A stretch of DNA of 45,141 bases, from assembly GCA_019873655.1 (NCBI GenBank), contig JAIOAU010000022.1:1-45141 (forward strand). Direction: 5' to 3'. The stretch comes from Chloroflexota bacterium (lineage in GTDB: Bacteria; Chloroflexota; Anaerolineae; Anaerolineales; Villigracilaceae). Of this stretch, positions 1-45,141 are shown piece by piece (position 1 is the stretch's first letter; each line of letters opens with the position of its first letter). The notes below the pieces were generated by a model. The model had not been told where the DNA came from. It made no database searches and saw only the letters and a list, made by a program, of their open reading frames with translations. The translations under genes and the position numbers were made by a program.

Positions 1-41
1 GCTCTGCTACCGTCAATGGTCGCCGATGCGTTGACATTTCT

Positions 42-65
42 CCTCCAAAACCAAAGGTTTGGAGG
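42..65. other. Hairpin in the leader upstream of gcvPA
   Basis: CCTCCAAAACC and GGTTTGGAGG form a stem with one bulged A around an AAA loop. No clear T-tract follows, so this could be the terminator of an upstream gene lying outside the window or a leader structure of gcvPA. The remaining bases of 1-142 contain no ORF I can support. Three 7-bp units (ACTATTT, ACTGATA, ACTGACT at 113-133) directly precede the gcvPA ribosome binding site. Confidence 0.35.
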
Positions 66-142
66 TACGATTTTATGAGATTGTAAAGGTACGAATTAAC
101 GAGACACTACAAACTATTTACTGATAACTGACTGGAGGTCCC

Positions 143-1501
143 ATGACCTATATCCCCATCACTCCCCCCGAGCGGGAGGCGATGCTCAAAACAATCGGCG
201 TCTCGAAAGTGGAAGACCTCTTCCAGGACGTGCCGGCCAAATATCGCTTTCCCAAACTCAACCTGCCTGCCGCGCTGACCGAGATGGAGGCCGCCGCCGA
301 ACTCGGCGAACTGGCCGCCGCCAACGAGACCGTGCGCGACCTGGTCTCCTTCCTCGGCGCGGGCGCGTACAACCACTACATCCCCGCCGCGGTGGACCAC
401 ATCCTGCGGCGCGGCGAGTTCTACACCGCCTACACCCCCTACCAGCCGGAAGTCTCGCAGGGGACGCTGCAGGCCATCTTCGAGTACCAGTCGCTCCTCT
501 GCGCGCTGACCGGCATGGAGGTCGCCAACGCCTCGCACTACGACGGCGCGACCGCCGTGGCCGAGTCGGTCAACATGGCCTTTGCCGTCTTCCGCGGCAA
601 GCGGACGAAGGTCGTCATCAGCCCGGCCGTCCACCCGCAGTACCGCGCCACCCTGCGCACCTACGTCCAGGGCATGGGGCTGACCCTGGCGGGCGACGCG
701 CCGGAGACGGTCACCAGCGACGAGGTCACGGCCGCTTCCATCGAACCGTTGATTGACGAAAACACCGCCCTGGTCATCGTCCAGTACCCGGATTTCTTCG
801 GGCGCATCTACGATTACACCGCCCTCATCGAAGCCGCCCACGCGAAGGGCGCGCTCGTCTGCGTGGCCGCCAACCCGATTGCCCTCGGCCTGCTCAAGAC
901 CCCCGGCGAGATGGGCGCCGACATCGTCGTCGGCGAAGGCCAGCCGCTCGGCATCCCGCTCTCCTTCGGCGGGCCGTACCTGGGCTTCTTCACCACCCGC
1001 AAGCAGTACGTCCACAAGATGGCCGGCCGCCTGGTCGGCGAGACGGTGGACAACCGCGGCCAGCGCGCCTACGTCCTGACCCTGACCGCCCGCGAACAGC
1101 ACATCAAGCGCGAGCGCGCCACCTCCAACATCTGCACCAACCAGGGTCTGATGGCGCTCGCCTCGGCGGTCTATCTCTCGCTCCTCGGCAAGACCGGTCT
1201 GCGTCAGGTGGCCGAACTCTGCTACCACAAGGCGCATTACGCCGCCGAACAAATCACCAAAATCCCCGGCTTCACCTACTGCTTCGACACGCCCTTCTTC
1301 CACGAGTTCGCCATCTGCTGTCCGCGCCCGGTGGCCGAAATCAACGCCCACCTGCTCGAACACGGCATCCTCGGCGGCTATGACCTCGGTCAGGACTACC
1401 CGGCGCTCAAGGACCACCTGCTGATTGCCGTGACCGAGATGAACACCAAAGAAGAGATCGACGCGCTGGTGGACGTCCTCTCGGAGGTGAGCCATGACTG
1501 A
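143..1501 (+). CDS. gcvPA: Glycine dehydrogenase (decarboxylating) subunit 1
   Basis: This is the N-terminal half of the split P-protein of the glycine cleavage system. With GcvPB it forms the PLP-dependent decarboxylase that takes CO2 from glycine and passes the aminomethyl group to lipoylated GcvH in the cytoplasm. The 452-residue length is typical for the subunit. Recognisable blocks are the N-terminal YIPITPPEREAML, FLGAGAYNHYIP and YTPYQPEVSQGTLQ, and later GEGQPLGIPLSFGGPYLG and ATSNICTNQGL, all characteristic of GcvPA. The start at 143 is preceded by a GGAGG Shine-Dalgarno. The stop overlaps the start of gcvPB by 8 bp, so the two are translationally coupled. gcvT and gcvH are not in the window and may lie upstream. 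Confidence 0.97.
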   Translation: MTYIPITPPEREAMLKTIGVSKVEDLFQDVPAKYRFPKLNLPAALTEMEAAAELGELAAANETVRDLVSFLGAGAYNHYIPAAVDHILRRGEFYTAYTPYQPEVSQGTLQAIFEYQSLLCALTGMEVANASHYDGATAVAESVNMAFAVFRGKRTKVVISPAVHPQYRATLRTYVQGMGLTLAGDAPETVTSDEVTAASIEPLIDENTALVIVQYPDFFGRIYDYTALIEAAHAKGALVCVAANPIALGLLKTPGEMGADIVVGEGQPLGIPLSFGGPYLGFFTTRKQYVHKMAGRLVGETVDNRGQRAYVLTLTAREQHIKRERATSNICTNQGLMALASAVYLSLLGKTGLRQVAELCYHKAHYAAEQITKIPGFTYCFDTPFFHEFAICCPRPVAEINAHLLEHGILGGYDLGQDYPALKDHLLIAVTEMNTKEEIDALVDVLSEVSHD

Positions 1502-2984
1502 CGTTTCGACTCCGCTCAACGCGACCCCGAAAGTGGTCGAACCGACCCTCTTCGAACTCTCCTCCCCCGGCCGCGTCGGCGTCACGTTCCCGGACCCGGA
1601 CGTGCCGCGCGCCAATCTGCCCGATTCCCTGCTTCGGGCCGACCTGCCGCTCCCCGAACTGGCCGAAGTGGACGTCATCCGCCACTACATGCACCTCTCG
1701 CGCTTCAACTACAGCGTGGACGGCGGCTTCTACCCGCTCGGCTCCTGCACGATGAAGTACAACCCCAAAATCAACGAGGACGCCGCCCGCCTGCCCGGCT
1801 TTGCCTTCACCCATCCGCTCCAGCCGGTCGAGACGGTGCAGGGCAACCTCGTTCTGATGCACACCCTGCAGGAATGGCTGAAGGAAATCTCCGGCTTTGC
1901 CGCCGTCTCGCTCCAGCCGGCGGCCGGGGCGCACGGCGAGTTGACCGGCGTGCTGATGATGCGCGCCTATCACCACGCCCGCGGCGACGCGAAGCGCACG
2001 AAGATGCTCATCCCCGACTCGGCGCACGGCACGAACCCGGCCTCCTCCGGCATGATTGGCCTCCAGATTGTGCAAATCCCCTCCGACAGCCGCGGCAACG
2101 TGGACCTGGCCGCCCTGCGCGCCGCCTGCGATGACACGGTCGTCGGCCTGATGCTGACCAACCCCAATACCCTCGGCCTGTTCGATGAGCATGTCGAGGA
2201 AGTCGTCAAGATTGTCCACGACTGCGGCGGGCTGGTCTATGGCGACGGCGCCAACCTGAACGCGTTGCTGGGCATCGTCCGCCCCGGCGACCTGGGCTTC
2301 GACGTGATGCATTTCAACCTGCACAAGACCTTCTCCACCCCGCACGGAGGCGGCGGCCCGGGTTCGGGTCCGGTGGGCGCGGCGGCGCATCTGGCCGAGT
2401 TCCTCCCCAGCCCGCTGGTCGGCGTCATCGAGGAGGGCGACGGCGAGACGCCTCCGCTCTACGGCTTCATTGAGCCGAAGCACACCATCGGCCGCGTCAA
2501 GTCCTTCCACGGACACTTCGGGATGCTCGTGCGCGCCTTCACCTACATTGCCATGCACGGCCCGGACGGTCTGCGGCAGGTGGCCGAGAACGCCGTCCTG
2601 AACGCCAACTACCTGCTGGCGCGCCTGCGCCATACCTACCACGTCCCCTACGACCGGATTTGCATGCATGAGTTCGTCGCCGAGGGCAAGGTGGAAGGTT
2701 CCGATGTGCGCGCCCTCGACATCTCCAAGCGCCTGATGGACTACGACTTCCATCCGCCGACCAACTACTTCCCGCTCATCGTCCACGAGGCGCTGATGAT
2801 CGAGCCGACCGAGACCGAGAGCAAGCAGACCCTGGATGCCTTCGCCGAGGCGCTCATCAAGATTGCCGAGGAGGCCAAGACCCAGCCCGACCTGCTCCAC
2901 TCCGCCCCGCACAAGACCCCCTTCGGCCGCATGGACGAGGTCAAAGCCGCCCGCGACCTGGTGCTGTGCTGCTGGATCCCATGA
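1494..2984 (+). CDS. gcvPB: Glycine dehydrogenase (decarboxylating) subunit 2
   Basis: This is the C-terminal, PLP-carrying half of glycine decarboxylase, 496 residues. The motif HFNLHKTFSTPHGGGGPG holds the Schiff-base lysine at about residue 268 and the glycine-rich phosphate-binding loop; SAHGTNPAS and GSCTMKYNPK are further family signatures. It works as a heterotetramer with GcvPA, whose gene overlaps by 8 bp. The stop codon lies 5 bp before a 35-bp perfect palindrome (2990-3024). The family normally ends close to the point seen here, so the protein is full length. Confidence 0.97.
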   Translation: MTDVSTPLNATPKVVEPTLFELSSPGRVGVTFPDPDVPRANLPDSLLRADLPLPELAEVDVIRHYMHLSRFNYSVDGGFYPLGSCTMKYNPKINEDAARLPGFAFTHPLQPVETVQGNLVLMHTLQEWLKEISGFAAVSLQPAAGAHGELTGVLMMRAYHHARGDAKRTKMLIPDSAHGTNPASSGMIGLQIVQIPSDSRGNVDLAALRAACDDTVVGLMLTNPNTLGLFDEHVEEVVKIVHDCGGLVYGDGANLNALLGIVRPGDLGFDVMHFNLHKTFSTPHGGGGPGSGPVGAAAHLAEFLPSPLVGVIEEGDGETPPLYGFIEPKHTIGRVKSFHGHFGMLVRAFTYIAMHGPDGLRQVAENAVLNANYLLARLRHTYHVPYDRICMHEFVAEGKVEGSDVRALDISKRLMDYDFHPPTNYFPLIVHEALMIEPTETESKQTLDAFAEALIKIAEEAKTQPDLLHSAPHKTPFGRMDEVKAARDLVLCCWIP

Positions 2985-2989
2985 GAACC

Positions 2990-3024
2990 GACGAACCCGT
3001 TTCCTCGAAGGAAACGGGTTCGTC
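2990..3024. repeat. 35-bp perfect palindrome, copy 1
   Basis: The 15-bp arms GACGAACCCGTTTCC and GGAAACGGGTTCGTC surround TCGAA. The identical 35 bases recur at 5521-5555. It lies just after gcvPB, between convergent genes, so it may work as a terminator hairpin. The downstream bases (ATTACATTTG) are not a proper T-tract, and exact duplication points to a dispersed REP-like element. Confidence 0.85.
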
Positions 3025-3105
3025 ATTACATTTGCCATCGGCGGCGCAGGCTGTGGCTGTTGGCGGGGGGACAGGTGCGCCGGTTAACACGTTCTGCGTT
3101 TCCTC

Positions 3106-4338
3106 TTACTGCGCTACTCCCACTTCAAAGAGAAAAATCATCTGCTGAAGCCGGGGAGGAAGTTGTTCGAATCCGTTTTCTCGTAAGATATACTCAATTA
3201 CTGGATTGTTTGGCCCTAAAACAGGTTCTCTAGTAGTAGCATCAATCAACATTCCTTCGAAAGAAGATTTTACTGCATCATTCCCCGGAATGCTCAAGAG
3301 GCGGCGGATAAACGGATGGTTTTGCTGAAAAGTCTCGTCGCCGTAGAGAAGAGCGTAGACAGTTAAGGGATTATATTTTCTAAAAGCATCTTCCCAATTT
3401 ATAATTGGGTCCCGAACATCAACAGGATTACCTGCATAGGCGGGAATAGAGAGGAAAAACTTCCAGTTTGCCAAATTATTTGGGTCAGGATTTGACGGGT
3501 CAATTGGGTCAAAATTAGCGATGTAAAAAGCAGTATAGTTTTGTCCGTTTATCTCAATATTTACAGCAAAGGGAAGGGCTTTCATAGTGGCATTGTCATA
3601 GCGGAATTCTTGAGCAGATTGATCGTTGCCTTTGGCTTTGAGCAGAGCAACTCTACCATCTTGACGAAGTTCAAAAAGCAGGGAGTTTCCGCCGAGGTTC
3701 TGCCAGTTTTGCCGGACAGCATCGGGGTCCATATGGAGGATGTCGGCAAGGCTTTCGCCTTTGTCCATCCGCTCAAGGATGTAGGAGAGGATAAAGCGGG
3801 TGGCATCCCCGGACTGGACGTCTTCGATGGTGAGGGTGGGGAGGTTGGCAAGGGCTTCTTCGTTGAGCCGGGGGTTGTCGGTGTTGACGCCGGTGTAGAG
3901 TTCTTGAAAATTGGGGACAAGGCGGAATTCTGCAGTGTCGGGGTTCCAGAGGAGGGTGAGTTCCTGTCCGTTTTCGTCTAGAGCGCGGACGGTGAGCGGC
4001 GCGAGGGGGTTGTGGGCGCGCAGGTCGTCATTCGTGGAGAAGGTATCAGGAAGCAGGGCGAGTTCTACGGTCTCCCGTCCGCCGTCCACGGTCTGAACAG
4101 CGGAGACGAGCCATTGGCCGTTTTCGTAGCGGATGAGGCCGCGGGCGAAGGCGTTGTCGAATGCGGAGGGGTGAGGGAGAGGGGTGGGGGTTGGGGTAAA
4201 GGTTGGCTCGGCGGTGGGGGTGGGAGTCGAATAGTCGGGAGTCGAATAGACTGCCGTCTGTCGTCCGCCGTCCGCGGTCTGGGGAACGCAGGCGGCGAGT
4301 CCCAAGAGCAGGAACAAGACAATGAAAGCACGATACAT
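3106..4338 (-). CDS. Lipoprotein of unknown function
   Basis: The 410-residue product starts with a lipoprotein signal peptide (MYRAFIVLFLLLGLAAC, lipobox LAAC at residues 14-17), followed by a spacer of about 50 residues rich in Thr and Pro, so it should be anchored outside the cytoplasmic membrane. I recognise no domain in the remaining part. The start at 4338 is chosen because TGGAGG lies 7 bases upstream and the signal peptide begins there; a longer in-frame extension has no such support. The gene contains 7-bp tandem units at 4070-4097 and 4249-4283 and two 15-bp units at 4222-4251. The C-terminal half (about 3106-3600) is clearly AT-richer than the N-terminal half and the neighbours, suggesting chimeric origin or transfer. 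Confidence 0.8.
   Translation of the reverse strand: MYRAFIVLFLLLGLAACVPQTADGGRQTAVYSTPDYSTPTPTAEPTFTPTPTPLPHPSAFDNAFARGLIRYENGQWLVSAVQTVDGGRETVELALLPDTFSTNDDLRAHNPLAPLTVRALDENGQELTLLWNPDTAEFRLVPNFQELYTGVNTDNPRLNEEALANLPTLTIEDVQSGDATRFILSYILERMDKGESLADILHMDPDAVRQNWQNLGGNSLLFELRQDGRVALLKAKGNDQSAQEFRYDNATMKALPFAVNIEINGQNYTAFYIANFDPIDPSNPDPNNLANWKFFLSIPAYAGNPVDVRDPIINWEDAFRKYNPLTVYALLYGDETFQQNHPFIRRLLSIPGNDAVKSSFEGMLIDATTREPVLGPNNPVIEYILRENGFEQLPPRLQQMIFLFEVGVAQ
4070..4283. repeat. Heptamer and 15-mer repeats inside the lipoprotein gene
   Basis: On the + strand four 7-bp units occur at 4070-4097 (GTCTCCC, GTCCGCC, GTCCACG, GTCTGAA) and five at 4249-4283 (GACTGCC, GTCTGTC, GTCCGCC, GTCCGCG, GTCTGGG). 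Two 15-bp units at 4222-4251 (GGGAGTCGAATAGTC and GGGAGTCGAATAGAC) encode the repeated YSTPD in the spacer after the lipobox. The two heptamer blocks give similar peptides (QTVDGGRET and QTADGGRQT). Confidence 0.75.
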
Positions 4339-4450
4339 GTTGGCCTCCAGAGAAGAAACTTTCGTGTGGATTATACCTGCCTGGTCATAAACTTCCCAAA
4401 TCTTGCGGCGCTGACTGGAAAGCCCATGCCTTGACGATTTTACCAATATG

Positions 4451-4471
4451 TTGTACAGTATATCTGTACAA
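4451..4471. promoter_or_regulatory. YefM-YoeB operator with paired TGTACA
   Basis: TTGTACAG and CTGTACAA are perfect inverted 8-bp arms separated by TATAT. Each contains the palindromic hexamer TGTACA (4452-4457 and 4465-4470, centres 13 bp apart). TGTACA is the published core recognised by YefM in the E. coli yefM-yoeB operator. The site ends 13 bp before the antitoxin start, ideal for autorepression. It may overlap the -10 region (TATAT). Confidence 0.8.
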
Positions 4472-4484
4472 TTTGGAGGCAGGA

Positions 4485-4775
4485 ATGACCATTCACACCA
4501 CATACACGCAGGCTCGCGCCAGCCTGGCCAAGATCATGGACAAAGTGATTCATGACCGCGATATCGTCGTCATCAAACGCCGCGGCGCGGAGGACGTCGC
4601 CTTGATTTCGGCTGACGAACTTGCCAGCCTGACCGAGACCGCCTATCTGTTGCGCTCTCCCAAGAATGCCGAGCGTTTGCTGGCCGCCTTGGGCCGCGCC
4701 CTGAAGAACGAAGGTCAGGCGTTGAGCATGGACGAGTTGCGCCGTGAGGTGGGCCTTGAGCCAGAAGACGCGTAG
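4485..4775 (+). CDS. yefM: Antitoxin, YefM/Phd family
   Basis: This 96-residue DNA-binding antitoxin should neutralise the YoeB-like RNase encoded next and repress the pair's promoter. The N-terminal part (TTYTQARASLAKIMDKV) matches the Phd/YefM fold, and TAYLLRSPKNAERLL at residues 50-64 is nearly the E. coli YefM signature TAYLLRSPANARRL, which leads into the toxin-binding tail. The start at 4485 follows TTTGGAGGCAGGA. Its 3' end overlaps the toxin gene by 32 bp. The TGTACA operator lies directly upstream. Confidence 0.93.
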   Translation: MTIHTTYTQARASLAKIMDKVIHDRDIVVIKRRGAEDVALISADELASLTETAYLLRSPKNAERLLAALGRALKNEGQALSMDELRREVGLEPEDA

Positions 4776-5025
4776 AGCCGTCTTCCATCCAGAGTTTCTG
4801 GAGGACTTACGTTACTGGGTGGAGACCGACCGGAAACTGGCTCTGCGGGCGTTCGACTTGATTGAGGCCATTCTGCGAGAGCCGTTCCAGGGAATCGGCA
4901 AACCCGAACCGCTCCGCTACCTTGCGCCCGGCGTCTGGTCTCGTCGGCTGACGCAGGAACACCGCATCGTTTATCTGGTGCGCGATGACCAGATAGACTT
5001 TCTACAAGCCCGCTATCATTACTAA
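4744..5025 (+). CDS. yoeB: Toxin, Txe/YoeB family mRNA interferase
   Basis: This is a ribosome-dependent mRNA endonuclease toxin of the RelE superfamily. It has 93 residues from a GTG start inside yefM; E. coli YoeB has 84, so a start a few codons later is possible. The signature GIGKPEPLRY (Glu equivalent to the general base), WSRRLTQEHRIVYLV (catalytic Arg region) and the terminal YHY (His near the C-terminus) are all present, so the toxin looks intact. It forms an operon with yefM and its stop lies 3 bp before the next ATG. Confidence 0.93.
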   Translation: MRWALSQKTRRAVFHPEFLEDLRYWVETDRKLALRAFDLIEAILREPFQGIGKPEPLRYLAPGVWSRRLTQEHRIVYLVRDDQIDFLQARYHY

Positions 5026-5028
5026 AAA

Positions 5029-5574
5029 ATGCCCCTTACTCGCCTCGCCGTCCCCGCCGACCTGCCGCGCCTGGTCGAAATCTACAACCAGGCCATCGCG
5101 GCGAAAAACGCCACCGCCGACACCGTCCCGTTCACCGTCGAGCAGCGCCTCGACTGGTTCCGCATTCACACGCCGGACGAATACCCCATCTACGTGTATG
5201 AAGAGGATGGGCGCGTCCTGGGCTGGTTGTCGGTCAGCCCGTACCGCGGCCGCCCGGCCCTGGCGCGCACGGCGGAGGTCTCGTATTACGTGGATTACGC
5301 CTGTCACGGGCGCGGCGTCGGCTCCGCCCTGATGGCGCACGCCCTCGCCGACGCCCCTCGCATCGGCAAGAAAATCTACCTGGCCATCCTGCTCGAATGG
5401 AACGTTGCCAGCCGCCGCCTGCTGGAAAAATTCGGCTTCGAGCAGTGGGGCTACCTGCCCGAAGTGGCCGAATTCGACGGCCGATTGTGCGGGCAGTTCT
5501 ATTACGGCCGCCGGGTGTGTGACGAACCCGTTTCCTCGAAGGAAACGGGTTCGTCGCCCTTGATTGCTGTATAA
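5029..5574 (+). CDS. GNAT N-acetyltransferase, phosphinothricin acetyltransferase-like
   Basis: The 181-residue product resembles the PAT/MddA branch of GNAT enzymes, which acetylate phosphinothricin, methionine sulfoximine or related amino groups with acetyl-CoA. Evidence includes IYNQAIAAKNATADTVPFT near the N-terminus, the acetyl-CoA loop HGRGVGSAL at about residues 92-100, and NVASRRLLEKFGF in motif B. The substrate cannot be read from sequence. Family members end near FYGRRV; here about 18 further residues are encoded by the palindrome at 5521-5555 and the bases after it, so the C-terminus seems to have been extended by repeat insertion. The gene starts 3 bp after yoeB with no clear Shine-Dalgarno, so coupling to the toxin operon is possible. 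Confidence 0.85.
   Translation: MPLTRLAVPADLPRLVEIYNQAIAAKNATADTVPFTVEQRLDWFRIHTPDEYPIYVYEEDGRVLGWLSVSPYRGRPALARTAEVSYYVDYACHGRGVGSALMAHALADAPRIGKKIYLAILLEWNVASRRLLEKFGFEQWGYLPEVAEFDGRLCGQFYYGRRVCDEPVSSKETGSSPLIAV
5521..5555. repeat. 35-bp perfect palindrome, copy 2 (inside a coding end)
   Basis: It is identical over all 35 bases to 2990-3024. Here the palindrome is translated as the end of the acetyltransferase (DEPVSSKETGSS). The stop codon comes 17 bp later, inside the TATAAT of the hypA promoter region. No T-tract follows. Confidence 0.85.
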
Positions 5575-5575
5575 T
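5570..5575 (+). promoter_or_regulatory. Probable -10 box for hypA
   Basis: A perfect TATAAT lies 13 bases before the hypA ATG, with no Shine-Dalgarno between. This implies a very short leader of about 6-7 nt. A convincing -35 box is not seen; the preceding palindrome occupies that area. Confidence 0.55.
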
Positions 5576-5588
5576 CAGTCTGCCTTTT

Positions 5589-5930
5589 ATGCACGAACTC
5601 GCCGTCACCCAGAGCGTCCTCGACATCGCCCTGCGCCGCGCCGCCGAACGCAACGCCCGCCGCATCACCGACCTGTACCTGGTCGTCGGCCAGTGGTCCA
5701 GCATCGTGGACGATTCGGTCCAGTTCTACTGGGACATCATCAGCGAAGGGACGATTGCCCAGGGCGCAGTCCTCCACTTTCGGCGCGTGCCGGCCGAACT
5801 GACCTGCCTGGACTGCGGCCAGGTCTATCAGCCGACCAGCGAGGAGCTCCTCTGCCCGCAGTGCGCCAGCACGCGCGTCCGCCTCCGGCAGGGGGACGAA
5901 CTGCGCCTGGAAGCCATAGACATCGAATAG
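5589..5930 (+). CDS. hypA: Hydrogenase nickel incorporation protein HypA
   Basis: This 113-residue nickel metallochaperone hands Ni to [NiFe]-hydrogenase (in some bacteria also urease) together with HypB. The N-terminal MHELAVTQSV supplies the Ni-binding Met1-His2 pair, and the zinc site is formed by CLDC (about residues 77-80) and CPQC (about residues 95-98). The length is standard. hypB follows 11 bp later. No hydrogenase structural gene is in the window, so the client enzyme is encoded elsewhere. Confidence 0.96.
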   Translation: MHELAVTQSVLDIALRRAAERNARRITDLYLVVGQWSSIVDDSVQFYWDIISEGTIAQGAVLHFRRVPAELTCLDCGQVYQPTSEELLCPQCASTRVRLRQGDELRLEAIDIE

Positions 5931-5941
5931 GAGATTTTTAT

Positions 5942-6610
5942 ATGCCGCAACGCGTGCCTGTCGTCGAAAACATCCTCTCGGCCAACGACCGCCTGGCGCT
6001 CGAAAACCGCGCCCGGCTCGACGCCGCCGGCGTCTTCGCCATCAACATCATGGCCTCGCCCGGGGCAGGCAAGACCTCGCTCATCGAACACACCGTGCGC
6101 GGCCTGACGGGCAAACTGCGCCTGGGCATGATCAACGGCGACATCGCCACCAGCCTCGACGCCGACCGCGCCCGCGCCGCCGGCGCAGCCGCCGTCCAGA
6201 TCAACACCGGCGGCGACTGCCACCTGGACGCCGTCATGGTGCAATCGGCCCTCGCCCAACTCGACCTCTCGGCCCTCGACCTGCTCATCGTCGAGAACGT
6301 CGGCAACCTGGTCTGTCCGGCCAGTTTCCAACTCGGGACGCACAAGAGCGTGCTGGTCGCCTCCATCCCCGAAGGCGACGACAAGCCCTACAAGTACCCC
6401 GGCATGTACCGCGGCGTGGACGCCGTCGTCATCAACAAGATCGACCTGCTGCCCTACGTCCCCTTCCGCATGGACTACTTCAAGCAGGGCATCGCCGCGC
6501 TCAACCCCGGCGTGACGCAGTTCGAACTCTCCTGCCGCACCGGCGAGGGCCTGCCCGCCTGGCTGGCGTGGCTCGAAGCGCAGGTGCGGGAGTATCGCCA
6601 GGCGCGCTGA
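5942..6610 (+). CDS. hypB: Hydrogenase nickel incorporation GTPase HypB
   Basis: This 222-residue SIMIBI-class GTPase powers nickel delivery by HypA. It has the P-loop ASPGAGKTS (about residues 38-46), a metal-site GGDCHLD, ENVGNLVCP, which bears the conserved cysteine of the dimer-interface metal site, and NKIDLL for guanine specificity. It lacks both the N-terminal CxxCGC motif of E. coli HypB and a histidine-rich stretch, so nickel storage is unlikely. The ATG at 5942 is preceded by AGGAG; a longer in-frame ORF that reads through hypA in another frame is a shadow. Confidence 0.96.
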   Translation: MPQRVPVVENILSANDRLALENRARLDAAGVFAINIMASPGAGKTSLIEHTVRGLTGKLRLGMINGDIATSLDADRARAAGAAAVQINTGGDCHLDAVMVQSALAQLDLSALDLLIVENVGNLVCPASFQLGTHKSVLVASIPEGDDKPYKYPGMYRGVDAVVINKIDLLPYVPFRMDYFKQGIAALNPGVTQFELSCRTGEGLPAWLAWLEAQVREYRQAR

Positions 6611-6626
6611 GAAAGGAAGGAACTTC

Positions 6627-7499
6627 ATGGAAATTCCCGCCCCCATCATGAAACAACTGCTGGCCTTCCAGCGCAACGAAATCACCGAGCATCACATCTA
6701 CCGCCGGCTGGCGCGGGCCATCCGGTCGCCCGAAAACGCCGCCGTCCTCGAGCAGATCGCCGCCGACGAACTGCATCACTATCAGGGCTGGAAACATTAC
6801 ACCGGCCGCGAGGTCCAGCCCGATTGGTGGAAAGTCTGGAAATACACCTTCATCGGGCGCGTCCTCGGCTTCACCTTCGGCGTCAAACTGATGGAGCGCG
6901 GCGAGGAATCGGCCCAGGCCAATTACGCCCAACTGGCCGAAGTCATCCCCAACATCGAGCAGTTCATCCACGACGAGGACGTTCACGAAGAAAAACTGAT
7001 CGCCATGCTCGACGAGGAACGCCTGCGCTACGCCGGTTCGGTCGTCCTCGGGCTGAACGACGCCCTGGTGGAACTGACCGGCGCCCTGGCCGGCCTGACC
7101 CTGGCGCTGCAGAACACCAACCTGATCGCCCTCTCCGGCCTGATCACCGGCATCGCCGCCTCGCTCTCGATGGCCGCCTCCGAGTACCTCTCCACCCGCT
7201 CGGAGGACACCGGCAAGCATCCGGTCCGGGCGGCGGTGTACACCGGCATCGCCTACGTCCTCACCGTCGCGCTGCTCATCCTGCCCTACTTACTCTTCCA
7301 CAACTACTACGTGGACCTGGCGATCTCGCTGGTCACGGCCGTGCTGATCATCGCCGCCTTCAATTACTACATCTCGGTCGCCCGCGATGAACCCTTCCGC
7401 AAGCGCTTTGTCGAGATGGCCGGCCTGAGCCTGAGCGTGGCCGCCTTCAGTTTCGGAATCGGCTACCTCATCCGCCTGTGGCTGGGGGTGGACATCTGA
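6627..7499 (+). CDS. Ferritin-like domain fused to VIT1/CCC1 metal transporter
   Basis: The 290-residue membrane protein joins an N-terminal ferritin/rubrerythrin-like four-helix region (about residues 1-130, with EITEHHIYRRLA, ADELHHYQGW and HDEDVHEEKL providing Glu/His ligands) to a VIT1/CCC1 transporter (about residues 135-290, starting GSVVLGLNDALVELTG, with about five membrane segments). This architecture resembles MbfA, which in alphaproteobacteria exports iron. It follows hypB by 16 bp with AAGGAAGG before the ATG, so it is probably co-transcribed with the nickel chaperones. That raises the possibility that it handles nickel or iron for hydrogenase maturation; this is inference. Confidence 0.88.
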   Translation: MEIPAPIMKQLLAFQRNEITEHHIYRRLARAIRSPENAAVLEQIAADELHHYQGWKHYTGREVQPDWWKVWKYTFIGRVLGFTFGVKLMERGEESAQANYAQLAEVIPNIEQFIHDEDVHEEKLIAMLDEERLRYAGSVVLGLNDALVELTGALAGLTLALQNTNLIALSGLITGIAASLSMAASEYLSTRSEDTGKHPVRAAVYTGIAYVLTVALLILPYLLFHNYYVDLAISLVTAVLIIAAFNYYISVARDEPFRKRFVEMAGLSLSVAAFSFGIGYLIRLWLGVDI

Positions 7500-7524
7500 G
7501 AGCGGCAGGCGCGCCGCGCCCGGT

Positions 7525-8379
7525 TCACCTGTACTCCCAGACCGTGATGGCGCTGGGAGGCGTCAGCACGGTCAGATAGCGCCCGTCGCGGCTCAGGTAC
7601 AGCGCCCCGTAGGACGCCGGCAGGGTTTCCTGCGTCCAGGTTGCGCCGCCGTCGGCGGTGTGAAAGGCCGTCACCCGCCCCGCCCCTCCGACGAGGGCCG
7701 AGACGACGACCATCCCGCTGCTGGCATTCTGGAAGCGCATGGCCGCCACCGGATAACTCTTGGCCTCGATCGTTATCTCGCCGAGCGGCAATTGCCCGAC
7801 CTGCGACCAGGCCGCGCCGTTATTGCTCGTTTCGTATAACGCGCCCGAAACATCCAGCAAGAATCCCTCGCCAGGGGCAAACATCGAAAGAGCGGCGACG
7901 CTGGTCACGCCGCCGGGCAGGGCGACTTCCGTCCAGGTCTGGCCGCCGTCGGCGGTGGCGCCCAGCAGCGTTGGCGTGGCCGCCCAGCCGGTCTGGGCGT
8001 TAGCGAAACTGAGAAAGCGGCAGTGGTTGGGAAAACTGGCGCCGAAGTTGGCCCGCACCTGCCAGGTCAGGCCGCCGTCGGTCGTCGCCCGCACGTTGTT
8101 GCCCGTCCCGCAGGCATAAGCCACCTGACCATCGACGATTTCCAGCCCATACAGCCCCATCGACTGGTTCTCGGCCGCCTGCCAGGACTGACCGCCGTCG
8201 CCGGTGTAGTACAGATAGCCGTCATCGCCGACCGACAGACCGTACGTGCTGTCGTTGAACCCGACCAGCAGGGTCAGAGTCCGCGCCCGGCTTTCCAGCA
8301 CCTGCCGCCAGCCCCCGCCTCCGCAGGCGCTCAGGGAAAGAAGAACGAGAATCAGAAGAAACGCAAGCGCTTTTTTCAT
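7525..8379 (-). CDS. Lipoprotein with BNR/sortilin-type beta-propeller repeats
   Basis: The 284-residue product has a lipoprotein signal (MKKALAFLLILVLLSLSAC) and at least five Asp-box-like repeats, including YYTGDGGQSWQ, ATTDGGLTWQ, ATADGGQTWT, ETSNNGAAWS and HTADGGATWT. They predict a seven-bladed propeller like that of the Ycf48/photosystem II assembly factor family. That does not imply photosynthesis; in non-phototrophs the function of such lipoproteins is unknown. GGAGGGT lies before the start. It is convergent with the VIT1 gene (25 bp between stops). Confidence 0.85.
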   Translation of the reverse strand: MKKALAFLLILVLLSLSACGGGGWRQVLESRARTLTLLVGFNDSTYGLSVGDDGYLYYTGDGGQSWQAAENQSMGLYGLEIVDGQVAYACGTGNNVRATTDGGLTWQVRANFGASFPNHCRFLSFANAQTGWAATPTLLGATADGGQTWTEVALPGGVTSVAALSMFAPGEGFLLDVSGALYETSNNGAAWSQVGQLPLGEITIEAKSYPVAAMRFQNASSGMVVVSALVGGAGRVTAFHTADGGATWTQETLPASYGALYLSRDGRYLTVLTPPSAITVWEYR

Positions 8380-8545
8380 GGCACCCTCCCAAACGAAGAA
8401 TTCGCCAACGGGGCAAGTGTATCACGAATCTAATTTGTCAGGACAAGTGCGCCTGCTTTTCATCCTCCAGAGACCGGCCTCTCGAAGAGACCGGCTCTCT
8501 TCTCTTCCGACGGGGTTATAGCAATAAACACACGCGGAGGCCAGC

Positions 8546-9559
8546 ATGATTCTCGTCACCGGCGCGACCGGCCACATTGGAAACGTCCTCGTCCGTCAGT
8601 TGCTCCAGCGCGGCCAGCGCGTGCGCGCCCTCGTCCGGGCGGGCAGGCAGCCGCGCTCCCTCGAAGGCCTGGAGGTGGATTTGGCTCCCGGCGACCTGCT
8701 CGACCGCGACTCCCTCGTCCGCGCCATGAGCGGCGTGGAGACGGTCTACCATCTGGCGGCCCGCATCAGCCTGGCCCCCGGCCCGGACCCCGAGACCGAG
8801 CGCGTCAACCTGGAGGGGACGCGCTGCGTCCTGGCCGCCATGCGTCAGGCCGGGGCGCGGCGGCTGGTCTATGCCAGTTCCATCTACGCCATGCGCATCC
8901 CGGCCGCGGGCGTGGTGGACGAGTCCTGTCCCTTCGACCCGCTCCACGCCCGCGGCGCGTACGACCGCTCGAAGGCGGCCGCCAGCCTCGAGGTCCAGCG
9001 CGCCGCCGCCCAGGGGCTGGACGCGGTCATCGTCTGCCCGACGGCGGTCGTCGGCCCCTACGATTTTCGCCCCTCGGAAGCGGGGCGCGGCCTCCGCTAC
9101 AACATGACCCCCGGCCTCAAATTCCTCGTGGACGGCGCTTACGACTTCGTGGACGTGCGCGACGTCGCCGCCGGCTTCCTGCTGGCCGCCGAACGCGGCC
9201 GCCCGGGTCAGGTTTACATCCTGGGCGGCGAGCGGCTGACCGTCCGGGAGGCGGCGCAGACGGTCTGGGAAGCGGTCGGCGGCGCTCCTCCCAGCCTCGA
9301 AATCCCCCTCTGGCTGGCCTACCTGGCCGCCGGCCTCCTGCAGCCGCTGGCCGACCTGTTCGGCTTCGACCCGCTGGTCACGCGCTACTCGCTGGACGCG
9401 GTGACGAGCAACTCGCGCATCAGCCATGCCCGCGCCGAGCGGGAACTCGGCTACCGTCCGCGCCCGGCGCGCCAGGCCATCCGCGACGCCGTCGCCTGGT
9501 TCCAGGAGATGGACCGCCTGGCCGAGAGGATCGAACACCCCGTCAAAGCGACGGCCTGA
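8546..9559 (+). CDS. NAD(P)-dependent epimerase/dehydratase, extended SDR family
   Basis: The 337-residue Rossmann-fold protein has the nucleotide-binding GATGHIG at residues 6-12 and the active-site YDRSK (Tyr139, Lys143). The closest general type is the dihydroflavonol reductase/HpnA-like atypical SDR group acting on sugars or hydroxy-carbonyl lipids; the substrate cannot be assigned. The ATG follows CGGAGG. The CrtC-like gene lies 132 bp downstream in the same orientation but has its own TATAAT, so joint transcription is uncertain. Confidence 0.9.
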   Translation: MILVTGATGHIGNVLVRQLLQRGQRVRALVRAGRQPRSLEGLEVDLAPGDLLDRDSLVRAMSGVETVYHLAARISLAPGPDPETERVNLEGTRCVLAAMRQAGARRLVYASSIYAMRIPAAGVVDESCPFDPLHARGAYDRSKAAASLEVQRAAAQGLDAVIVCPTAVVGPYDFRPSEAGRGLRYNMTPGLKFLVDGAYDFVDVRDVAAGFLLAAERGRPGQVYILGGERLTVREAAQTVWEAVGGAPPSLEIPLWLAYLAAGLLQPLADLFGFDPLVTRYSLDAVTSNSRISHARAERELGYRPRPARQAIRDAVAWFQEMDRLAERIEHPVKATA

Positions 9560-9593
9560 ACAGCACGGCCGTCTTATTCGAGGATAGACTCTG

Positions 9594-9664
9594 CGCCCTG
9601 AGCGGAGCGACGAGCAGCGACGAGGAGCGCAGTCGAAGGGCGGCGATCGTACTTTTGCAAGATG
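9594..9664. repeat. Partial copy of the dispersed inverted-repeat element
   Basis: Bases 9594-9642 match the reverse complement of 15949-15997 at 47 of 49 positions. The following ACTTTTGCAAGATGT (9651-9665) matches the outer end of the larger element (reverse complement of 15831-15843 plus flanking bases). The middle of the larger element is absent here. The unit sits immediately upstream of the CrtC-like gene and runs into its -10 region. Confidence 0.8.
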
Positions 9665-9669
9665 TCCGA

Positions 9670-9675
9670 TATAAT
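9670..9675 (+). promoter_or_regulatory. Probable -10 box of the CrtC-like gene
   Basis: A perfect TATAAT lies 16 bases before the ATG and directly abuts the end of the dispersed repeat (9594-9664). The repeat end would therefore occupy the -35 region of this promoter. Confidence 0.5.
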
Positions 9676-9691
9676 CAGGGCCGGAGGAACC

Positions 9692-10777
9692 ATGCCCAAA
9701 CCCGTCATCTTTGCCGTCGGCCCCGAATTCCTGGCCCGCGACGGCCTGACCGAAACCATCCAGCCCTGGGAGGACGGCCTGCGCGCCGAGACCGGCCGCG
9801 GGACCTTCGAGTGGTGGTACTTCGACGCCCACTTCGACGATCCCTCGGCTCCGCTCGGGACGGGGGCCGCGACCGCCGTCATCGTCTTTGCCACCAAGCC
9901 CATCATCAACCCCGGCGCGCCGCTGACCCCCAACCTCTCGCTGACGATTACCCGCCCCGACGGGCGCAAGACGGCCGAGTTCGACCTGCCGCCCGCCGCC
10001 GAATTTTCCGCATCGAAAGAAACCTGCGACGTGCGCCTCGGGGCGAGTTGGGTGAAGTGGAGTCAGGAAGGCGGCGCGTGGACCTACCGCCTGCACGCCG
10101 AGACCCGCACGATGGCCGCCGACCTGACCTTCCGCGGCCTCGTCCCGCCCTGGCGGCCCGGGGCGGGCAAATCCTACTTCGGAGACCTGAATCACTACTT
10201 TGCCTGGCTGCCGGCCATCCCCTACGGCGCGGTCGAGGGGACGCTGACCTATGACGGGCAAACCCACGCCGTGCGCGGCAGCGGCTATCACGACCACAAC
10301 TGGGGCAACGTGGCGCTTCCCTCCGTGATGGACCACTGGACGTGGGGGCGGGCGCACATCGGCGAATACACGCTCATCTTCGTGGAGCAGATTGCCTTGA
10401 AGCAATACGGCGCGGCGCGCATTCCGGTCTTCCTGCTGGCGAAGGGCGGCCGCGTGCTGGCCGACGACGCCCGTTACCTGACGATGGCGGCGCGCCGCTT
10501 CGTCCGCCACGCGGGGGGACGCGAATACCCCCAGGAGGTGGACTTCACCTGGGCGCGCGGCAGGGAACAGGTCCGGCTGGCGCTGCGCGAGCCGCGCCTC
10601 ATCGAGGCGACCAGCCTCCTGCTGGCGCTCCCGGCCTGGCAGCGCGGTCTGGCGCGGCTGTTCGCCAATCCTTACTACTTCCGCTTCAACGCCGGTCTGC
10701 GTCTGGAGATCGACCTGGAGGAAGCGCGGGATTCCGCCGCCGGCCCGGCGCTGTACGAGATGATGCTGCTGCGCTGA
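9692..10777 (+). CDS. CrtC/AttH-like lipocalin-fold protein
   Basis: The 361-residue product contains FEWWYFDAHF near residue 43 and GSGYHDHNWGN in the middle, the hallmark motifs of the CrtC (carotenoid 1,2-hydratase / hydroxyneurosporene synthase) and AttH lipocalin-like superfamily. Family members hydrate carotenoid ends or act on terpenoids, but many homologues have no known substrate, so I call only the family. No signal peptide is visible. The ATG at 9692 is preceded by CCGGAGG; an in-frame start 10 codons earlier lies over the promoter and is unlikely. Confidence 0.82.
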   Translation: MPKPVIFAVGPEFLARDGLTETIQPWEDGLRAETGRGTFEWWYFDAHFDDPSAPLGTGAATAVIVFATKPIINPGAPLTPNLSLTITRPDGRKTAEFDLPPAAEFSASKETCDVRLGASWVKWSQEGGAWTYRLHAETRTMAADLTFRGLVPPWRPGAGKSYFGDLNHYFAWLPAIPYGAVEGTLTYDGQTHAVRGSGYHDHNWGNVALPSVMDHWTWGRAHIGEYTLIFVEQIALKQYGAARIPVFLLAKGGRVLADDARYLTMAARRFVRHAGGREYPQEVDFTWARGREQVRLALREPRLIEATSLLLALPAWQRGLARLFANPYYFRFNAGLRLEIDLEEARDSAAGPALYEMMLLR

Positions 10778-10891
10778 GAGAAGCCGGAGGGTACTTTGTC
10801 TCTTGACAGGCGGCGTTGTCCAGAGGTTGGAAGGAATTTCCGTGAGCGCCTCTGATCCCCTTCGTAAGCGTTCTCACCCGATCGTTGACGC

Positions 10892-12388
10892 ATGAAGATT
10901 CCCGTCCGCTTTCGAGCCGCCTCGTTCCTTGTCTTCATCGTCATGCTGGGGCTGGGCGTGCGGCTGTTCGCCCCCCTCTCGGCTTCGTTCCCGCTCAACG
11001 ACGGCGGTCTGTTCTACCAGATGGTGGTGGATTTGCAAGACAATCACTACCGTCTTCCGGAATTCGTCGCCTACAACGGCGGCGGGATTCCGTTTGCCTA
11101 CCCGCCGCTGGCCTTCTACTTCTACGGATTCTTGCAGCAACTCACCGGCATTTCCCTGCTCGACCTGATGCGGGTTCTGCCGGCCGTCCTCAGCGCCCTG
11201 ACCATCCCGGCCTTCTACGCCCTGGCGCGTGAACTCGCGCCGGATGAGTCTCAGGCCCTTTGGGCGACGCTGGTCTTTGCGCTCCTGCCGCGCGCCTTCG
11301 ACTGGCTCATCATGGGCGGCGGGCTGACGCGCGCGCCCGGTCTGTTGTTTGCCCTGCTGGCCCTGCGCCAGGCCTGGCGGCTGTTCGACTCCCCGACTCC
11401 CCGAAACGCCGCGCTTCTGGCGTCGTTCACCGGCTTGACGGCGCTCACCCACCCTGAAGGGCTGGTGCACGTCCTGCTGACCGGCTTTTTCTTCTATCTC
11501 TGGAAGAGCCGCAGCCGGCGCGGCGCGTGCTACGGATTGGCGGCTGTCCTGGGCGGGGCGGCCCTCTCCGCCCCCTGGTGGCTGACCGTGGTCTTGCGGC
11601 ATGGCGCGGCCCCCTTTTGGGCGGCGCTCTCTGCCGCCCGCGCTGACAGCCTCCCCCTTCTGCTGCGTCTGGCTGGTCTGCTGAAATTCGATTTCACCGA
11701 CGAGCGCCTCCTCCCCCTGTTCGCCGTTTTGGGGCTGATCGGCCTGCTGTACAGGCTGGCGCAGGGCCGACGCGCCCTGGCGCTCTGGTTCGTCTTTCTC
11801 TACCTGCTGGAACCGCGCAGCGGTACGCTTTACATGATGATTCCGCTCTCCCTGGCCGTTGCGGTGGCCTTGCAGGAACTCCTGCGTCCGGCGCTTGCGC
11901 CGTCCCGCTTGGTCTGGCCGCTTCTGGCCAGCCTGACCGTCCTGTACGGGACGCTCAACGCCCTCGACGTTGCCGTCCATATAAAAGACAATCTCACCCT
12001 TCAGCCCGCCGACCGGACAGCCTTCGCCTGGATACGAACCCACACGCCCGAAACGAGCCGTTTCGTCCTGATCACCGGCGGACATCCGCTCAACGATTCG
12101 GTTTCCGAGTGGTTCCCCGTCCTCGCCGGACGGCAGAGCCTGTTGACCGTCTTCGGCGCGGAATGGCGCAACGACGGGCAATTCGCCGAGCGCCTGGACC
12201 GATACCGCGCCGTCCAAGACTGCAATTTGCAGGGAATGGCCTGCCTGGAAGGGGAAACGGAATCGTCCGCTTTCACCCATCTCTACATCGAACTCCCCTC
12301 GGCGCTGGCCGAACAACTGGCCGATTCGCCGCGCTACCGCGTCCTCTATCGGACCGACCGGGTCATCCTGTTCGAGCGGCTTCCATAA
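10892..12388 (+). CDS. Polytopic membrane protein, GT-C glycosyltransferase-like
   Basis: The 498-residue protein has about ten hydrophobic segments in its first 370 residues, followed by a soluble C-terminal domain of about 120 residues. An early luminal loop carries NDGGLFYQMV with acidic residues near the first membrane segment, as in GT-C enzymes that use polyprenyl-phosphate sugars. The layout resembles bacterial membrane glycosyltransferases of the dolichyl-phosphate-mannose mannosyltransferase type. No catalytic motif is strong enough to name donor or acceptor. The start is ATG at 10892 with a weak ribosome binding site. Confidence 0.7.
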   Translation: MKIPVRFRAASFLVFIVMLGLGVRLFAPLSASFPLNDGGLFYQMVVDLQDNHYRLPEFVAYNGGGIPFAYPPLAFYFYGFLQQLTGISLLDLMRVLPAVLSALTIPAFYALARELAPDESQALWATLVFALLPRAFDWLIMGGGLTRAPGLLFALLALRQAWRLFDSPTPRNAALLASFTGLTALTHPEGLVHVLLTGFFFYLWKSRSRRGACYGLAAVLGGAALSAPWWLTVVLRHGAAPFWAALSAARADSLPLLLRLAGLLKFDFTDERLLPLFAVLGLIGLLYRLAQGRRALALWFVFLYLLEPRSGTLYMMIPLSLAVAVALQELLRPALAPSRLVWPLLASLTVLYGTLNALDVAVHIKDNLTLQPADRTAFAWIRTHTPETSRFVLITGGHPLNDSVSEWFPVLAGRQSLLTVFGAEWRNDGQFAERLDRYRAVQDCNLQGMACLEGETESSAFTHLYIELPSALAEQLADSPRYRVLYRTDRVILFERLP

Positions 12389-12524
12389 AAACGTCACGCG
12401 AACCAGAACGCGCCTCTGCACGCAAAAGTCGTCGGGCCGGGACCGGGAGAACGCCTGCCCCTCGACTTTTCGGACGTCCTTTGCGCGGCGCTCGATTCCC
12501 CATCCTGCTCCTGCCTCGGGCGGG

Positions 12525-12530
12525 TATAAT
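12525..12530 (+). promoter_or_regulatory. Probable -10 box of the HAD-GNAT gene
   Basis: TATAAT lies 26 bases before the ATG, with GGAGGAGG in between. The -35 region is not well conserved. The rest of 12389-12524 shows nothing I can annotate. Confidence 0.5.
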
Positions 12531-12556
12531 GGGCGGGTTGTACTTGGAGGAGGCTC

Positions 12557-13726
12557 ATGTTTCAAGCGTTGCTCTTCGATTTCGATGGTTTGATTCTCGA
12601 CACCGAGACCCCCGAAGTGATCGCCTGGGGGGAAATCTACAGCCGCTACGGGGTCGAATTTCCGGTGGACTTGTGGGGCCAGATCGTCGGCGGCAACGGG
12701 GCGGTGGACTTCGACCCGGTCGCGTACCTGGCCGAAAAGAGCGGTCAGCCGATCGACGCCGACCTGATGCGCGCCGACAAGCGCGTCCGCGACCGCCAAT
12801 TGGTCGCCGAGCAGGACGCCCTGCCGGGGGTGCGCGATTACCTCGAGACGGCCCGCCTGCTGGGCTTGCAGACGGCCATTGTCTCCAGTTCGACTCATGA
12901 GTGGGTGGAGGGGCAACTGCGCCGCCTGGGGCTGCTGGCGGCTTTCGACCGAATCATTTGCCGCGAGGACGCCCCCCGCCCCAAACCCAACCCCGACCTG
13001 TTCCTGAAGGCGCTCGAACAGTTGGAGGCGCGGCCCGAGGAGGCGCTCGTCTTCGAGGATTCGCCCAACGGCGTGAAGGCTGGCAAGGCGGCGGGAATCC
13101 GCGTCGTCGCCGTCCCTAACCCGGTCACCGTTCGCCTGGGCGTGGATGGAGCCGATCTGACCCTGACCTCGCTGGCCGACCTGCCCTTGCCCGCTTTGCT
13201 GGCGCATTTCGGCGAGAGGTTGACCATTCGCCCGGAGACCGCCGCCGACCGGCCCGCCGTCCGTCGCCTGTACGAGCGGGTTTTCGGGCGGCCCGACGAG
13301 GCGCGGACGGCGGATCTCCTCCGCCGGGGCGGTCAGATCGCGCTGGCGCTCGTCGCGGTCGAGGGGAGGCGCCGGCTGGGGCATATATTCTTCTCGCCGG
13401 CGGTGGTCGAAGGTCGGCCCGAGATCCGCGGTCTCCGCCTTGGGCCGGCGGCCGTCCTGCCGCAGGCGCAGCCGAGGGGGGTCGAGGCGCGGCTGACGCG
13501 CGCCGGGCTGGAGCGCGCCCGCCAGGCAGGGTTCGACTTCGTTGTGGCGGCAGGGGATTCCGCTGATTATTCCCGCTTCGGCTTCCAGCCGGCGCGCCGC
13601 TTTGGGCTGACCTGTGAACGCCTCGACGGCGATTCTCTCCTGGCGCTCGAACTCCGACCCGGCGCGTTGGCCGGGGCGCGGGGAAAGGTTCGGGACTTGG
13701 CTGCCTTCCGGGAAGCGGCCTGCTGA
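12557..13726 (+). CDS. HAD-family phosphatase fused to GNAT acetyltransferase
   Basis: The 389-residue protein has two enzymes in one chain. Residues 1 to about 215 form a HAD hydrolase of the beta-phosphoglucomutase-like group: DFDGLILD (nucleophile Asp8, acid/base Asp10), SSSTHEW (motif II), PKPNPDLF (motif III Lys) and FEDSPNGVKAG (motif IV). From about residue 223 (LTIRPETAADRPAVRRLYERVF) to about 370 comes a GNAT domain of the YhbS-like type, with AGLERARQAGFDFVVAAGD and YSRFGF. The acetyl-CoA loop is degenerate (VLPQAQPRGVEARL), so acetyltransferase activity is less certain than phosphatase activity. The substrate is unknown. GGAGGAGG precedes the start. Confidence 0.88.
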   Translation: MFQALLFDFDGLILDTETPEVIAWGEIYSRYGVEFPVDLWGQIVGGNGAVDFDPVAYLAEKSGQPIDADLMRADKRVRDRQLVAEQDALPGVRDYLETARLLGLQTAIVSSSTHEWVEGQLRRLGLLAAFDRIICREDAPRPKPNPDLFLKALEQLEARPEEALVFEDSPNGVKAGKAAGIRVVAVPNPVTVRLGVDGADLTLTSLADLPLPALLAHFGERLTIRPETAADRPAVRRLYERVFGRPDEARTADLLRRGGQIALALVAVEGRRRLGHIFFSPAVVEGRPEIRGLRLGPAAVLPQAQPRGVEARLTRAGLERARQAGFDFVVAAGDSADYSRFGFQPARRFGLTCERLDGDSLLALELRPGALAGARGKVRDLAAFREAAC

Positions 13727-13792
13727 GGCGCGGCGTCCGGGATTCTCGATTGGGAAGGGAGAACTGCGGCAATTCGGGCGCGGCGGGGGGAC

Positions 13793-15739
13793 TCAACCGG
13801 CGCGGTGATGTTCGCGCTTCATGCGGTACATGGCGTCGTCGGCGCGGCGCATGACCGCCTCGAGGTCTTCGCGCTCGGTCCCGGTGCTGACTCCCAGCGA
13901 GAGGCCCAGCCGCGGCTCGCCGTAGAATTTGTTGTTCAAGCGGATGAGGGTTTGCAGGCGGGGGATGGCCTCGGCGGCGGCTTCGGCGTCGGTCTGCGGC
14001 ATGATGACGGCGAACTCGTCGCCGCCGATGCGGGCGACCACGTCCTCCTGGCGGAAGCCGGCCCGCAGGACTTCGGCGGCGCGGCGGATGAGGCCGTCGC
14101 CGGCTTCGTGGCCGAGGGTGTCGTTGGCCTTCTTCAGCCCGTCCAGATCGGCAATCAGGATGCTGATGGGATAATACCGCCCGCTGTTCAAGCGTTTGAG
14201 TTCTTCCTGGAAATAGGCGCGGTTGTAGAGGCCGGTCATCACGTCGTGCGTGCCGAGGTAGCGCAGGTACTCTTCGGCCTTGCGGCGGGCGGTAATGTCC
14301 TCGAGAGAGACCAGCACCCGGTCGAGAGTCTGTTCCGAACCGGGGTAGACGGCCAGGCGCAGGCGGATGTGGATTGGCTCGCCTTGCAGGGTGTAGTTGA
14401 CGCCTTCGGCCTCGTAGGTCAGGTCGCCGTTCCACAGGCAGATCAATTCGTCGCGCCACAGGCGCATCAGTTCGGAATCCGCCTGGCCTTCGTCGCGGAA
14501 GACCTTGTCCAGGTTGGTCATCAGTTCTTCTTTGCTCCTCGCGCCGAACAGCCTGAGGGTCTCCTGGTTGACGTCGAGGACGCGGATGGATTGCATGCAC
14601 TGGACGATGGCCTTGGGATGTTCCTCGAGGTAGGCGCGCAGGTCGTCCACGCCGTCGCGGCGCAGGGAGTCGAAGAAGGCTTTGATTGAACTGAAGTCTT
14701 CCTCCCAGAGGGAGATGGGGGCGTTCTCGAACAGGCCGCGCAGGTGGTCTTCGCTGGCCTGCAGGGCGCGCTCGGCTTGCTTGCGGGCGGTGATGTCCTC
14801 GAGGGCCACCAGCACCCGGTCGAGGGTCCGTTCCGAGCCGGGATAGACGGCGAGATACAGGCAAACGGAAATCGGCTCGCCTTGCAGGGTGTAGTTGACG
14901 CCTTCGGCCTCGTAGGTCAGGTCGCCGTTCCACAAGCAGATCAATTCGTCGCGCCACAGGCGCATCAGTTCGGAATCCGCCTGGCCTTCGTCGCGGAAGA
15001 CCTTGTCCAGGTTGGTCATCAGTTCTTCTTTGCTCGTCGCGCCGAACAGGCGGAGGGTAGCCTGATTGACGTCGAGGACGCGGATGGATTGCATGCACTG
15101 GACGATGGCCTTGGGGTGTTCTTCGAGGTAGGCGCGCAGGTCTTCGACTCCCTGCTGGCGCAGCGAGTCGAAGAAGGTTTGGATTTGGCTGAAGTCTTCC
15201 TCCCACAGGGAGATGGGGGCGTTCTCGAAGAGGCCGCGCAGGTGGTCTTCGCTGACCTGCAGGGCGCGCTCGGCCTGCTTGCGGCGGGTGATGTCCTCGA
15301 TGGAGACCAGCACCTGCTCCCAGGTCTCCTCCGAGCCGGGCAGGATACGCCAGGAGAGGAGGACGTCTATCGGCCGGCCGTCGAGGGCGTAGTTGACGCC
15401 CTCCCCGGCCCAGGTCAGTTCGCCCCGCCAGAGGGTCAGCAATTCGTCGCGGAAGTGGCGGCGCATTTCGTCGCGGAAGAATTGCCCGATGTTGGCGAGA
15501 AATTCGTCTTTGCTCTGCACACCGTACATGGCCAGCGCCTGCCGGTTGGCGCGCAGCAGGCGGATGAGAGCCATATTGGCCTCGATTTCTTCGGGGTGGG
15601 CGTCCAGGTAGGAGTCCAGGTCGGCGACGCCCTGGGCGCGCAGCGCCTCCAGCCGGGCGCGGATGGCGCTGAAATCCTGTTCCATCAGGGCGATGGGGGC
15701 GTATTCGAATAGCATGGTGAAGTGCCTTTCGGTGGGCAT
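13793..15739 (-). CDS. Diguanylate cyclase with three tandem PAS-like modules
   Basis: The 648-residue cytoplasmic protein should make cyclic di-GMP from GTP. The C-terminal domain has the intact active site GGDEF (residues 572-576) and the product-inhibition I-site RQED exactly five residues before it, so feedback control is expected. Three PAS-like modules of 166 residues precede it, each of the form LFENAPISLWEEDFS, LRxxGVxDLRAYLEEHP, IRVLDVNxxTLRLFGA and LVxLEDITAR; modules 2 and 3 are almost identical. No membrane segment is seen. The start at 15739 has GGAGG upstream; the internal ATG eight codons later is an alternative. It is convergent with the HAD-GNAT gene. Confidence 0.93.
   Translation of the reverse strand: MPTERHFTMLFEYAPIALMEQDFSAIRARLEALRAQGVADLDSYLDAHPEEIEANMALIRLLRANRQALAMYGVQSKDEFLANIGQFFRDEMRRHFRDELLTLWRGELTWAGEGVNYALDGRPIDVLLSWRILPGSEETWEQVLVSIEDITRRKQAERALQVSEDHLRGLFENAPISLWEEDFSQIQTFFDSLRQQGVEDLRAYLEEHPKAIVQCMQSIRVLDVNQATLRLFGATSKEELMTNLDKVFRDEGQADSELMRLWRDELICLWNGDLTYEAEGVNYTLQGEPISVCLYLAVYPGSERTLDRVLVALEDITARKQAERALQASEDHLRGLFENAPISLWEEDFSSIKAFFDSLRRDGVDDLRAYLEEHPKAIVQCMQSIRVLDVNQETLRLFGARSKEELMTNLDKVFRDEGQADSELMRLWRDELICLWNGDLTYEAEGVNYTLQGEPIHIRLRLAVYPGSEQTLDRVLVSLEDITARRKAEEYLRYLGTHDVMTGLYNRAYFQEELKRLNSGRYYPISILIADLDGLKKANDTLGHEAGDGLIRRAAEVLRAGFRQEDVVARIGGDEFAVIMPQTDAEAAAEAIPRLQTLIRLNNKFYGEPRLGLSLGVSTGTEREDLEAVMRRADDAMYRMKREHHRAG
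14291..15739. repeat. Intragenic 498-bp tandem repeat (three units)
   Basis: Equivalent points (GGTAATGTCC at 14291, GGTGATGTCC at 14789 and 15287) are exactly 498 bp apart, that is 166 codons. The units at 14291-14788 and 14789-15286 share long identical blocks. The one from 15287 is more diverged and incomplete at its outer end. This indicates recent duplication of the middle module. Confidence 0.85.
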
Positions 15740-15830
15740 GGGGCCTCCGGGAGCCGTGCAGAAGGAAGACGGAGCAATTCGCCCCGCCGGGGCCAGTTAA
15801 GACAATTCTAACCGAGATTTCTCTATTGAA

Positions 15831-16021
15831 CATCTTGCAAAAGTGCTATCACCGTCCTGAGCGGAGCCGCACGCCCTGAGCCTGCCGAAGGGTTGCGCGG
15901 CGTAGTCGAAGGACGTTTTCTCCAGGATGGTCTGAGTTTCTTTTCACTCGCCCTTCGACTGCGCTCCTCGTTGCTGCTCGTTGCTCCGCTCAGGGCGTAG
16001 GATGGACTTATGCAAGAGGTC
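15831..16021. mobile_element. MITE-like inverted-repeat element
   Basis: The 191-bp element has imperfect terminal inverted repeats of about 38 bp. The left end begins CATCTTGCAAAAGTGCTATC and runs into CCTGAGCGGAGC at 15854-15866. The right end read in reverse begins GACCTCTTGCATAAGTCCAT and runs into CCCTGAGCGGAGC. It has no ORF of its own. Internal CCTTCGAC/GTCGAAGG palindromes are frequent. A shortened copy lies at 9594-9664. No transposase is in the window. Confidence 0.65.
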
Positions 16022-16071
16022 TATTTTTTATGTCTTGCAGATGACCGGCCTTGCTTCGAATCCGGGCCACC

Positions 16072-16126
16072 TTTTACACAACCTTAACCTGTCATTAAAT
16101 AATCCACAAATGGATTGCAGTATCCT
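16072..16126 (+). promoter_or_regulatory. PHO-box-like direct-repeat array and -10 box
   Basis: Four 8-bp units spaced by 3 bp occur at 16072 (TTTTACAC), 16083 (CTTAACCT), 16094 (ATTAAATA) and 16105 (CACAAATG). The two central units fit the cyanobacterial PHO-box consensus (PyTTAAPyPy followed by T or A, 11-bp phasing) well or nearly so; the outer two fit poorly. A TATCCT at 16121-16126 lies 8 bp after the last unit, the usual distance between a PhoB-type site and the -10. The kinase and PstS-like genes lie downstream. This is a pattern match by eye, not a scored search. Confidence 0.5.
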
Positions 16127-16331
16127 GTAGTGGAAACACTGGCGCGGGTCAATTCGAGAGCCTGCAGCGCATGTCCCTCGAGCCTTTCTGCGGCCAGGTC
16201 AGGCATGGGTCTATCAGCGCCGGTCAAGCGTCTGCCCTCCCTTGCGCGGCCCAGACGGCCTTCGACGATGACCTTTTTCTCTGATGAACGCGTAATCGTG
16301 TTTCCTTCTCCTCTACTTGAACGTTTTTGAT

Positions 16332-16364
16332 GATGTACCCTGCCAGGCCGAGGCAGGGTACATC
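16332..16364 (+). other. Strong leader hairpin ahead of the histidine kinase
   Basis: GATGTACCCTGCC and GGCAGGGTACATC are perfect 13-bp arms around a 7-nt loop. The hairpin ends 36 bases before the kinase ATG, in a leader of roughly 270 nt if transcription begins after the PHO-like site. No T-tract follows, so translational control, RNA stability or a transcription-factor palindrome are all possible. Confidence 0.6.
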
Positions 16365-16400
16365 CCTGGAGATCATCGGAATCTGCCGCTCAGCCAGCGT

Positions 16401-18725
16401 ATGAATCTGCCATTTCGCCTCCTGAACCGGTTTCGTATTCGAGGCCTGCGAGCCAAACTGCTCCTGCCGATTGCGGGACTGATGGTCTTCTCGCTGGCCC
16501 TCAGCACGCTGGTTTTCGTCGGCGGCACAGCGCTGACCCGCAACCGGTTGCTCGACCAGCGCCTCGACCAGGACACCCGCCGTCTGACGCAGATTCTGGC
16601 CGGCAGGACGGCCGCCGTCGAATCTGCCGCCCGCGTCATGGCCGCTGACCCCGACATCAACGCCGCCCTGCAACAGAAAACGGAGGCCAGCCTGGCCGAA
16701 GTGGACGCCCGCGCCGTGGTCGTGCGCAACCGGTTCAACCTCGACCTGGTCCAGATCTACGATCGCCGCGGAGATGCCTGGGTCAACCTGGTCACCTCGG
16801 GCTTGTATCGCGTTTCCTCTCTGCTGGACGCGACCAAAGGAGACGCCGTCCAGGTCATCGTCTTCGACGACCGCCTGTTGCTCGTCGGCCGGGCGAGCGC
16901 CGCCGACGGCGGAACGGTCATCGCCGGCATCGATCTGGGCTCCGAACTCGAACGCATTGCCCGCAACGAGAACATCACCTCCCTGGTCGGCCTCCGCCTC
17001 GACGGGACGGGGGTGACCAGTCAGCCCGGCCTGTCCTTCTCTGACTTGCTCGACCAGAATCAGCATCTGGCTCGTCAGATGAGCCTCCCTCTGGGCGGGC
17101 AGGAACTCACCCTCGTCATCAGCCAGCCGACGACCGAGATCGACCGCGTCACCCAGACCGGTCTGTGGGTCGTCGTCCTCGCCTCGATCTTGACCGCCAG
17201 CCTGCTCGTCTTCCTGGGCTCGCGTCTGGTCGATTTGCTGCTTCACCCCATCCAGGACCTGGCCGCCATCTCCGAACAGGTGGCCAGCCGGCGGGATTTT
17301 ACGATCGCTCCCAGCGGTTCCCGCCGCCTCAACCTGCTGCGCATCGGCCAGGACGACGAAATCGGGCAACTGGAAAGTTCCTTCCAGCAAATGCTGGCCG
17401 AATTGCGGGACTTCTACCAGGACCTCGAAAGCAAGGTCGAAGCCCGCACCCGCCAGATTACCACCGCGGCGGAAATCGCCCGCGCCGCCACCTCCAGCCT
17501 GGACCTCGATCGGGTTCTGCGCACCGCGGTCGAGGAGATTTGCTCCCAGTTCGACTATTACTTTGCCGGCGTTTTCATCATCGATGGGAGGTCGGAAATC
17601 GTCTCTCTGCGGCAGGCGGCCGGCATGGCCACCATCGAGAACGAAATCAAGCGCATCGATTTGCCCCTCAGCACCCCCTCTCTCATCACCACCGCCATCA
17701 ACCGCCGCGAGACGCTCATCGTCCAGGACGTTTCCAAGTCCTCCCTCTACTTGCCGCTGGTGGTCTTGCCCGACACGCGCTCGGAGGCCGTCTTCCCGCT
17801 CGTCCATGCGGGCATGGTCATCGGGGCCCTGGACATCCAAAGCGACAAATTGGACGCTTTCCCGCCCGAAATCATCCACACCTTCGAAACGCTGGCCGTG
17901 CAAATCGCCATCGCCGTCCAAAACGCCATCGTCTACGATCGTCAGCGGACGCTCACCCGCCGCCTGGCCGAAATCGACCATCTCAAAGCCCAGTTGCTCG
18001 ACACGATGAGTCACGAATTGCGCACCCCGCTCAATTCGATCATCGGTTTCTCGAAGATCATTCTGAAAGGCCTCGACGGCGAAATCACAGAAGCCCAGCG
18101 CGTCGACCTGACGTCCATCCTCGAGAGCGGCCAGCACCTGTTGCGCATGATCAATGATATTCTCGACATTGCTCAGTTCGAGGCCGGCGAGATCAACCTC
18201 GACCTGCGCCCGATCAACCTGCGCCAGGAGGTGCTCTTCGTCATCTCGCGCCTGCAGGATGAACTGGACAAAAAGCGCATTCGTCTGGAGGTGGACGTCC
18301 CCCCCAACATGCCTTCTGTGATGGCAGATAATGTCCGCATCCAGCAAGTGCTGACCAACCTGCTGGCCAATGCCATCAAATTCACCGACGCCGGCAAGAT
18401 CAGCATCAGCGCCGCCTCCAGCGACCAGTGGGTGGTCGTCACCATCGAAGATACCGGCATCGGCATTGCTCCCGAGGACATCGGCAAACTCTTCCAGCCT
18501 TTCCTCCAGGTGGATGGTTCGTCCACCCGCCGTTTCGGGGGAATTGGCCTGGGCTTGAGCATCGCCCGGTACATCGTCGAGTTGCACGGCGGCCGCATCT
18601 GGGCGGAAGGCCGGCCCGGGGTCGGTTCGGTGTTCTCCTTCACCCTGCCGCTCGATCCGAGCGTCTCGCGCGCCTCGGCGCAAATGATGGATTTCAAAGA
18701 GACCAGAATCTTACAGGAAAGGTAA
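16401..18725 (+). CDS. Membrane sensor histidine kinase (sensor-HAMP-GAF-HisKA-HATPase)
   Basis: With the ATG at 16401 the protein has 774 residues. The order is TM1 (about 19-42), an extracytoplasmic sensor region of about 210 residues, TM2 (about 253-275), HAMP, a coiled linker, GAF (about 353-510), HisKA with SHELRTPLNSIIGF (phospho-acceptor His538), then the ATP-binding boxes NLLANAIKF, EDTGIGIA, LFQPF and GGIGLGLSIA. All catalytic boxes are intact. An in-frame TTG at 16317 would add 28 residues encoded by the leader hairpin, so I reject it. No response regulator is adjacent. A PstS-like lipoprotein gene follows after 7 bp, suggesting that the binding protein and kinase work together. Confidence 0.92.
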   Translation: MNLPFRLLNRFRIRGLRAKLLLPIAGLMVFSLALSTLVFVGGTALTRNRLLDQRLDQDTRRLTQILAGRTAAVESAARVMAADPDINAALQQKTEASLAEVDARAVVVRNRFNLDLVQIYDRRGDAWVNLVTSGLYRVSSLLDATKGDAVQVIVFDDRLLLVGRASAADGGTVIAGIDLGSELERIARNENITSLVGLRLDGTGVTSQPGLSFSDLLDQNQHLARQMSLPLGGQELTLVISQPTTEIDRVTQTGLWVVVLASILTASLLVFLGSRLVDLLLHPIQDLAAISEQVASRRDFTIAPSGSRRLNLLRIGQDDEIGQLESSFQQMLAELRDFYQDLESKVEARTRQITTAAEIARAATSSLDLDRVLRTAVEEICSQFDYYFAGVFIIDGRSEIVSLRQAAGMATIENEIKRIDLPLSTPSLITTAINRRETLIVQDVSKSSLYLPLVVLPDTRSEAVFPLVHAGMVIGALDIQSDKLDAFPPEIIHTFETLAVQIAIAVQNAIVYDRQRTLTRRLAEIDHLKAQLLDTMSHELRTPLNSIIGFSKIILKGLDGEITEAQRVDLTSILESGQHLLRMINDILDIAQFEAGEINLDLRPINLRQEVLFVISRLQDELDKKRIRLEVDVPPNMPSVMADNVRIQQVLTNLLANAIKFTDAGKISISAASSDQWVVVTIEDTGIGIAPEDIGKLFQPFLQVDGSSTRRFGGIGLGLSIARYIVELHGGRIWAEGRPGVGSVFSFTLPLDPSVSRASAQMMDFKETRILQER

Positions 18726-18732
18726 ACAGGCG

Positions 18733-19560
18733 ATGAAAAAAGCAATCTTCCTCTGGGCAATCCTTCTCTTGTTCCTGAGCGCTTGTGGGCCCTCGGCCGG
18801 CGCTCCCCCAGAAGCGAGCAACACTCCCTTGTTCGGCGAATTGACCTTCGCCGGCAGCACCACCGTCCAGCCGCTGGCAGGGGCGCTGGGGGAGGCTTTC
18901 CAGGAACGCCACCCGGATGTCCGCTTGAATATCGCCGCCGGAGGCACCCGCGTCGGCATTCAGGCCATCCACGACGGGACGGTGGACATCGGCATGGCCT
19001 CGCGCGCCCTCAGCGCCGAGGAAGCCCAAGGGATCACCGTCCACGTCATCGCCCTGGACGTGATCGCCATCGTCGTTCACCCGAGCAATCCTCTCGATGA
19101 CCTCGACATGGAAACGCTGGCGGCCATCTACCGCGGCGAAGTGACCAACTGGAACCAAATCGGCGGCCCGGACCTGGAGATTGCGCCGATCGCCCGCGAG
19201 ACCAGTTCCGGGACGCGCGGCGCCTTCGACGAACTGGTCCTGGGCGGGGAAGAACCTGTCGCCTCCGGCCTGCTGACGGCGGTCACCGCCGGCGACATGG
19301 CCGCCATGGTCGCCACCCGGCCGGGCGCCATCGGTTACGTTGGCTTCGGGAATATCACCAGCAATCTCAAGGTTCTCGCCATTGACGGCGTTGCTCCCTC
19401 CAGCGAGACCGCCCGCAGCGGAGAATATCCGCTCGTCCGTCCGCTCAGCCTGCTGACCGGCCCGCTCTCCCAGCCGCTGGCCGACGAGTTCATCAACTTC
19501 GTCCTGAGCCCCGAAGGGCAGCAGATCGTCGAAGAGGCCGGCTGGATTCCGGTGCGGTGA
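18733..19560 (+). CDS. PstS-like phosphate-binding lipoprotein
   Basis: The 275-residue lipoprotein (signal MKKAIFLWAILLLFLSAC, lipobox LSAC) belongs to the PstS/PBP-like family: LTFAGSTTVQPLAGAL near the mature N-terminus, IAAGGTRVGIQAIHDGTVDIGMASR, EVTNWNQIGG and ARETSSGTRGAF, the last resembling the phosphate-binding loop. It would bind phosphate or a similar oxyanion outside the membrane. The transporter genes pstC, pstA and pstB are not next to it; instead it is 7 bp downstream of a sensor kinase, so a sensing role is plausible. Fe(III) or molybdate binding are less likely alternatives. Confidence 0.88.
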   Translation: MKKAIFLWAILLLFLSACGPSAGAPPEASNTPLFGELTFAGSTTVQPLAGALGEAFQERHPDVRLNIAAGGTRVGIQAIHDGTVDIGMASRALSAEEAQGITVHVIALDVIAIVVHPSNPLDDLDMETLAAIYRGEVTNWNQIGGPDLEIAPIARETSSGTRGAFDELVLGGEEPVASGLLTAVTAGDMAAMVATRPGAIGYVGFGNITSNLKVLAIDGVAPSSETARSGEYPLVRPLSLLTGPLSQPLADEFINFVLSPEGQQIVEEAGWIPVR

Positions 19561-19719
19561 GCGCGCCCCGATCGCCTCGGACTCGAGTCGAGGCCGGTTG
19601 CATGGCGAGGGGAAGAAAGGGCCGCGTCTGGGCGAGGAGAGCGCGATTCGCGACGCCTTTTCCTTAAACACAATTTTTACCTTTCTCCAACTTCCCTCCA
19701 ACACATCCTGACTATATTT

Positions 19720-19751
19720 TTGTAGGACAACTGCGAGCAGTTGTCCTACAA
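19720..19751. promoter_or_regulatory. 32-bp palindrome before clpB
   Basis: TTGTAGGACAACTGC and GCAGTTGTCCTACAA are perfect 15-bp inverted arms around GA. It ends 26 bp before the clpB start, after TATATTTT (19714-19721). It is neither the HrcA CIRCE site nor the HspR HAIR site. It may be a heat-shock operator, the terminator of the PstS-like gene, or a dispersed palindromic repeat. The rest of 19561-19719 shows nothing I recognise. Confidence 0.55.
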
Positions 19752-19777
19752 GCACTTATCGGTAAGGAGAACGTACC

Positions 19778-22396
<2,619 letters not shown>

Positions 22397-22417
22397 TGCT
22401 GACGATTCCCCGTCTCC

Positions 22418-22573
22418 TTGACGCCGCCTCTTGATGGGCGTACAATCGTTGGCAAGCGATGAGGCTCGCTGGCTGTTTGCAAACCACCTTTACTGGTTGA
22501 TAGCCTCTGTCAGTATCCCCCTGGCAGAGGCTGTTTGTTTGCCTGCCGCCGGGAAATCCAGAAAGGAAAAGCG
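22418..22573 (+). promoter_or_regulatory. Promoter and structured leader of the MFS gene
   Basis: TTGACG (22418-22423) and TACAAT (22441-22446) are separated by 17 bp, a good housekeeping promoter. About 120 nt of leader follow. It contains a small stem (AGCGA with TCGCT near 22455-22470) and a strong hairpin with arms GCCTCTGTCAG (22503-22513) and CTGGCAGAGGC (22521-22531), followed by TGTTTGTTTG. The second hairpin resembles an intrinsic terminator placed between promoter and gene, so attenuation or a riboswitch is possible. I do not recognise a known riboswitch class. Confidence 0.55.
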
Positions 22574-23773
22574 ATGGACAAACAAGAACCCCCTCCCCCC
22601 GTCCCCGAAACGGCGCAAAATGGACTGGAGCGGAACGTAGTCGCCCTGGGCTGGGTGGCCTTCTTTGGCAGCCTGGCGCAGGATATGATTCAGCCCATCC
22701 TGCCGATTTTCTATGAGTCGGTGCTCGGCCTGAGCAAAGAGTTCATCGGTCTGATTGAAGGCGCGCTGACCACCGTGGTCAGCCTGATGAAGATTGGGGC
22801 CGGCTACCTGTCGGACGCGCTCGGCGTGCGCAAAGCGATTGTGTTCGTCGGGTACGCCTTCTCGGCGGCGGCGCGCTTCCTGCTCGGCTTTGCCGGGAGC
22901 GGCGCGGCGGCGTTTGGCCTGCGCGTCACCGATGGGGTCGGCAAGGGACTGAAAGACGCGCCGCGCGACGCGCTGGTGGCCGGGTCGGCGGGCAGCCGCA
23001 AACTGGGCCTGGCCTTTGGCATCCAGCGCACGCTGGATACGCTCGGCTCGGCGGTCGGGCCGCTGGCCGCCTACGGTCTGCTGCGCCTGTGGGCCGACCA
23101 TGCCGACAAATACCGCCAGGTCTTTTGGGTGGCGGGCGTGATTGCCGCCCTGCCGCTCGTGATTATCGGGCTGTGGGTGCGCGAGCGCAAAATGCCGGTC
23201 AAGAAACAGCCCATCTCGCTGGAGGTCTTTCGCGGCCCCTTTGCCGCCTTCCTGGTGATTATGCTGCTCTTCACCCTGGGCAACTCGTCCGACGCCTTCC
23301 TCATCCTGCGCGCCCAGAACATCGGCGTCGCGGACGCGACCATCCCCCTCATCATTGCCCTGTTCAACCTGGTTTCGGCCCTGGCCGCCATCCCGGCGGG
23401 ACGGTTGTCCGACCGCATCGGTCGGCGGAACGCCATCCTCATCGGCTGGGCGGTCTATGCCCTGGCCTATTTGGGGTTTGCGCTGGCCAAAAGCCCGCTC
23501 CTGGTTTGGGCCTTGTATGCCTTCTACGGCCTGTACTACGCCTTCACCGAAGGCGCGGCCAAGGCGATGGTGGCCGAACTGGTTCCCGAAGACAGCCGGG
23601 GCGCGGCCTATGGCCTGTACAACGCTTCGGTGGGGGTGATGGCGCTTCCGGCGAGTCTGCTGGCCGGGGTGTTGTGGAACCGGGTTTCTGCCTCCGCCCC
23701 GTTTGCGTTCGGCGCGTTGATGGCGTTCGCGGCCTTCGTCGCCATCCTGTTCCTGCCCAAACTGGCCCGCTGA
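22574..23773 (+). CDS. MFS transporter
   Basis: The 399-residue protein has 12 predicted membrane segments. The inter-helix motif A appears as GYLSDALGVRKA and, in the second half, GRLSDRIGRRNA. TDGVGKGLKDAPRDALVAG after helix 4 is typical of a group of MFS proteins of unknown substrate. The start ATG at 22574 follows GAAAGGAAAAGCG; an upstream in-frame start would lie in the leader. Drug, sugar or metal-complex export cannot be told apart from sequence. Confidence 0.88.
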   Translation: MDKQEPPPPVPETAQNGLERNVVALGWVAFFGSLAQDMIQPILPIFYESVLGLSKEFIGLIEGALTTVVSLMKIGAGYLSDALGVRKAIVFVGYAFSAAARFLLGFAGSGAAAFGLRVTDGVGKGLKDAPRDALVAGSAGSRKLGLAFGIQRTLDTLGSAVGPLAAYGLLRLWADHADKYRQVFWVAGVIAALPLVIIGLWVRERKMPVKKQPISLEVFRGPFAAFLVIMLLFTLGNSSDAFLILRAQNIGVADATIPLIIALFNLVSALAAIPAGRLSDRIGRRNAILIGWAVYALAYLGFALAKSPLLVWALYAFYGLYYAFTEGAAKAMVAELVPEDSRGAAYGLYNASVGVMALPASLLAGVLWNRVSASAPFAFGALMAFAAFVAILFLPKLAR

Positions 23774-23777
23774 TGGG

Positions 23778-23936
23778 ATGACGACAGACGGTCTCGTAAC
23801 GATTGAAAAGGACGGGGAACTCGTCAACGTCCTCGCCGCTGACCTGCGCCTCGGCGATCTGGTGGGCCAAATTTGTGGCTTGACGAACCGCTCCCCTACG
23901 ATAAAATTGCAAAAACCACTCAGGAGAAAAAAATGA
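23778..23936 (+). CDS. Possible small protein of unknown function (52 aa)
   Basis: An ATG ORF between the MFS gene and the FG-GAP lipoprotein encodes MTTDGLVTIEKDGELVNVLA and onwards. Its stop TGA overlaps the next gene's ATG region (ATGA). Third codon positions are GC-biased like real genes for about the first 35 codons and less so at the end. There is no strong Shine-Dalgarno. It could instead be a gene remnant or chance ORF. Confidence 0.3.
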   Translation: MTTDGLVTIEKDGELVNVLAADLRLGDLVGQICGLTNRSPTIKLQKPLRRKK

Positions 23937-25102
23937 AATCTTTCATCTTTGGTTTGGGAGGAATCCTCCTCGTTCTGCTGACCCTGGCTGCCTGCGGCCT
24001 GTCTCCGCAACCGGCACCCACCGCTGCGCCCCAGCCAACCGTCCCGCCCGACGAACCCACCGCCGCTCCCGCGCCGACGATTCCCTTCCACGCCGGCTTC
24101 GATTACGACGGGGACGGACGCAGCGACGCGGCGCTGTTCACCCCGAATGGCTGGCAGACCGCTCTCTCGTCCGGCGCGGGCTTCGACGCCCCCGCCAGCG
24201 GTCCCTGGGCGGCCAACCTGGGCATGTGGGGTGAAATTCCCTTTGCCGGCGATTTCAACGGCGACGGCAAAACCGACGTTGCCGTATTGAACTGGAACGG
24301 CGAGTTCTGGGTGGGGCTTTCCACCGGCTCCTCCTTCGATGGCGAAGGCAGCGGCCTCTGGGCCTCTCCCGCCGGCCTGTGGGGCGGCATTCCGCTCTCC
24401 GGCGATTTCGACGGCGATGGGCGCGATGACGTTCTGGTCTTCACCGAGAACGACGGCCTGCGGGTCGGCCTCTCCACCGGAACGAGTTTCGACGCTCCCA
24501 ACAGCGGGCGCTGGAATTCTCCCGCCGGGTTGTGGAGCGAACAGCCCTTCACCGGCGATTTCGACGGCGACGGCAAGGACGACATGGCCATCCTCAACTG
24601 GCAGGGACAGGTGTGGGTTGGTCTCTCGTCGGGGAGCGGCTTCGATGCGCCCGGCGGCGGCCAGTGGCCGGTCAGAGAAGCCCCCTGGGGCGGCATGCCG
24701 CTCAGCGGCGACTTCAACGGCGACGGCAAGACCGACCTGGCCGTCTTCACGCCCGAAAGTATATGGAAGGTCAACCTGTCTTCCGGTTCCTCTTTCGACG
24801 CCGAAGGCAGCGGCGACTGGAATTCCGCCGCCGGCTTGTGGGGCGAACTGCCCACCGTCGGCGATTTCGACGGGGACGGCAGGACGGACATCGCCATTCT
24901 GAACGGCAACAGCGAATGGTGGGTGGGGCTTTCTACCGGCGCTTCCTTCGACGCCCCCGGCAGCGGACTCTGGCCATCCGTCGCCGGAACCTGGTGCGAT
25001 GTTCCGCTCAACGCCCCCGATTTCTGGCGCTTCGACCATCTGACGCCCAACATGCAAAACATCTGGGAAGGCCGTTTCCGGCTGGCCGGTTGCGGACAAT
25101 AG
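23933..25102 (+). CDS. Lipoprotein with six FG-GAP/VCBS-type calcium-binding repeats
   Basis: The 389-residue product has a lipoprotein signal (lipobox LAAC, Cys21), a Pro/Ala/Thr spacer to about residue 52, then six repeats of about 51 residues. Each begins with a DxDGDG or DxNGDG calcium loop (DYDGDGRSD, DFNGDGKTD, DFDGDGRDD, DFDGDGKDD, DFNGDGKTD, DFDGDGRTD) followed by a strand such as VAVLNW and a WVGLSTGSSFD block. This predicts an integrin-alpha-like beta-propeller on the cell surface. The start is chosen by the signal peptide and CAGGAG upstream. Function unknown; adhesion or polysaccharide binding is typical for the fold. Confidence 0.85.
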   Translation: MKSFIFGLGGILLVLLTLAACGLSPQPAPTAAPQPTVPPDEPTAAPAPTIPFHAGFDYDGDGRSDAALFTPNGWQTALSSGAGFDAPASGPWAANLGMWGEIPFAGDFNGDGKTDVAVLNWNGEFWVGLSTGSSFDGEGSGLWASPAGLWGGIPLSGDFDGDGRDDVLVFTENDGLRVGLSTGTSFDAPNSGRWNSPAGLWSEQPFTGDFDGDGKDDMAILNWQGQVWVGLSSGSGFDAPGGGQWPVREAPWGGMPLSGDFNGDGKTDLAVFTPESIWKVNLSSGSSFDAEGSGDWNSAAGLWGELPTVGDFDGDGRTDIAILNGNSEWWVGLSTGASFDAPGSGLWPSVAGTWCDVPLNAPDFWRFDHLTPNMQNIWEGRFRLAGCGQ

Positions 25103-25189
25103 ACTTTTGCCCGGCTTGACATCCGGTCCGCGTCCGCGCCTGACAAGCCGGACGAATACCATCCCCTTTCCCTCGTTCTCTTAAAATCA

Positions 25190-25225
25190 GGGGCTGCCCC
25201 GAAAGATGGGGCAGCCCTGCTTTTT
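25190..25225 (+). terminator. Rho-independent terminator after the FG-GAP gene
   Basis: GGGCTGCCCC (25191-25200) and GGGGCAGCCC (25208-25217) pair around GAAAGAT and are followed by TGCTTTTT. On the minus strand the hairpin is followed by TGATTTT, so it may also end the tRNA transcript. Confidence 0.9.
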
Positions 25226-25269
25226 GGGTTAATCAGGGTTCCTGACCTGCATGACCGCGCTATGCAGAG

Positions 25270-25341
25270 TACCCCTGGACAGACTCGAACTGTCGCTTTC
25301 GGCTCCGGAGGCCGACGCTCTATCCACTGAGCTACAGGGGC
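25270..25341 (-). tRNA. tRNA-Arg (anticodon CCG)
   Basis: The 72-nt cloverleaf read on the minus strand has acceptor arms GCCCCTG and CAGGGGT (one G-U pair) with discriminator A, and D-arm GCTC/GAGC. The anticodon stem TCGGC/GCCGA holds loop CTCCGGA (anticodon CCG), and T-arm GACAG/CTGTC holds TTCGAGT. CCA is not encoded (CTC follows). It decodes CGG, a frequent arginine codon in this GC-rich DNA. Confidence 0.95.
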
Positions 25342-25379
25342 AGCGCCCAAAATTTTACCACAAACTCAAGACAGCCCGT

Positions 25380-26369
25380 TCAGACTCTCACCACGAGAGC
25401 CAGACGGGCCAGTTCGGCCCGCAGATTCTGGATGATGGCCGCATTGCCGCCTTCGTCGCCGACCTTGGCCAGTTGCTGTTTCTTGTGGGCCAGTTCGCCG
25501 CAGACCTGGAAGAAGCGGGCGGTGGCCCGGTACCGTCCGTTGAAGAGGGCTGTCAGCCGCGCCCACGTTTGCCGCCACGTGGAGCAGGCGGCCTGGTACT
25601 GGGGAGGATAGATCACTCCGGCGTTGACCTCCTCCATCAGGTGCTTGCGCAAATAGGATTGCTCGTGAAGGACGGCCCAGATGGCAATCCCGCCCATGAA
25701 CAACCAGCCGGTCCAGTCAATGAGGGTGCTGAGGGCCAGTCCGCCTAGGCCGCTCATCAGGCCGGCCAGGGTGTTGTGAAAGGCATGCGTGAACATTGCC
25801 GCCGCCAGGCCCAGGATGGGCGCCAGGATTTTGACCGCCCAGTTGCGGTTCAGGCGCGCCAGCGCCAGCCCGATGCCGAAGAAGGCCGTGTAGAACGGAT
25901 GCTGCCAGCCGACCAGGATGATGCGGATGAACGACAGGAGCATCACCCCGCCCCAGCCGCCTTCCAGGTAGCCGTAATTGAAGATGTAGTACGAGTTTTC
26001 GGTGGCGGCGAAGCCCAGGGCGGCCACCCCGGCGTAAATCATCCCGTCCAGCACCGAGTCGAACTCGCGGCGGAAGACCAGGAAGACAATCAGGACCGCC
26101 AGGCCCTTGAGCGTCTCTTCGACCACCGGAGCGATGATCGAAGCCGAGGTAAACTCGGCGGCGCTTTCCGAACCGGCGAGACTGAAGATTCCGATCGAGA
26201 AGGTGGTGTTGATGATGAACGCCGACCCGGCCGCCACGACCGCCCCCCACAGAAAAACGCCGCCCAAGAGCAGTTTGGGCTCCTTCTCGTAGCGGTCCAG
26301 CCAGTAGAGAAAATAGGCAAACAACAAGGATGTCGAAAAGCCGAGAAAGATCGAGACCAACAGACCCAT
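25380..26369 (-). CDS. PrsW-family intramembrane metalloprotease
   Basis: The 329-residue protein has eight or so membrane segments and the three conserved elements of the PrsW/CPBP-like abortive-infection superfamily: EETLKG after IIAPVV, HPFYTAFFG, and HAFHNT, which together provide Glu and His metal ligands. PrsW of Bacillus cleaves an anti-sigma factor; the substrate here is unknown and no anti-sigma gene is nearby. A soluble tail of about 90 residues follows the last membrane segment. GGAGGTG precedes the start. Confidence 0.85.
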   Translation of the reverse strand: MGLLVSIFLGFSTSLLFAYFLYWLDRYEKEPKLLLGGVFLWGAVVAAGSAFIINTTFSIGIFSLAGSESAAEFTSASIIAPVVEETLKGLAVLIVFLVFRREFDSVLDGMIYAGVAALGFAATENSYYIFNYGYLEGGWGGVMLLSFIRIILVGWQHPFYTAFFGIGLALARLNRNWAVKILAPILGLAAAMFTHAFHNTLAGLMSGLGGLALSTLIDWTGWLFMGGIAIWAVLHEQSYLRKHLMEEVNAGVIYPPQYQAACSTWRQTWARLTALFNGRYRATARFFQVCGELAHKKQQLAKVGDEGGNAAIIQNLRAELARLALVVRV

Positions 26370-26394
26370 GACGCACCTCCTGGAAAAACTGCTT

Positions 26395-27018
26395 CTATTC
26401 TATCGCAGGTTTGAGAATCAGACGGACGCGTTCGATGCGCGTATTTTCGACGGGAATGCCCAGTTCATCGAGGACTTCCTCCGGCCGGCCGGTAGCGCCC
26501 TCCGCCGCAGAGAGAATCATGCGAAGCGAGTCGCCTTGCCATTCCAGCGCCTGGATGAGAGGCCGCAGGTCGTAGGACTTGCCGCGCCGCTGACGCGGCA
26601 GGCTCTCCTTGGCCAGCAAATCCGCCGCCTTCCGCTCCAGCCCGGACCCCGCGCCGGCCTCCAACAGAACGACCCGATACTCCGCCGCGACGACCTGCGT
26701 CTGCAGGGCCGGGGCGCGCTCGGCGACCGGCGTCACGCTCAGGAGGGTCAGGCCGGGCGGCGCGGCGGCCTGGATGGAGTCGAGGGCCGGGGGCGGCGAG
26801 TCGTCCGTCTCCAGCCAGACGTCCACGATTTCCTCCCGTCCGACGAAGCCGAGCGGCAGGGCGGCCGCGATCTGGATTTTCGGCTGCGGGTGAAAGCCCT
26901 GGCTGTAGGCCAGCGGCAGGCCGGCCCGCCGCAAGGTCCGCTCCCAAATCTTGTGCAGGTCGAGGTGACCGATGTACCGCAGGGGGCCGGTCTTGGCAAA
27001 GGTGATTCGCAGTCTCAT
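26395..27018 (-). CDS. Radical SAM-associated protein, DUF2344/TIGR03936 family
   Basis: The 207-residue protein begins MRLRITFAKTGPLRYIGHLD, and RRAGLPLAYSQGFHPQPKI is the family hallmark. It is almost always encoded beside, or fused to, the TIGR03960-type radical SAM protein, as here (the enzyme gene is two genes upstream). The function is unknown; a role in RNA or ribosome-related modification has been proposed from context in other bacteria. Its ATG overlaps the stop of the small membrane protein by 4 bp (ATGA). Confidence 0.88.
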   Translation of the reverse strand: MRLRITFAKTGPLRYIGHLDLHKIWERTLRRAGLPLAYSQGFHPQPKIQIAAALPLGFVGREEIVDVWLETDDSPPPALDSIQAAAPPGLTLLSVTPVAERAPALQTQVVAAEYRVVLLEAGAGSGLERKAADLLAKESLPRQRRGKSYDLRPLIQALEWQGDSLRMILSAAEGATGRPEEVLDELGIPVENTRIERVRLILKPAIE

Positions 27019-27377
27019 CGCTTCGGCTTTTTCAGGCGGGGGAGGAGCCAGCCGCCCAGGGCGCTGAATCCGACCGCGGCCAGCACCCCGGCCAGGCCGA
27101 AGACCGGCCCCGCTTTGCCCTCCTGCCAGAGAATCAGGAGGATGGCGGCGGCGACCAGGCCCGCCGCGACCGCCGTCCCCAGGCCGTGGTAGGGGCGCAT
27201 CCAGCGCGCCAGCAGGCCGACGGTCAGGGCGGTCAGGCACAAGAGGGGCAGCATCGTCCACTGGCTGACCGGGATCAGTTTGCCCAGCAGGGCGTTGAAG
27301 GTCAGGGCGCCCATGAAGATCAGGAGACCTCCCGGAATGCCCACGAAGAGATAAGAAAGGATGGCGTGGCTTTTCAT
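27015..27377 (-). CDS. Small membrane protein of unknown function
   Basis: The 120-residue protein has four predicted membrane helices (about residues 7-28, 38-58, 66-85 and 90-110) and a basic tail RLKKPKR. It resembles no family I recognise. It overlaps the genes on both sides by 4 bp each, so it is translationally coupled between the radical SAM enzyme and its DUF2344 partner, which are usually adjacent or fused. Confidence 0.75.
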   Translation of the reverse strand: MKSHAILSYLFVGIPGGLLIFMGALTFNALLGKLIPVSQWTMLPLLCLTALTVGLLARWMRPYHGLGTAVAAGLVAAAILLILWQEGKAGPVFGLAGVLAAVGFSALGGWLLPRLKKPKR

Positions 27378-29335
27378 GTCGCAAAGGAAGAATCACCGAC
27401 GGCTGAATCGCTGAGCGCCGGCTTCTTTGGGCTTTTCACTTCCGGGCATTTCCAATACAGGCCGGGGTGAGCGCGGCGCTCGTCGGCAAAGGCCGGCAGG
27501 ATGCCGCAGGCGTAGCAGTTCTCGCGGCAGTCGGCGCGGATTTCGCCAGCCAGCGAGCGGCGGTAGTCTTCGAGCAGGTACTTCTTGCGCACCCCGCTGG
27601 AGATGTGATCCCAGGGGAAGCGTTCGTCGGGGCGGCGCGGCCGGTGGGTGTAGAAGGCCGGGTCGAGGCCGCAGGCGGCGAAGGCGGAGGTCCAGGCGTC
27701 GAAGCGCAGTTGGTCGCCCCAGGCGTCGAATTTGGCGCCGTTCCGCCAGGCGGCCAGGATGACCGCCCCCAGGCGGCGGTCGCCGCGCGACAGCCAGGCC
27801 TCCAGCAGAGTCTCCTCCGGCTCGGTCCAGGAGAGTTTGATGCTGCGGTCGCGCAGTTGACGCTTGAGCAAGTCCTGCTTGAGGCGGATTTGCGCCTCGG
27901 TGTCCATGGCGGCCCACTGGAAGGGGGTGTGCGGCTTGGGGATGAAGGTGCTCACGCCGGCGTGCAGTTTGGCCCGGCCGCCGAGCGCCCGCCGCCCCTC
28001 GGCCAGGACGCGCTTGCACAGGTCGGCGATGGCCTGCACGTCTTCGAGCGTCTCCGAGGGATGGCCGATCATGAAGTAGAGTTTGAGGGTCGTCCAGCCG
28101 CGGGCGAAGATTTCGCGGGCGGCGGCCAGGATTTGTTCGTCGGGAATGAATTTGTTGATGATGCGGCGCATGCGTTCGCTGGCGGCCTCGGGGGCCAGGG
28201 TGAAGCCGCCGGCGCGGCGGTCTTTCAGCCTTTCCATCAAGTCCACCGAGACGGTGTCGATGCGCAGCGAGGGCAGCGAGACGGTGAGATGGCGTCCGGC
28301 GAACTGTTCGCCGATGGCCGTCACCAGATCGAGGATGGGGGTGTAGTCGGAGGAGGAAAGCGAGAGGAGCGCCAGTTCTTCGAGGCCGGTGGCGCGGACG
28401 GCGGCCTCGGCCGCGGCGACGATTTCGTCCACGCTCCGCTCGCGCACCGGACGGGTGATCATGCCGGCGTGGCAGAAGCGGCAGCCGCGCGTGCAGCCGC
28501 GCATGATCTCGATGGCCAGGCGGTTGTGGACAATGTCGATGTTGGGGACGAGGAAACGCGTCGGCGGGGGCGGCAGGCGGGCGACCATGCGCTTCAGAAT
28601 CACCGACGGCGCGTCGGGGAGGGTGGGCGTCACGGCCCGGATCGTTCCATCGTCGAAGTAAGCGACATCGTAGAAACGCGGGACGTAGACGCCAGGGAGG
28701 CGCGCCAGTTCTCGAAGCAACTTCTCCCGGTTGAAAGTTGAAGGTCGAACGTCGCCGACTTTTGAACTTTGACTTTTGACGCGCTGAACGGCATCCAGAA
28801 TCTCGTGGATGACTTCCTCGCCTTCGCCGATGACGAACGCGTCGATGAAATCGGCCATCGGTTCGGGGTTGAAGCAGGCGTGTCCGCCGGCGATGACCAG
28901 AGGGTGCGAGTCATCGCGCTCGGCCGAACGCAACGGCAGGCCGGCCAGGTCGAGGGCGTTCAGGACGTTGGTGTAGAGGGTCTCGTAAGGCAGGCTGAAG
29001 CCGATCAGGTCGAAGTCGGCCAGGGCGCGCTTGCTTTCCAGCGAATAGAGCGGGATGCCGTTGGCCCGCATTTTCGCTTCCATGTCGAGCCAGGGGAGAT
29101 AGGCGCGCTCGGCCAGGGCGTCGGGGCGGGCGTTGACCAGGTCGTAGAGAATCTGCAGGCCGAGGTTCGAGACGCCGATGTCGTAGATGTCGGGGAAGAC
29201 GAAGGCCATGCGCACCGCGACCGAGTCCCAGTCCTTGACGACCGAATGGAGTTCGCCCCCGACGTAGCGGCCGGGCTTTTGGACGGTCAACAGGACCCGC
29301 TCCAGACGGGCTTCGATTTCGGCAGGGGAAAGCAT
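27374..29335 (-). CDS. B12-binding-domain radical SAM protein, TIGR03960 family
   Basis: The 653-residue protein has an N-terminal cobalamin-binding-like domain (about 1-190, with VAVRMAFVFPDIYDIGVSNLG and FDLIGFSLPYETLYTNVLN). A radical SAM core follows with CTRGCRFC as the 4Fe-4S-binding CxxxCxxC, then a C-terminal region with CRENCYACGI, a possible second cluster site. The reaction is unknown. The linker between the two N-terminal domains contains eight 7-bp units (28730-28785) encoding VKSQSSKVGDVRPSTFNREK. The start at 29335 is preceded by TATAAT at 7 nt and no Shine-Dalgarno, so the message is probably leaderless. It heads a three-gene operon with ATGA overlaps. Confidence 0.9.
   Translation of the reverse strand: MLSPAEIEARLERVLLTVQKPGRYVGGELHSVVKDWDSVAVRMAFVFPDIYDIGVSNLGLQILYDLVNARPDALAERAYLPWLDMEAKMRANGIPLYSLESKRALADFDLIGFSLPYETLYTNVLNALDLAGLPLRSAERDDSHPLVIAGGHACFNPEPMADFIDAFVIGEGEEVIHEILDAVQRVKSQSSKVGDVRPSTFNREKLLRELARLPGVYVPRFYDVAYFDDGTIRAVTPTLPDAPSVILKRMVARLPPPPTRFLVPNIDIVHNRLAIEIMRGCTRGCRFCHAGMITRPVRERSVDEIVAAAEAAVRATGLEELALLSLSSSDYTPILDLVTAIGEQFAGRHLTVSLPSLRIDTVSVDLMERLKDRRAGGFTLAPEAASERMRRIINKFIPDEQILAAAREIFARGWTTLKLYFMIGHPSETLEDVQAIADLCKRVLAEGRRALGGRAKLHAGVSTFIPKPHTPFQWAAMDTEAQIRLKQDLLKRQLRDRSIKLSWTEPEETLLEAWLSRGDRRLGAVILAAWRNGAKFDAWGDQLRFDAWTSAFAACGLDPAFYTHRPRRPDERFPWDHISSGVRKKYLLEDYRRSLAGEIRADCRENCYACGILPAFADERRAHPGLYWKCPEVKSPKKPALSDSAVGDSSFAT
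28730..28785. repeat. Eight 7-bp units inside the radical SAM gene
   Basis: Units on the + strand: GTTGAAA, GTTGAAG, GTCGAAC, GTCGCCG, ACTTTTG, AACTTTG, ACTTTTG, ACGCGCT. They fall at the linker between the B12-binding-like and radical SAM domains. Local GC is lower than in the flanks. Confidence 0.75.
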
Positions 29336-29342
29336 GGGGAGA

Positions 29343-29348
29343 ATTATA
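29343..29348 (-). promoter_or_regulatory. -10 box giving a leaderless radical SAM mRNA
   Basis: TATAAT on the minus strand is followed by 7 bases and then the ATG at 29335. Transcription would start at or next to the A of the start codon. Confidence 0.6.
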
Positions 29349-29389
29349 ACAAAGTTCGTCCGATTAAGCGCTGCTTGGAGCGGAGGCGA

Positions 29390-29426
29390 AATCAAAGGCC
29401 GGAGATGGAACGGTCATCTCCGGCCT
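29390..29426 (-). terminator. Terminator after the DegV operon
   Basis: Arms AGGCCGGAGATG (29396-29407) and CATCTCCGGCCT (29415-29426) pair perfectly. On the minus strand they are followed by TTGATTTC. The hairpin is 22 bp past the degV stop and before the radical SAM promoter. Confidence 0.75.
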
Positions 29427-29448
29427 GGAATTTTGTCCCAAGATTAAG

Positions 29449-30288
29449 TCATCGCGCCTCGACGGGCACGGCGGCAAAGCCCAGCCCGTTCGGCCCGACA
29501 TGTGTGCCGATGGCCGTGGTCACGTTGACCACCAGCACCAGGCTGTTGACCCGCTGTTTGACCTCGTCCACCAGACGGCGGGCGGCGGCTTCGGCGTTGG
29601 TGTGCAGCACCGCCAGGCGTTCCAGCGGCCCCCAGGAATCGAGCGTTTCGATCAGGCGCTCGATTCCTTGCAGGCGGGTGCGCGCCTGTCCCAGCCGATG
29701 GACGACGCCGTAGCGCAGTTCGACCAGCGGCTGAAGGTGCAGCAGGCTGCCGATCATCGCCCTGGCCCACGAGACGCGCCCGCTGCGGCGGACGTATTCG
29801 ATGGTGTCGAGCAGCGCCGCCACCCGCACCCGCCGGCGCACGCTTTCGATGACGGCCAGCGCTTCTTTCAGCAGGACGCCGCGGGCGATCGCCTCGGCCG
29901 CCGCCAGCACCTGGAAGCCGATGCCCAGGCTCAACTGCCCCGAGTCGATCACGTGGACGCGCTGATCGAATTCCTGAGCGGCCAGCCGGGCGGCGTTGAA
30001 CGTGCCGCTCAGGTTGTTGGGCGGATGGATCGAGAGCACGTGCGTCGCGCCGGCCCGGAACAATTTCTCGTAGCGTTGTTGAAAGGCGCCCACCGAAGGC
30101 GCCGAGGTGGTCGGCGGCGGATTCAACCTCGGCAGCCATTCATAGAATTGTTCGCGGGTGATGTCCACGCCATCGGCGTAACTTTTGCCTTCGATGTTGA
30201 TGAGATTAGGCACGACTTCGATGCCGTATTGGGCCTGTAAATCGGCCGGAATATCTGCGGTGCTGTCGGTAACCAGGCCAATGTTCAT
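29449..30288 (-). CDS. DegV family protein (FakB-like fatty acid-binding)
   Basis: The 279-residue protein has the DegV fold: VTDSTADIPADL at residues 6-17, PPTTSAPSVGAFQQRYE around residue 58, SIHPPNNLSGTFNAAR near residue 86, and IDSGQLSLGIGF. In Gram-positives such proteins (FakB) present a fatty acid to FakA for phosphorylation. A fakA homologue lies two genes upstream, which makes that role likely. A second DegV gene ends 2 bp before this one starts, so the two are co-transcribed paralogues and may favour different acyl chains. AGAGGTG precedes the start. Confidence 0.9.
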   Translation of the reverse strand: MNIGLVTDSTADIPADLQAQYGIEVVPNLINIEGKSYADGVDITREQFYEWLPRLNPPPTTSAPSVGAFQQRYEKLFRAGATHVLSIHPPNNLSGTFNAARLAAQEFDQRVHVIDSGQLSLGIGFQVLAAAEAIARGVLLKEALAVIESVRRRVRVAALLDTIEYVRRSGRVSWARAMIGSLLHLQPLVELRYGVVHRLGQARTRLQGIERLIETLDSWGPLERLAVLHTNAEAAARRLVDEVKQRVNSLVLVVNVTTAIGTHVGPNGLGFAAVPVEAR

Positions 30289-30289
30289 G

Positions 30290-31102
30290 TCACCTCTCGA
30301 AAGATTTCTCGACCACGATCAGACCGATGCTTTGCGGGCCGAGCAGGGCCGCCAGATGCGCGTTCATGTTGTGTTCGGTGAAGCGCGTTTCGGGGAAGAA
30401 TTCCTGGACGTATTCGCGCAGGGGACGGGTGCGGAGCGTGTCGTGATTGACGCCGCGCATCAGGGCGATGTGATAGGGGCGATCGAATTCGCTGATGAAT
30501 TCCTGAAAGGACTCGAACAGATGGCGTTGGGTGCGCACTTTTTCCATCGGCATCAGGCGGCCTTCTTCCAGCGAGAAGATGGGCATCAGTCCGAGCATTT
30601 CGCCGACGACGGCCTGGGCGGGCGTCAGATGACCGGCCTCGGTCAGGTAGGTCAATTCGGGAATGCAGAGGAGCAGGTACAGGCGGGGAATGGCCGAGCG
30701 CACCCGCGCCTCGACCTCGGCCAGCGACGCCCCCGCCGCGGCCGCCTCGGCCGCCGCCTGCACCAGCAAGCCCAAGCCGGCCGCGGTCGTCCCCGAATCG
30801 ACCACCTCGATTTCCGCATGCTTGTTGCAGCCCGCCGCCGCCCGACGGGCGTGCTCGGCCGCCGGACTCAGCGAAGCCGCCAGCGTGACGGCCAGAATGG
30901 CGTCGTATTCGCGGCCCAGTTCGCCGAAGAAACGGGCGAAATCCTGGACGGTCGGCGGGGTGATCCTCGGCCGGGGGGCAGGGGTTTCCTCTTGCGCCGC
31001 GTTCTGTAAACGGAACGGCACCAGATAGACCCGGTCCTGGCCGGGAAAATCGGGCCGGGTGAATTGGGCGGTGCTGTCGGTGAGAATACAAACTCGGGCC
31101 AT
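30290..31102 (-). CDS. DegV family protein (second FakB-like paralogue)
   Basis: The 270-residue paralogue has ILTDSTAQFTRPDF at the N-terminus, ITPPTVQDFARFFGEL, TLAASLSPAAEHARRAA and VDSGTTAAGLGLLV. The ligand-binding region differs from its neighbour: the usual SGTFN after the serine turn is replaced by SLSPAAEH, so fatty acid specificity may differ. It lies between fakA (51 bp) and the other degV gene (1 bp gap). Confidence 0.88.
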   Translation of the reverse strand: MARVCILTDSTAQFTRPDFPGQDRVYLVPFRLQNAAQEETPAPRPRITPPTVQDFARFFGELGREYDAILAVTLAASLSPAAEHARRAAAGCNKHAEIEVVDSGTTAAGLGLLVQAAAEAAAAGASLAEVEARVRSAIPRLYLLLCIPELTYLTEAGHLTPAQAVVGEMLGLMPIFSLEEGRLMPMEKVRTQRHLFESFQEFISEFDRPYHIALMRGVNHDTLRTRPLREYVQEFFPETRFTEHNMNAHLAALLGPQSIGLIVVEKSFER

Positions 31103-31153
31103 ACGCTGCGCTTCCCGACCAGGAAGAAGGCGGTTGAAAGCCGCGTCGGAATT

Positions 31154-32827
31154 CTACTCGATCGAAATGATGAACTGATAATGGGGCTGGCCGCCGTCCT
31201 GCAATTCGATTTCCTGCGCCGGATAGGCCGCCCGAATGACATCGGCGATGCGGTTGGCTTCGCCCGGAGAAAGGTCCTCTCCATAGAAGAGGGTGATGAG
31301 TTCGTAGTCGGAGGCGTTGGCCTTTTCGAGCAAGCCCAGGCAGGCTTCTTCGACCGAGGCGGCCGAGAGCGCCAGTTTGCCGTTCAGCAGGGCGATCGTC
31401 TGGCCTTTTTCGACTTCCACGCCGTCGATTTCGACCGAGCGCGTGGCGGTGGTCACCTCGCCGCACAGCACGCTTTCCATCGCCTTGTTCATCTTGGCGA
31501 CCACCGTTTCGATCTCGCCATCCGGGTTCAAATGCATCATCGCCGTCAGACCCTGGGGGATGTTGCGGCTGGGGACGATGTGAACCTGCTTGACGGTCAC
31601 CTCGCTGGCCTGCTGGGCCGCCAGGATGATGTTCTTGTTGTTGGGCAGGATGATGATTTTGTCGGTGGGCAGATTTTCGAACGCGTCCAAGATGTCTTTG
31701 GTGGACGGATTCATCGTCTGCCCGCCCTCGACGATGGCGGCCACGCCCAAACTGGCGAAGACGCGCGAGATGCCCATCCCCGGCGAGACGGCCACGACGG
31801 CGATCTGCCCCGGCTCGACCGGGGTCAGTTCGAGGCGTTCGGCCCCGCCCTTGCGTTCGATCTGATCCATCTGGGCCAGCAGATTCTCCATGGCCACTTT
31901 GGTGATGGTGCCCAGCCCCATGACGTAATCGATCGGCTCGTACCGTTTTTCGGTCGGCACGTGAATGTGCATGCGGTACATCCCCTCGCCCTCACCGATC
32001 TGGATGGACGTGCCCATCTCTTCGAGAGCGGCGTAGAATTTTTGCAAGTCGAGGGTCTGGCGCGGCACGAAATCGACCACCACTTCGTAGTCCTGGCCGG
32101 GTTCGATGGCTTCCATGGCATTCTCCAGTTTCATGGCCGAGAGCGGCTGGACGCTGGCGACGGGCGCATCCAGCGGCTCGCCCAACGCGAAGCGCAGCAT
32201 GCCTTCGAGAATATAGAACAGCCCTTTGCCGCCCGAATCGACCACTCCCGCCTGCTTGAGGACGGGCAACAGTTCGGGGGTGCGCTGGACGGAGGCGTCG
32301 GCTGCCGGGACGATGCGGGCCAGAATCTCGTACGGGTCCTGCGTCTCCTGGAGGGCGGCTTCGGCGGCCGCGGCGACATCCTTGGCGACGGTCAGGATCG
32401 TCCCCTCCACCGGCCGGACGACGCCCTTGTAGGCCGTGTCGCGGGCCTCGGCCAGGGCGCGCACCAGGGCGGGGCCGTCGAGGATTTCTTGATCGTGGAG
32501 GGCGCGCGCAAATCCGCGCCAGAGTTGCGAGAGAATGACGCCCGAGTTGCCGCGGGCGCCCATCAGCGCCCCTTGCGAGACCGCCCCGGCCATTTGCCCG
32601 ATCGAGCGGTGCGCCAGGTCGTCGATTTCGTTGTAGGCCGATTGCATGGTCAGGACCATGTTCGTGCCGGTGTCGCCATCGGGGACGGGGAAGACGTTCA
32701 GCGCGTTGACTGTCTGCTGGTTGGCCCGCAGCCAGGTCAGCCCTGCCTCGACGAGTTTTTTGAGCACTTGCCCATCGACCGGCGTGGAGCGTATCTTCTC
32801 CAGCCGCGTTTGAACATCCGGATTCAT
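31154..32827 (-). CDS. fakA: Fatty acid kinase catalytic subunit FakA (DAK2 domain)
   Basis: The 557-residue cytoplasmic kinase has an N-terminal DhaL-like nucleotide-binding domain (about 1-205) with NVFPVPDGDTGTNM (Asp ligands for Mg) and GARGNSGVILSQ. A middle domain follows, then a C-terminal DegV-like domain with ILPNNKNIILAAQQA. FakA phosphorylates fatty acids bound to FakB to give acyl-phosphate for phospholipid synthesis by PlsX/PlsY. The two DegV genes downstream are its probable partners. AGGAGATTTTATAAGGT precedes the start. Confidence 0.93.
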   Translation of the reverse strand: MNPDVQTRLEKIRSTPVDGQVLKKLVEAGLTWLRANQQTVNALNVFPVPDGDTGTNMVLTMQSAYNEIDDLAHRSIGQMAGAVSQGALMGARGNSGVILSQLWRGFARALHDQEILDGPALVRALAEARDTAYKGVVRPVEGTILTVAKDVAAAAEAALQETQDPYEILARIVPAADASVQRTPELLPVLKQAGVVDSGGKGLFYILEGMLRFALGEPLDAPVASVQPLSAMKLENAMEAIEPGQDYEVVVDFVPRQTLDLQKFYAALEEMGTSIQIGEGEGMYRMHIHVPTEKRYEPIDYVMGLGTITKVAMENLLAQMDQIERKGGAERLELTPVEPGQIAVVAVSPGMGISRVFASLGVAAIVEGGQTMNPSTKDILDAFENLPTDKIIILPNNKNIILAAQQASEVTVKQVHIVPSRNIPQGLTAMMHLNPDGEIETVVAKMNKAMESVLCGEVTTATRSVEIDGVEVEKGQTIALLNGKLALSAASVEEACLGLLEKANASDYELITLFYGEDLSPGEANRIADVIRAAYPAQEIELQDGGQPHYQFIISIE

Positions 32828-32852
32828 ACCTTATAAAATCTCCTATCAGGAA

Positions 32853-33209
32853 TTAATCGGCGTTGCTAACGCGCAGGCCCTGAATATGCACGTTGACTGC
32901 TTTGACCGGCATACCGATGGCCTTCTCGACCTGGTACTTGACCGTGTTCGCCACGCTGGCCGCTACCGAGGTGATGCGCGTGCCGTATTCGACGATGATG
33001 TGGATATCGATGCAAATCCCCTCGTCGTCGTAGGCGACCGAGATGCCATGCGCCGGTTCGCGCGTGATGGTAGCCGCCAGCCCTTCGGCCAGATTCTTGG
33101 GAGCCAGCCCGACCACCCCGTAGGAGGTCAACGTGGCGTGATAGGCAATCGTCGCCACCGCTTTGGGTGAAATATGAATCGAACCCAGTGTTGTCGTTTC
33201 TTCGCCCAT
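32853..33209 (-). CDS. Asp23/Gls24 family envelope stress response protein
   Basis: The 118-residue protein has the Asp23 signature: GSIHISPKAVATIAYHATLTSYGVVGL near the N-terminus and VDIHIIVEYGTRITSVAASVANTVKY in the second half. Such proteins lie at the membrane or cell wall and are often encoded next to fakA, as here (25 bp upstream of it). Its position as first gene of the fakA-degV-degV operon is the standard Firmicutes-like order. Confidence 0.92.
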   Translation of the reverse strand: MGEETTTLGSIHISPKAVATIAYHATLTSYGVVGLAPKNLAEGLAATITREPAHGISVAYDDEGICIDIHIIVEYGTRITSVAASVANTVKYQVEKAIGMPVKAVNVHIQGLRVSNAD

Positions 33210-33245
33210 AGTCTTACCTCACGTGTAATTATATTAACACCCGGC

Positions 33246-33275
33246 TTGCACAAGGATGCGTTTCTGTGGTAAAAT
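33246..33275 (+). promoter_or_regulatory. Promoter of rpmB
   Basis: TTGCAC (33246-33251) and TAAAAT (33270-33275) are 18 bp apart. A small leader hairpin (GCCTG and CAGGC) lies at 33281-33296. On the opposite strand TATAAT-like bases at about 33227-33232 could serve the Asp23 operon. Confidence 0.7.
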
Positions 33276-33328
33276 ACGCCGCCTGCGAAAACAGGCCTGT
33301 ACCATCTGGCAAGAAAGGAAGTCCTGAC

Positions 33329-33511
33329 ATGGCAAAGTGCGCTCACTGTGGAAAGACAACCACTTTCGGGAATGCGGTCTCTTTCTCGAAGCGGAACACC
33401 AACCGTCCCTTCCGCCCCAACCTGCAAAAGGTGACCATCATCGAGAACGGGCGCAAGGTGCAGAAGGTGTTGTGCGCCAAGTGCATTCGCACGCTGGCGA
33501 AGACCTCGTAA
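33329..33511 (+). CDS. rpmB: 50S ribosomal protein L28
   Basis: The 60-residue L28 begins MAKCAHCGKTTTFGNAVSFS and contains RPNLQKV and the C-terminal CAKCIRTL. The two CxxC pairs (CAHC and CAKC) form a zinc ribbon, so this is the zinc-containing C+ form. The start at 33329 is chosen by GGAAGTCCTGAC upstream and homology; a longer in-frame start 21 codons earlier lies over the promoter leader. Confidence 0.96.
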   Translation: MAKCAHCGKTTTFGNAVSFSKRNTNRPFRPNLQKVTIIENGRKVQKVLCAKCIRTLAKTS

Positions 33512-33540
33512 TTTAATCTGGTAAGGTTTTTCCAACGAAG

Positions 33541-33569
33541 ATCGCGGCGCAAGCCGTGATTTTTGTTTT
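33541..33569 (+). terminator. Rho-independent terminator of rpmB
   Basis: ATCGCGGC and GCCGTGAT pair (one G-U) around a GCAA tetraloop, followed by TTTTGTTTT. It reaches the stop codon of the convergent rpe gene. Confidence 0.9.
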
Positions 33570-34248
33570 AATTCGCCGCCGGGGGCGTCTTTCCTTCGAG
33601 GGCGGCGCGCAGGGCGCGGACGCCGGCCGCCGCGCCCTCGGGATGGTTGAACACCGCGCTGGCCGCTACGAAAGCCGTCGCGCCCGCCTCCCGGACCTGC
33701 CGGATGTTGACCGCCGAGATGCCGCCGTCCACCTCCAGCCAGGCGGAGGAGGGGGCCGCGTCCAGCATTTGCCGCGCCTGCCTCACCTTGGGAAGCGTCT
33801 CGGCCATGAAGGCCTGCCCGGAATAACCGGGGTGGACGGTCATGACCAGGACCAGATCGACCAGCGGGATGGCCGCCGCCAGGCGGTCGATCGGGGTGGC
33901 CGGGTTCAGGGTCACGCCGGGCTGGCATCCCAGGGCGGCGATGGCCTGCAGCGTCGCGTTCAGGTCGGCGCAGGCCTCGACGTGGACGGTCAGGCGTGAG
34001 GCCCCGGCGCGGGCGAACGCCTCGATCAGCCGCTCGGGCCGCTCGACCATCAGATGGACGTCCAGCGGCAGGCGGGTGGCGCGGCGGCAGGCTTCGACGA
34101 TGAACGGCCCCATCGTCAGGTTGGGGACGAAATGGCCGTCCATCACATCCACGTGAATCCAATCCGCGCCGGCGGCTTCGCAGGCGGCAATCTCCTCGCC
34201 TAGGCGGGTAAAATCGGCGGAAAGGATGGAAGGGGCGAGGATGTACAT
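33568..34248 (-). CDS. rpe: Ribulose-phosphate 3-epimerase
   Basis: This 226-residue TIM-barrel enzyme interconverts ribulose 5-phosphate and xylulose 5-phosphate in the pentose phosphate pathway. Signatures: LAPSILSADFTRLGEEI at the N-terminus, WIHVDVMDGHFVPNLTMGP (metal-binding His and Asp), LDVHLMVERP, VHPGYSGQAFM and LEVDGGISAVN (catalytic Asp and phosphate loop). It follows the Ser/Thr kinase gene by 15 bp and is probably in the same transcript, an arrangement seen in Gram-positives where a PrkC-type kinase precedes rpe. Confidence 0.96.
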   Translation of the reverse strand: MYILAPSILSADFTRLGEEIAACEAAGADWIHVDVMDGHFVPNLTMGPFIVEACRRATRLPLDVHLMVERPERLIEAFARAGASRLTVHVEACADLNATLQAIAALGCQPGVTLNPATPIDRLAAAIPLVDLVLVMTVHPGYSGQAFMAETLPKVRQARQMLDAAPSSAWLEVDGGISAVNIRQVREAGATAFVAASAVFNHPEGAAAGVRALRAALEGKTPPAAN

Positions 34249-34263
34249 CGGCGGGGCGAAGAG

Positions 34264-35319
34264 TCAGCGGATGGGCGGATTATACACGTAGTAGACCCAA
34301 ATCCAAAACGGGATCAGACCCAGGACGGCGATCAGGGCGGCCAATCCCAGCCCCACCGAGGGCCAGTCGATGCCGGTTTCGGCGGCGTGTCGGCCGGTTG
34401 GCTGGGTGCGGCCAAGGCGTTCCTCGGCCGGCCGCGCAACGGGAGCAGGCGTCGGCTGGACGGTTTCGGGAGTCAGCGCCAGGGCCGGGGCTTTGCGCGC
34501 CTCGCCAAAGTTCATCAGGACGCGGCCCAACTGGTCAGCCGTGCGGTAGCGCTGGGAGGGTTCTTTCGAGAGCACTTTGGTCAGAATGCGCTCGAGGGTG
34601 GGGGAAATTTCGGGCACCATTTCGGTCAGCGGCGGCGGTTCGACGTTCAGGTGCAGGCGCGCCAGCCGGGTGGCCGAGGTGGCCTGGAAGGGCAGCGAGC
34701 CGGTCAGCATCTCGTACATGACCACGCCCAGCGAATAGACGTCCGAGGCCGGCGAGGGGGCGGCGCCGGCGGCCTGTTCGGGCGAGAAGTATTGCGGCGA
34801 TCCCCAGACCACATCGCTTTGCTCATCGGGGCGGATGGTGGCCAGGGCGCGGGCGATGCCAAAGTCGGTGACTTTCAGGCGGCCGTCGGGGGTGACCAGC
34901 ATGTTCTGGGGCTTGACGTCGCAATGCACCAGGCCGGCGCGATGGGCGTAGCCGATTCCGGCGCAGGCCTGGATCAGGAGCGGGATGGCTTCTTCGGGGC
35001 GGAAGCGGCCGCGTTTTTGGATGAGCGTCTTGAGGTCGGTGCCCGGCACGTATTCCATGACGATGTAAATCTGCCCCTGGTCCATGCCGAAATCATGCAC
35101 GGTGACGATGTTGGGATGGGAGAGGTTGGCGGCCGCCTTGGCCTCCTGGCGGAAGCGTTCCAGGAAGGCCGGGGATTGAGAGTAGTCGTCGCGCAGCAGT
35201 TTGATGGCTACATCCCGCTCGAGCATCAGGTCGCGCGCCTTATAGACATACGCCATCCCACCCTTGCCCAACAGGGAGATCAACTGATAACGGCCATTGA
35301 GCAGACGAGGCGGTTCCAT
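34264..35319 (-). CDS. Membrane-anchored Hanks-type Ser/Thr protein kinase, non-RD
   Basis: The 351-residue protein has a kinase domain (about 8-265): GKGGMAYVYKA (glycine loop), AIKLL (Lys), GLVHCDVKPQNML (catalytic loop), VTDFGIA (DFG) and YFSPEQA in place of APE. A Pro-rich juxtamembrane linker leads to a single membrane helix near the C-terminus and a very short tail, with no PASTA repeats. The usual HRD is HCD, so it is a non-RD kinase. ATG at 35319 is preferred; an in-frame TTG at 35331 is only 5 bases after the TATAAT and would give a leaderless message. It is divergent from the diacylglycerol kinase gene. Confidence 0.93.
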   Translation of the reverse strand: MEPPRLLNGRYQLISLLGKGGMAYVYKARDLMLERDVAIKLLRDDYSQSPAFLERFRQEAKAAANLSHPNIVTVHDFGMDQGQIYIVMEYVPGTDLKTLIQKRGRFRPEEAIPLLIQACAGIGYAHRAGLVHCDVKPQNMLVTPDGRLKVTDFGIARALATIRPDEQSDVVWGSPQYFSPEQAAGAAPSPASDVYSLGVVMYEMLTGSLPFQATSATRLARLHLNVEPPPLTEMVPEISPTLERILTKVLSKEPSQRYRTADQLGRVLMNFGEARKAPALALTPETVQPTPAPVARPAEERLGRTQPTGRHAAETGIDWPSVGLGLAALIAVLGLIPFWIWVYYVYNPPIR

Positions 35320-35336
35320 AATCGAGTCCAAAATTC

Positions 35337-35368
35337 ATTATATCACACGGGATTTCTCGCCTTATAAT
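35337..35368. promoter_or_regulatory. Divergent -10 boxes (kinase-rpe and dagK operons)
   Basis: On the minus strand TATAAT at 35337-35342 serves the kinase gene (17 bases before ATG, 5 before the TTG). On the plus strand TATAAT at 35363-35368 lies exactly 7 bases before the ATG at 35376, with no Shine-Dalgarno, implying a leaderless mRNA for the diacylglycerol kinase gene. Confidence 0.65.
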
Positions 35369-35375
35369 TATCCCT

Positions 35376-36329
35376 ATGGCAGACGCTTTGCTCGTTTACA
35401 ACCCTGCGGCCGGGCGTTTCTCGGTCGCGCCCTTCATCGCCAACATCGTGCGGACGCTCAACCGCGCCGGCTGGCGGGTCGAGGTGGCCGAGACGGTGGA
35501 CGGCCGGCACACGACCCGTCTGGCCCGTCAGGCGGCGGAGGAGAACTTCCGGGCGGTTTTTGCCATCGGCGGCGACGGGACGGTGGGGCAGGTGGCGCAC
35601 GGGCTGGTCGGTTCGCAGACGGCGCTGGCCATCCTGCCGGCCGGCACGTCGAACGTTTGGGGACGCGAACTCGGCCTGCAGCCCTTCACCCTGTTCCACT
35701 GGCGGCGGCTGCGCGAGAACGCCCGCATTCTTTCCGAGTCGCCTGCCCGGCGGGTGGATGTCGGCTGGTGCAACGAACAGCCGTTTGTCATGTGGGCCGG
35801 GGTGGGGTTGGACGCGGTCACGGTCAAGAAACTGGAGCCGCGCAAGCGTTTCTACAAATATCTGTCCGTGCCGCACTACGCCGCCCACACCATCTGGTCG
35901 GCCTCCATCTGGCATGGATTGAATCTGCGGGTGTGGGCCGATGACCAGCGCGTCGAGGGACATTACCTGCTGGCGCTGGTCAGCAACATCCGCCACTATT
36001 TGGGCGGGCTGGCGCGCCTCTCGCCTTCGGCCTATCTAAACGACGGGACGATGGACTTGTGGCTGTTCTCGGGCAACACCCTGGCCGACGCCTTCCGCCA
36101 TCTGTTCGAGATCATGAGCGGCCGTCACCTGGCCTCCGACAAAGTGCGCTGTCTGCCCTTTCGGCGGGCGCGCATCGAATCGGACACCCCCTTTCCCGTT
36201 CAAATCGACAGCGAACCGTCGCTGGGGGCGGCCCGCATCGAACTGCGGGTCGAACCGCGCGCCCTGCGGGTGCTTCTTCCGCCGACGGCGCTTCACCTGC
36301 TCGATTCTGCTTTCGTCGAGGCGGAGTGA
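35376..36329 (+). CDS. Diacylglycerol/sphingosine kinase family lipid kinase
   Basis: The 317-residue protein belongs to the DagK/YegS/LCB5 family: LLVYNPAAGR at the N-terminus, FAIGGDGTVGQVAHGL (nucleotide-binding GGDGT at about residue 66), LPAGTSNVWGRELG, and the second domain with DVGWCNEQPFVMWAGVGLDA. It should phosphorylate diacylglycerol or a related lipid with ATP at the membrane face. It is the first gene of a three-gene operon (2 bp then 4-bp overlap) and is probably translated from a leaderless message. Confidence 0.93.
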   Translation: MADALLVYNPAAGRFSVAPFIANIVRTLNRAGWRVEVAETVDGRHTTRLARQAAEENFRAVFAIGGDGTVGQVAHGLVGSQTALAILPAGTSNVWGRELGLQPFTLFHWRRLRENARILSESPARRVDVGWCNEQPFVMWAGVGLDAVTVKKLEPRKRFYKYLSVPHYAAHTIWSASIWHGLNLRVWADDQRVEGHYLLALVSNIRHYLGGLARLSPSAYLNDGTMDLWLFSGNTLADAFRHLFEIMSGRHLASDKVRCLPFRRARIESDTPFPVQIDSEPSLGAARIELRVEPRALRVLLPPTALHLLDSAFVEAE

Positions 36330-36331
36330 CC

Positions 36332-36814
36332 ATGCGAGAGATATTCAGCCTGCGCGTCTTACTGGCCGCCCTGGCCATCGGTCTGGCGCTGACCTGTATC
36401 ACCTTGCTCTACATCGTGATTGCCCGGCCGGCCCTGCCGCGGACCGAGAGCGCGCCGCGCGCCCTGACGCGCATCCCCGCCCCCACCTCCACCGCGTACG
36501 TGTTCACGCCCACGGCTGAGTTGACGGTCTTCACCGCCACCCCCCAGCCGACCGCGACGCCCGCCCCCGGGCAAATCAGCGTCGGCGGTTACGTGCAGAT
36601 CACCGGGACGGGCGGCGACGGCCTGCGCCTGCGCGCCGCCCCCGGCCTGGACGCGCCGCTTCTGTTCCTGGGCTACGACACCGAAATTTTCCAGATCACC
36701 GACGGCCCGGTCGAACGCGACGGCCGCATTTGGTGGGCGCTCGTCTCGCCCTACGATTCCACCCGCGCCGGCTGGGCCGTCCAGGACTATCTCACCCCCT
36801 TCGAGGCGCCATGA
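36332..36814 (+). CDS. Membrane-anchored SH3b-like domain protein
   Basis: The 160-residue protein has one N-terminal membrane helix (LLAALAIGLALTCITLLYIVI), a Thr/Pro-rich spacer (about residues 45-82) and a C-terminal bacterial SH3-like domain (about 85-158) with GGDGLRLRAAPGLDAPLL and GWAVQDYLTP. Such domains often bind cell-wall or surface polymers. The ATG lies 2 bp after the lipid kinase stop and its stop overlaps the next ATG. Confidence 0.85.
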   Translation: MREIFSLRVLLAALAIGLALTCITLLYIVIARPALPRTESAPRALTRIPAPTSTAYVFTPTAELTVFTATPQPTATPAPGQISVGGYVQITGTGGDGLRLRAAPGLDAPLLFLGYDTEIFQITDGPVERDGRIWWALVSPYDSTRAGWAVQDYLTPFEAP

Positions 36815-37140
36815 AACCGGTTTCGATCACCGCACGGCGGGCCGATAAAATATTGACCGTCGAATGGCAGGACGGACACGTCAGCCAGTATCCCTTCGAG
36901 TTGCTGCGGCTGGCCTGTCCATGCGCCGAATGCCGCGGCGGCCACGACCAGATGAGCGACCTGCCCGACCCGTCCGTCTTTACCGCTACCCTGCCCGACT
37001 CGCCAGCCGTCCGCTTGCAAACCATCGTCCCGGTAGGTTCGTATGGCATCACGCCCGTCTGGGAAGACGGCCACGACGCCGGCATTTACCGCTGGGAATA
37101 TCTGCGGGCGCTGTGTCCCTGCGCCCAGTGCAGGCCTTAA
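36811..37140 (+). CDS. DUF971 / GBBH-like N-terminal domain protein
   Basis: The 109-residue stand-alone protein is of the family homologous to the N-terminal domain of gamma-butyrobetaine hydroxylase: ILTVEWQDGHVSQYPFELLRLACPCAEC, then VGSYGITPVWEDGHDAGIYRWEYLRALCPC. The Cys cluster CPCAEC together with CPCAQC at the end may bind zinc or an Fe-S cluster. It is probably linked to Fe-S handling in other bacteria, but the function is not established. Its start overlaps the SH3b gene by 4 bp (ATGA). Confidence 0.88.
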   Translation: MKPVSITARRADKILTVEWQDGHVSQYPFELLRLACPCAECRGGHDQMSDLPDPSVFTATLPDSPAVRLQTIVPVGSYGITPVWEDGHDAGIYRWEYLRALCPCAQCRP

Positions 37141-37144
37141 AATC

Positions 37145-37197
37145 ATGTGACGGTCACCTGGAAGGTGACCGTCACATATTTCAGGTGACCGTCACAT
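37145..37197. terminator. Three-arm bidirectional terminator
   Basis: One 15-bp arm ATGTGACGGTCACCT (37145-37159) is followed by two identical copies of its reverse complement, AGGTGACCGTCACAT (37163-37177 and 37183-37197), and then TTT. Either copy can pair with the first arm, giving alternative hairpins. It lies between the convergent DUF971 and lpdA genes, with T-rich bases on both sides. Confidence 0.75.
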
Positions 37198-37206
37198 TTT
37201 CCAAAA

Positions 37207-38604
37207 TCAAATGTGGATCGCGCTGCCCTCTGCGGCGTGCGCCGCTTCCATCAGCACCTCGCTCAGCGTCGGGTGGGCGTGGACGTTGCGGGCAATCTCG
37301 GCCGGGGTCAGTTCCATCATGCGCGCCAGGGTCAGTTCGGGCAGGAGTTCGGTCACTTCCGGGCCGACCAGCGTCGCGCCCAGAATCTCGCCGTATTTTT
37401 CATCCACCACCAGTTTGACCCAGCCGGCGTAGTCGCCCAGGCCGAGCGCCTTGCCGTTGGCCTGGAAGGGGAAGCGCCCCACCTTGACGGCGTGGCCGCG
37501 TTCCTTCGCCTGCGCCTCGGTCAGCCCGAAGGAGGCCACCTGTGGTGAGCAGTAGGTGGCGCGCGGCATCATCTCGTAGTCCAGTTGGACCGTCTCGTGA
37601 CCGGCGATGTGCTCGGCGCAGACGATGCCCATCGCCGAGCCGACGTGCGCCAGCATCAGTTTGCCGGTCACGTCGCCGATGGCCCAGATGCCCGGCACGT
37701 TGGTCGCCATGCGCTCGTCAATCTCGATGAAGCCGCGCTCGTTGACCTTGACGCCGACCTCCTCCAGCCCCAGTCCCTGCGAGTTCGGGCGGAAACCGAC
37801 CGCCACCAGCGCCTGCTCGGCCTCCAGAACCTTTGTCTCGCTGTTCGATGAGACCGTCACTTTGACGCCTTCATTCACGGTTTCCACCGCCTCGACCTTG
37901 TGACCGGCCAGAATCTTGACGCCGCGCTTGGTGAACGCTTTGGCGACCTCGGCGGCGGCATCCTCGTCCTCCAGCGGCAGGACGTGCGGGAGCATTTCCA
38001 CGACCGTCACGTCCACGCCGTAGGCGTTCCAGACGGTGGCGAATTCCATGCCAATCGCCCCCGCGCCGATGATGACCGCGCTCTTGGGCAGTTTCTCCTG
38101 CAGGATGGCCTCCCAGTAGGTGACAACCTTCTCACCGTCCACTTTCCACGCCGCGGGGACGGCCGCGCTCGCGCCGGTGGCGACGATGATGTTCTTCGCT
38201 TTGAGTTCGGTCACGCCGCCGTCCTTGCCGGTGACAACAACTGTGTCGCGAGCAGTCAGTTTTGCTGTCCCCATGTGGACGGCAATCCCGTTCTTCTTCA
38301 TCAGAAATTCCACGCCCTTCACCAGCCGCCCGGAGACCTGCCGCGAGCGTTTGACCGCCGCGGCGTAGTCGAGGGTCAGGTTCTCGAACGAGAAGCCGAA
38401 CTCCTTGCCGCGTTCGCGCAGGGTGTGGGCGATTTCGGCGTTCTTCAAGAGCGCCTTCGAGGGGATACAGCCCACGTTCAGGCACACGCCGCCCAGCCAC
38501 TGCTTGTCCACGATGGCGGTTTTCTGTCCGAGTTGCGCGGCGCGGATGGCGGCCACATAGCCCGCCGGTCCCGCGCCGATGACGAGTACATCATAGGTTT
38601 CCAT
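37207..38604 (-). CDS. lpdA: Dihydrolipoyl dehydrogenase (E3)
   Basis: This 465-residue FAD enzyme reoxidises dihydrolipoamide with NAD in 2-oxoacid dehydrogenase complexes and in glycine cleavage. It has the FAD motif VIGAGPAGYVAA, the redox disulfide CLNVGCIPSK (Cys41, Cys46), the NAD motif IIGAGAIGMEFA, AIGDVTG, and the C-terminal HAHPTLSE with the catalytic His-Glu. E1 and E2 genes of the same orientation lie 2.2 kb upstream, but a divergent gene separates them and E3 has its own promoter. It could also serve the gcvP genes of this window. Confidence 0.96.
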   Translation of the reverse strand: METYDVLVIGAGPAGYVAAIRAAQLGQKTAIVDKQWLGGVCLNVGCIPSKALLKNAEIAHTLRERGKEFGFSFENLTLDYAAAVKRSRQVSGRLVKGVEFLMKKNGIAVHMGTAKLTARDTVVVTGKDGGVTELKAKNIIVATGASAAVPAAWKVDGEKVVTYWEAILQEKLPKSAVIIGAGAIGMEFATVWNAYGVDVTVVEMLPHVLPLEDEDAAAEVAKAFTKRGVKILAGHKVEAVETVNEGVKVTVSSNSETKVLEAEQALVAVGFRPNSQGLGLEEVGVKVNERGFIEIDERMATNVPGIWAIGDVTGKLMLAHVGSAMGIVCAEHIAGHETVQLDYEMMPRATYCSPQVASFGLTEAQAKERGHAVKVGRFPFQANGKALGLGDYAGWVKLVVDEKYGEILGATLVGPEVTELLPELTLARMMELTPAEIARNVHAHPTLSEVLMEAAHAAEGSAIHI

Positions 38605-38633
38605 GCAAATGACTCCTGATAAAAGTTGTCCGA

Positions 38634-38639
38634 ATTATA
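38634..38639 (-). promoter_or_regulatory. -10 box of lpdA
   Basis: TATAAT on the minus strand lies 29 bases before the lpdA ATG, with AGGAG between. Confidence 0.6.
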
Positions 38640-38725
38640 CCCTGAAGCGATGGAATTGAAATTCGGCCAGCAAGGGGAAAAACCGTTGCCAAAGAAGGCC
38701 TCCTTGCCAGGGGCGAGTCCTTCTA

Positions 38726-38754
38726 TTGCATTCGCGCCGTTTGTTCCTTACAAT
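38726..38754 (+). promoter_or_regulatory. Promoter of the beta-helix lipoprotein
   Basis: TTGCAT (38726-38731) and TACAAT (38749-38754) are 17 bp apart, a near-consensus housekeeping promoter. The start codon follows 34 bp later. Confidence 0.7.
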
Positions 38755-38788
38755 GAGTTTGGAGGTTCCTTTCAATCGGGAGGCGTCT

Positions 38789-40771
38789 ATGAAAAAGATA
38801 ACCCGTCTTGTCCTGAGCGTTCTCTTGATGACCCTGGCCGCCTGCAATCTGCCCGCTCCCCGGACCGACGCCCCAACCCCATCTCCGACGAGCGCCCCGC
38901 TCCCGCCCATGACCATGCTCTTCATCTTCCCGGCCAGGCCAGAGTCGAACCGTCATCTCAATTTGTCGTCCGCCGCCGACGCTGATGCCGAGATCGCCGG
39001 CGAAGGCCTGCGGACGGGCAACGGCCAGGCTTTGCCCGCCGCGGATGGAAACACGATCCCCGATTCCTACATCCAGTTCGACGTCAGCGACGCCGCCCTC
39101 TTCGCCGCTCTGCCGACCCGCAGCATCCGCCTGGACATCGAATACCTCGACCAGGGGACGGACAGTTTCACGGTCCAGTACGACGCCGCGGCGGGCGGCC
39201 CCTACGGGGACGGCCGCTTCTTCGAGAGTTGGCCCATCTACAAGACCGGTTCGGGCGAATACCGCACGGCGTCTTTCGTCTTCAAGGATGTCTATTTCGG
39301 CAACCGCGACAACGGCGCCGACTTGCGCATCTTCGACCGCAACGATGGGGCGGAGACCATCCGCAAGGTGAGCATCATCCTGCTCCCCGACCCGACCGTC
39401 ATCAACGTGGACGAATGCGGCGCCAACCCCTTCGACGACCAGCCCGACAGCGACGCCATTCAGGCCTGCGTCAACCGCGCCGAATCGGGGGACATCATCA
39501 CCTTCACCTCGGGGGAAAATTCGCCCAACTACCGGGGCTATCGGATCGATAAGACCATCTTCCTGAACATGGCCACGCCCCGCTCCTATCTGACCTTCAC
39601 CTCCACCGACCCGGACAACCCCGCCCTGCTGCAGGCCACCGCCGACTTGCACGGCTTCGTCATGAAGTTGTTCGCCCGTTCGCAGGGCGGCGACGCGGCC
39701 GCCATGGACTACATGACCATCACCCACCTCCACCTGGACGGCAACCGCCAGGAACGTCTCTGCTTTGGGCCGGACGGAGTCGCCAACGGCGTGGACGATA
39801 ACTGGGGCTCCTGGGTGCCGGAATGCACCCTCGAGTGGGATTCTGCCTGTCTGCCCGGCACGCTCGATATGGCCGGCGCGCTGGACTGGAGCGACCCCCG
39901 GCAGAATTATCTGGCCAATCCGGGGCGCTGGTCGGTCGGGCATCATATCGAAGACGTGCACATCACCAACACCGAATGCGGCACAGCCTTCGGCCTGGGC
40001 GCGGCGGCCAGCGTTTTGCTCAATAATGTCATCGAAAATGCCGGCGACCATGTCCACCTCTCCGGCTGCGCCCAGACCGACGATCAGGAAGGCCTCGGCG
40101 ACTGGTCCGACGGCATCACCTTCGACGGTCCCGGTCATCTCGTGATGGGCAACACCATCGTCAACCCCTCGGACATCGGGATTGTCTTCTTCGGGGGACG
40201 CCTGACCATCATCCGGGAAAACACCATCCGAATCGAGGCCGGCAATTATGGCGCGTTCGCCGGGATTGCCATCCACCCTTGGGCCTTCGGCGACATCTCG
40301 TTCAGCCAGGTGACCGGCAACACCATCCTCAGCGAAGGGGACGAGACCTGCGGCAACCTGCACGCCGGCATCGACATCGGTACGCACATGTGGGGCGGGG
40401 CCTGCCTGGGCGAGCAGGTCACGCCTGCCATCGGCCTGCCCGGCTGTTTGCTCGAACCGGATGCTCCGCACGGCGCGCTGTGCGGCTCGAACGAGTCCTG
40501 CCAGGTGTGGGCGTCGGTCGCTCAGGAAGACGCCTTCTTTCTCCTGACGGACAATTTCGTGCGCGGCGCGCACATCAACTACCTCATCGAGGGGCTCGAC
40601 CTGGTGGGGAGACTCATCGAAGAGAACAACGTCAGCGAGACGCCGCGGCGCAGCGACTGGGAGGCTGCCTGGCGCGGCTGCGACGGCGTCCACTGGCGGC
40701 CCACCGACAGGGTGGCCCATCACCCCTCCCTGCCCGGCTGGACCGACATCCGGATTCACTGCGAGCGATAA
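38789..40771 (+). CDS. Secreted lipoprotein with right-handed beta-helix domain
   Basis: The 660-residue product has a lipoprotein signal (MKKITRLVLSVLLMTLAAC, Cys19) and a short Pro/Thr spacer. An N-terminal domain of about 170 residues (beta-sandwich-like, possibly carbohydrate binding) precedes a parallel beta-helix from about residue 205. The helix region shows PbH1-like turns such as VLLNNVIENAGDHVHLSG, LVMGNTIVNPSDIGIVF, LTIIRENTIRIEAG and VTGNTILSEG. It resembles the pectate lyase/periplasmic copper-binding superfamily of right-handed beta-helices; catalytic residues cannot be assigned. It may be a surface polysaccharide-active or binding protein. It sits between E3 and E2 but runs in the opposite direction and has its own promoter. 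Confidence 0.82.
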   Translation: MKKITRLVLSVLLMTLAACNLPAPRTDAPTPSPTSAPLPPMTMLFIFPARPESNRHLNLSSAADADAEIAGEGLRTGNGQALPAADGNTIPDSYIQFDVSDAALFAALPTRSIRLDIEYLDQGTDSFTVQYDAAAGGPYGDGRFFESWPIYKTGSGEYRTASFVFKDVYFGNRDNGADLRIFDRNDGAETIRKVSIILLPDPTVINVDECGANPFDDQPDSDAIQACVNRAESGDIITFTSGENSPNYRGYRIDKTIFLNMATPRSYLTFTSTDPDNPALLQATADLHGFVMKLFARSQGGDAAAMDYMTITHLHLDGNRQERLCFGPDGVANGVDDNWGSWVPECTLEWDSACLPGTLDMAGALDWSDPRQNYLANPGRWSVGHHIEDVHITNTECGTAFGLGAAASVLLNNVIENAGDHVHLSGCAQTDDQEGLGDWSDGITFDGPGHLVMGNTIVNPSDIGIVFFGGRLTIIRENTIRIEAGNYGAFAGIAIHPWAFGDISFSQVTGNTILSEGDETCGNLHAGIDIGTHMWGGACLGEQVTPAIGLPGCLLEPDAPHGALCGSNESCQVWASVAQEDAFFLLTDNFVRGAHINYLIEGLDLVGRLIEENNVSETPRRSDWEAAWRGCDGVHWRPTDRVAHHPSLPGWTDIRIHCER

Positions 40772-40790
40772 AGGCCGCCGTACAAGAAGA

Positions 40791-40811
40791 GCGCCGCTAG
40801 GGCGCCCTTTT
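40791..40811 (+). terminator. Probable terminator of the beta-helix gene
   Basis: GCGCC and GGCGC pair around GCTAG, followed by CCTTTTGT. The stem is short. It lies 20 bp after the stop codon, between convergent genes. Confidence 0.55.
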
Positions 40812-40821
40812 GTCAGTCTTC

Positions 40822-42102
40822 TCAAGACCAGCGTTCGAGCGTCTGCTTTACGCTGGACAAGAACGCGTCCGCCCCGGCCCCGTCCAGGATGCGGTGGTCG
40901 AAGACGAAGGAGAGATAGACCATCGGGCGGATGGCAATCGCGTCGTTGCCGTCGACGTCGGTCACCACCACCGGGCGCTTCTGAATCGCGCCCGTCCCCA
41001 GGATGCCGCACTGCGGCTGGCTGATGATGGGCATGGCAAAGAGCGACCCGGCCGTGCCATGATTGGTCAGCGTGAAGGTCGCGCCCTTGACCTCGTCCGG
41101 CTGGAGGCGCTTCGTCCGCGCCCGCTCGGCCAGGTCGTTGACGGCGCGCGCAATCCCCAGGAGTGAGAGATGGTCGGCCTGCTTGATGACCGGCACAATC
41201 AGCCCCTCGTCTCCGAGCGAAACCGCCATGCCGATATTGACCTCGCCGTGCAGAATCAGTCCCTCGTCCGTCCAGGTGGAGTTGACCAGCGGATGGGCGC
41301 GCAGCGCCCCGGCAATCGCGGCCACGAAATAGGCCGTGAAGGTCAGGTTGACGCCCTGTCGGGCGAACTCCGCCTTGTGGGCGGCGCGGTGGGCGACGAC
41401 GCGGCTCATGTCCGCCTCCATGACCGTCAGCACGTGCGGCGAGATGCGCTTGCTGGCGACCATCCGCTCGGCAATCTGGCGGCGAATGGTGGTGTGGGGG
41501 AGGAATGTTCCGGTGTCACGTGTTCCGGTGTCACGTGCTCCAGTGTCATGTGCTCCGGTGTCACGTGCGGCAGGGGCAACGGCTGTCTGACCTTCGACCG
41601 GCGACTTTTGACCCCTGCCCTGCGACGTTCGACCTTCAACATAATCGAGAACATCCTGCTTCGTAATCCGCCCGCCCATCCCCGTCCCGAGCACCTGCGA
41701 AAGGTCCACCCCGTGCTCGGCGGCGATTTTCCGCACCACCGGCGAGAGAAAACCAACCTGACTGCTGACCGCAGACGGTTGACCGCTGACCGCCGCCTCC
41801 GACTTTCGACCTTCGACTCCTGCCGCCGGAGCGCTTGACACTGGCATACTTGACACCGAATCACTTTCTGACCCGATCCACGCCATCACCTCCCCCACGC
41901 GGGCGGGCGTGTTCTCGGGGATTTCGATTTTCAGCACCACGCCGCTGGCCGGGCTGGGGAGCTCGGTCACCACCTTGTCGGTCTCGACCTCCACCAGCGG
42001 CTCCAGTTCCCTGACCGGCTCGCCTTCGCGCTTGAGCCATTTCACGATGGTCACTTCGTCAACGCCTTCCCCCAGCCGGGGGACGAGGAATTTGGTTGCC
42101 AT
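40822..42102 (-). CDS. 2-oxoacid dehydrogenase dihydrolipoyl acyltransferase (E2)
   Basis: The 426-residue core subunit has one lipoyl domain (1-77, lipoyl Lys43 in VETDKVVTE), a peripheral-subunit-binding domain (about 115-152, LSPVVRKIAAEHGVDLSQVLGTG) and a C-terminal acyltransferase domain ending with the catalytic FDHRILDGAGADAF. It transfers an acyl group to CoA in the pyruvate or branched-chain 2-oxoacid complex; the E1 type suggests branched-chain or broad specificity. Both interdomain linkers are made of short tandem repeats (41760-41822, and 41507-41642). The E1 gene lies 332 bp upstream. Confidence 0.93.
   Translation of the reverse strand: MATKFLVPRLGEGVDEVTIVKWLKREGEPVRELEPLVEVETDKVVTELPSPASGVVLKIEIPENTPARVGEVMAWIGSESDSVSSMPVSSAPAAGVEGRKSEAAVSGQPSAVSSQVGFLSPVVRKIAAEHGVDLSQVLGTGMGGRITKQDVLDYVEGRTSQGRGQKSPVEGQTAVAPAARDTGAHDTGARDTGTRDTGTFLPHTTIRRQIAERMVASKRISPHVLTVMEADMSRVVAHRAAHKAEFARQGVNLTFTAYFVAAIAGALRAHPLVNSTWTDEGLILHGEVNIGMAVSLGDEGLIVPVIKQADHLSLLGIARAVNDLAERARTKRLQPDEVKGATFTLTNHGTAGSLFAMPIISQPQCGILGTGAIQKRPVVVTDVDGNDAIAIRPMVYLSFVFDHRILDGAGADAFLSSVKQTLERWS
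41507..41822. repeat. 15-mer and heptamer repeats in both E2 linkers
   Basis: Four 15-bp units at 41507-41566 (GTTCCGGTGTCACGT twice, GCTCCAGTGTCATGT, GCTCCGGTGTCACGT) encode repeated RDTGT/RDTGA. Eight 7-bp units at 41587-41642 include TCGACCG, GCGACTT, TTGACCC and TCGACCT. Nine more at 41760-41822 include GACCGCA, GACGGTT, GACCGCT and GACCGCC. They exactly cover the linker between acyltransferase and binding domains and the linker between binding and lipoyl domains. Confidence 0.8.
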
Positions 42103-42210
42103 AGTCTCTCCTTGATTTCAACACAAAGGACACCAAGGAGGCACAAAGGATTCACAAAGTCTCTTTTTATGTTTCTTCGTAACCTTTGTGTCATCCTTCG
42201 TGCCCTTCGT

Positions 42211-42433
42211 GTTTAGAAAAATCAAACCTCTTCGTGCCCTTCGTGTTACCCTTCGTGTCCTTCGTGTTTGAAAAAATCAAACCTCTTCGTGCCCTTCGTG
42301 TTACCCTTCGTGTCCTTCGTGTTTGAAAAAAATCAAACCTCTTCGTGCCCTTCGTGTTACCCTTCGTGTCCTTCGTGTTTAGAAAAATCAAACCTCTTTG
42401 TGCCCTTCGTGTTACCCTTCGTGTCCTTCGTGT
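42211..42433. repeat. Tandem array of four ~55-bp units between E1 and E2
   Basis: Unit starts at 42211, 42266, 42321, 42377 and a truncated fifth at 42432 give periods of 55, 55, 56 and 55 bp. Each unit has an A-run, ATCAAACCTC, and nested copies of CCTTCGTG. A more degenerate outer part (ACACAAAGGACACCAAGG and similar) covers 42121-42210. The array begins at the E1 stop codon and fills the 332-bp gap before E2. On the minus strand it reads as a repetitive ORF that I regard as spurious. Confidence 0.9.
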
Positions 42434-44854
42434 TTAAAAAAACTCCGCGAACCTCGAAGGGTATGCTTCTCTCATCATCGCATATACGGTGTCGAAAATC
42501 GCCTCGGCGTTCGGCTTCGACCAGTAATCGCCGTCGTTGCCGGCCGCCGGTCGGTGCGCCGCCCCGGGCAGGGTGCGCGGGGCCGAATCCAGCCATTGAT
42601 AGCCGCCCTGCACCTCTAGCGCTTCGCGCAGCATGTAGGCGGTCGTCCCGCCGGGCACGTCCTCGTCCACGAACAGGACGCGGGAGGTCTTCTTGAGCGA
42701 CTCGACGATGCGCCCGTGAATGTCGAAGGGCAGAAGCGACTGGACGTCGATCACCTCGGCCTCGATGCCGGCCGCTGCCAGTTTCTCGGCCGCTGCCAGC
42801 GCAATCCGCACGCACGCCCCGTAGGTGACCACCGTCACGTCCCGCCCCGCCCGCACCACCTCCGGCGCGCCCAGCGGGACGGTCATCTCGCCGATGTTGG
42901 CAGGCAGGCGTTCCTTGACACGGTAGCCGTTCAACACCTCGACCACGATGGCCGGTTCCTCGGCCTTGAGCAGGGTGTTGTAGAAGCCCGCCGCCCGCGT
43001 CATGTCGCGCGGCACGAGGACGTGCATCCCGCGCACGAGGTGGATAATCCCGGCCATCGGCGAGCCGGAATGCCAGATGCCCTCCAGCCGGTGGCCGCGC
43101 GTCCGCACGATGACCGGCGCTTTCTGCCCGCCCTTCGTCCGCCACAGGAGCGTCGCCAGGTCGTCGGACATCAGTTGCAGGGCGTAGAGCAGGTAGTCGA
43201 GGTACTGGATTTCGGCAATCGGGCGCAGGCCGCGCATCGCCAGCCCAATCGCCTGCCCCAGAATGGTCGCCTCGCGGATGCCGGTGTCGGTCACCCGCAG
43301 CGGGCCGTACTTCTCCTGCAGGCCGCGGAATCCCTGGTTGACGTCGCCCAGTTTGCCCACGTCCTCGCCGAAGGCCACCAGGCGCGGCTCGCGCGCCAGC
43401 GCGGCGTCGAAGGCGGCGTTGACCACCTCGAAGCCCATCACCAGCGGCGCGTCCGGCGCGTAGACCGGCTTGACCTCCGGCACGGCCAGCGCCGAATCGG
43501 CCAGCGGCGAGTAGAGGAAACTGTGATAGCGGTCGTCCTGCTGACGTTCCAGGTCGGCGCGCCAGGCGGACAATTTTTCACGGGCGGGGGAGGACCGGCC
43601 GCGCGTCAGGACCAGGGCCTCGTGGACGGCCGCGGTCAGGTCGCGCCGCGTCGGGTCCGGCGCCGCTTCGAGCCGACCCCGAACCTGCTCCAGCCCATCG
43701 GGCGGAGTCGCCTCCCGCGCCAGTTCCGTCAAAAATCCCACCACCTGACGCCGCTCCGCCTCGATGGGGGCGCGGTAGGCCTCCCAGGCGCGCTTGCGGG
43801 CGTCCTCCACGTACTGCTTCTCTTCCTCCTCCAGTTTCGTCAGCGCCGCCTCGTCCGCAATCCCATTCTCCAGCATCCACTCACGCATCTTCTTGATGCA
43901 ATCCCATTCGGCCTCCCAGGCCAGGCGTTCCGGTGACTTGTAGCGTTCGTGCGAGCCGGAGGTCGAGTGGCCGAGCGGCTGGGTGACGTCGGTGACGTGG
44001 ACGAGGGCCGGGATGTGGTACTGGCGGGCGGTCTCGGCCGCGGCCTGATAGGTGACCAGCAGGGCGCGGTAGTCCCAGGCCGGGACGGTGTAGAGGTCGT
44101 AGCCGCGGTCGCACTGTTCGGCCGGGCAGGGTTCGCGCTCGAAGCCTTTGAGAATCGCCCCGATGTTTTCCTTGACCATCTGGAACTGGTTGGGGACGGA
44201 GATGCCGTAGCCGTCGTCGAAGACCGAGATGACCGCCGGGGCCTTCAGCACGCCAATGGCGTTGACCGTTTCCCAGAACATGCCTTCGGCGGTGGAGGCG
44301 TTGCCGATGGTCGCCCAGGCCACCTCGTCGCCGTTGCGCGAGAAGCGGGCGGCGTGGGGCTTGAGTTCGTCCAGGTGGCGGTACAGGACCGAGGCGTAGG
44401 CCAGGCCGACCAGGCGCGGCATTTGCGCCGCGGTCGGGGAGACGTCGGCGGCGATGTTGTAGAGGCCGGTCTGGTCTTTCCACGAGCCGTCGGGGTTGAT
44501 GTAGCGCGAGACGAAATGGCCGACCATCGAACGGCCGGCGGTGGCCGGGTCGGCTTCGAGGTCGGCGTGGGCGTAGAGTTGGGCGAAATAGGCCTGCACG
44601 TCCAGGACGCCGAGGGCCATCACCCAGGTCTGGTCGCGGTAGTAGCCGGAGCGCCAGTCGCCTTTGCGGAAGGCGCGGGCGAGGGCCACCTGCGGCACTT
44701 CCTTGCCGTCGCCGAAGATGCCGAACTTGGCCTTGCCCGAAAGCACCTCCCGCCGCCCGACGAGCGACACCTGCCGCGAGCGGAAGGCGATGCGGTAATC
44801 GTGGAGGATGTCTTGCGGGGGAAGAGGAAGGGAGGGTTTGACAATCTTTGCCAT
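42434..44854 (-). CDS. 2-oxoacid dehydrogenase E1, fused alpha-beta subunits
   Basis: The 806-residue protein combines both halves of the heterotetrameric thiamine-diphosphate E1. Residues 1 to about 400 are the alpha part (KFGIFGDGKEVPQVALARAF, WATIGNASTAEGMFWETVNAIG, FDDGYGISVPN, GSHERYKSPE). About 455-806 are the beta part (FGEDVGKLGDVNQGFRGLQEKYG, GIREATILGQAIGLAMRGLRPIAE, WHSGSP, VIDVQSLLPFDI, VDEDVPGGTTAYM). Similarity is greatest to branched-chain 2-oxoacid/pyruvate-type E1 fusions; substrate is not fixed by sequence. It decarboxylates the oxoacid and acylates the E2 lipoyl group. E2 follows downstream after the 55-bp array. Confidence 0.93.
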   Translation of the reverse strand: MAKIVKPSLPLPPQDILHDYRIAFRSRQVSLVGRREVLSGKAKFGIFGDGKEVPQVALARAFRKGDWRSGYYRDQTWVMALGVLDVQAYFAQLYAHADLEADPATAGRSMVGHFVSRYINPDGSWKDQTGLYNIAADVSPTAAQMPRLVGLAYASVLYRHLDELKPHAARFSRNGDEVAWATIGNASTAEGMFWETVNAIGVLKAPAVISVFDDGYGISVPNQFQMVKENIGAILKGFEREPCPAEQCDRGYDLYTVPAWDYRALLVTYQAAAETARQYHIPALVHVTDVTQPLGHSTSGSHERYKSPERLAWEAEWDCIKKMREWMLENGIADEAALTKLEEEEKQYVEDARKRAWEAYRAPIEAERRQVVGFLTELAREATPPDGLEQVRGRLEAAPDPTRRDLTAAVHEALVLTRGRSSPAREKLSAWRADLERQQDDRYHSFLYSPLADSALAVPEVKPVYAPDAPLVMGFEVVNAAFDAALAREPRLVAFGEDVGKLGDVNQGFRGLQEKYGPLRVTDTGIREATILGQAIGLAMRGLRPIAEIQYLDYLLYALQLMSDDLATLLWRTKGGQKAPVIVRTRGHRLEGIWHSGSPMAGIIHLVRGMHVLVPRDMTRAAGFYNTLLKAEEPAIVVEVLNGYRVKERLPANIGEMTVPLGAPEVVRAGRDVTVVTYGACVRIALAAAEKLAAAGIEAEVIDVQSLLPFDIHGRIVESLKKTSRVLFVDEDVPGGTTAYMLREALEVQGGYQWLDSAPRTLPGAAHRPAAGNDGDYWSKPNAEAIFDTVYAMMREAYPSRFAEFF

Positions 44855-44884
44855 TGCGCCGCCATTTTAGAGGGAATTGGTCTA

Positions 44885-44890
44885 ATTATA
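44885..44890 (-). promoter_or_regulatory. -10 box of the E1 gene
   Basis: TATAAT on the minus strand lies 30 bases before the E1 ATG at 44854. Confidence 0.55.
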
Positions 44891-44931
44891 ATCGGTGTTG
44901 AGGGAGAGGGGGAATTCGGTTGGCGAAATGC

Positions 44932-44986
44932 TTGACGCGAGGGGAATTCGTGGGTAGGATAATGTCAATACTTTCTGTGAAGTATT
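44932..44986 (+). promoter_or_regulatory. Forward promoter and inverted repeat before the last gene
   Basis: TTGACG (44932-44937) and TAGGAT (44955-44960) are 17 bp apart. Just after, AATACTT and AAGTATT (44967-44986) form a perfect 7-bp inverted repeat with a 6-bp spacer, a candidate operator. The segment 44891-45126 is AT-richer than the genes around it and holds no ORF I can support. Confidence 0.45.
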
Positions 44987-45126
44987 TATTGGTTTTTGTT
45001 TGCAACTGATACAATCTGATCGTACAAAGACTAACGACCTGACAGTTTGGTAAAAAGATGTTGATCGGCATGCAAAACCGGGTAAAGTAGGCTTCGACCA
45101 AGAAACCGAATACCAGGAGTTGTCGA

Positions 45127-45141
45127 ATGCCGATCAACGAG
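45127..45141 (+). CDS. Start of a gene cut by the window edge
   Basis: ATG at 45127 follows CCAGGAGTTGTCGA and reads MPINE before the window ends. A good Shine-Dalgarno and an upstream promoter support a real start, but five codons cannot identify the product. Its first 12 bases are the inverted repeat of 45060-45071. Confidence 0.4.

Follow-up and report, generated by a model that had tools for sequence, protein, structure and literature searches.

A Pho-type promoter array and a conserved sensor kinase-PstS lipoprotein pair: a candidate receptor for outside phosphate

Phosphate sensing in bacteria is usually explained by flux through the transporter together with PhoU. The LuxP-LuxQ system of Vibrio, whose ligand and binding-protein family differ from those of the gene pair described here, resembles this pair in combining a separate binding protein with a kinase that has a double-cache extracytoplasmic domain, whereas here the binding protein is a lipoprotein and the promoter is of the PHO type. 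For the systems that follow, we draw on excerpts of the cited papers. In the phosphate chemotaxis of Pseudomonas aeruginosa, phosphate-loaded PstS is described as stimulating the transmembrane receptor CtpL (PMC4926252). Our locus likewise has a PstS-type protein and a transmembrane receptor, with putative docking between them. In CtpL-PstS as excerpted, however, a chemoreceptor is stimulated by the PstS that belongs to the transporter (PMC4926252), whereas here a paralogue is encoded with the receptor and the outputs are kinase, HD-GYP or GAF-only. In AioX-AioS-AioR and in ArrX, an oxyanion-binding class II periplasmic protein senses together with a kinase (PMC5908839), which is also the arrangement that we propose. 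AioX is PhnD-like in the excerpt, whereas the lipoprotein is a TIGR02136 PstS, and, unlike AioX-AioS-AioR, our pair has no adjacent response regulator that a search for the OmpR/PhoB family could find. CuaD-CuaS-CuaR has, like our locus, a second, dedicated sensory binding protein besides that of the transporter (PMC10384115), but its ligand is cellobiose and the excerpt describes a full three-component cluster (PMC10384115). Lastly, RapA of Pseudomonas fluorescens is expressed in low phosphate, and low phosphate is tied there to c-di-GMP hydrolysis (PMC3032545), a link that the HD-GYP variants described below also suggest; the opening of that abstract mentions no receptor coupled to a binding protein (PMC3032545). 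Among the matches listed in a search of the open-access literature, no paper dealt with such a receptor-lipoprotein pair.

The window, that is, the whole stretch of 45,141 nucleotides that was analysed, carries the pair on the + strand, to which all coordinates below refer. We consider it probable that the two genes form a receptor of the Pho regulon after the manner of LuxPQ or CtpL-PstS, with a PstS paralogue devoted to reporting the phosphate outside. A PhoB/PhoP-type regulator would bind a phased array of 11-bp units, and phosphate scarcity would switch on both genes. The lipoprotein, a PstS paralogue presumably released from the PstCAB channel and seated on the membrane, would bind phosphate or a close oxyanion and, bound or empty, would dock on the receptor's LuxQ-like double-cache domain. 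From there this state would be relayed by way of HAMP and GAF to the kinase and probably to a response regulator, none of which was found adjacent. In relatives, the same front end would drive an HD-GYP phosphodiesterase acting on c-di-GMP, or a GAF-only output. With less confidence, we also lean towards a broader reading, that the phylum (presumably Chloroflexota) has a modular, Pho-induced receptor for outside phosphate, built from a dedicated non-transporting PstS paralogue and a LuxQ-like front end with swappable His kinase, HD-GYP or GAF-only outputs, that reads phosphate directly and in parallel to the transport-linked PstSCAB-PhoU. If this is true, a dedicated binding-protein receptor would give bacteria a second and direct measure of the phosphate outside, its HD-GYP form would link phosphate with c-di-GMP, and the output swaps on one input would be a natural set for the study of transmembrane signalling.

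The first gene encodes a transmembrane sensor histidine kinase of 774 aa (16401-18725; ATG start; Pfam domains), or of 802 aa from an alternative in-frame TTG start at 16317, with two membrane-spanning helices in the AF2 model and by eye. Its extracytoplasmic sensor domain (16560-17132) has a double PDC/dCache-like fold in the AF2 model (pLDDT 82) and no Pfam match, and our proposal gives this domain a testable assignment. It is followed by a HAMP linker (17235-17411; 24.6 bits in Pfam, just below the cut-off of 25) and by three domains assigned by Pfam: GAF (17499-17921), the HisKA phospho-acceptor domain with the motif SHELRTP (17985-18188) and the catalytic HATPase_c domain (18327-18656). 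The kinase was rejected as a PhoR (TIGR02966), since it scores 149.9 bits, under the cut-off of 334.2. Foldseek with the sensor-domain model returned the LuxQ periplasmic domain first (E 7.5e-7, TM by target 0.65), and by Z LuxQ (14.5) is tied with DctB (14.8). DctB binds its own ligand directly; given the tie, the receptor could therefore sense by itself.

The second gene begins 7 bp after the first, as the sequence-only reading had noticed, and encodes a PstS-type lipoprotein of 275 aa (18733-19560; lipobox Cys18 by eye). It matches TIGR02136 with 230.7 bits, above the cut-off of 206.6, and four Pfam families at E<=0.001, with PBP_like_2 best and none of PhnD type. Its three best solved chains are all named phosphate-binding proteins. 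One relative, from an Anaerolineae MAG, is 78% identical over residues 159-275, and the assignment to the phylum is based on this relative.

The sensor domain was found at 37 loci in relatives, up to phylum level; these come from overlapping samples, and many more TM2-HAMP-only matches were set aside. The adjacency of kinase and pstS, which the earlier reading had proposed to check in relatives, is kept in 28 of the 35 loci that were judged, each with a lipoprotein of the same clade, and the other seven have no lipoprotein. Sensor and lipoprotein clade occurred in the same eight genomes of a 400-genome sample of the order, and in none other, among the best candidates scored. The screens scored the best five candidates per genome (the best six in one 400-genome screen), and extra copies may therefore be missed; the two 400-genome draws of the order have identical genome and genus totals and share handles. 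Among 158 genomes of another class, each of the twelve lipoprotein genes that reach about 392 bits (lowest score 391.9) adjoins a sensor, as does one truncated gene. Over 26 pairs, sensor and lipoprotein distances are correlated (r 0.77), a value reached in none of 1000 permutations. The possibility that the pair is an artefact of a binned contig was ruled out because it recurs in 27 other loci. At G1114:C295 the lipoprotein is intermediate, with 308 bits.

The output of the receptor is interchangeable: 20 of the 28 pairs have a His kinase, five an HD-GYP domain and three no catalytic domain, counting G400 (a pair across two contig ends), G1115 (a sensor split between two reading frames) and G1055 and G1124 (lipoproteins that run into the contig end). 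The pairs of distant relatives, with their different outputs, suggest a route for sensing outside phosphate that is separate from phosphate uptake. The sensor of G908 matches CHASE4 above the cut-off and may not be a true member.

The lipoprotein could instead be an extra high-affinity PstS that feeds a PstCAB encoded elsewhere, with the co-transcribed sensor sensing something else alone, but we find this unlikely. Its score above the PstS-family cut-off would fit such a role, as would DctB-like direct sensing, which is structurally as close as LuxQ, and the gene order in two relatives. These two have pst transporter genes above the NCBIfam cut-offs in their retrieved flanks: the lipoprotein gene directly precedes pstC, pstA and pstB in G1103, and a pstS-C-A-B-phoU set in G012. 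The other 26 of the 28 pairs, however, have no pstC, pstA, pstB or phoU in the retrieved flanks, which at some loci are short or contig-cut, and the divergence correlated with that of the sensor also argues against a role in transport. So does the tree, in which the lipoproteins form their own clade with an SH-aLRT of 98, apart from the 31 transporter PstS; it is a quick tree of these and 27 lipoproteins, supported by SH-aLRT only and with PST_G733 on a long branch. The clade members found in two samples adjoin a sensor (in G400 across the two contig ends). Against our own reading, a published test, known to us from an excerpt, found neighbouring binding-protein and kinase genes to be non-interacting (PMC11113362). 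That the PstS-type lipoprotein is dedicated to a sensor is, as a prediction from these comparisons, well supported.

In the window itself, tblastn at E 1e-3 with the PstC, PstA, PstB and PhoU of G012 found no match, in agreement with the claim that the pair stands without pst transporter genes. The same search with the OmpR/PhoB-family regulator of G012 also found none, so the accompanying claim, that there is no response regulator, holds for that regulator type. The suggestion that the module acts instead of the PstSCAB-PhoU route did not survive: two pst operons and a PhoU are encoded in this genome as well, and the pair would therefore be an additional input, beside PstSCAB-PhoU.

Less probable than an extra PstS is the same receptor architecture with another anion as its ligand (arsenate, phosphonate, phosphite or an organic phosphate), comparable to ArrX and AioX. 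In favour of our own reading, columns G41, S42, T44, S90, R91, S159 and G160 are identical in all 27 lipoproteins and all 31 transporter PstS, and R155 is present in every one of the lipoproteins and in 28 of the transporter PstS; we take the columns common to both groups to be ligand contacts. Beside them stand the clade-specific residues T43, R162, G163, A164 and D166, which speak for the alternative, and there are precedents: in the excerpt, ArrX prefers arsenate (1 uM) over phosphate (150 uM), and AioX binds arsenite though its crystal pocket held phosphate (PMC5908839). Against this, the names of the three best solved chains, the pst linkage in G012 and G1103 and the PHO-type promoters all point to phosphate, the ligand that we favour for the receptor.

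The promoter has a PHO-box-like array of three 11-bp direct units, TTTACACAACC, TTAACCTGTCA and TTAAATAATCC (16073-16105, with units at 16073-16083, 16084-16094 and 16095-16105), detected with two matrices. A degenerate fourth unit, ACAAATGGATT (16106-16116), keeps the 11-bp register; with it the array scores 17.2 instead of 19.4. Of the claim that two units come close to the PHO-box type, one exact CTTAACCT remains, at 16083-16090; the remaining cores, TTTTACAC and ATTAAATA, are looser. The -10-like hexamer TATCCT (16121-16126) lies in phase with the array, at unit positions 5-10. It starts 4 nt past the fourth unit and 15 nt past the third, and the distance of 8 bp given earlier therefore depends on where the unit boundaries are set. 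What is conserved is the phase: TANNNT occurs at the window's phase (unit position 5) in 16 of the 21 arrays with p<=0.05, taken from paired, unpaired and contig-cut loci, and at any other phase in at most three. The in-phase -10 is found in 14 of 18 paired arrays, in unpaired G467 and in contig-cut G1031, and is absent from contig-cut G1075.

The first matrix, of nine units from the genome's own C7 pst promoter and the pst promoter of G012, puts 16073 first among the 90,218 positions on the two strands of the window, and the array score is not reached once when the 570-bp upstream region is dinucleotide-shuffled 200 times. The second, of 49 units from 14 other genomes with the letters of the window and its own genome left out, is not wholly independent because its units were located with the first; it gives the window array 27.7 bits and rank 1 of 90,218, with the next non-overlapping position at 14.5. 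Units in 11-bp phase ahead of a -10 are thus confirmed, at the best position of the window with both matrices. The exact pattern TTWAM-N6-TTAAM-N6-TTWAM, which was picked after the window was seen, has three matches in the 3.04-Mb genome, of which that at C19:19474 may be chance. With up to two mismatches the pattern is no commoner in the genome than its reversed control (60 matches vs 86), and regulon calls from the loose pattern are therefore not trusted. Other TTAAC-rich repeats are also present in the genome. A de novo motif from 25 pstS upstream regions (10 of the 26 source loci being wrongly oriented) was discarded because it resembled the coding sequence of genes nearby and not a PHO box.

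The first matrix was trained on similar arrays at the C7 pst (pstS) promoter of the same genome and at the pstS promoter of G012, which directly follows the lipoprotein gene; a further such array is found on C2 of the same genome, between pst genes and a gene for an OmpR/PhoB-family regulator at C2:1993-2703. The C2 pstS promoter has no array (20 of 200 shuffles score as high). The sequence-only reading had named lack of conservation upstream of orthologues as grounds for refutation; of the 27 paired sensors, 18 are preceded by an array at p<=0.05, the window's own counted, and 12 at p<=0.01, with uncorrected p-values (floor 1/301) for regions that reach at most 400 bp upstream and include 150 bp of the longest ORF, and with G400 (p 0.143) left out. 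Nine of the 27, among them G849 and G1103, have no array at p<=0.05. The kinase of G012 also has none at that level in the standard region, and an array lies 794 bp upstream of it, before a small gene (matched in score by 1 of 200 shuffles). The candidate regulator and kinase on C2 fall below the NCBIfam cut-offs for PhoB (236.8 vs 296.2 bits) and PhoR (282.7 vs 334.2 bits); the best score of the regulator is with YycF and not with PhoB, and it passes no cut-off among the families shown.

The least probable alternative, that the array serves another OmpR-family regulator and the unit lies outside the phosphate response, could draw on this YycF score, on the C2 pstS without an array, on the other TTAAC-rich repeats and on direct repeats at 11-bp spacing being the general format of the OmpR/PhoB family, but is opposed by the same site type at the C7 pst and G012 pstS promoters (both training sites) and between the pst genes and the regulator gene on C2. 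Membership of the unit in the Pho regulon, as predicted from these sites, is well supported, and for this lineage, which is uncultured, they provide a predicted Pho-regulon promoter code.

Rfam gives no family at gathering score for the leader hairpin (best match E 0.43), positions 16128-16404 occur just once in the genome, and the leader overall is not unusually structured (fold z -1.26, matched in stability by 22 of 200 shuffles); on these three counts a riboswitch is unsupported. The leader of about 270 nt with a strong hairpin that had been described was recovered: with transcription placed to start near 16133 by the distance from the -10, the 5' leader would be about 268 nt (16133-16400), and its hairpin (16332-16364) has 13 perfect base pairs and a 7-nt loop.

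The putative sensor kinase gene (16401-18725, + strand) and the lipoprotein gene that starts 7 bp after it (18733-19560, + strand) are flanked by a divergent gene for a GGDEF protein with PAS domains (13793-15739, - strand) and by clpB (19778-22396). The kinase contains an extracytoplasmic domain, without a Pfam match and enclosed by two membrane-spanning helices in the structure model, followed by HAMP (just under the cut-off), GAF, HisKA and HATPase_c (Pfam). The lipoprotein scores above the cut-off of the PstS-family model TIGR02136. The three solved chains that match it best are phosphate-binding proteins by name, and its closest named relative is from an Anaerolineae MAG. No PstC, PstA, PstB, PhoU or OmpR/PhoB-family regulator was found within the window. 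The source genome (3.04 Mb, 45 contigs, 99.8% complete; the window is the whole of contig C22) has two pst operons elsewhere, on contigs C2 and C7, and PhoU on C7. The sequence-only reading suggested that the pair acts instead of the PstSCAB-PhoU route, and this part is not supported: the proposed receptor supplements that route and does not replace it. On C2, the pst genes are followed by response regulator and kinase genes, nearest to YycF/PhoB and PnpS/PhoR, respectively, all below the cut-offs of those models.

Profiles of the sensor domain (A3 and A4) were run on overlapping samples of 400 genomes from the order, 400 from the phylum, 396 from the class and 158 from another class. Many weaker matches, to TM2-HAMP only, were set aside; the sensor domain itself is covered in 37 loci. 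In two of them (genomes G1031 and G1075) the contig ends before the next gene, leaving 35 that could be judged. The lipoprotein adjoins the sensor in 28 of the 35; the kinase-lipoprotein unit recognized in the sequence-only reading is real and conserved. One of the 28 pairs, in G400, is judged from two contig ends. The closest lipoproteins (G012, 68%; G051, 59%; G006, 58%) are each preceded by a sensor gene. The seven sensors without a lipoprotein are in G467, G733 (two), G908, and G1114, G1115 and G1116 (one each); those in G733 lie in tandem behind pstC-pstA-pstS (L111:2895-11698). In the reverse search, with the lipoprotein profile, eight of the 400 genomes scored at least 405 bits (next best, 287), and these are exactly the eight with a full sensor. 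The 158-genome class has 12 lipoprotein genes at about 392 bits or more and one that is contig-cut, all 13 beside a sensor; a further gene, at 308 bits (G1114:C295), falls outside those 13. In the flanks retrieved, transporter genes of the pst type lie beside the pair in two of the 28 loci (G012 and G1103, names over cut-offs). A different set of neighbors recurs in G164, G927, G1155 and, by eye, G1055 (L103:814-4506, L199:530-4328, L208:472-4142, L198:3128-6629): a solute-binding domain protein, a lipoprotein with solute-binding and VWA domains, and a protein of ~240 aa (Pfam on five of the proteins).

The lipoproteins form a group of their own. In the tree, 27 of them are separated from 31 transporter PstS proteins by a branch with SH-aLRT 98. 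They share S42, T44, S90, R91, S159 and G160 with transporter PstS and carry residues that are rare there (T43, P47, A69, V74, M88, R162, D166). Distances among sensors and among lipoproteins are correlated (r 0.77, 26 pairs, 0 of 1000 permutations), with common descent contributing. The sensor is predicted to have a double PDC/cache fold: with the AF2 model (pLDDT 82, 13-row alignment), Foldseek placed LuxQ periplasmic domains first (3c30, E 7.5e-7) and the LuxP-LuxQ complex (2hj9) fourth; DctB and LuxQ were tied by Z (14.8 and 14.5). The Pfam family dCache_3 also touches 3 of 27 members. Such a fold would be compatible with reading a binding protein, without proving it.

The output of the sensor varies. 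Pfam, run on 27 of the 28 paired sensors, found HAMP in all 27, HisKA and HATPase_c in 20, HD_5 in four (G006, G051, G255, G062) and no catalytic domain in three, which end in GAF-GAF (G1055, G927, G1083). The tail of the G400 sensor, read separately, has an HD-GYP motif (by eye), bringing HD-GYP to five. The lipoproteins of HD-GYP sensors cluster in the tree with SH-aLRT 93 (four rows) and those of GAF-only sensors with SH-aLRT 96 (three rows), and the output swaps therefore look like single events. The pair persists while the output changes, which suggests that sensing resides in the pair.

The array upstream of the window pair has three 11-bp units (16073-16105). With a matrix of nine units from the pst promoters of C7 and G012, it ranks first among 90,218 window positions, and shuffling the upstream region 200 times never gave as high a score. 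With a second matrix, built from 49 units that lie 5' of sensors in 14 further genomes and were themselves found with the first matrix, it scores 27.7 versus 14.5 for the next non-overlapping window site. Across 18 kb of C2, the second matrix gives a site at 2777 a score of 27.3; this site shares CTTAACCTGT with the window array and reads into a gene for a 95-aa protein, which has the pst genes on one side and the regulator gene on the other. Conservation of the array 5' of orthologues holds in part: arrays precede 12 of 27 paired sensors at p<=0.01 and 18 of 27 at p<=0.05, but the remaining nine lack one at the latter threshold. Among unpaired sensors, 1 of 7 has an array. Of the 21 arrays that pass p<=0.05 (18 from paired sensors, one from an unpaired sensor, two contig-cut), 16 have a TANNNT hexamer at one same phase of the 11-bp unit, and any other phase has at most three. 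This phase identifies TATCCT (16121-16126) as the candidate -10 hexamer in the window. PhoB-type promoters are known for activation through a phased -10, and by analogy the arrangement would fit activation from the array.

We propose that scarce phosphate would activate a PhoB-type regulator, which would bind the array and switch on the sensor and lipoprotein. The lipoprotein would bind phosphate and signal its own state to the receptor, which would adjust kinase activity on that report. Judged from sequence, the locus may best be filed among the binding-protein-coupled receptors, as a new variant that uses a PstS paralogue and belongs to the Pho regulon. Precedents each cover single steps. 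The receptor CtpL is bound and stimulated by PstS in its phosphate-loaded form (PMC4926252); CuaDSR is a three-component system with a dedicated second binding protein (PMC10384115); AioX and ArrX are oxyanion-binding proteins with a sensing role (PMC5908839); and arginine sensing by STM1987 requires both the putative arginine-binding protein ArtI and the dCACHE_1 domain (PMC8846402). In a further precedent, RapA mediates an effect of low phosphate on c-di-GMP (PMC3032545). As a caution, neighboring binding-protein and kinase genes do not guarantee a functional link (PMC11113362). The GGDEF protein (13793-15739, - strand) adjoins the window receptor, and receptors of relatives can themselves carry HD-GYP; a c-di-GMP link to this divergent neighbor is conceivable.

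The 95-aa protein of C2 (L048:2887-3171), encoded 3' of the PHO-like array and beside the regulator gene, is 46% identical over 91 columns to a 118-aa protein of G012 (L045:10900-11253) encoded immediately 5' of the pair's kinase gene. Neither has a Pfam match, and a search of the regions flanking the remaining 27 pair loci gave no homologue at E 1e-8; this is possibly a new small Pho-regulon protein. Another PHO-like array (L048:704, - strand, in-phase TACAAT) precedes a gene for a low-molecular-weight phosphatase (LMWPc; L048:176-619) and stands behind the kinase gene of C2. A third, on contig C1 (23495-23521; L133:13496, in-phase TATAGT), precedes a PHP-type phosphoesterase-like gene, and a gene of similar look adjoins a lipoprotein fragment in L034 (both by eye). 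Many TTAAC-rich repeats such as TTAACACGTTTGTAAACGAGTC, on contigs C3, C4, C5, C8, C13, C18, C30 and C41, are caught by a loose pattern but look unrelated to the PHO array. A long imperfect inverted repeat (15830-16020; arms of 38 nt, 76%) that encloses a GCCCTTCGACT-type stem lies just 5' of the window promoter and resembles a repetitive extragenic element.
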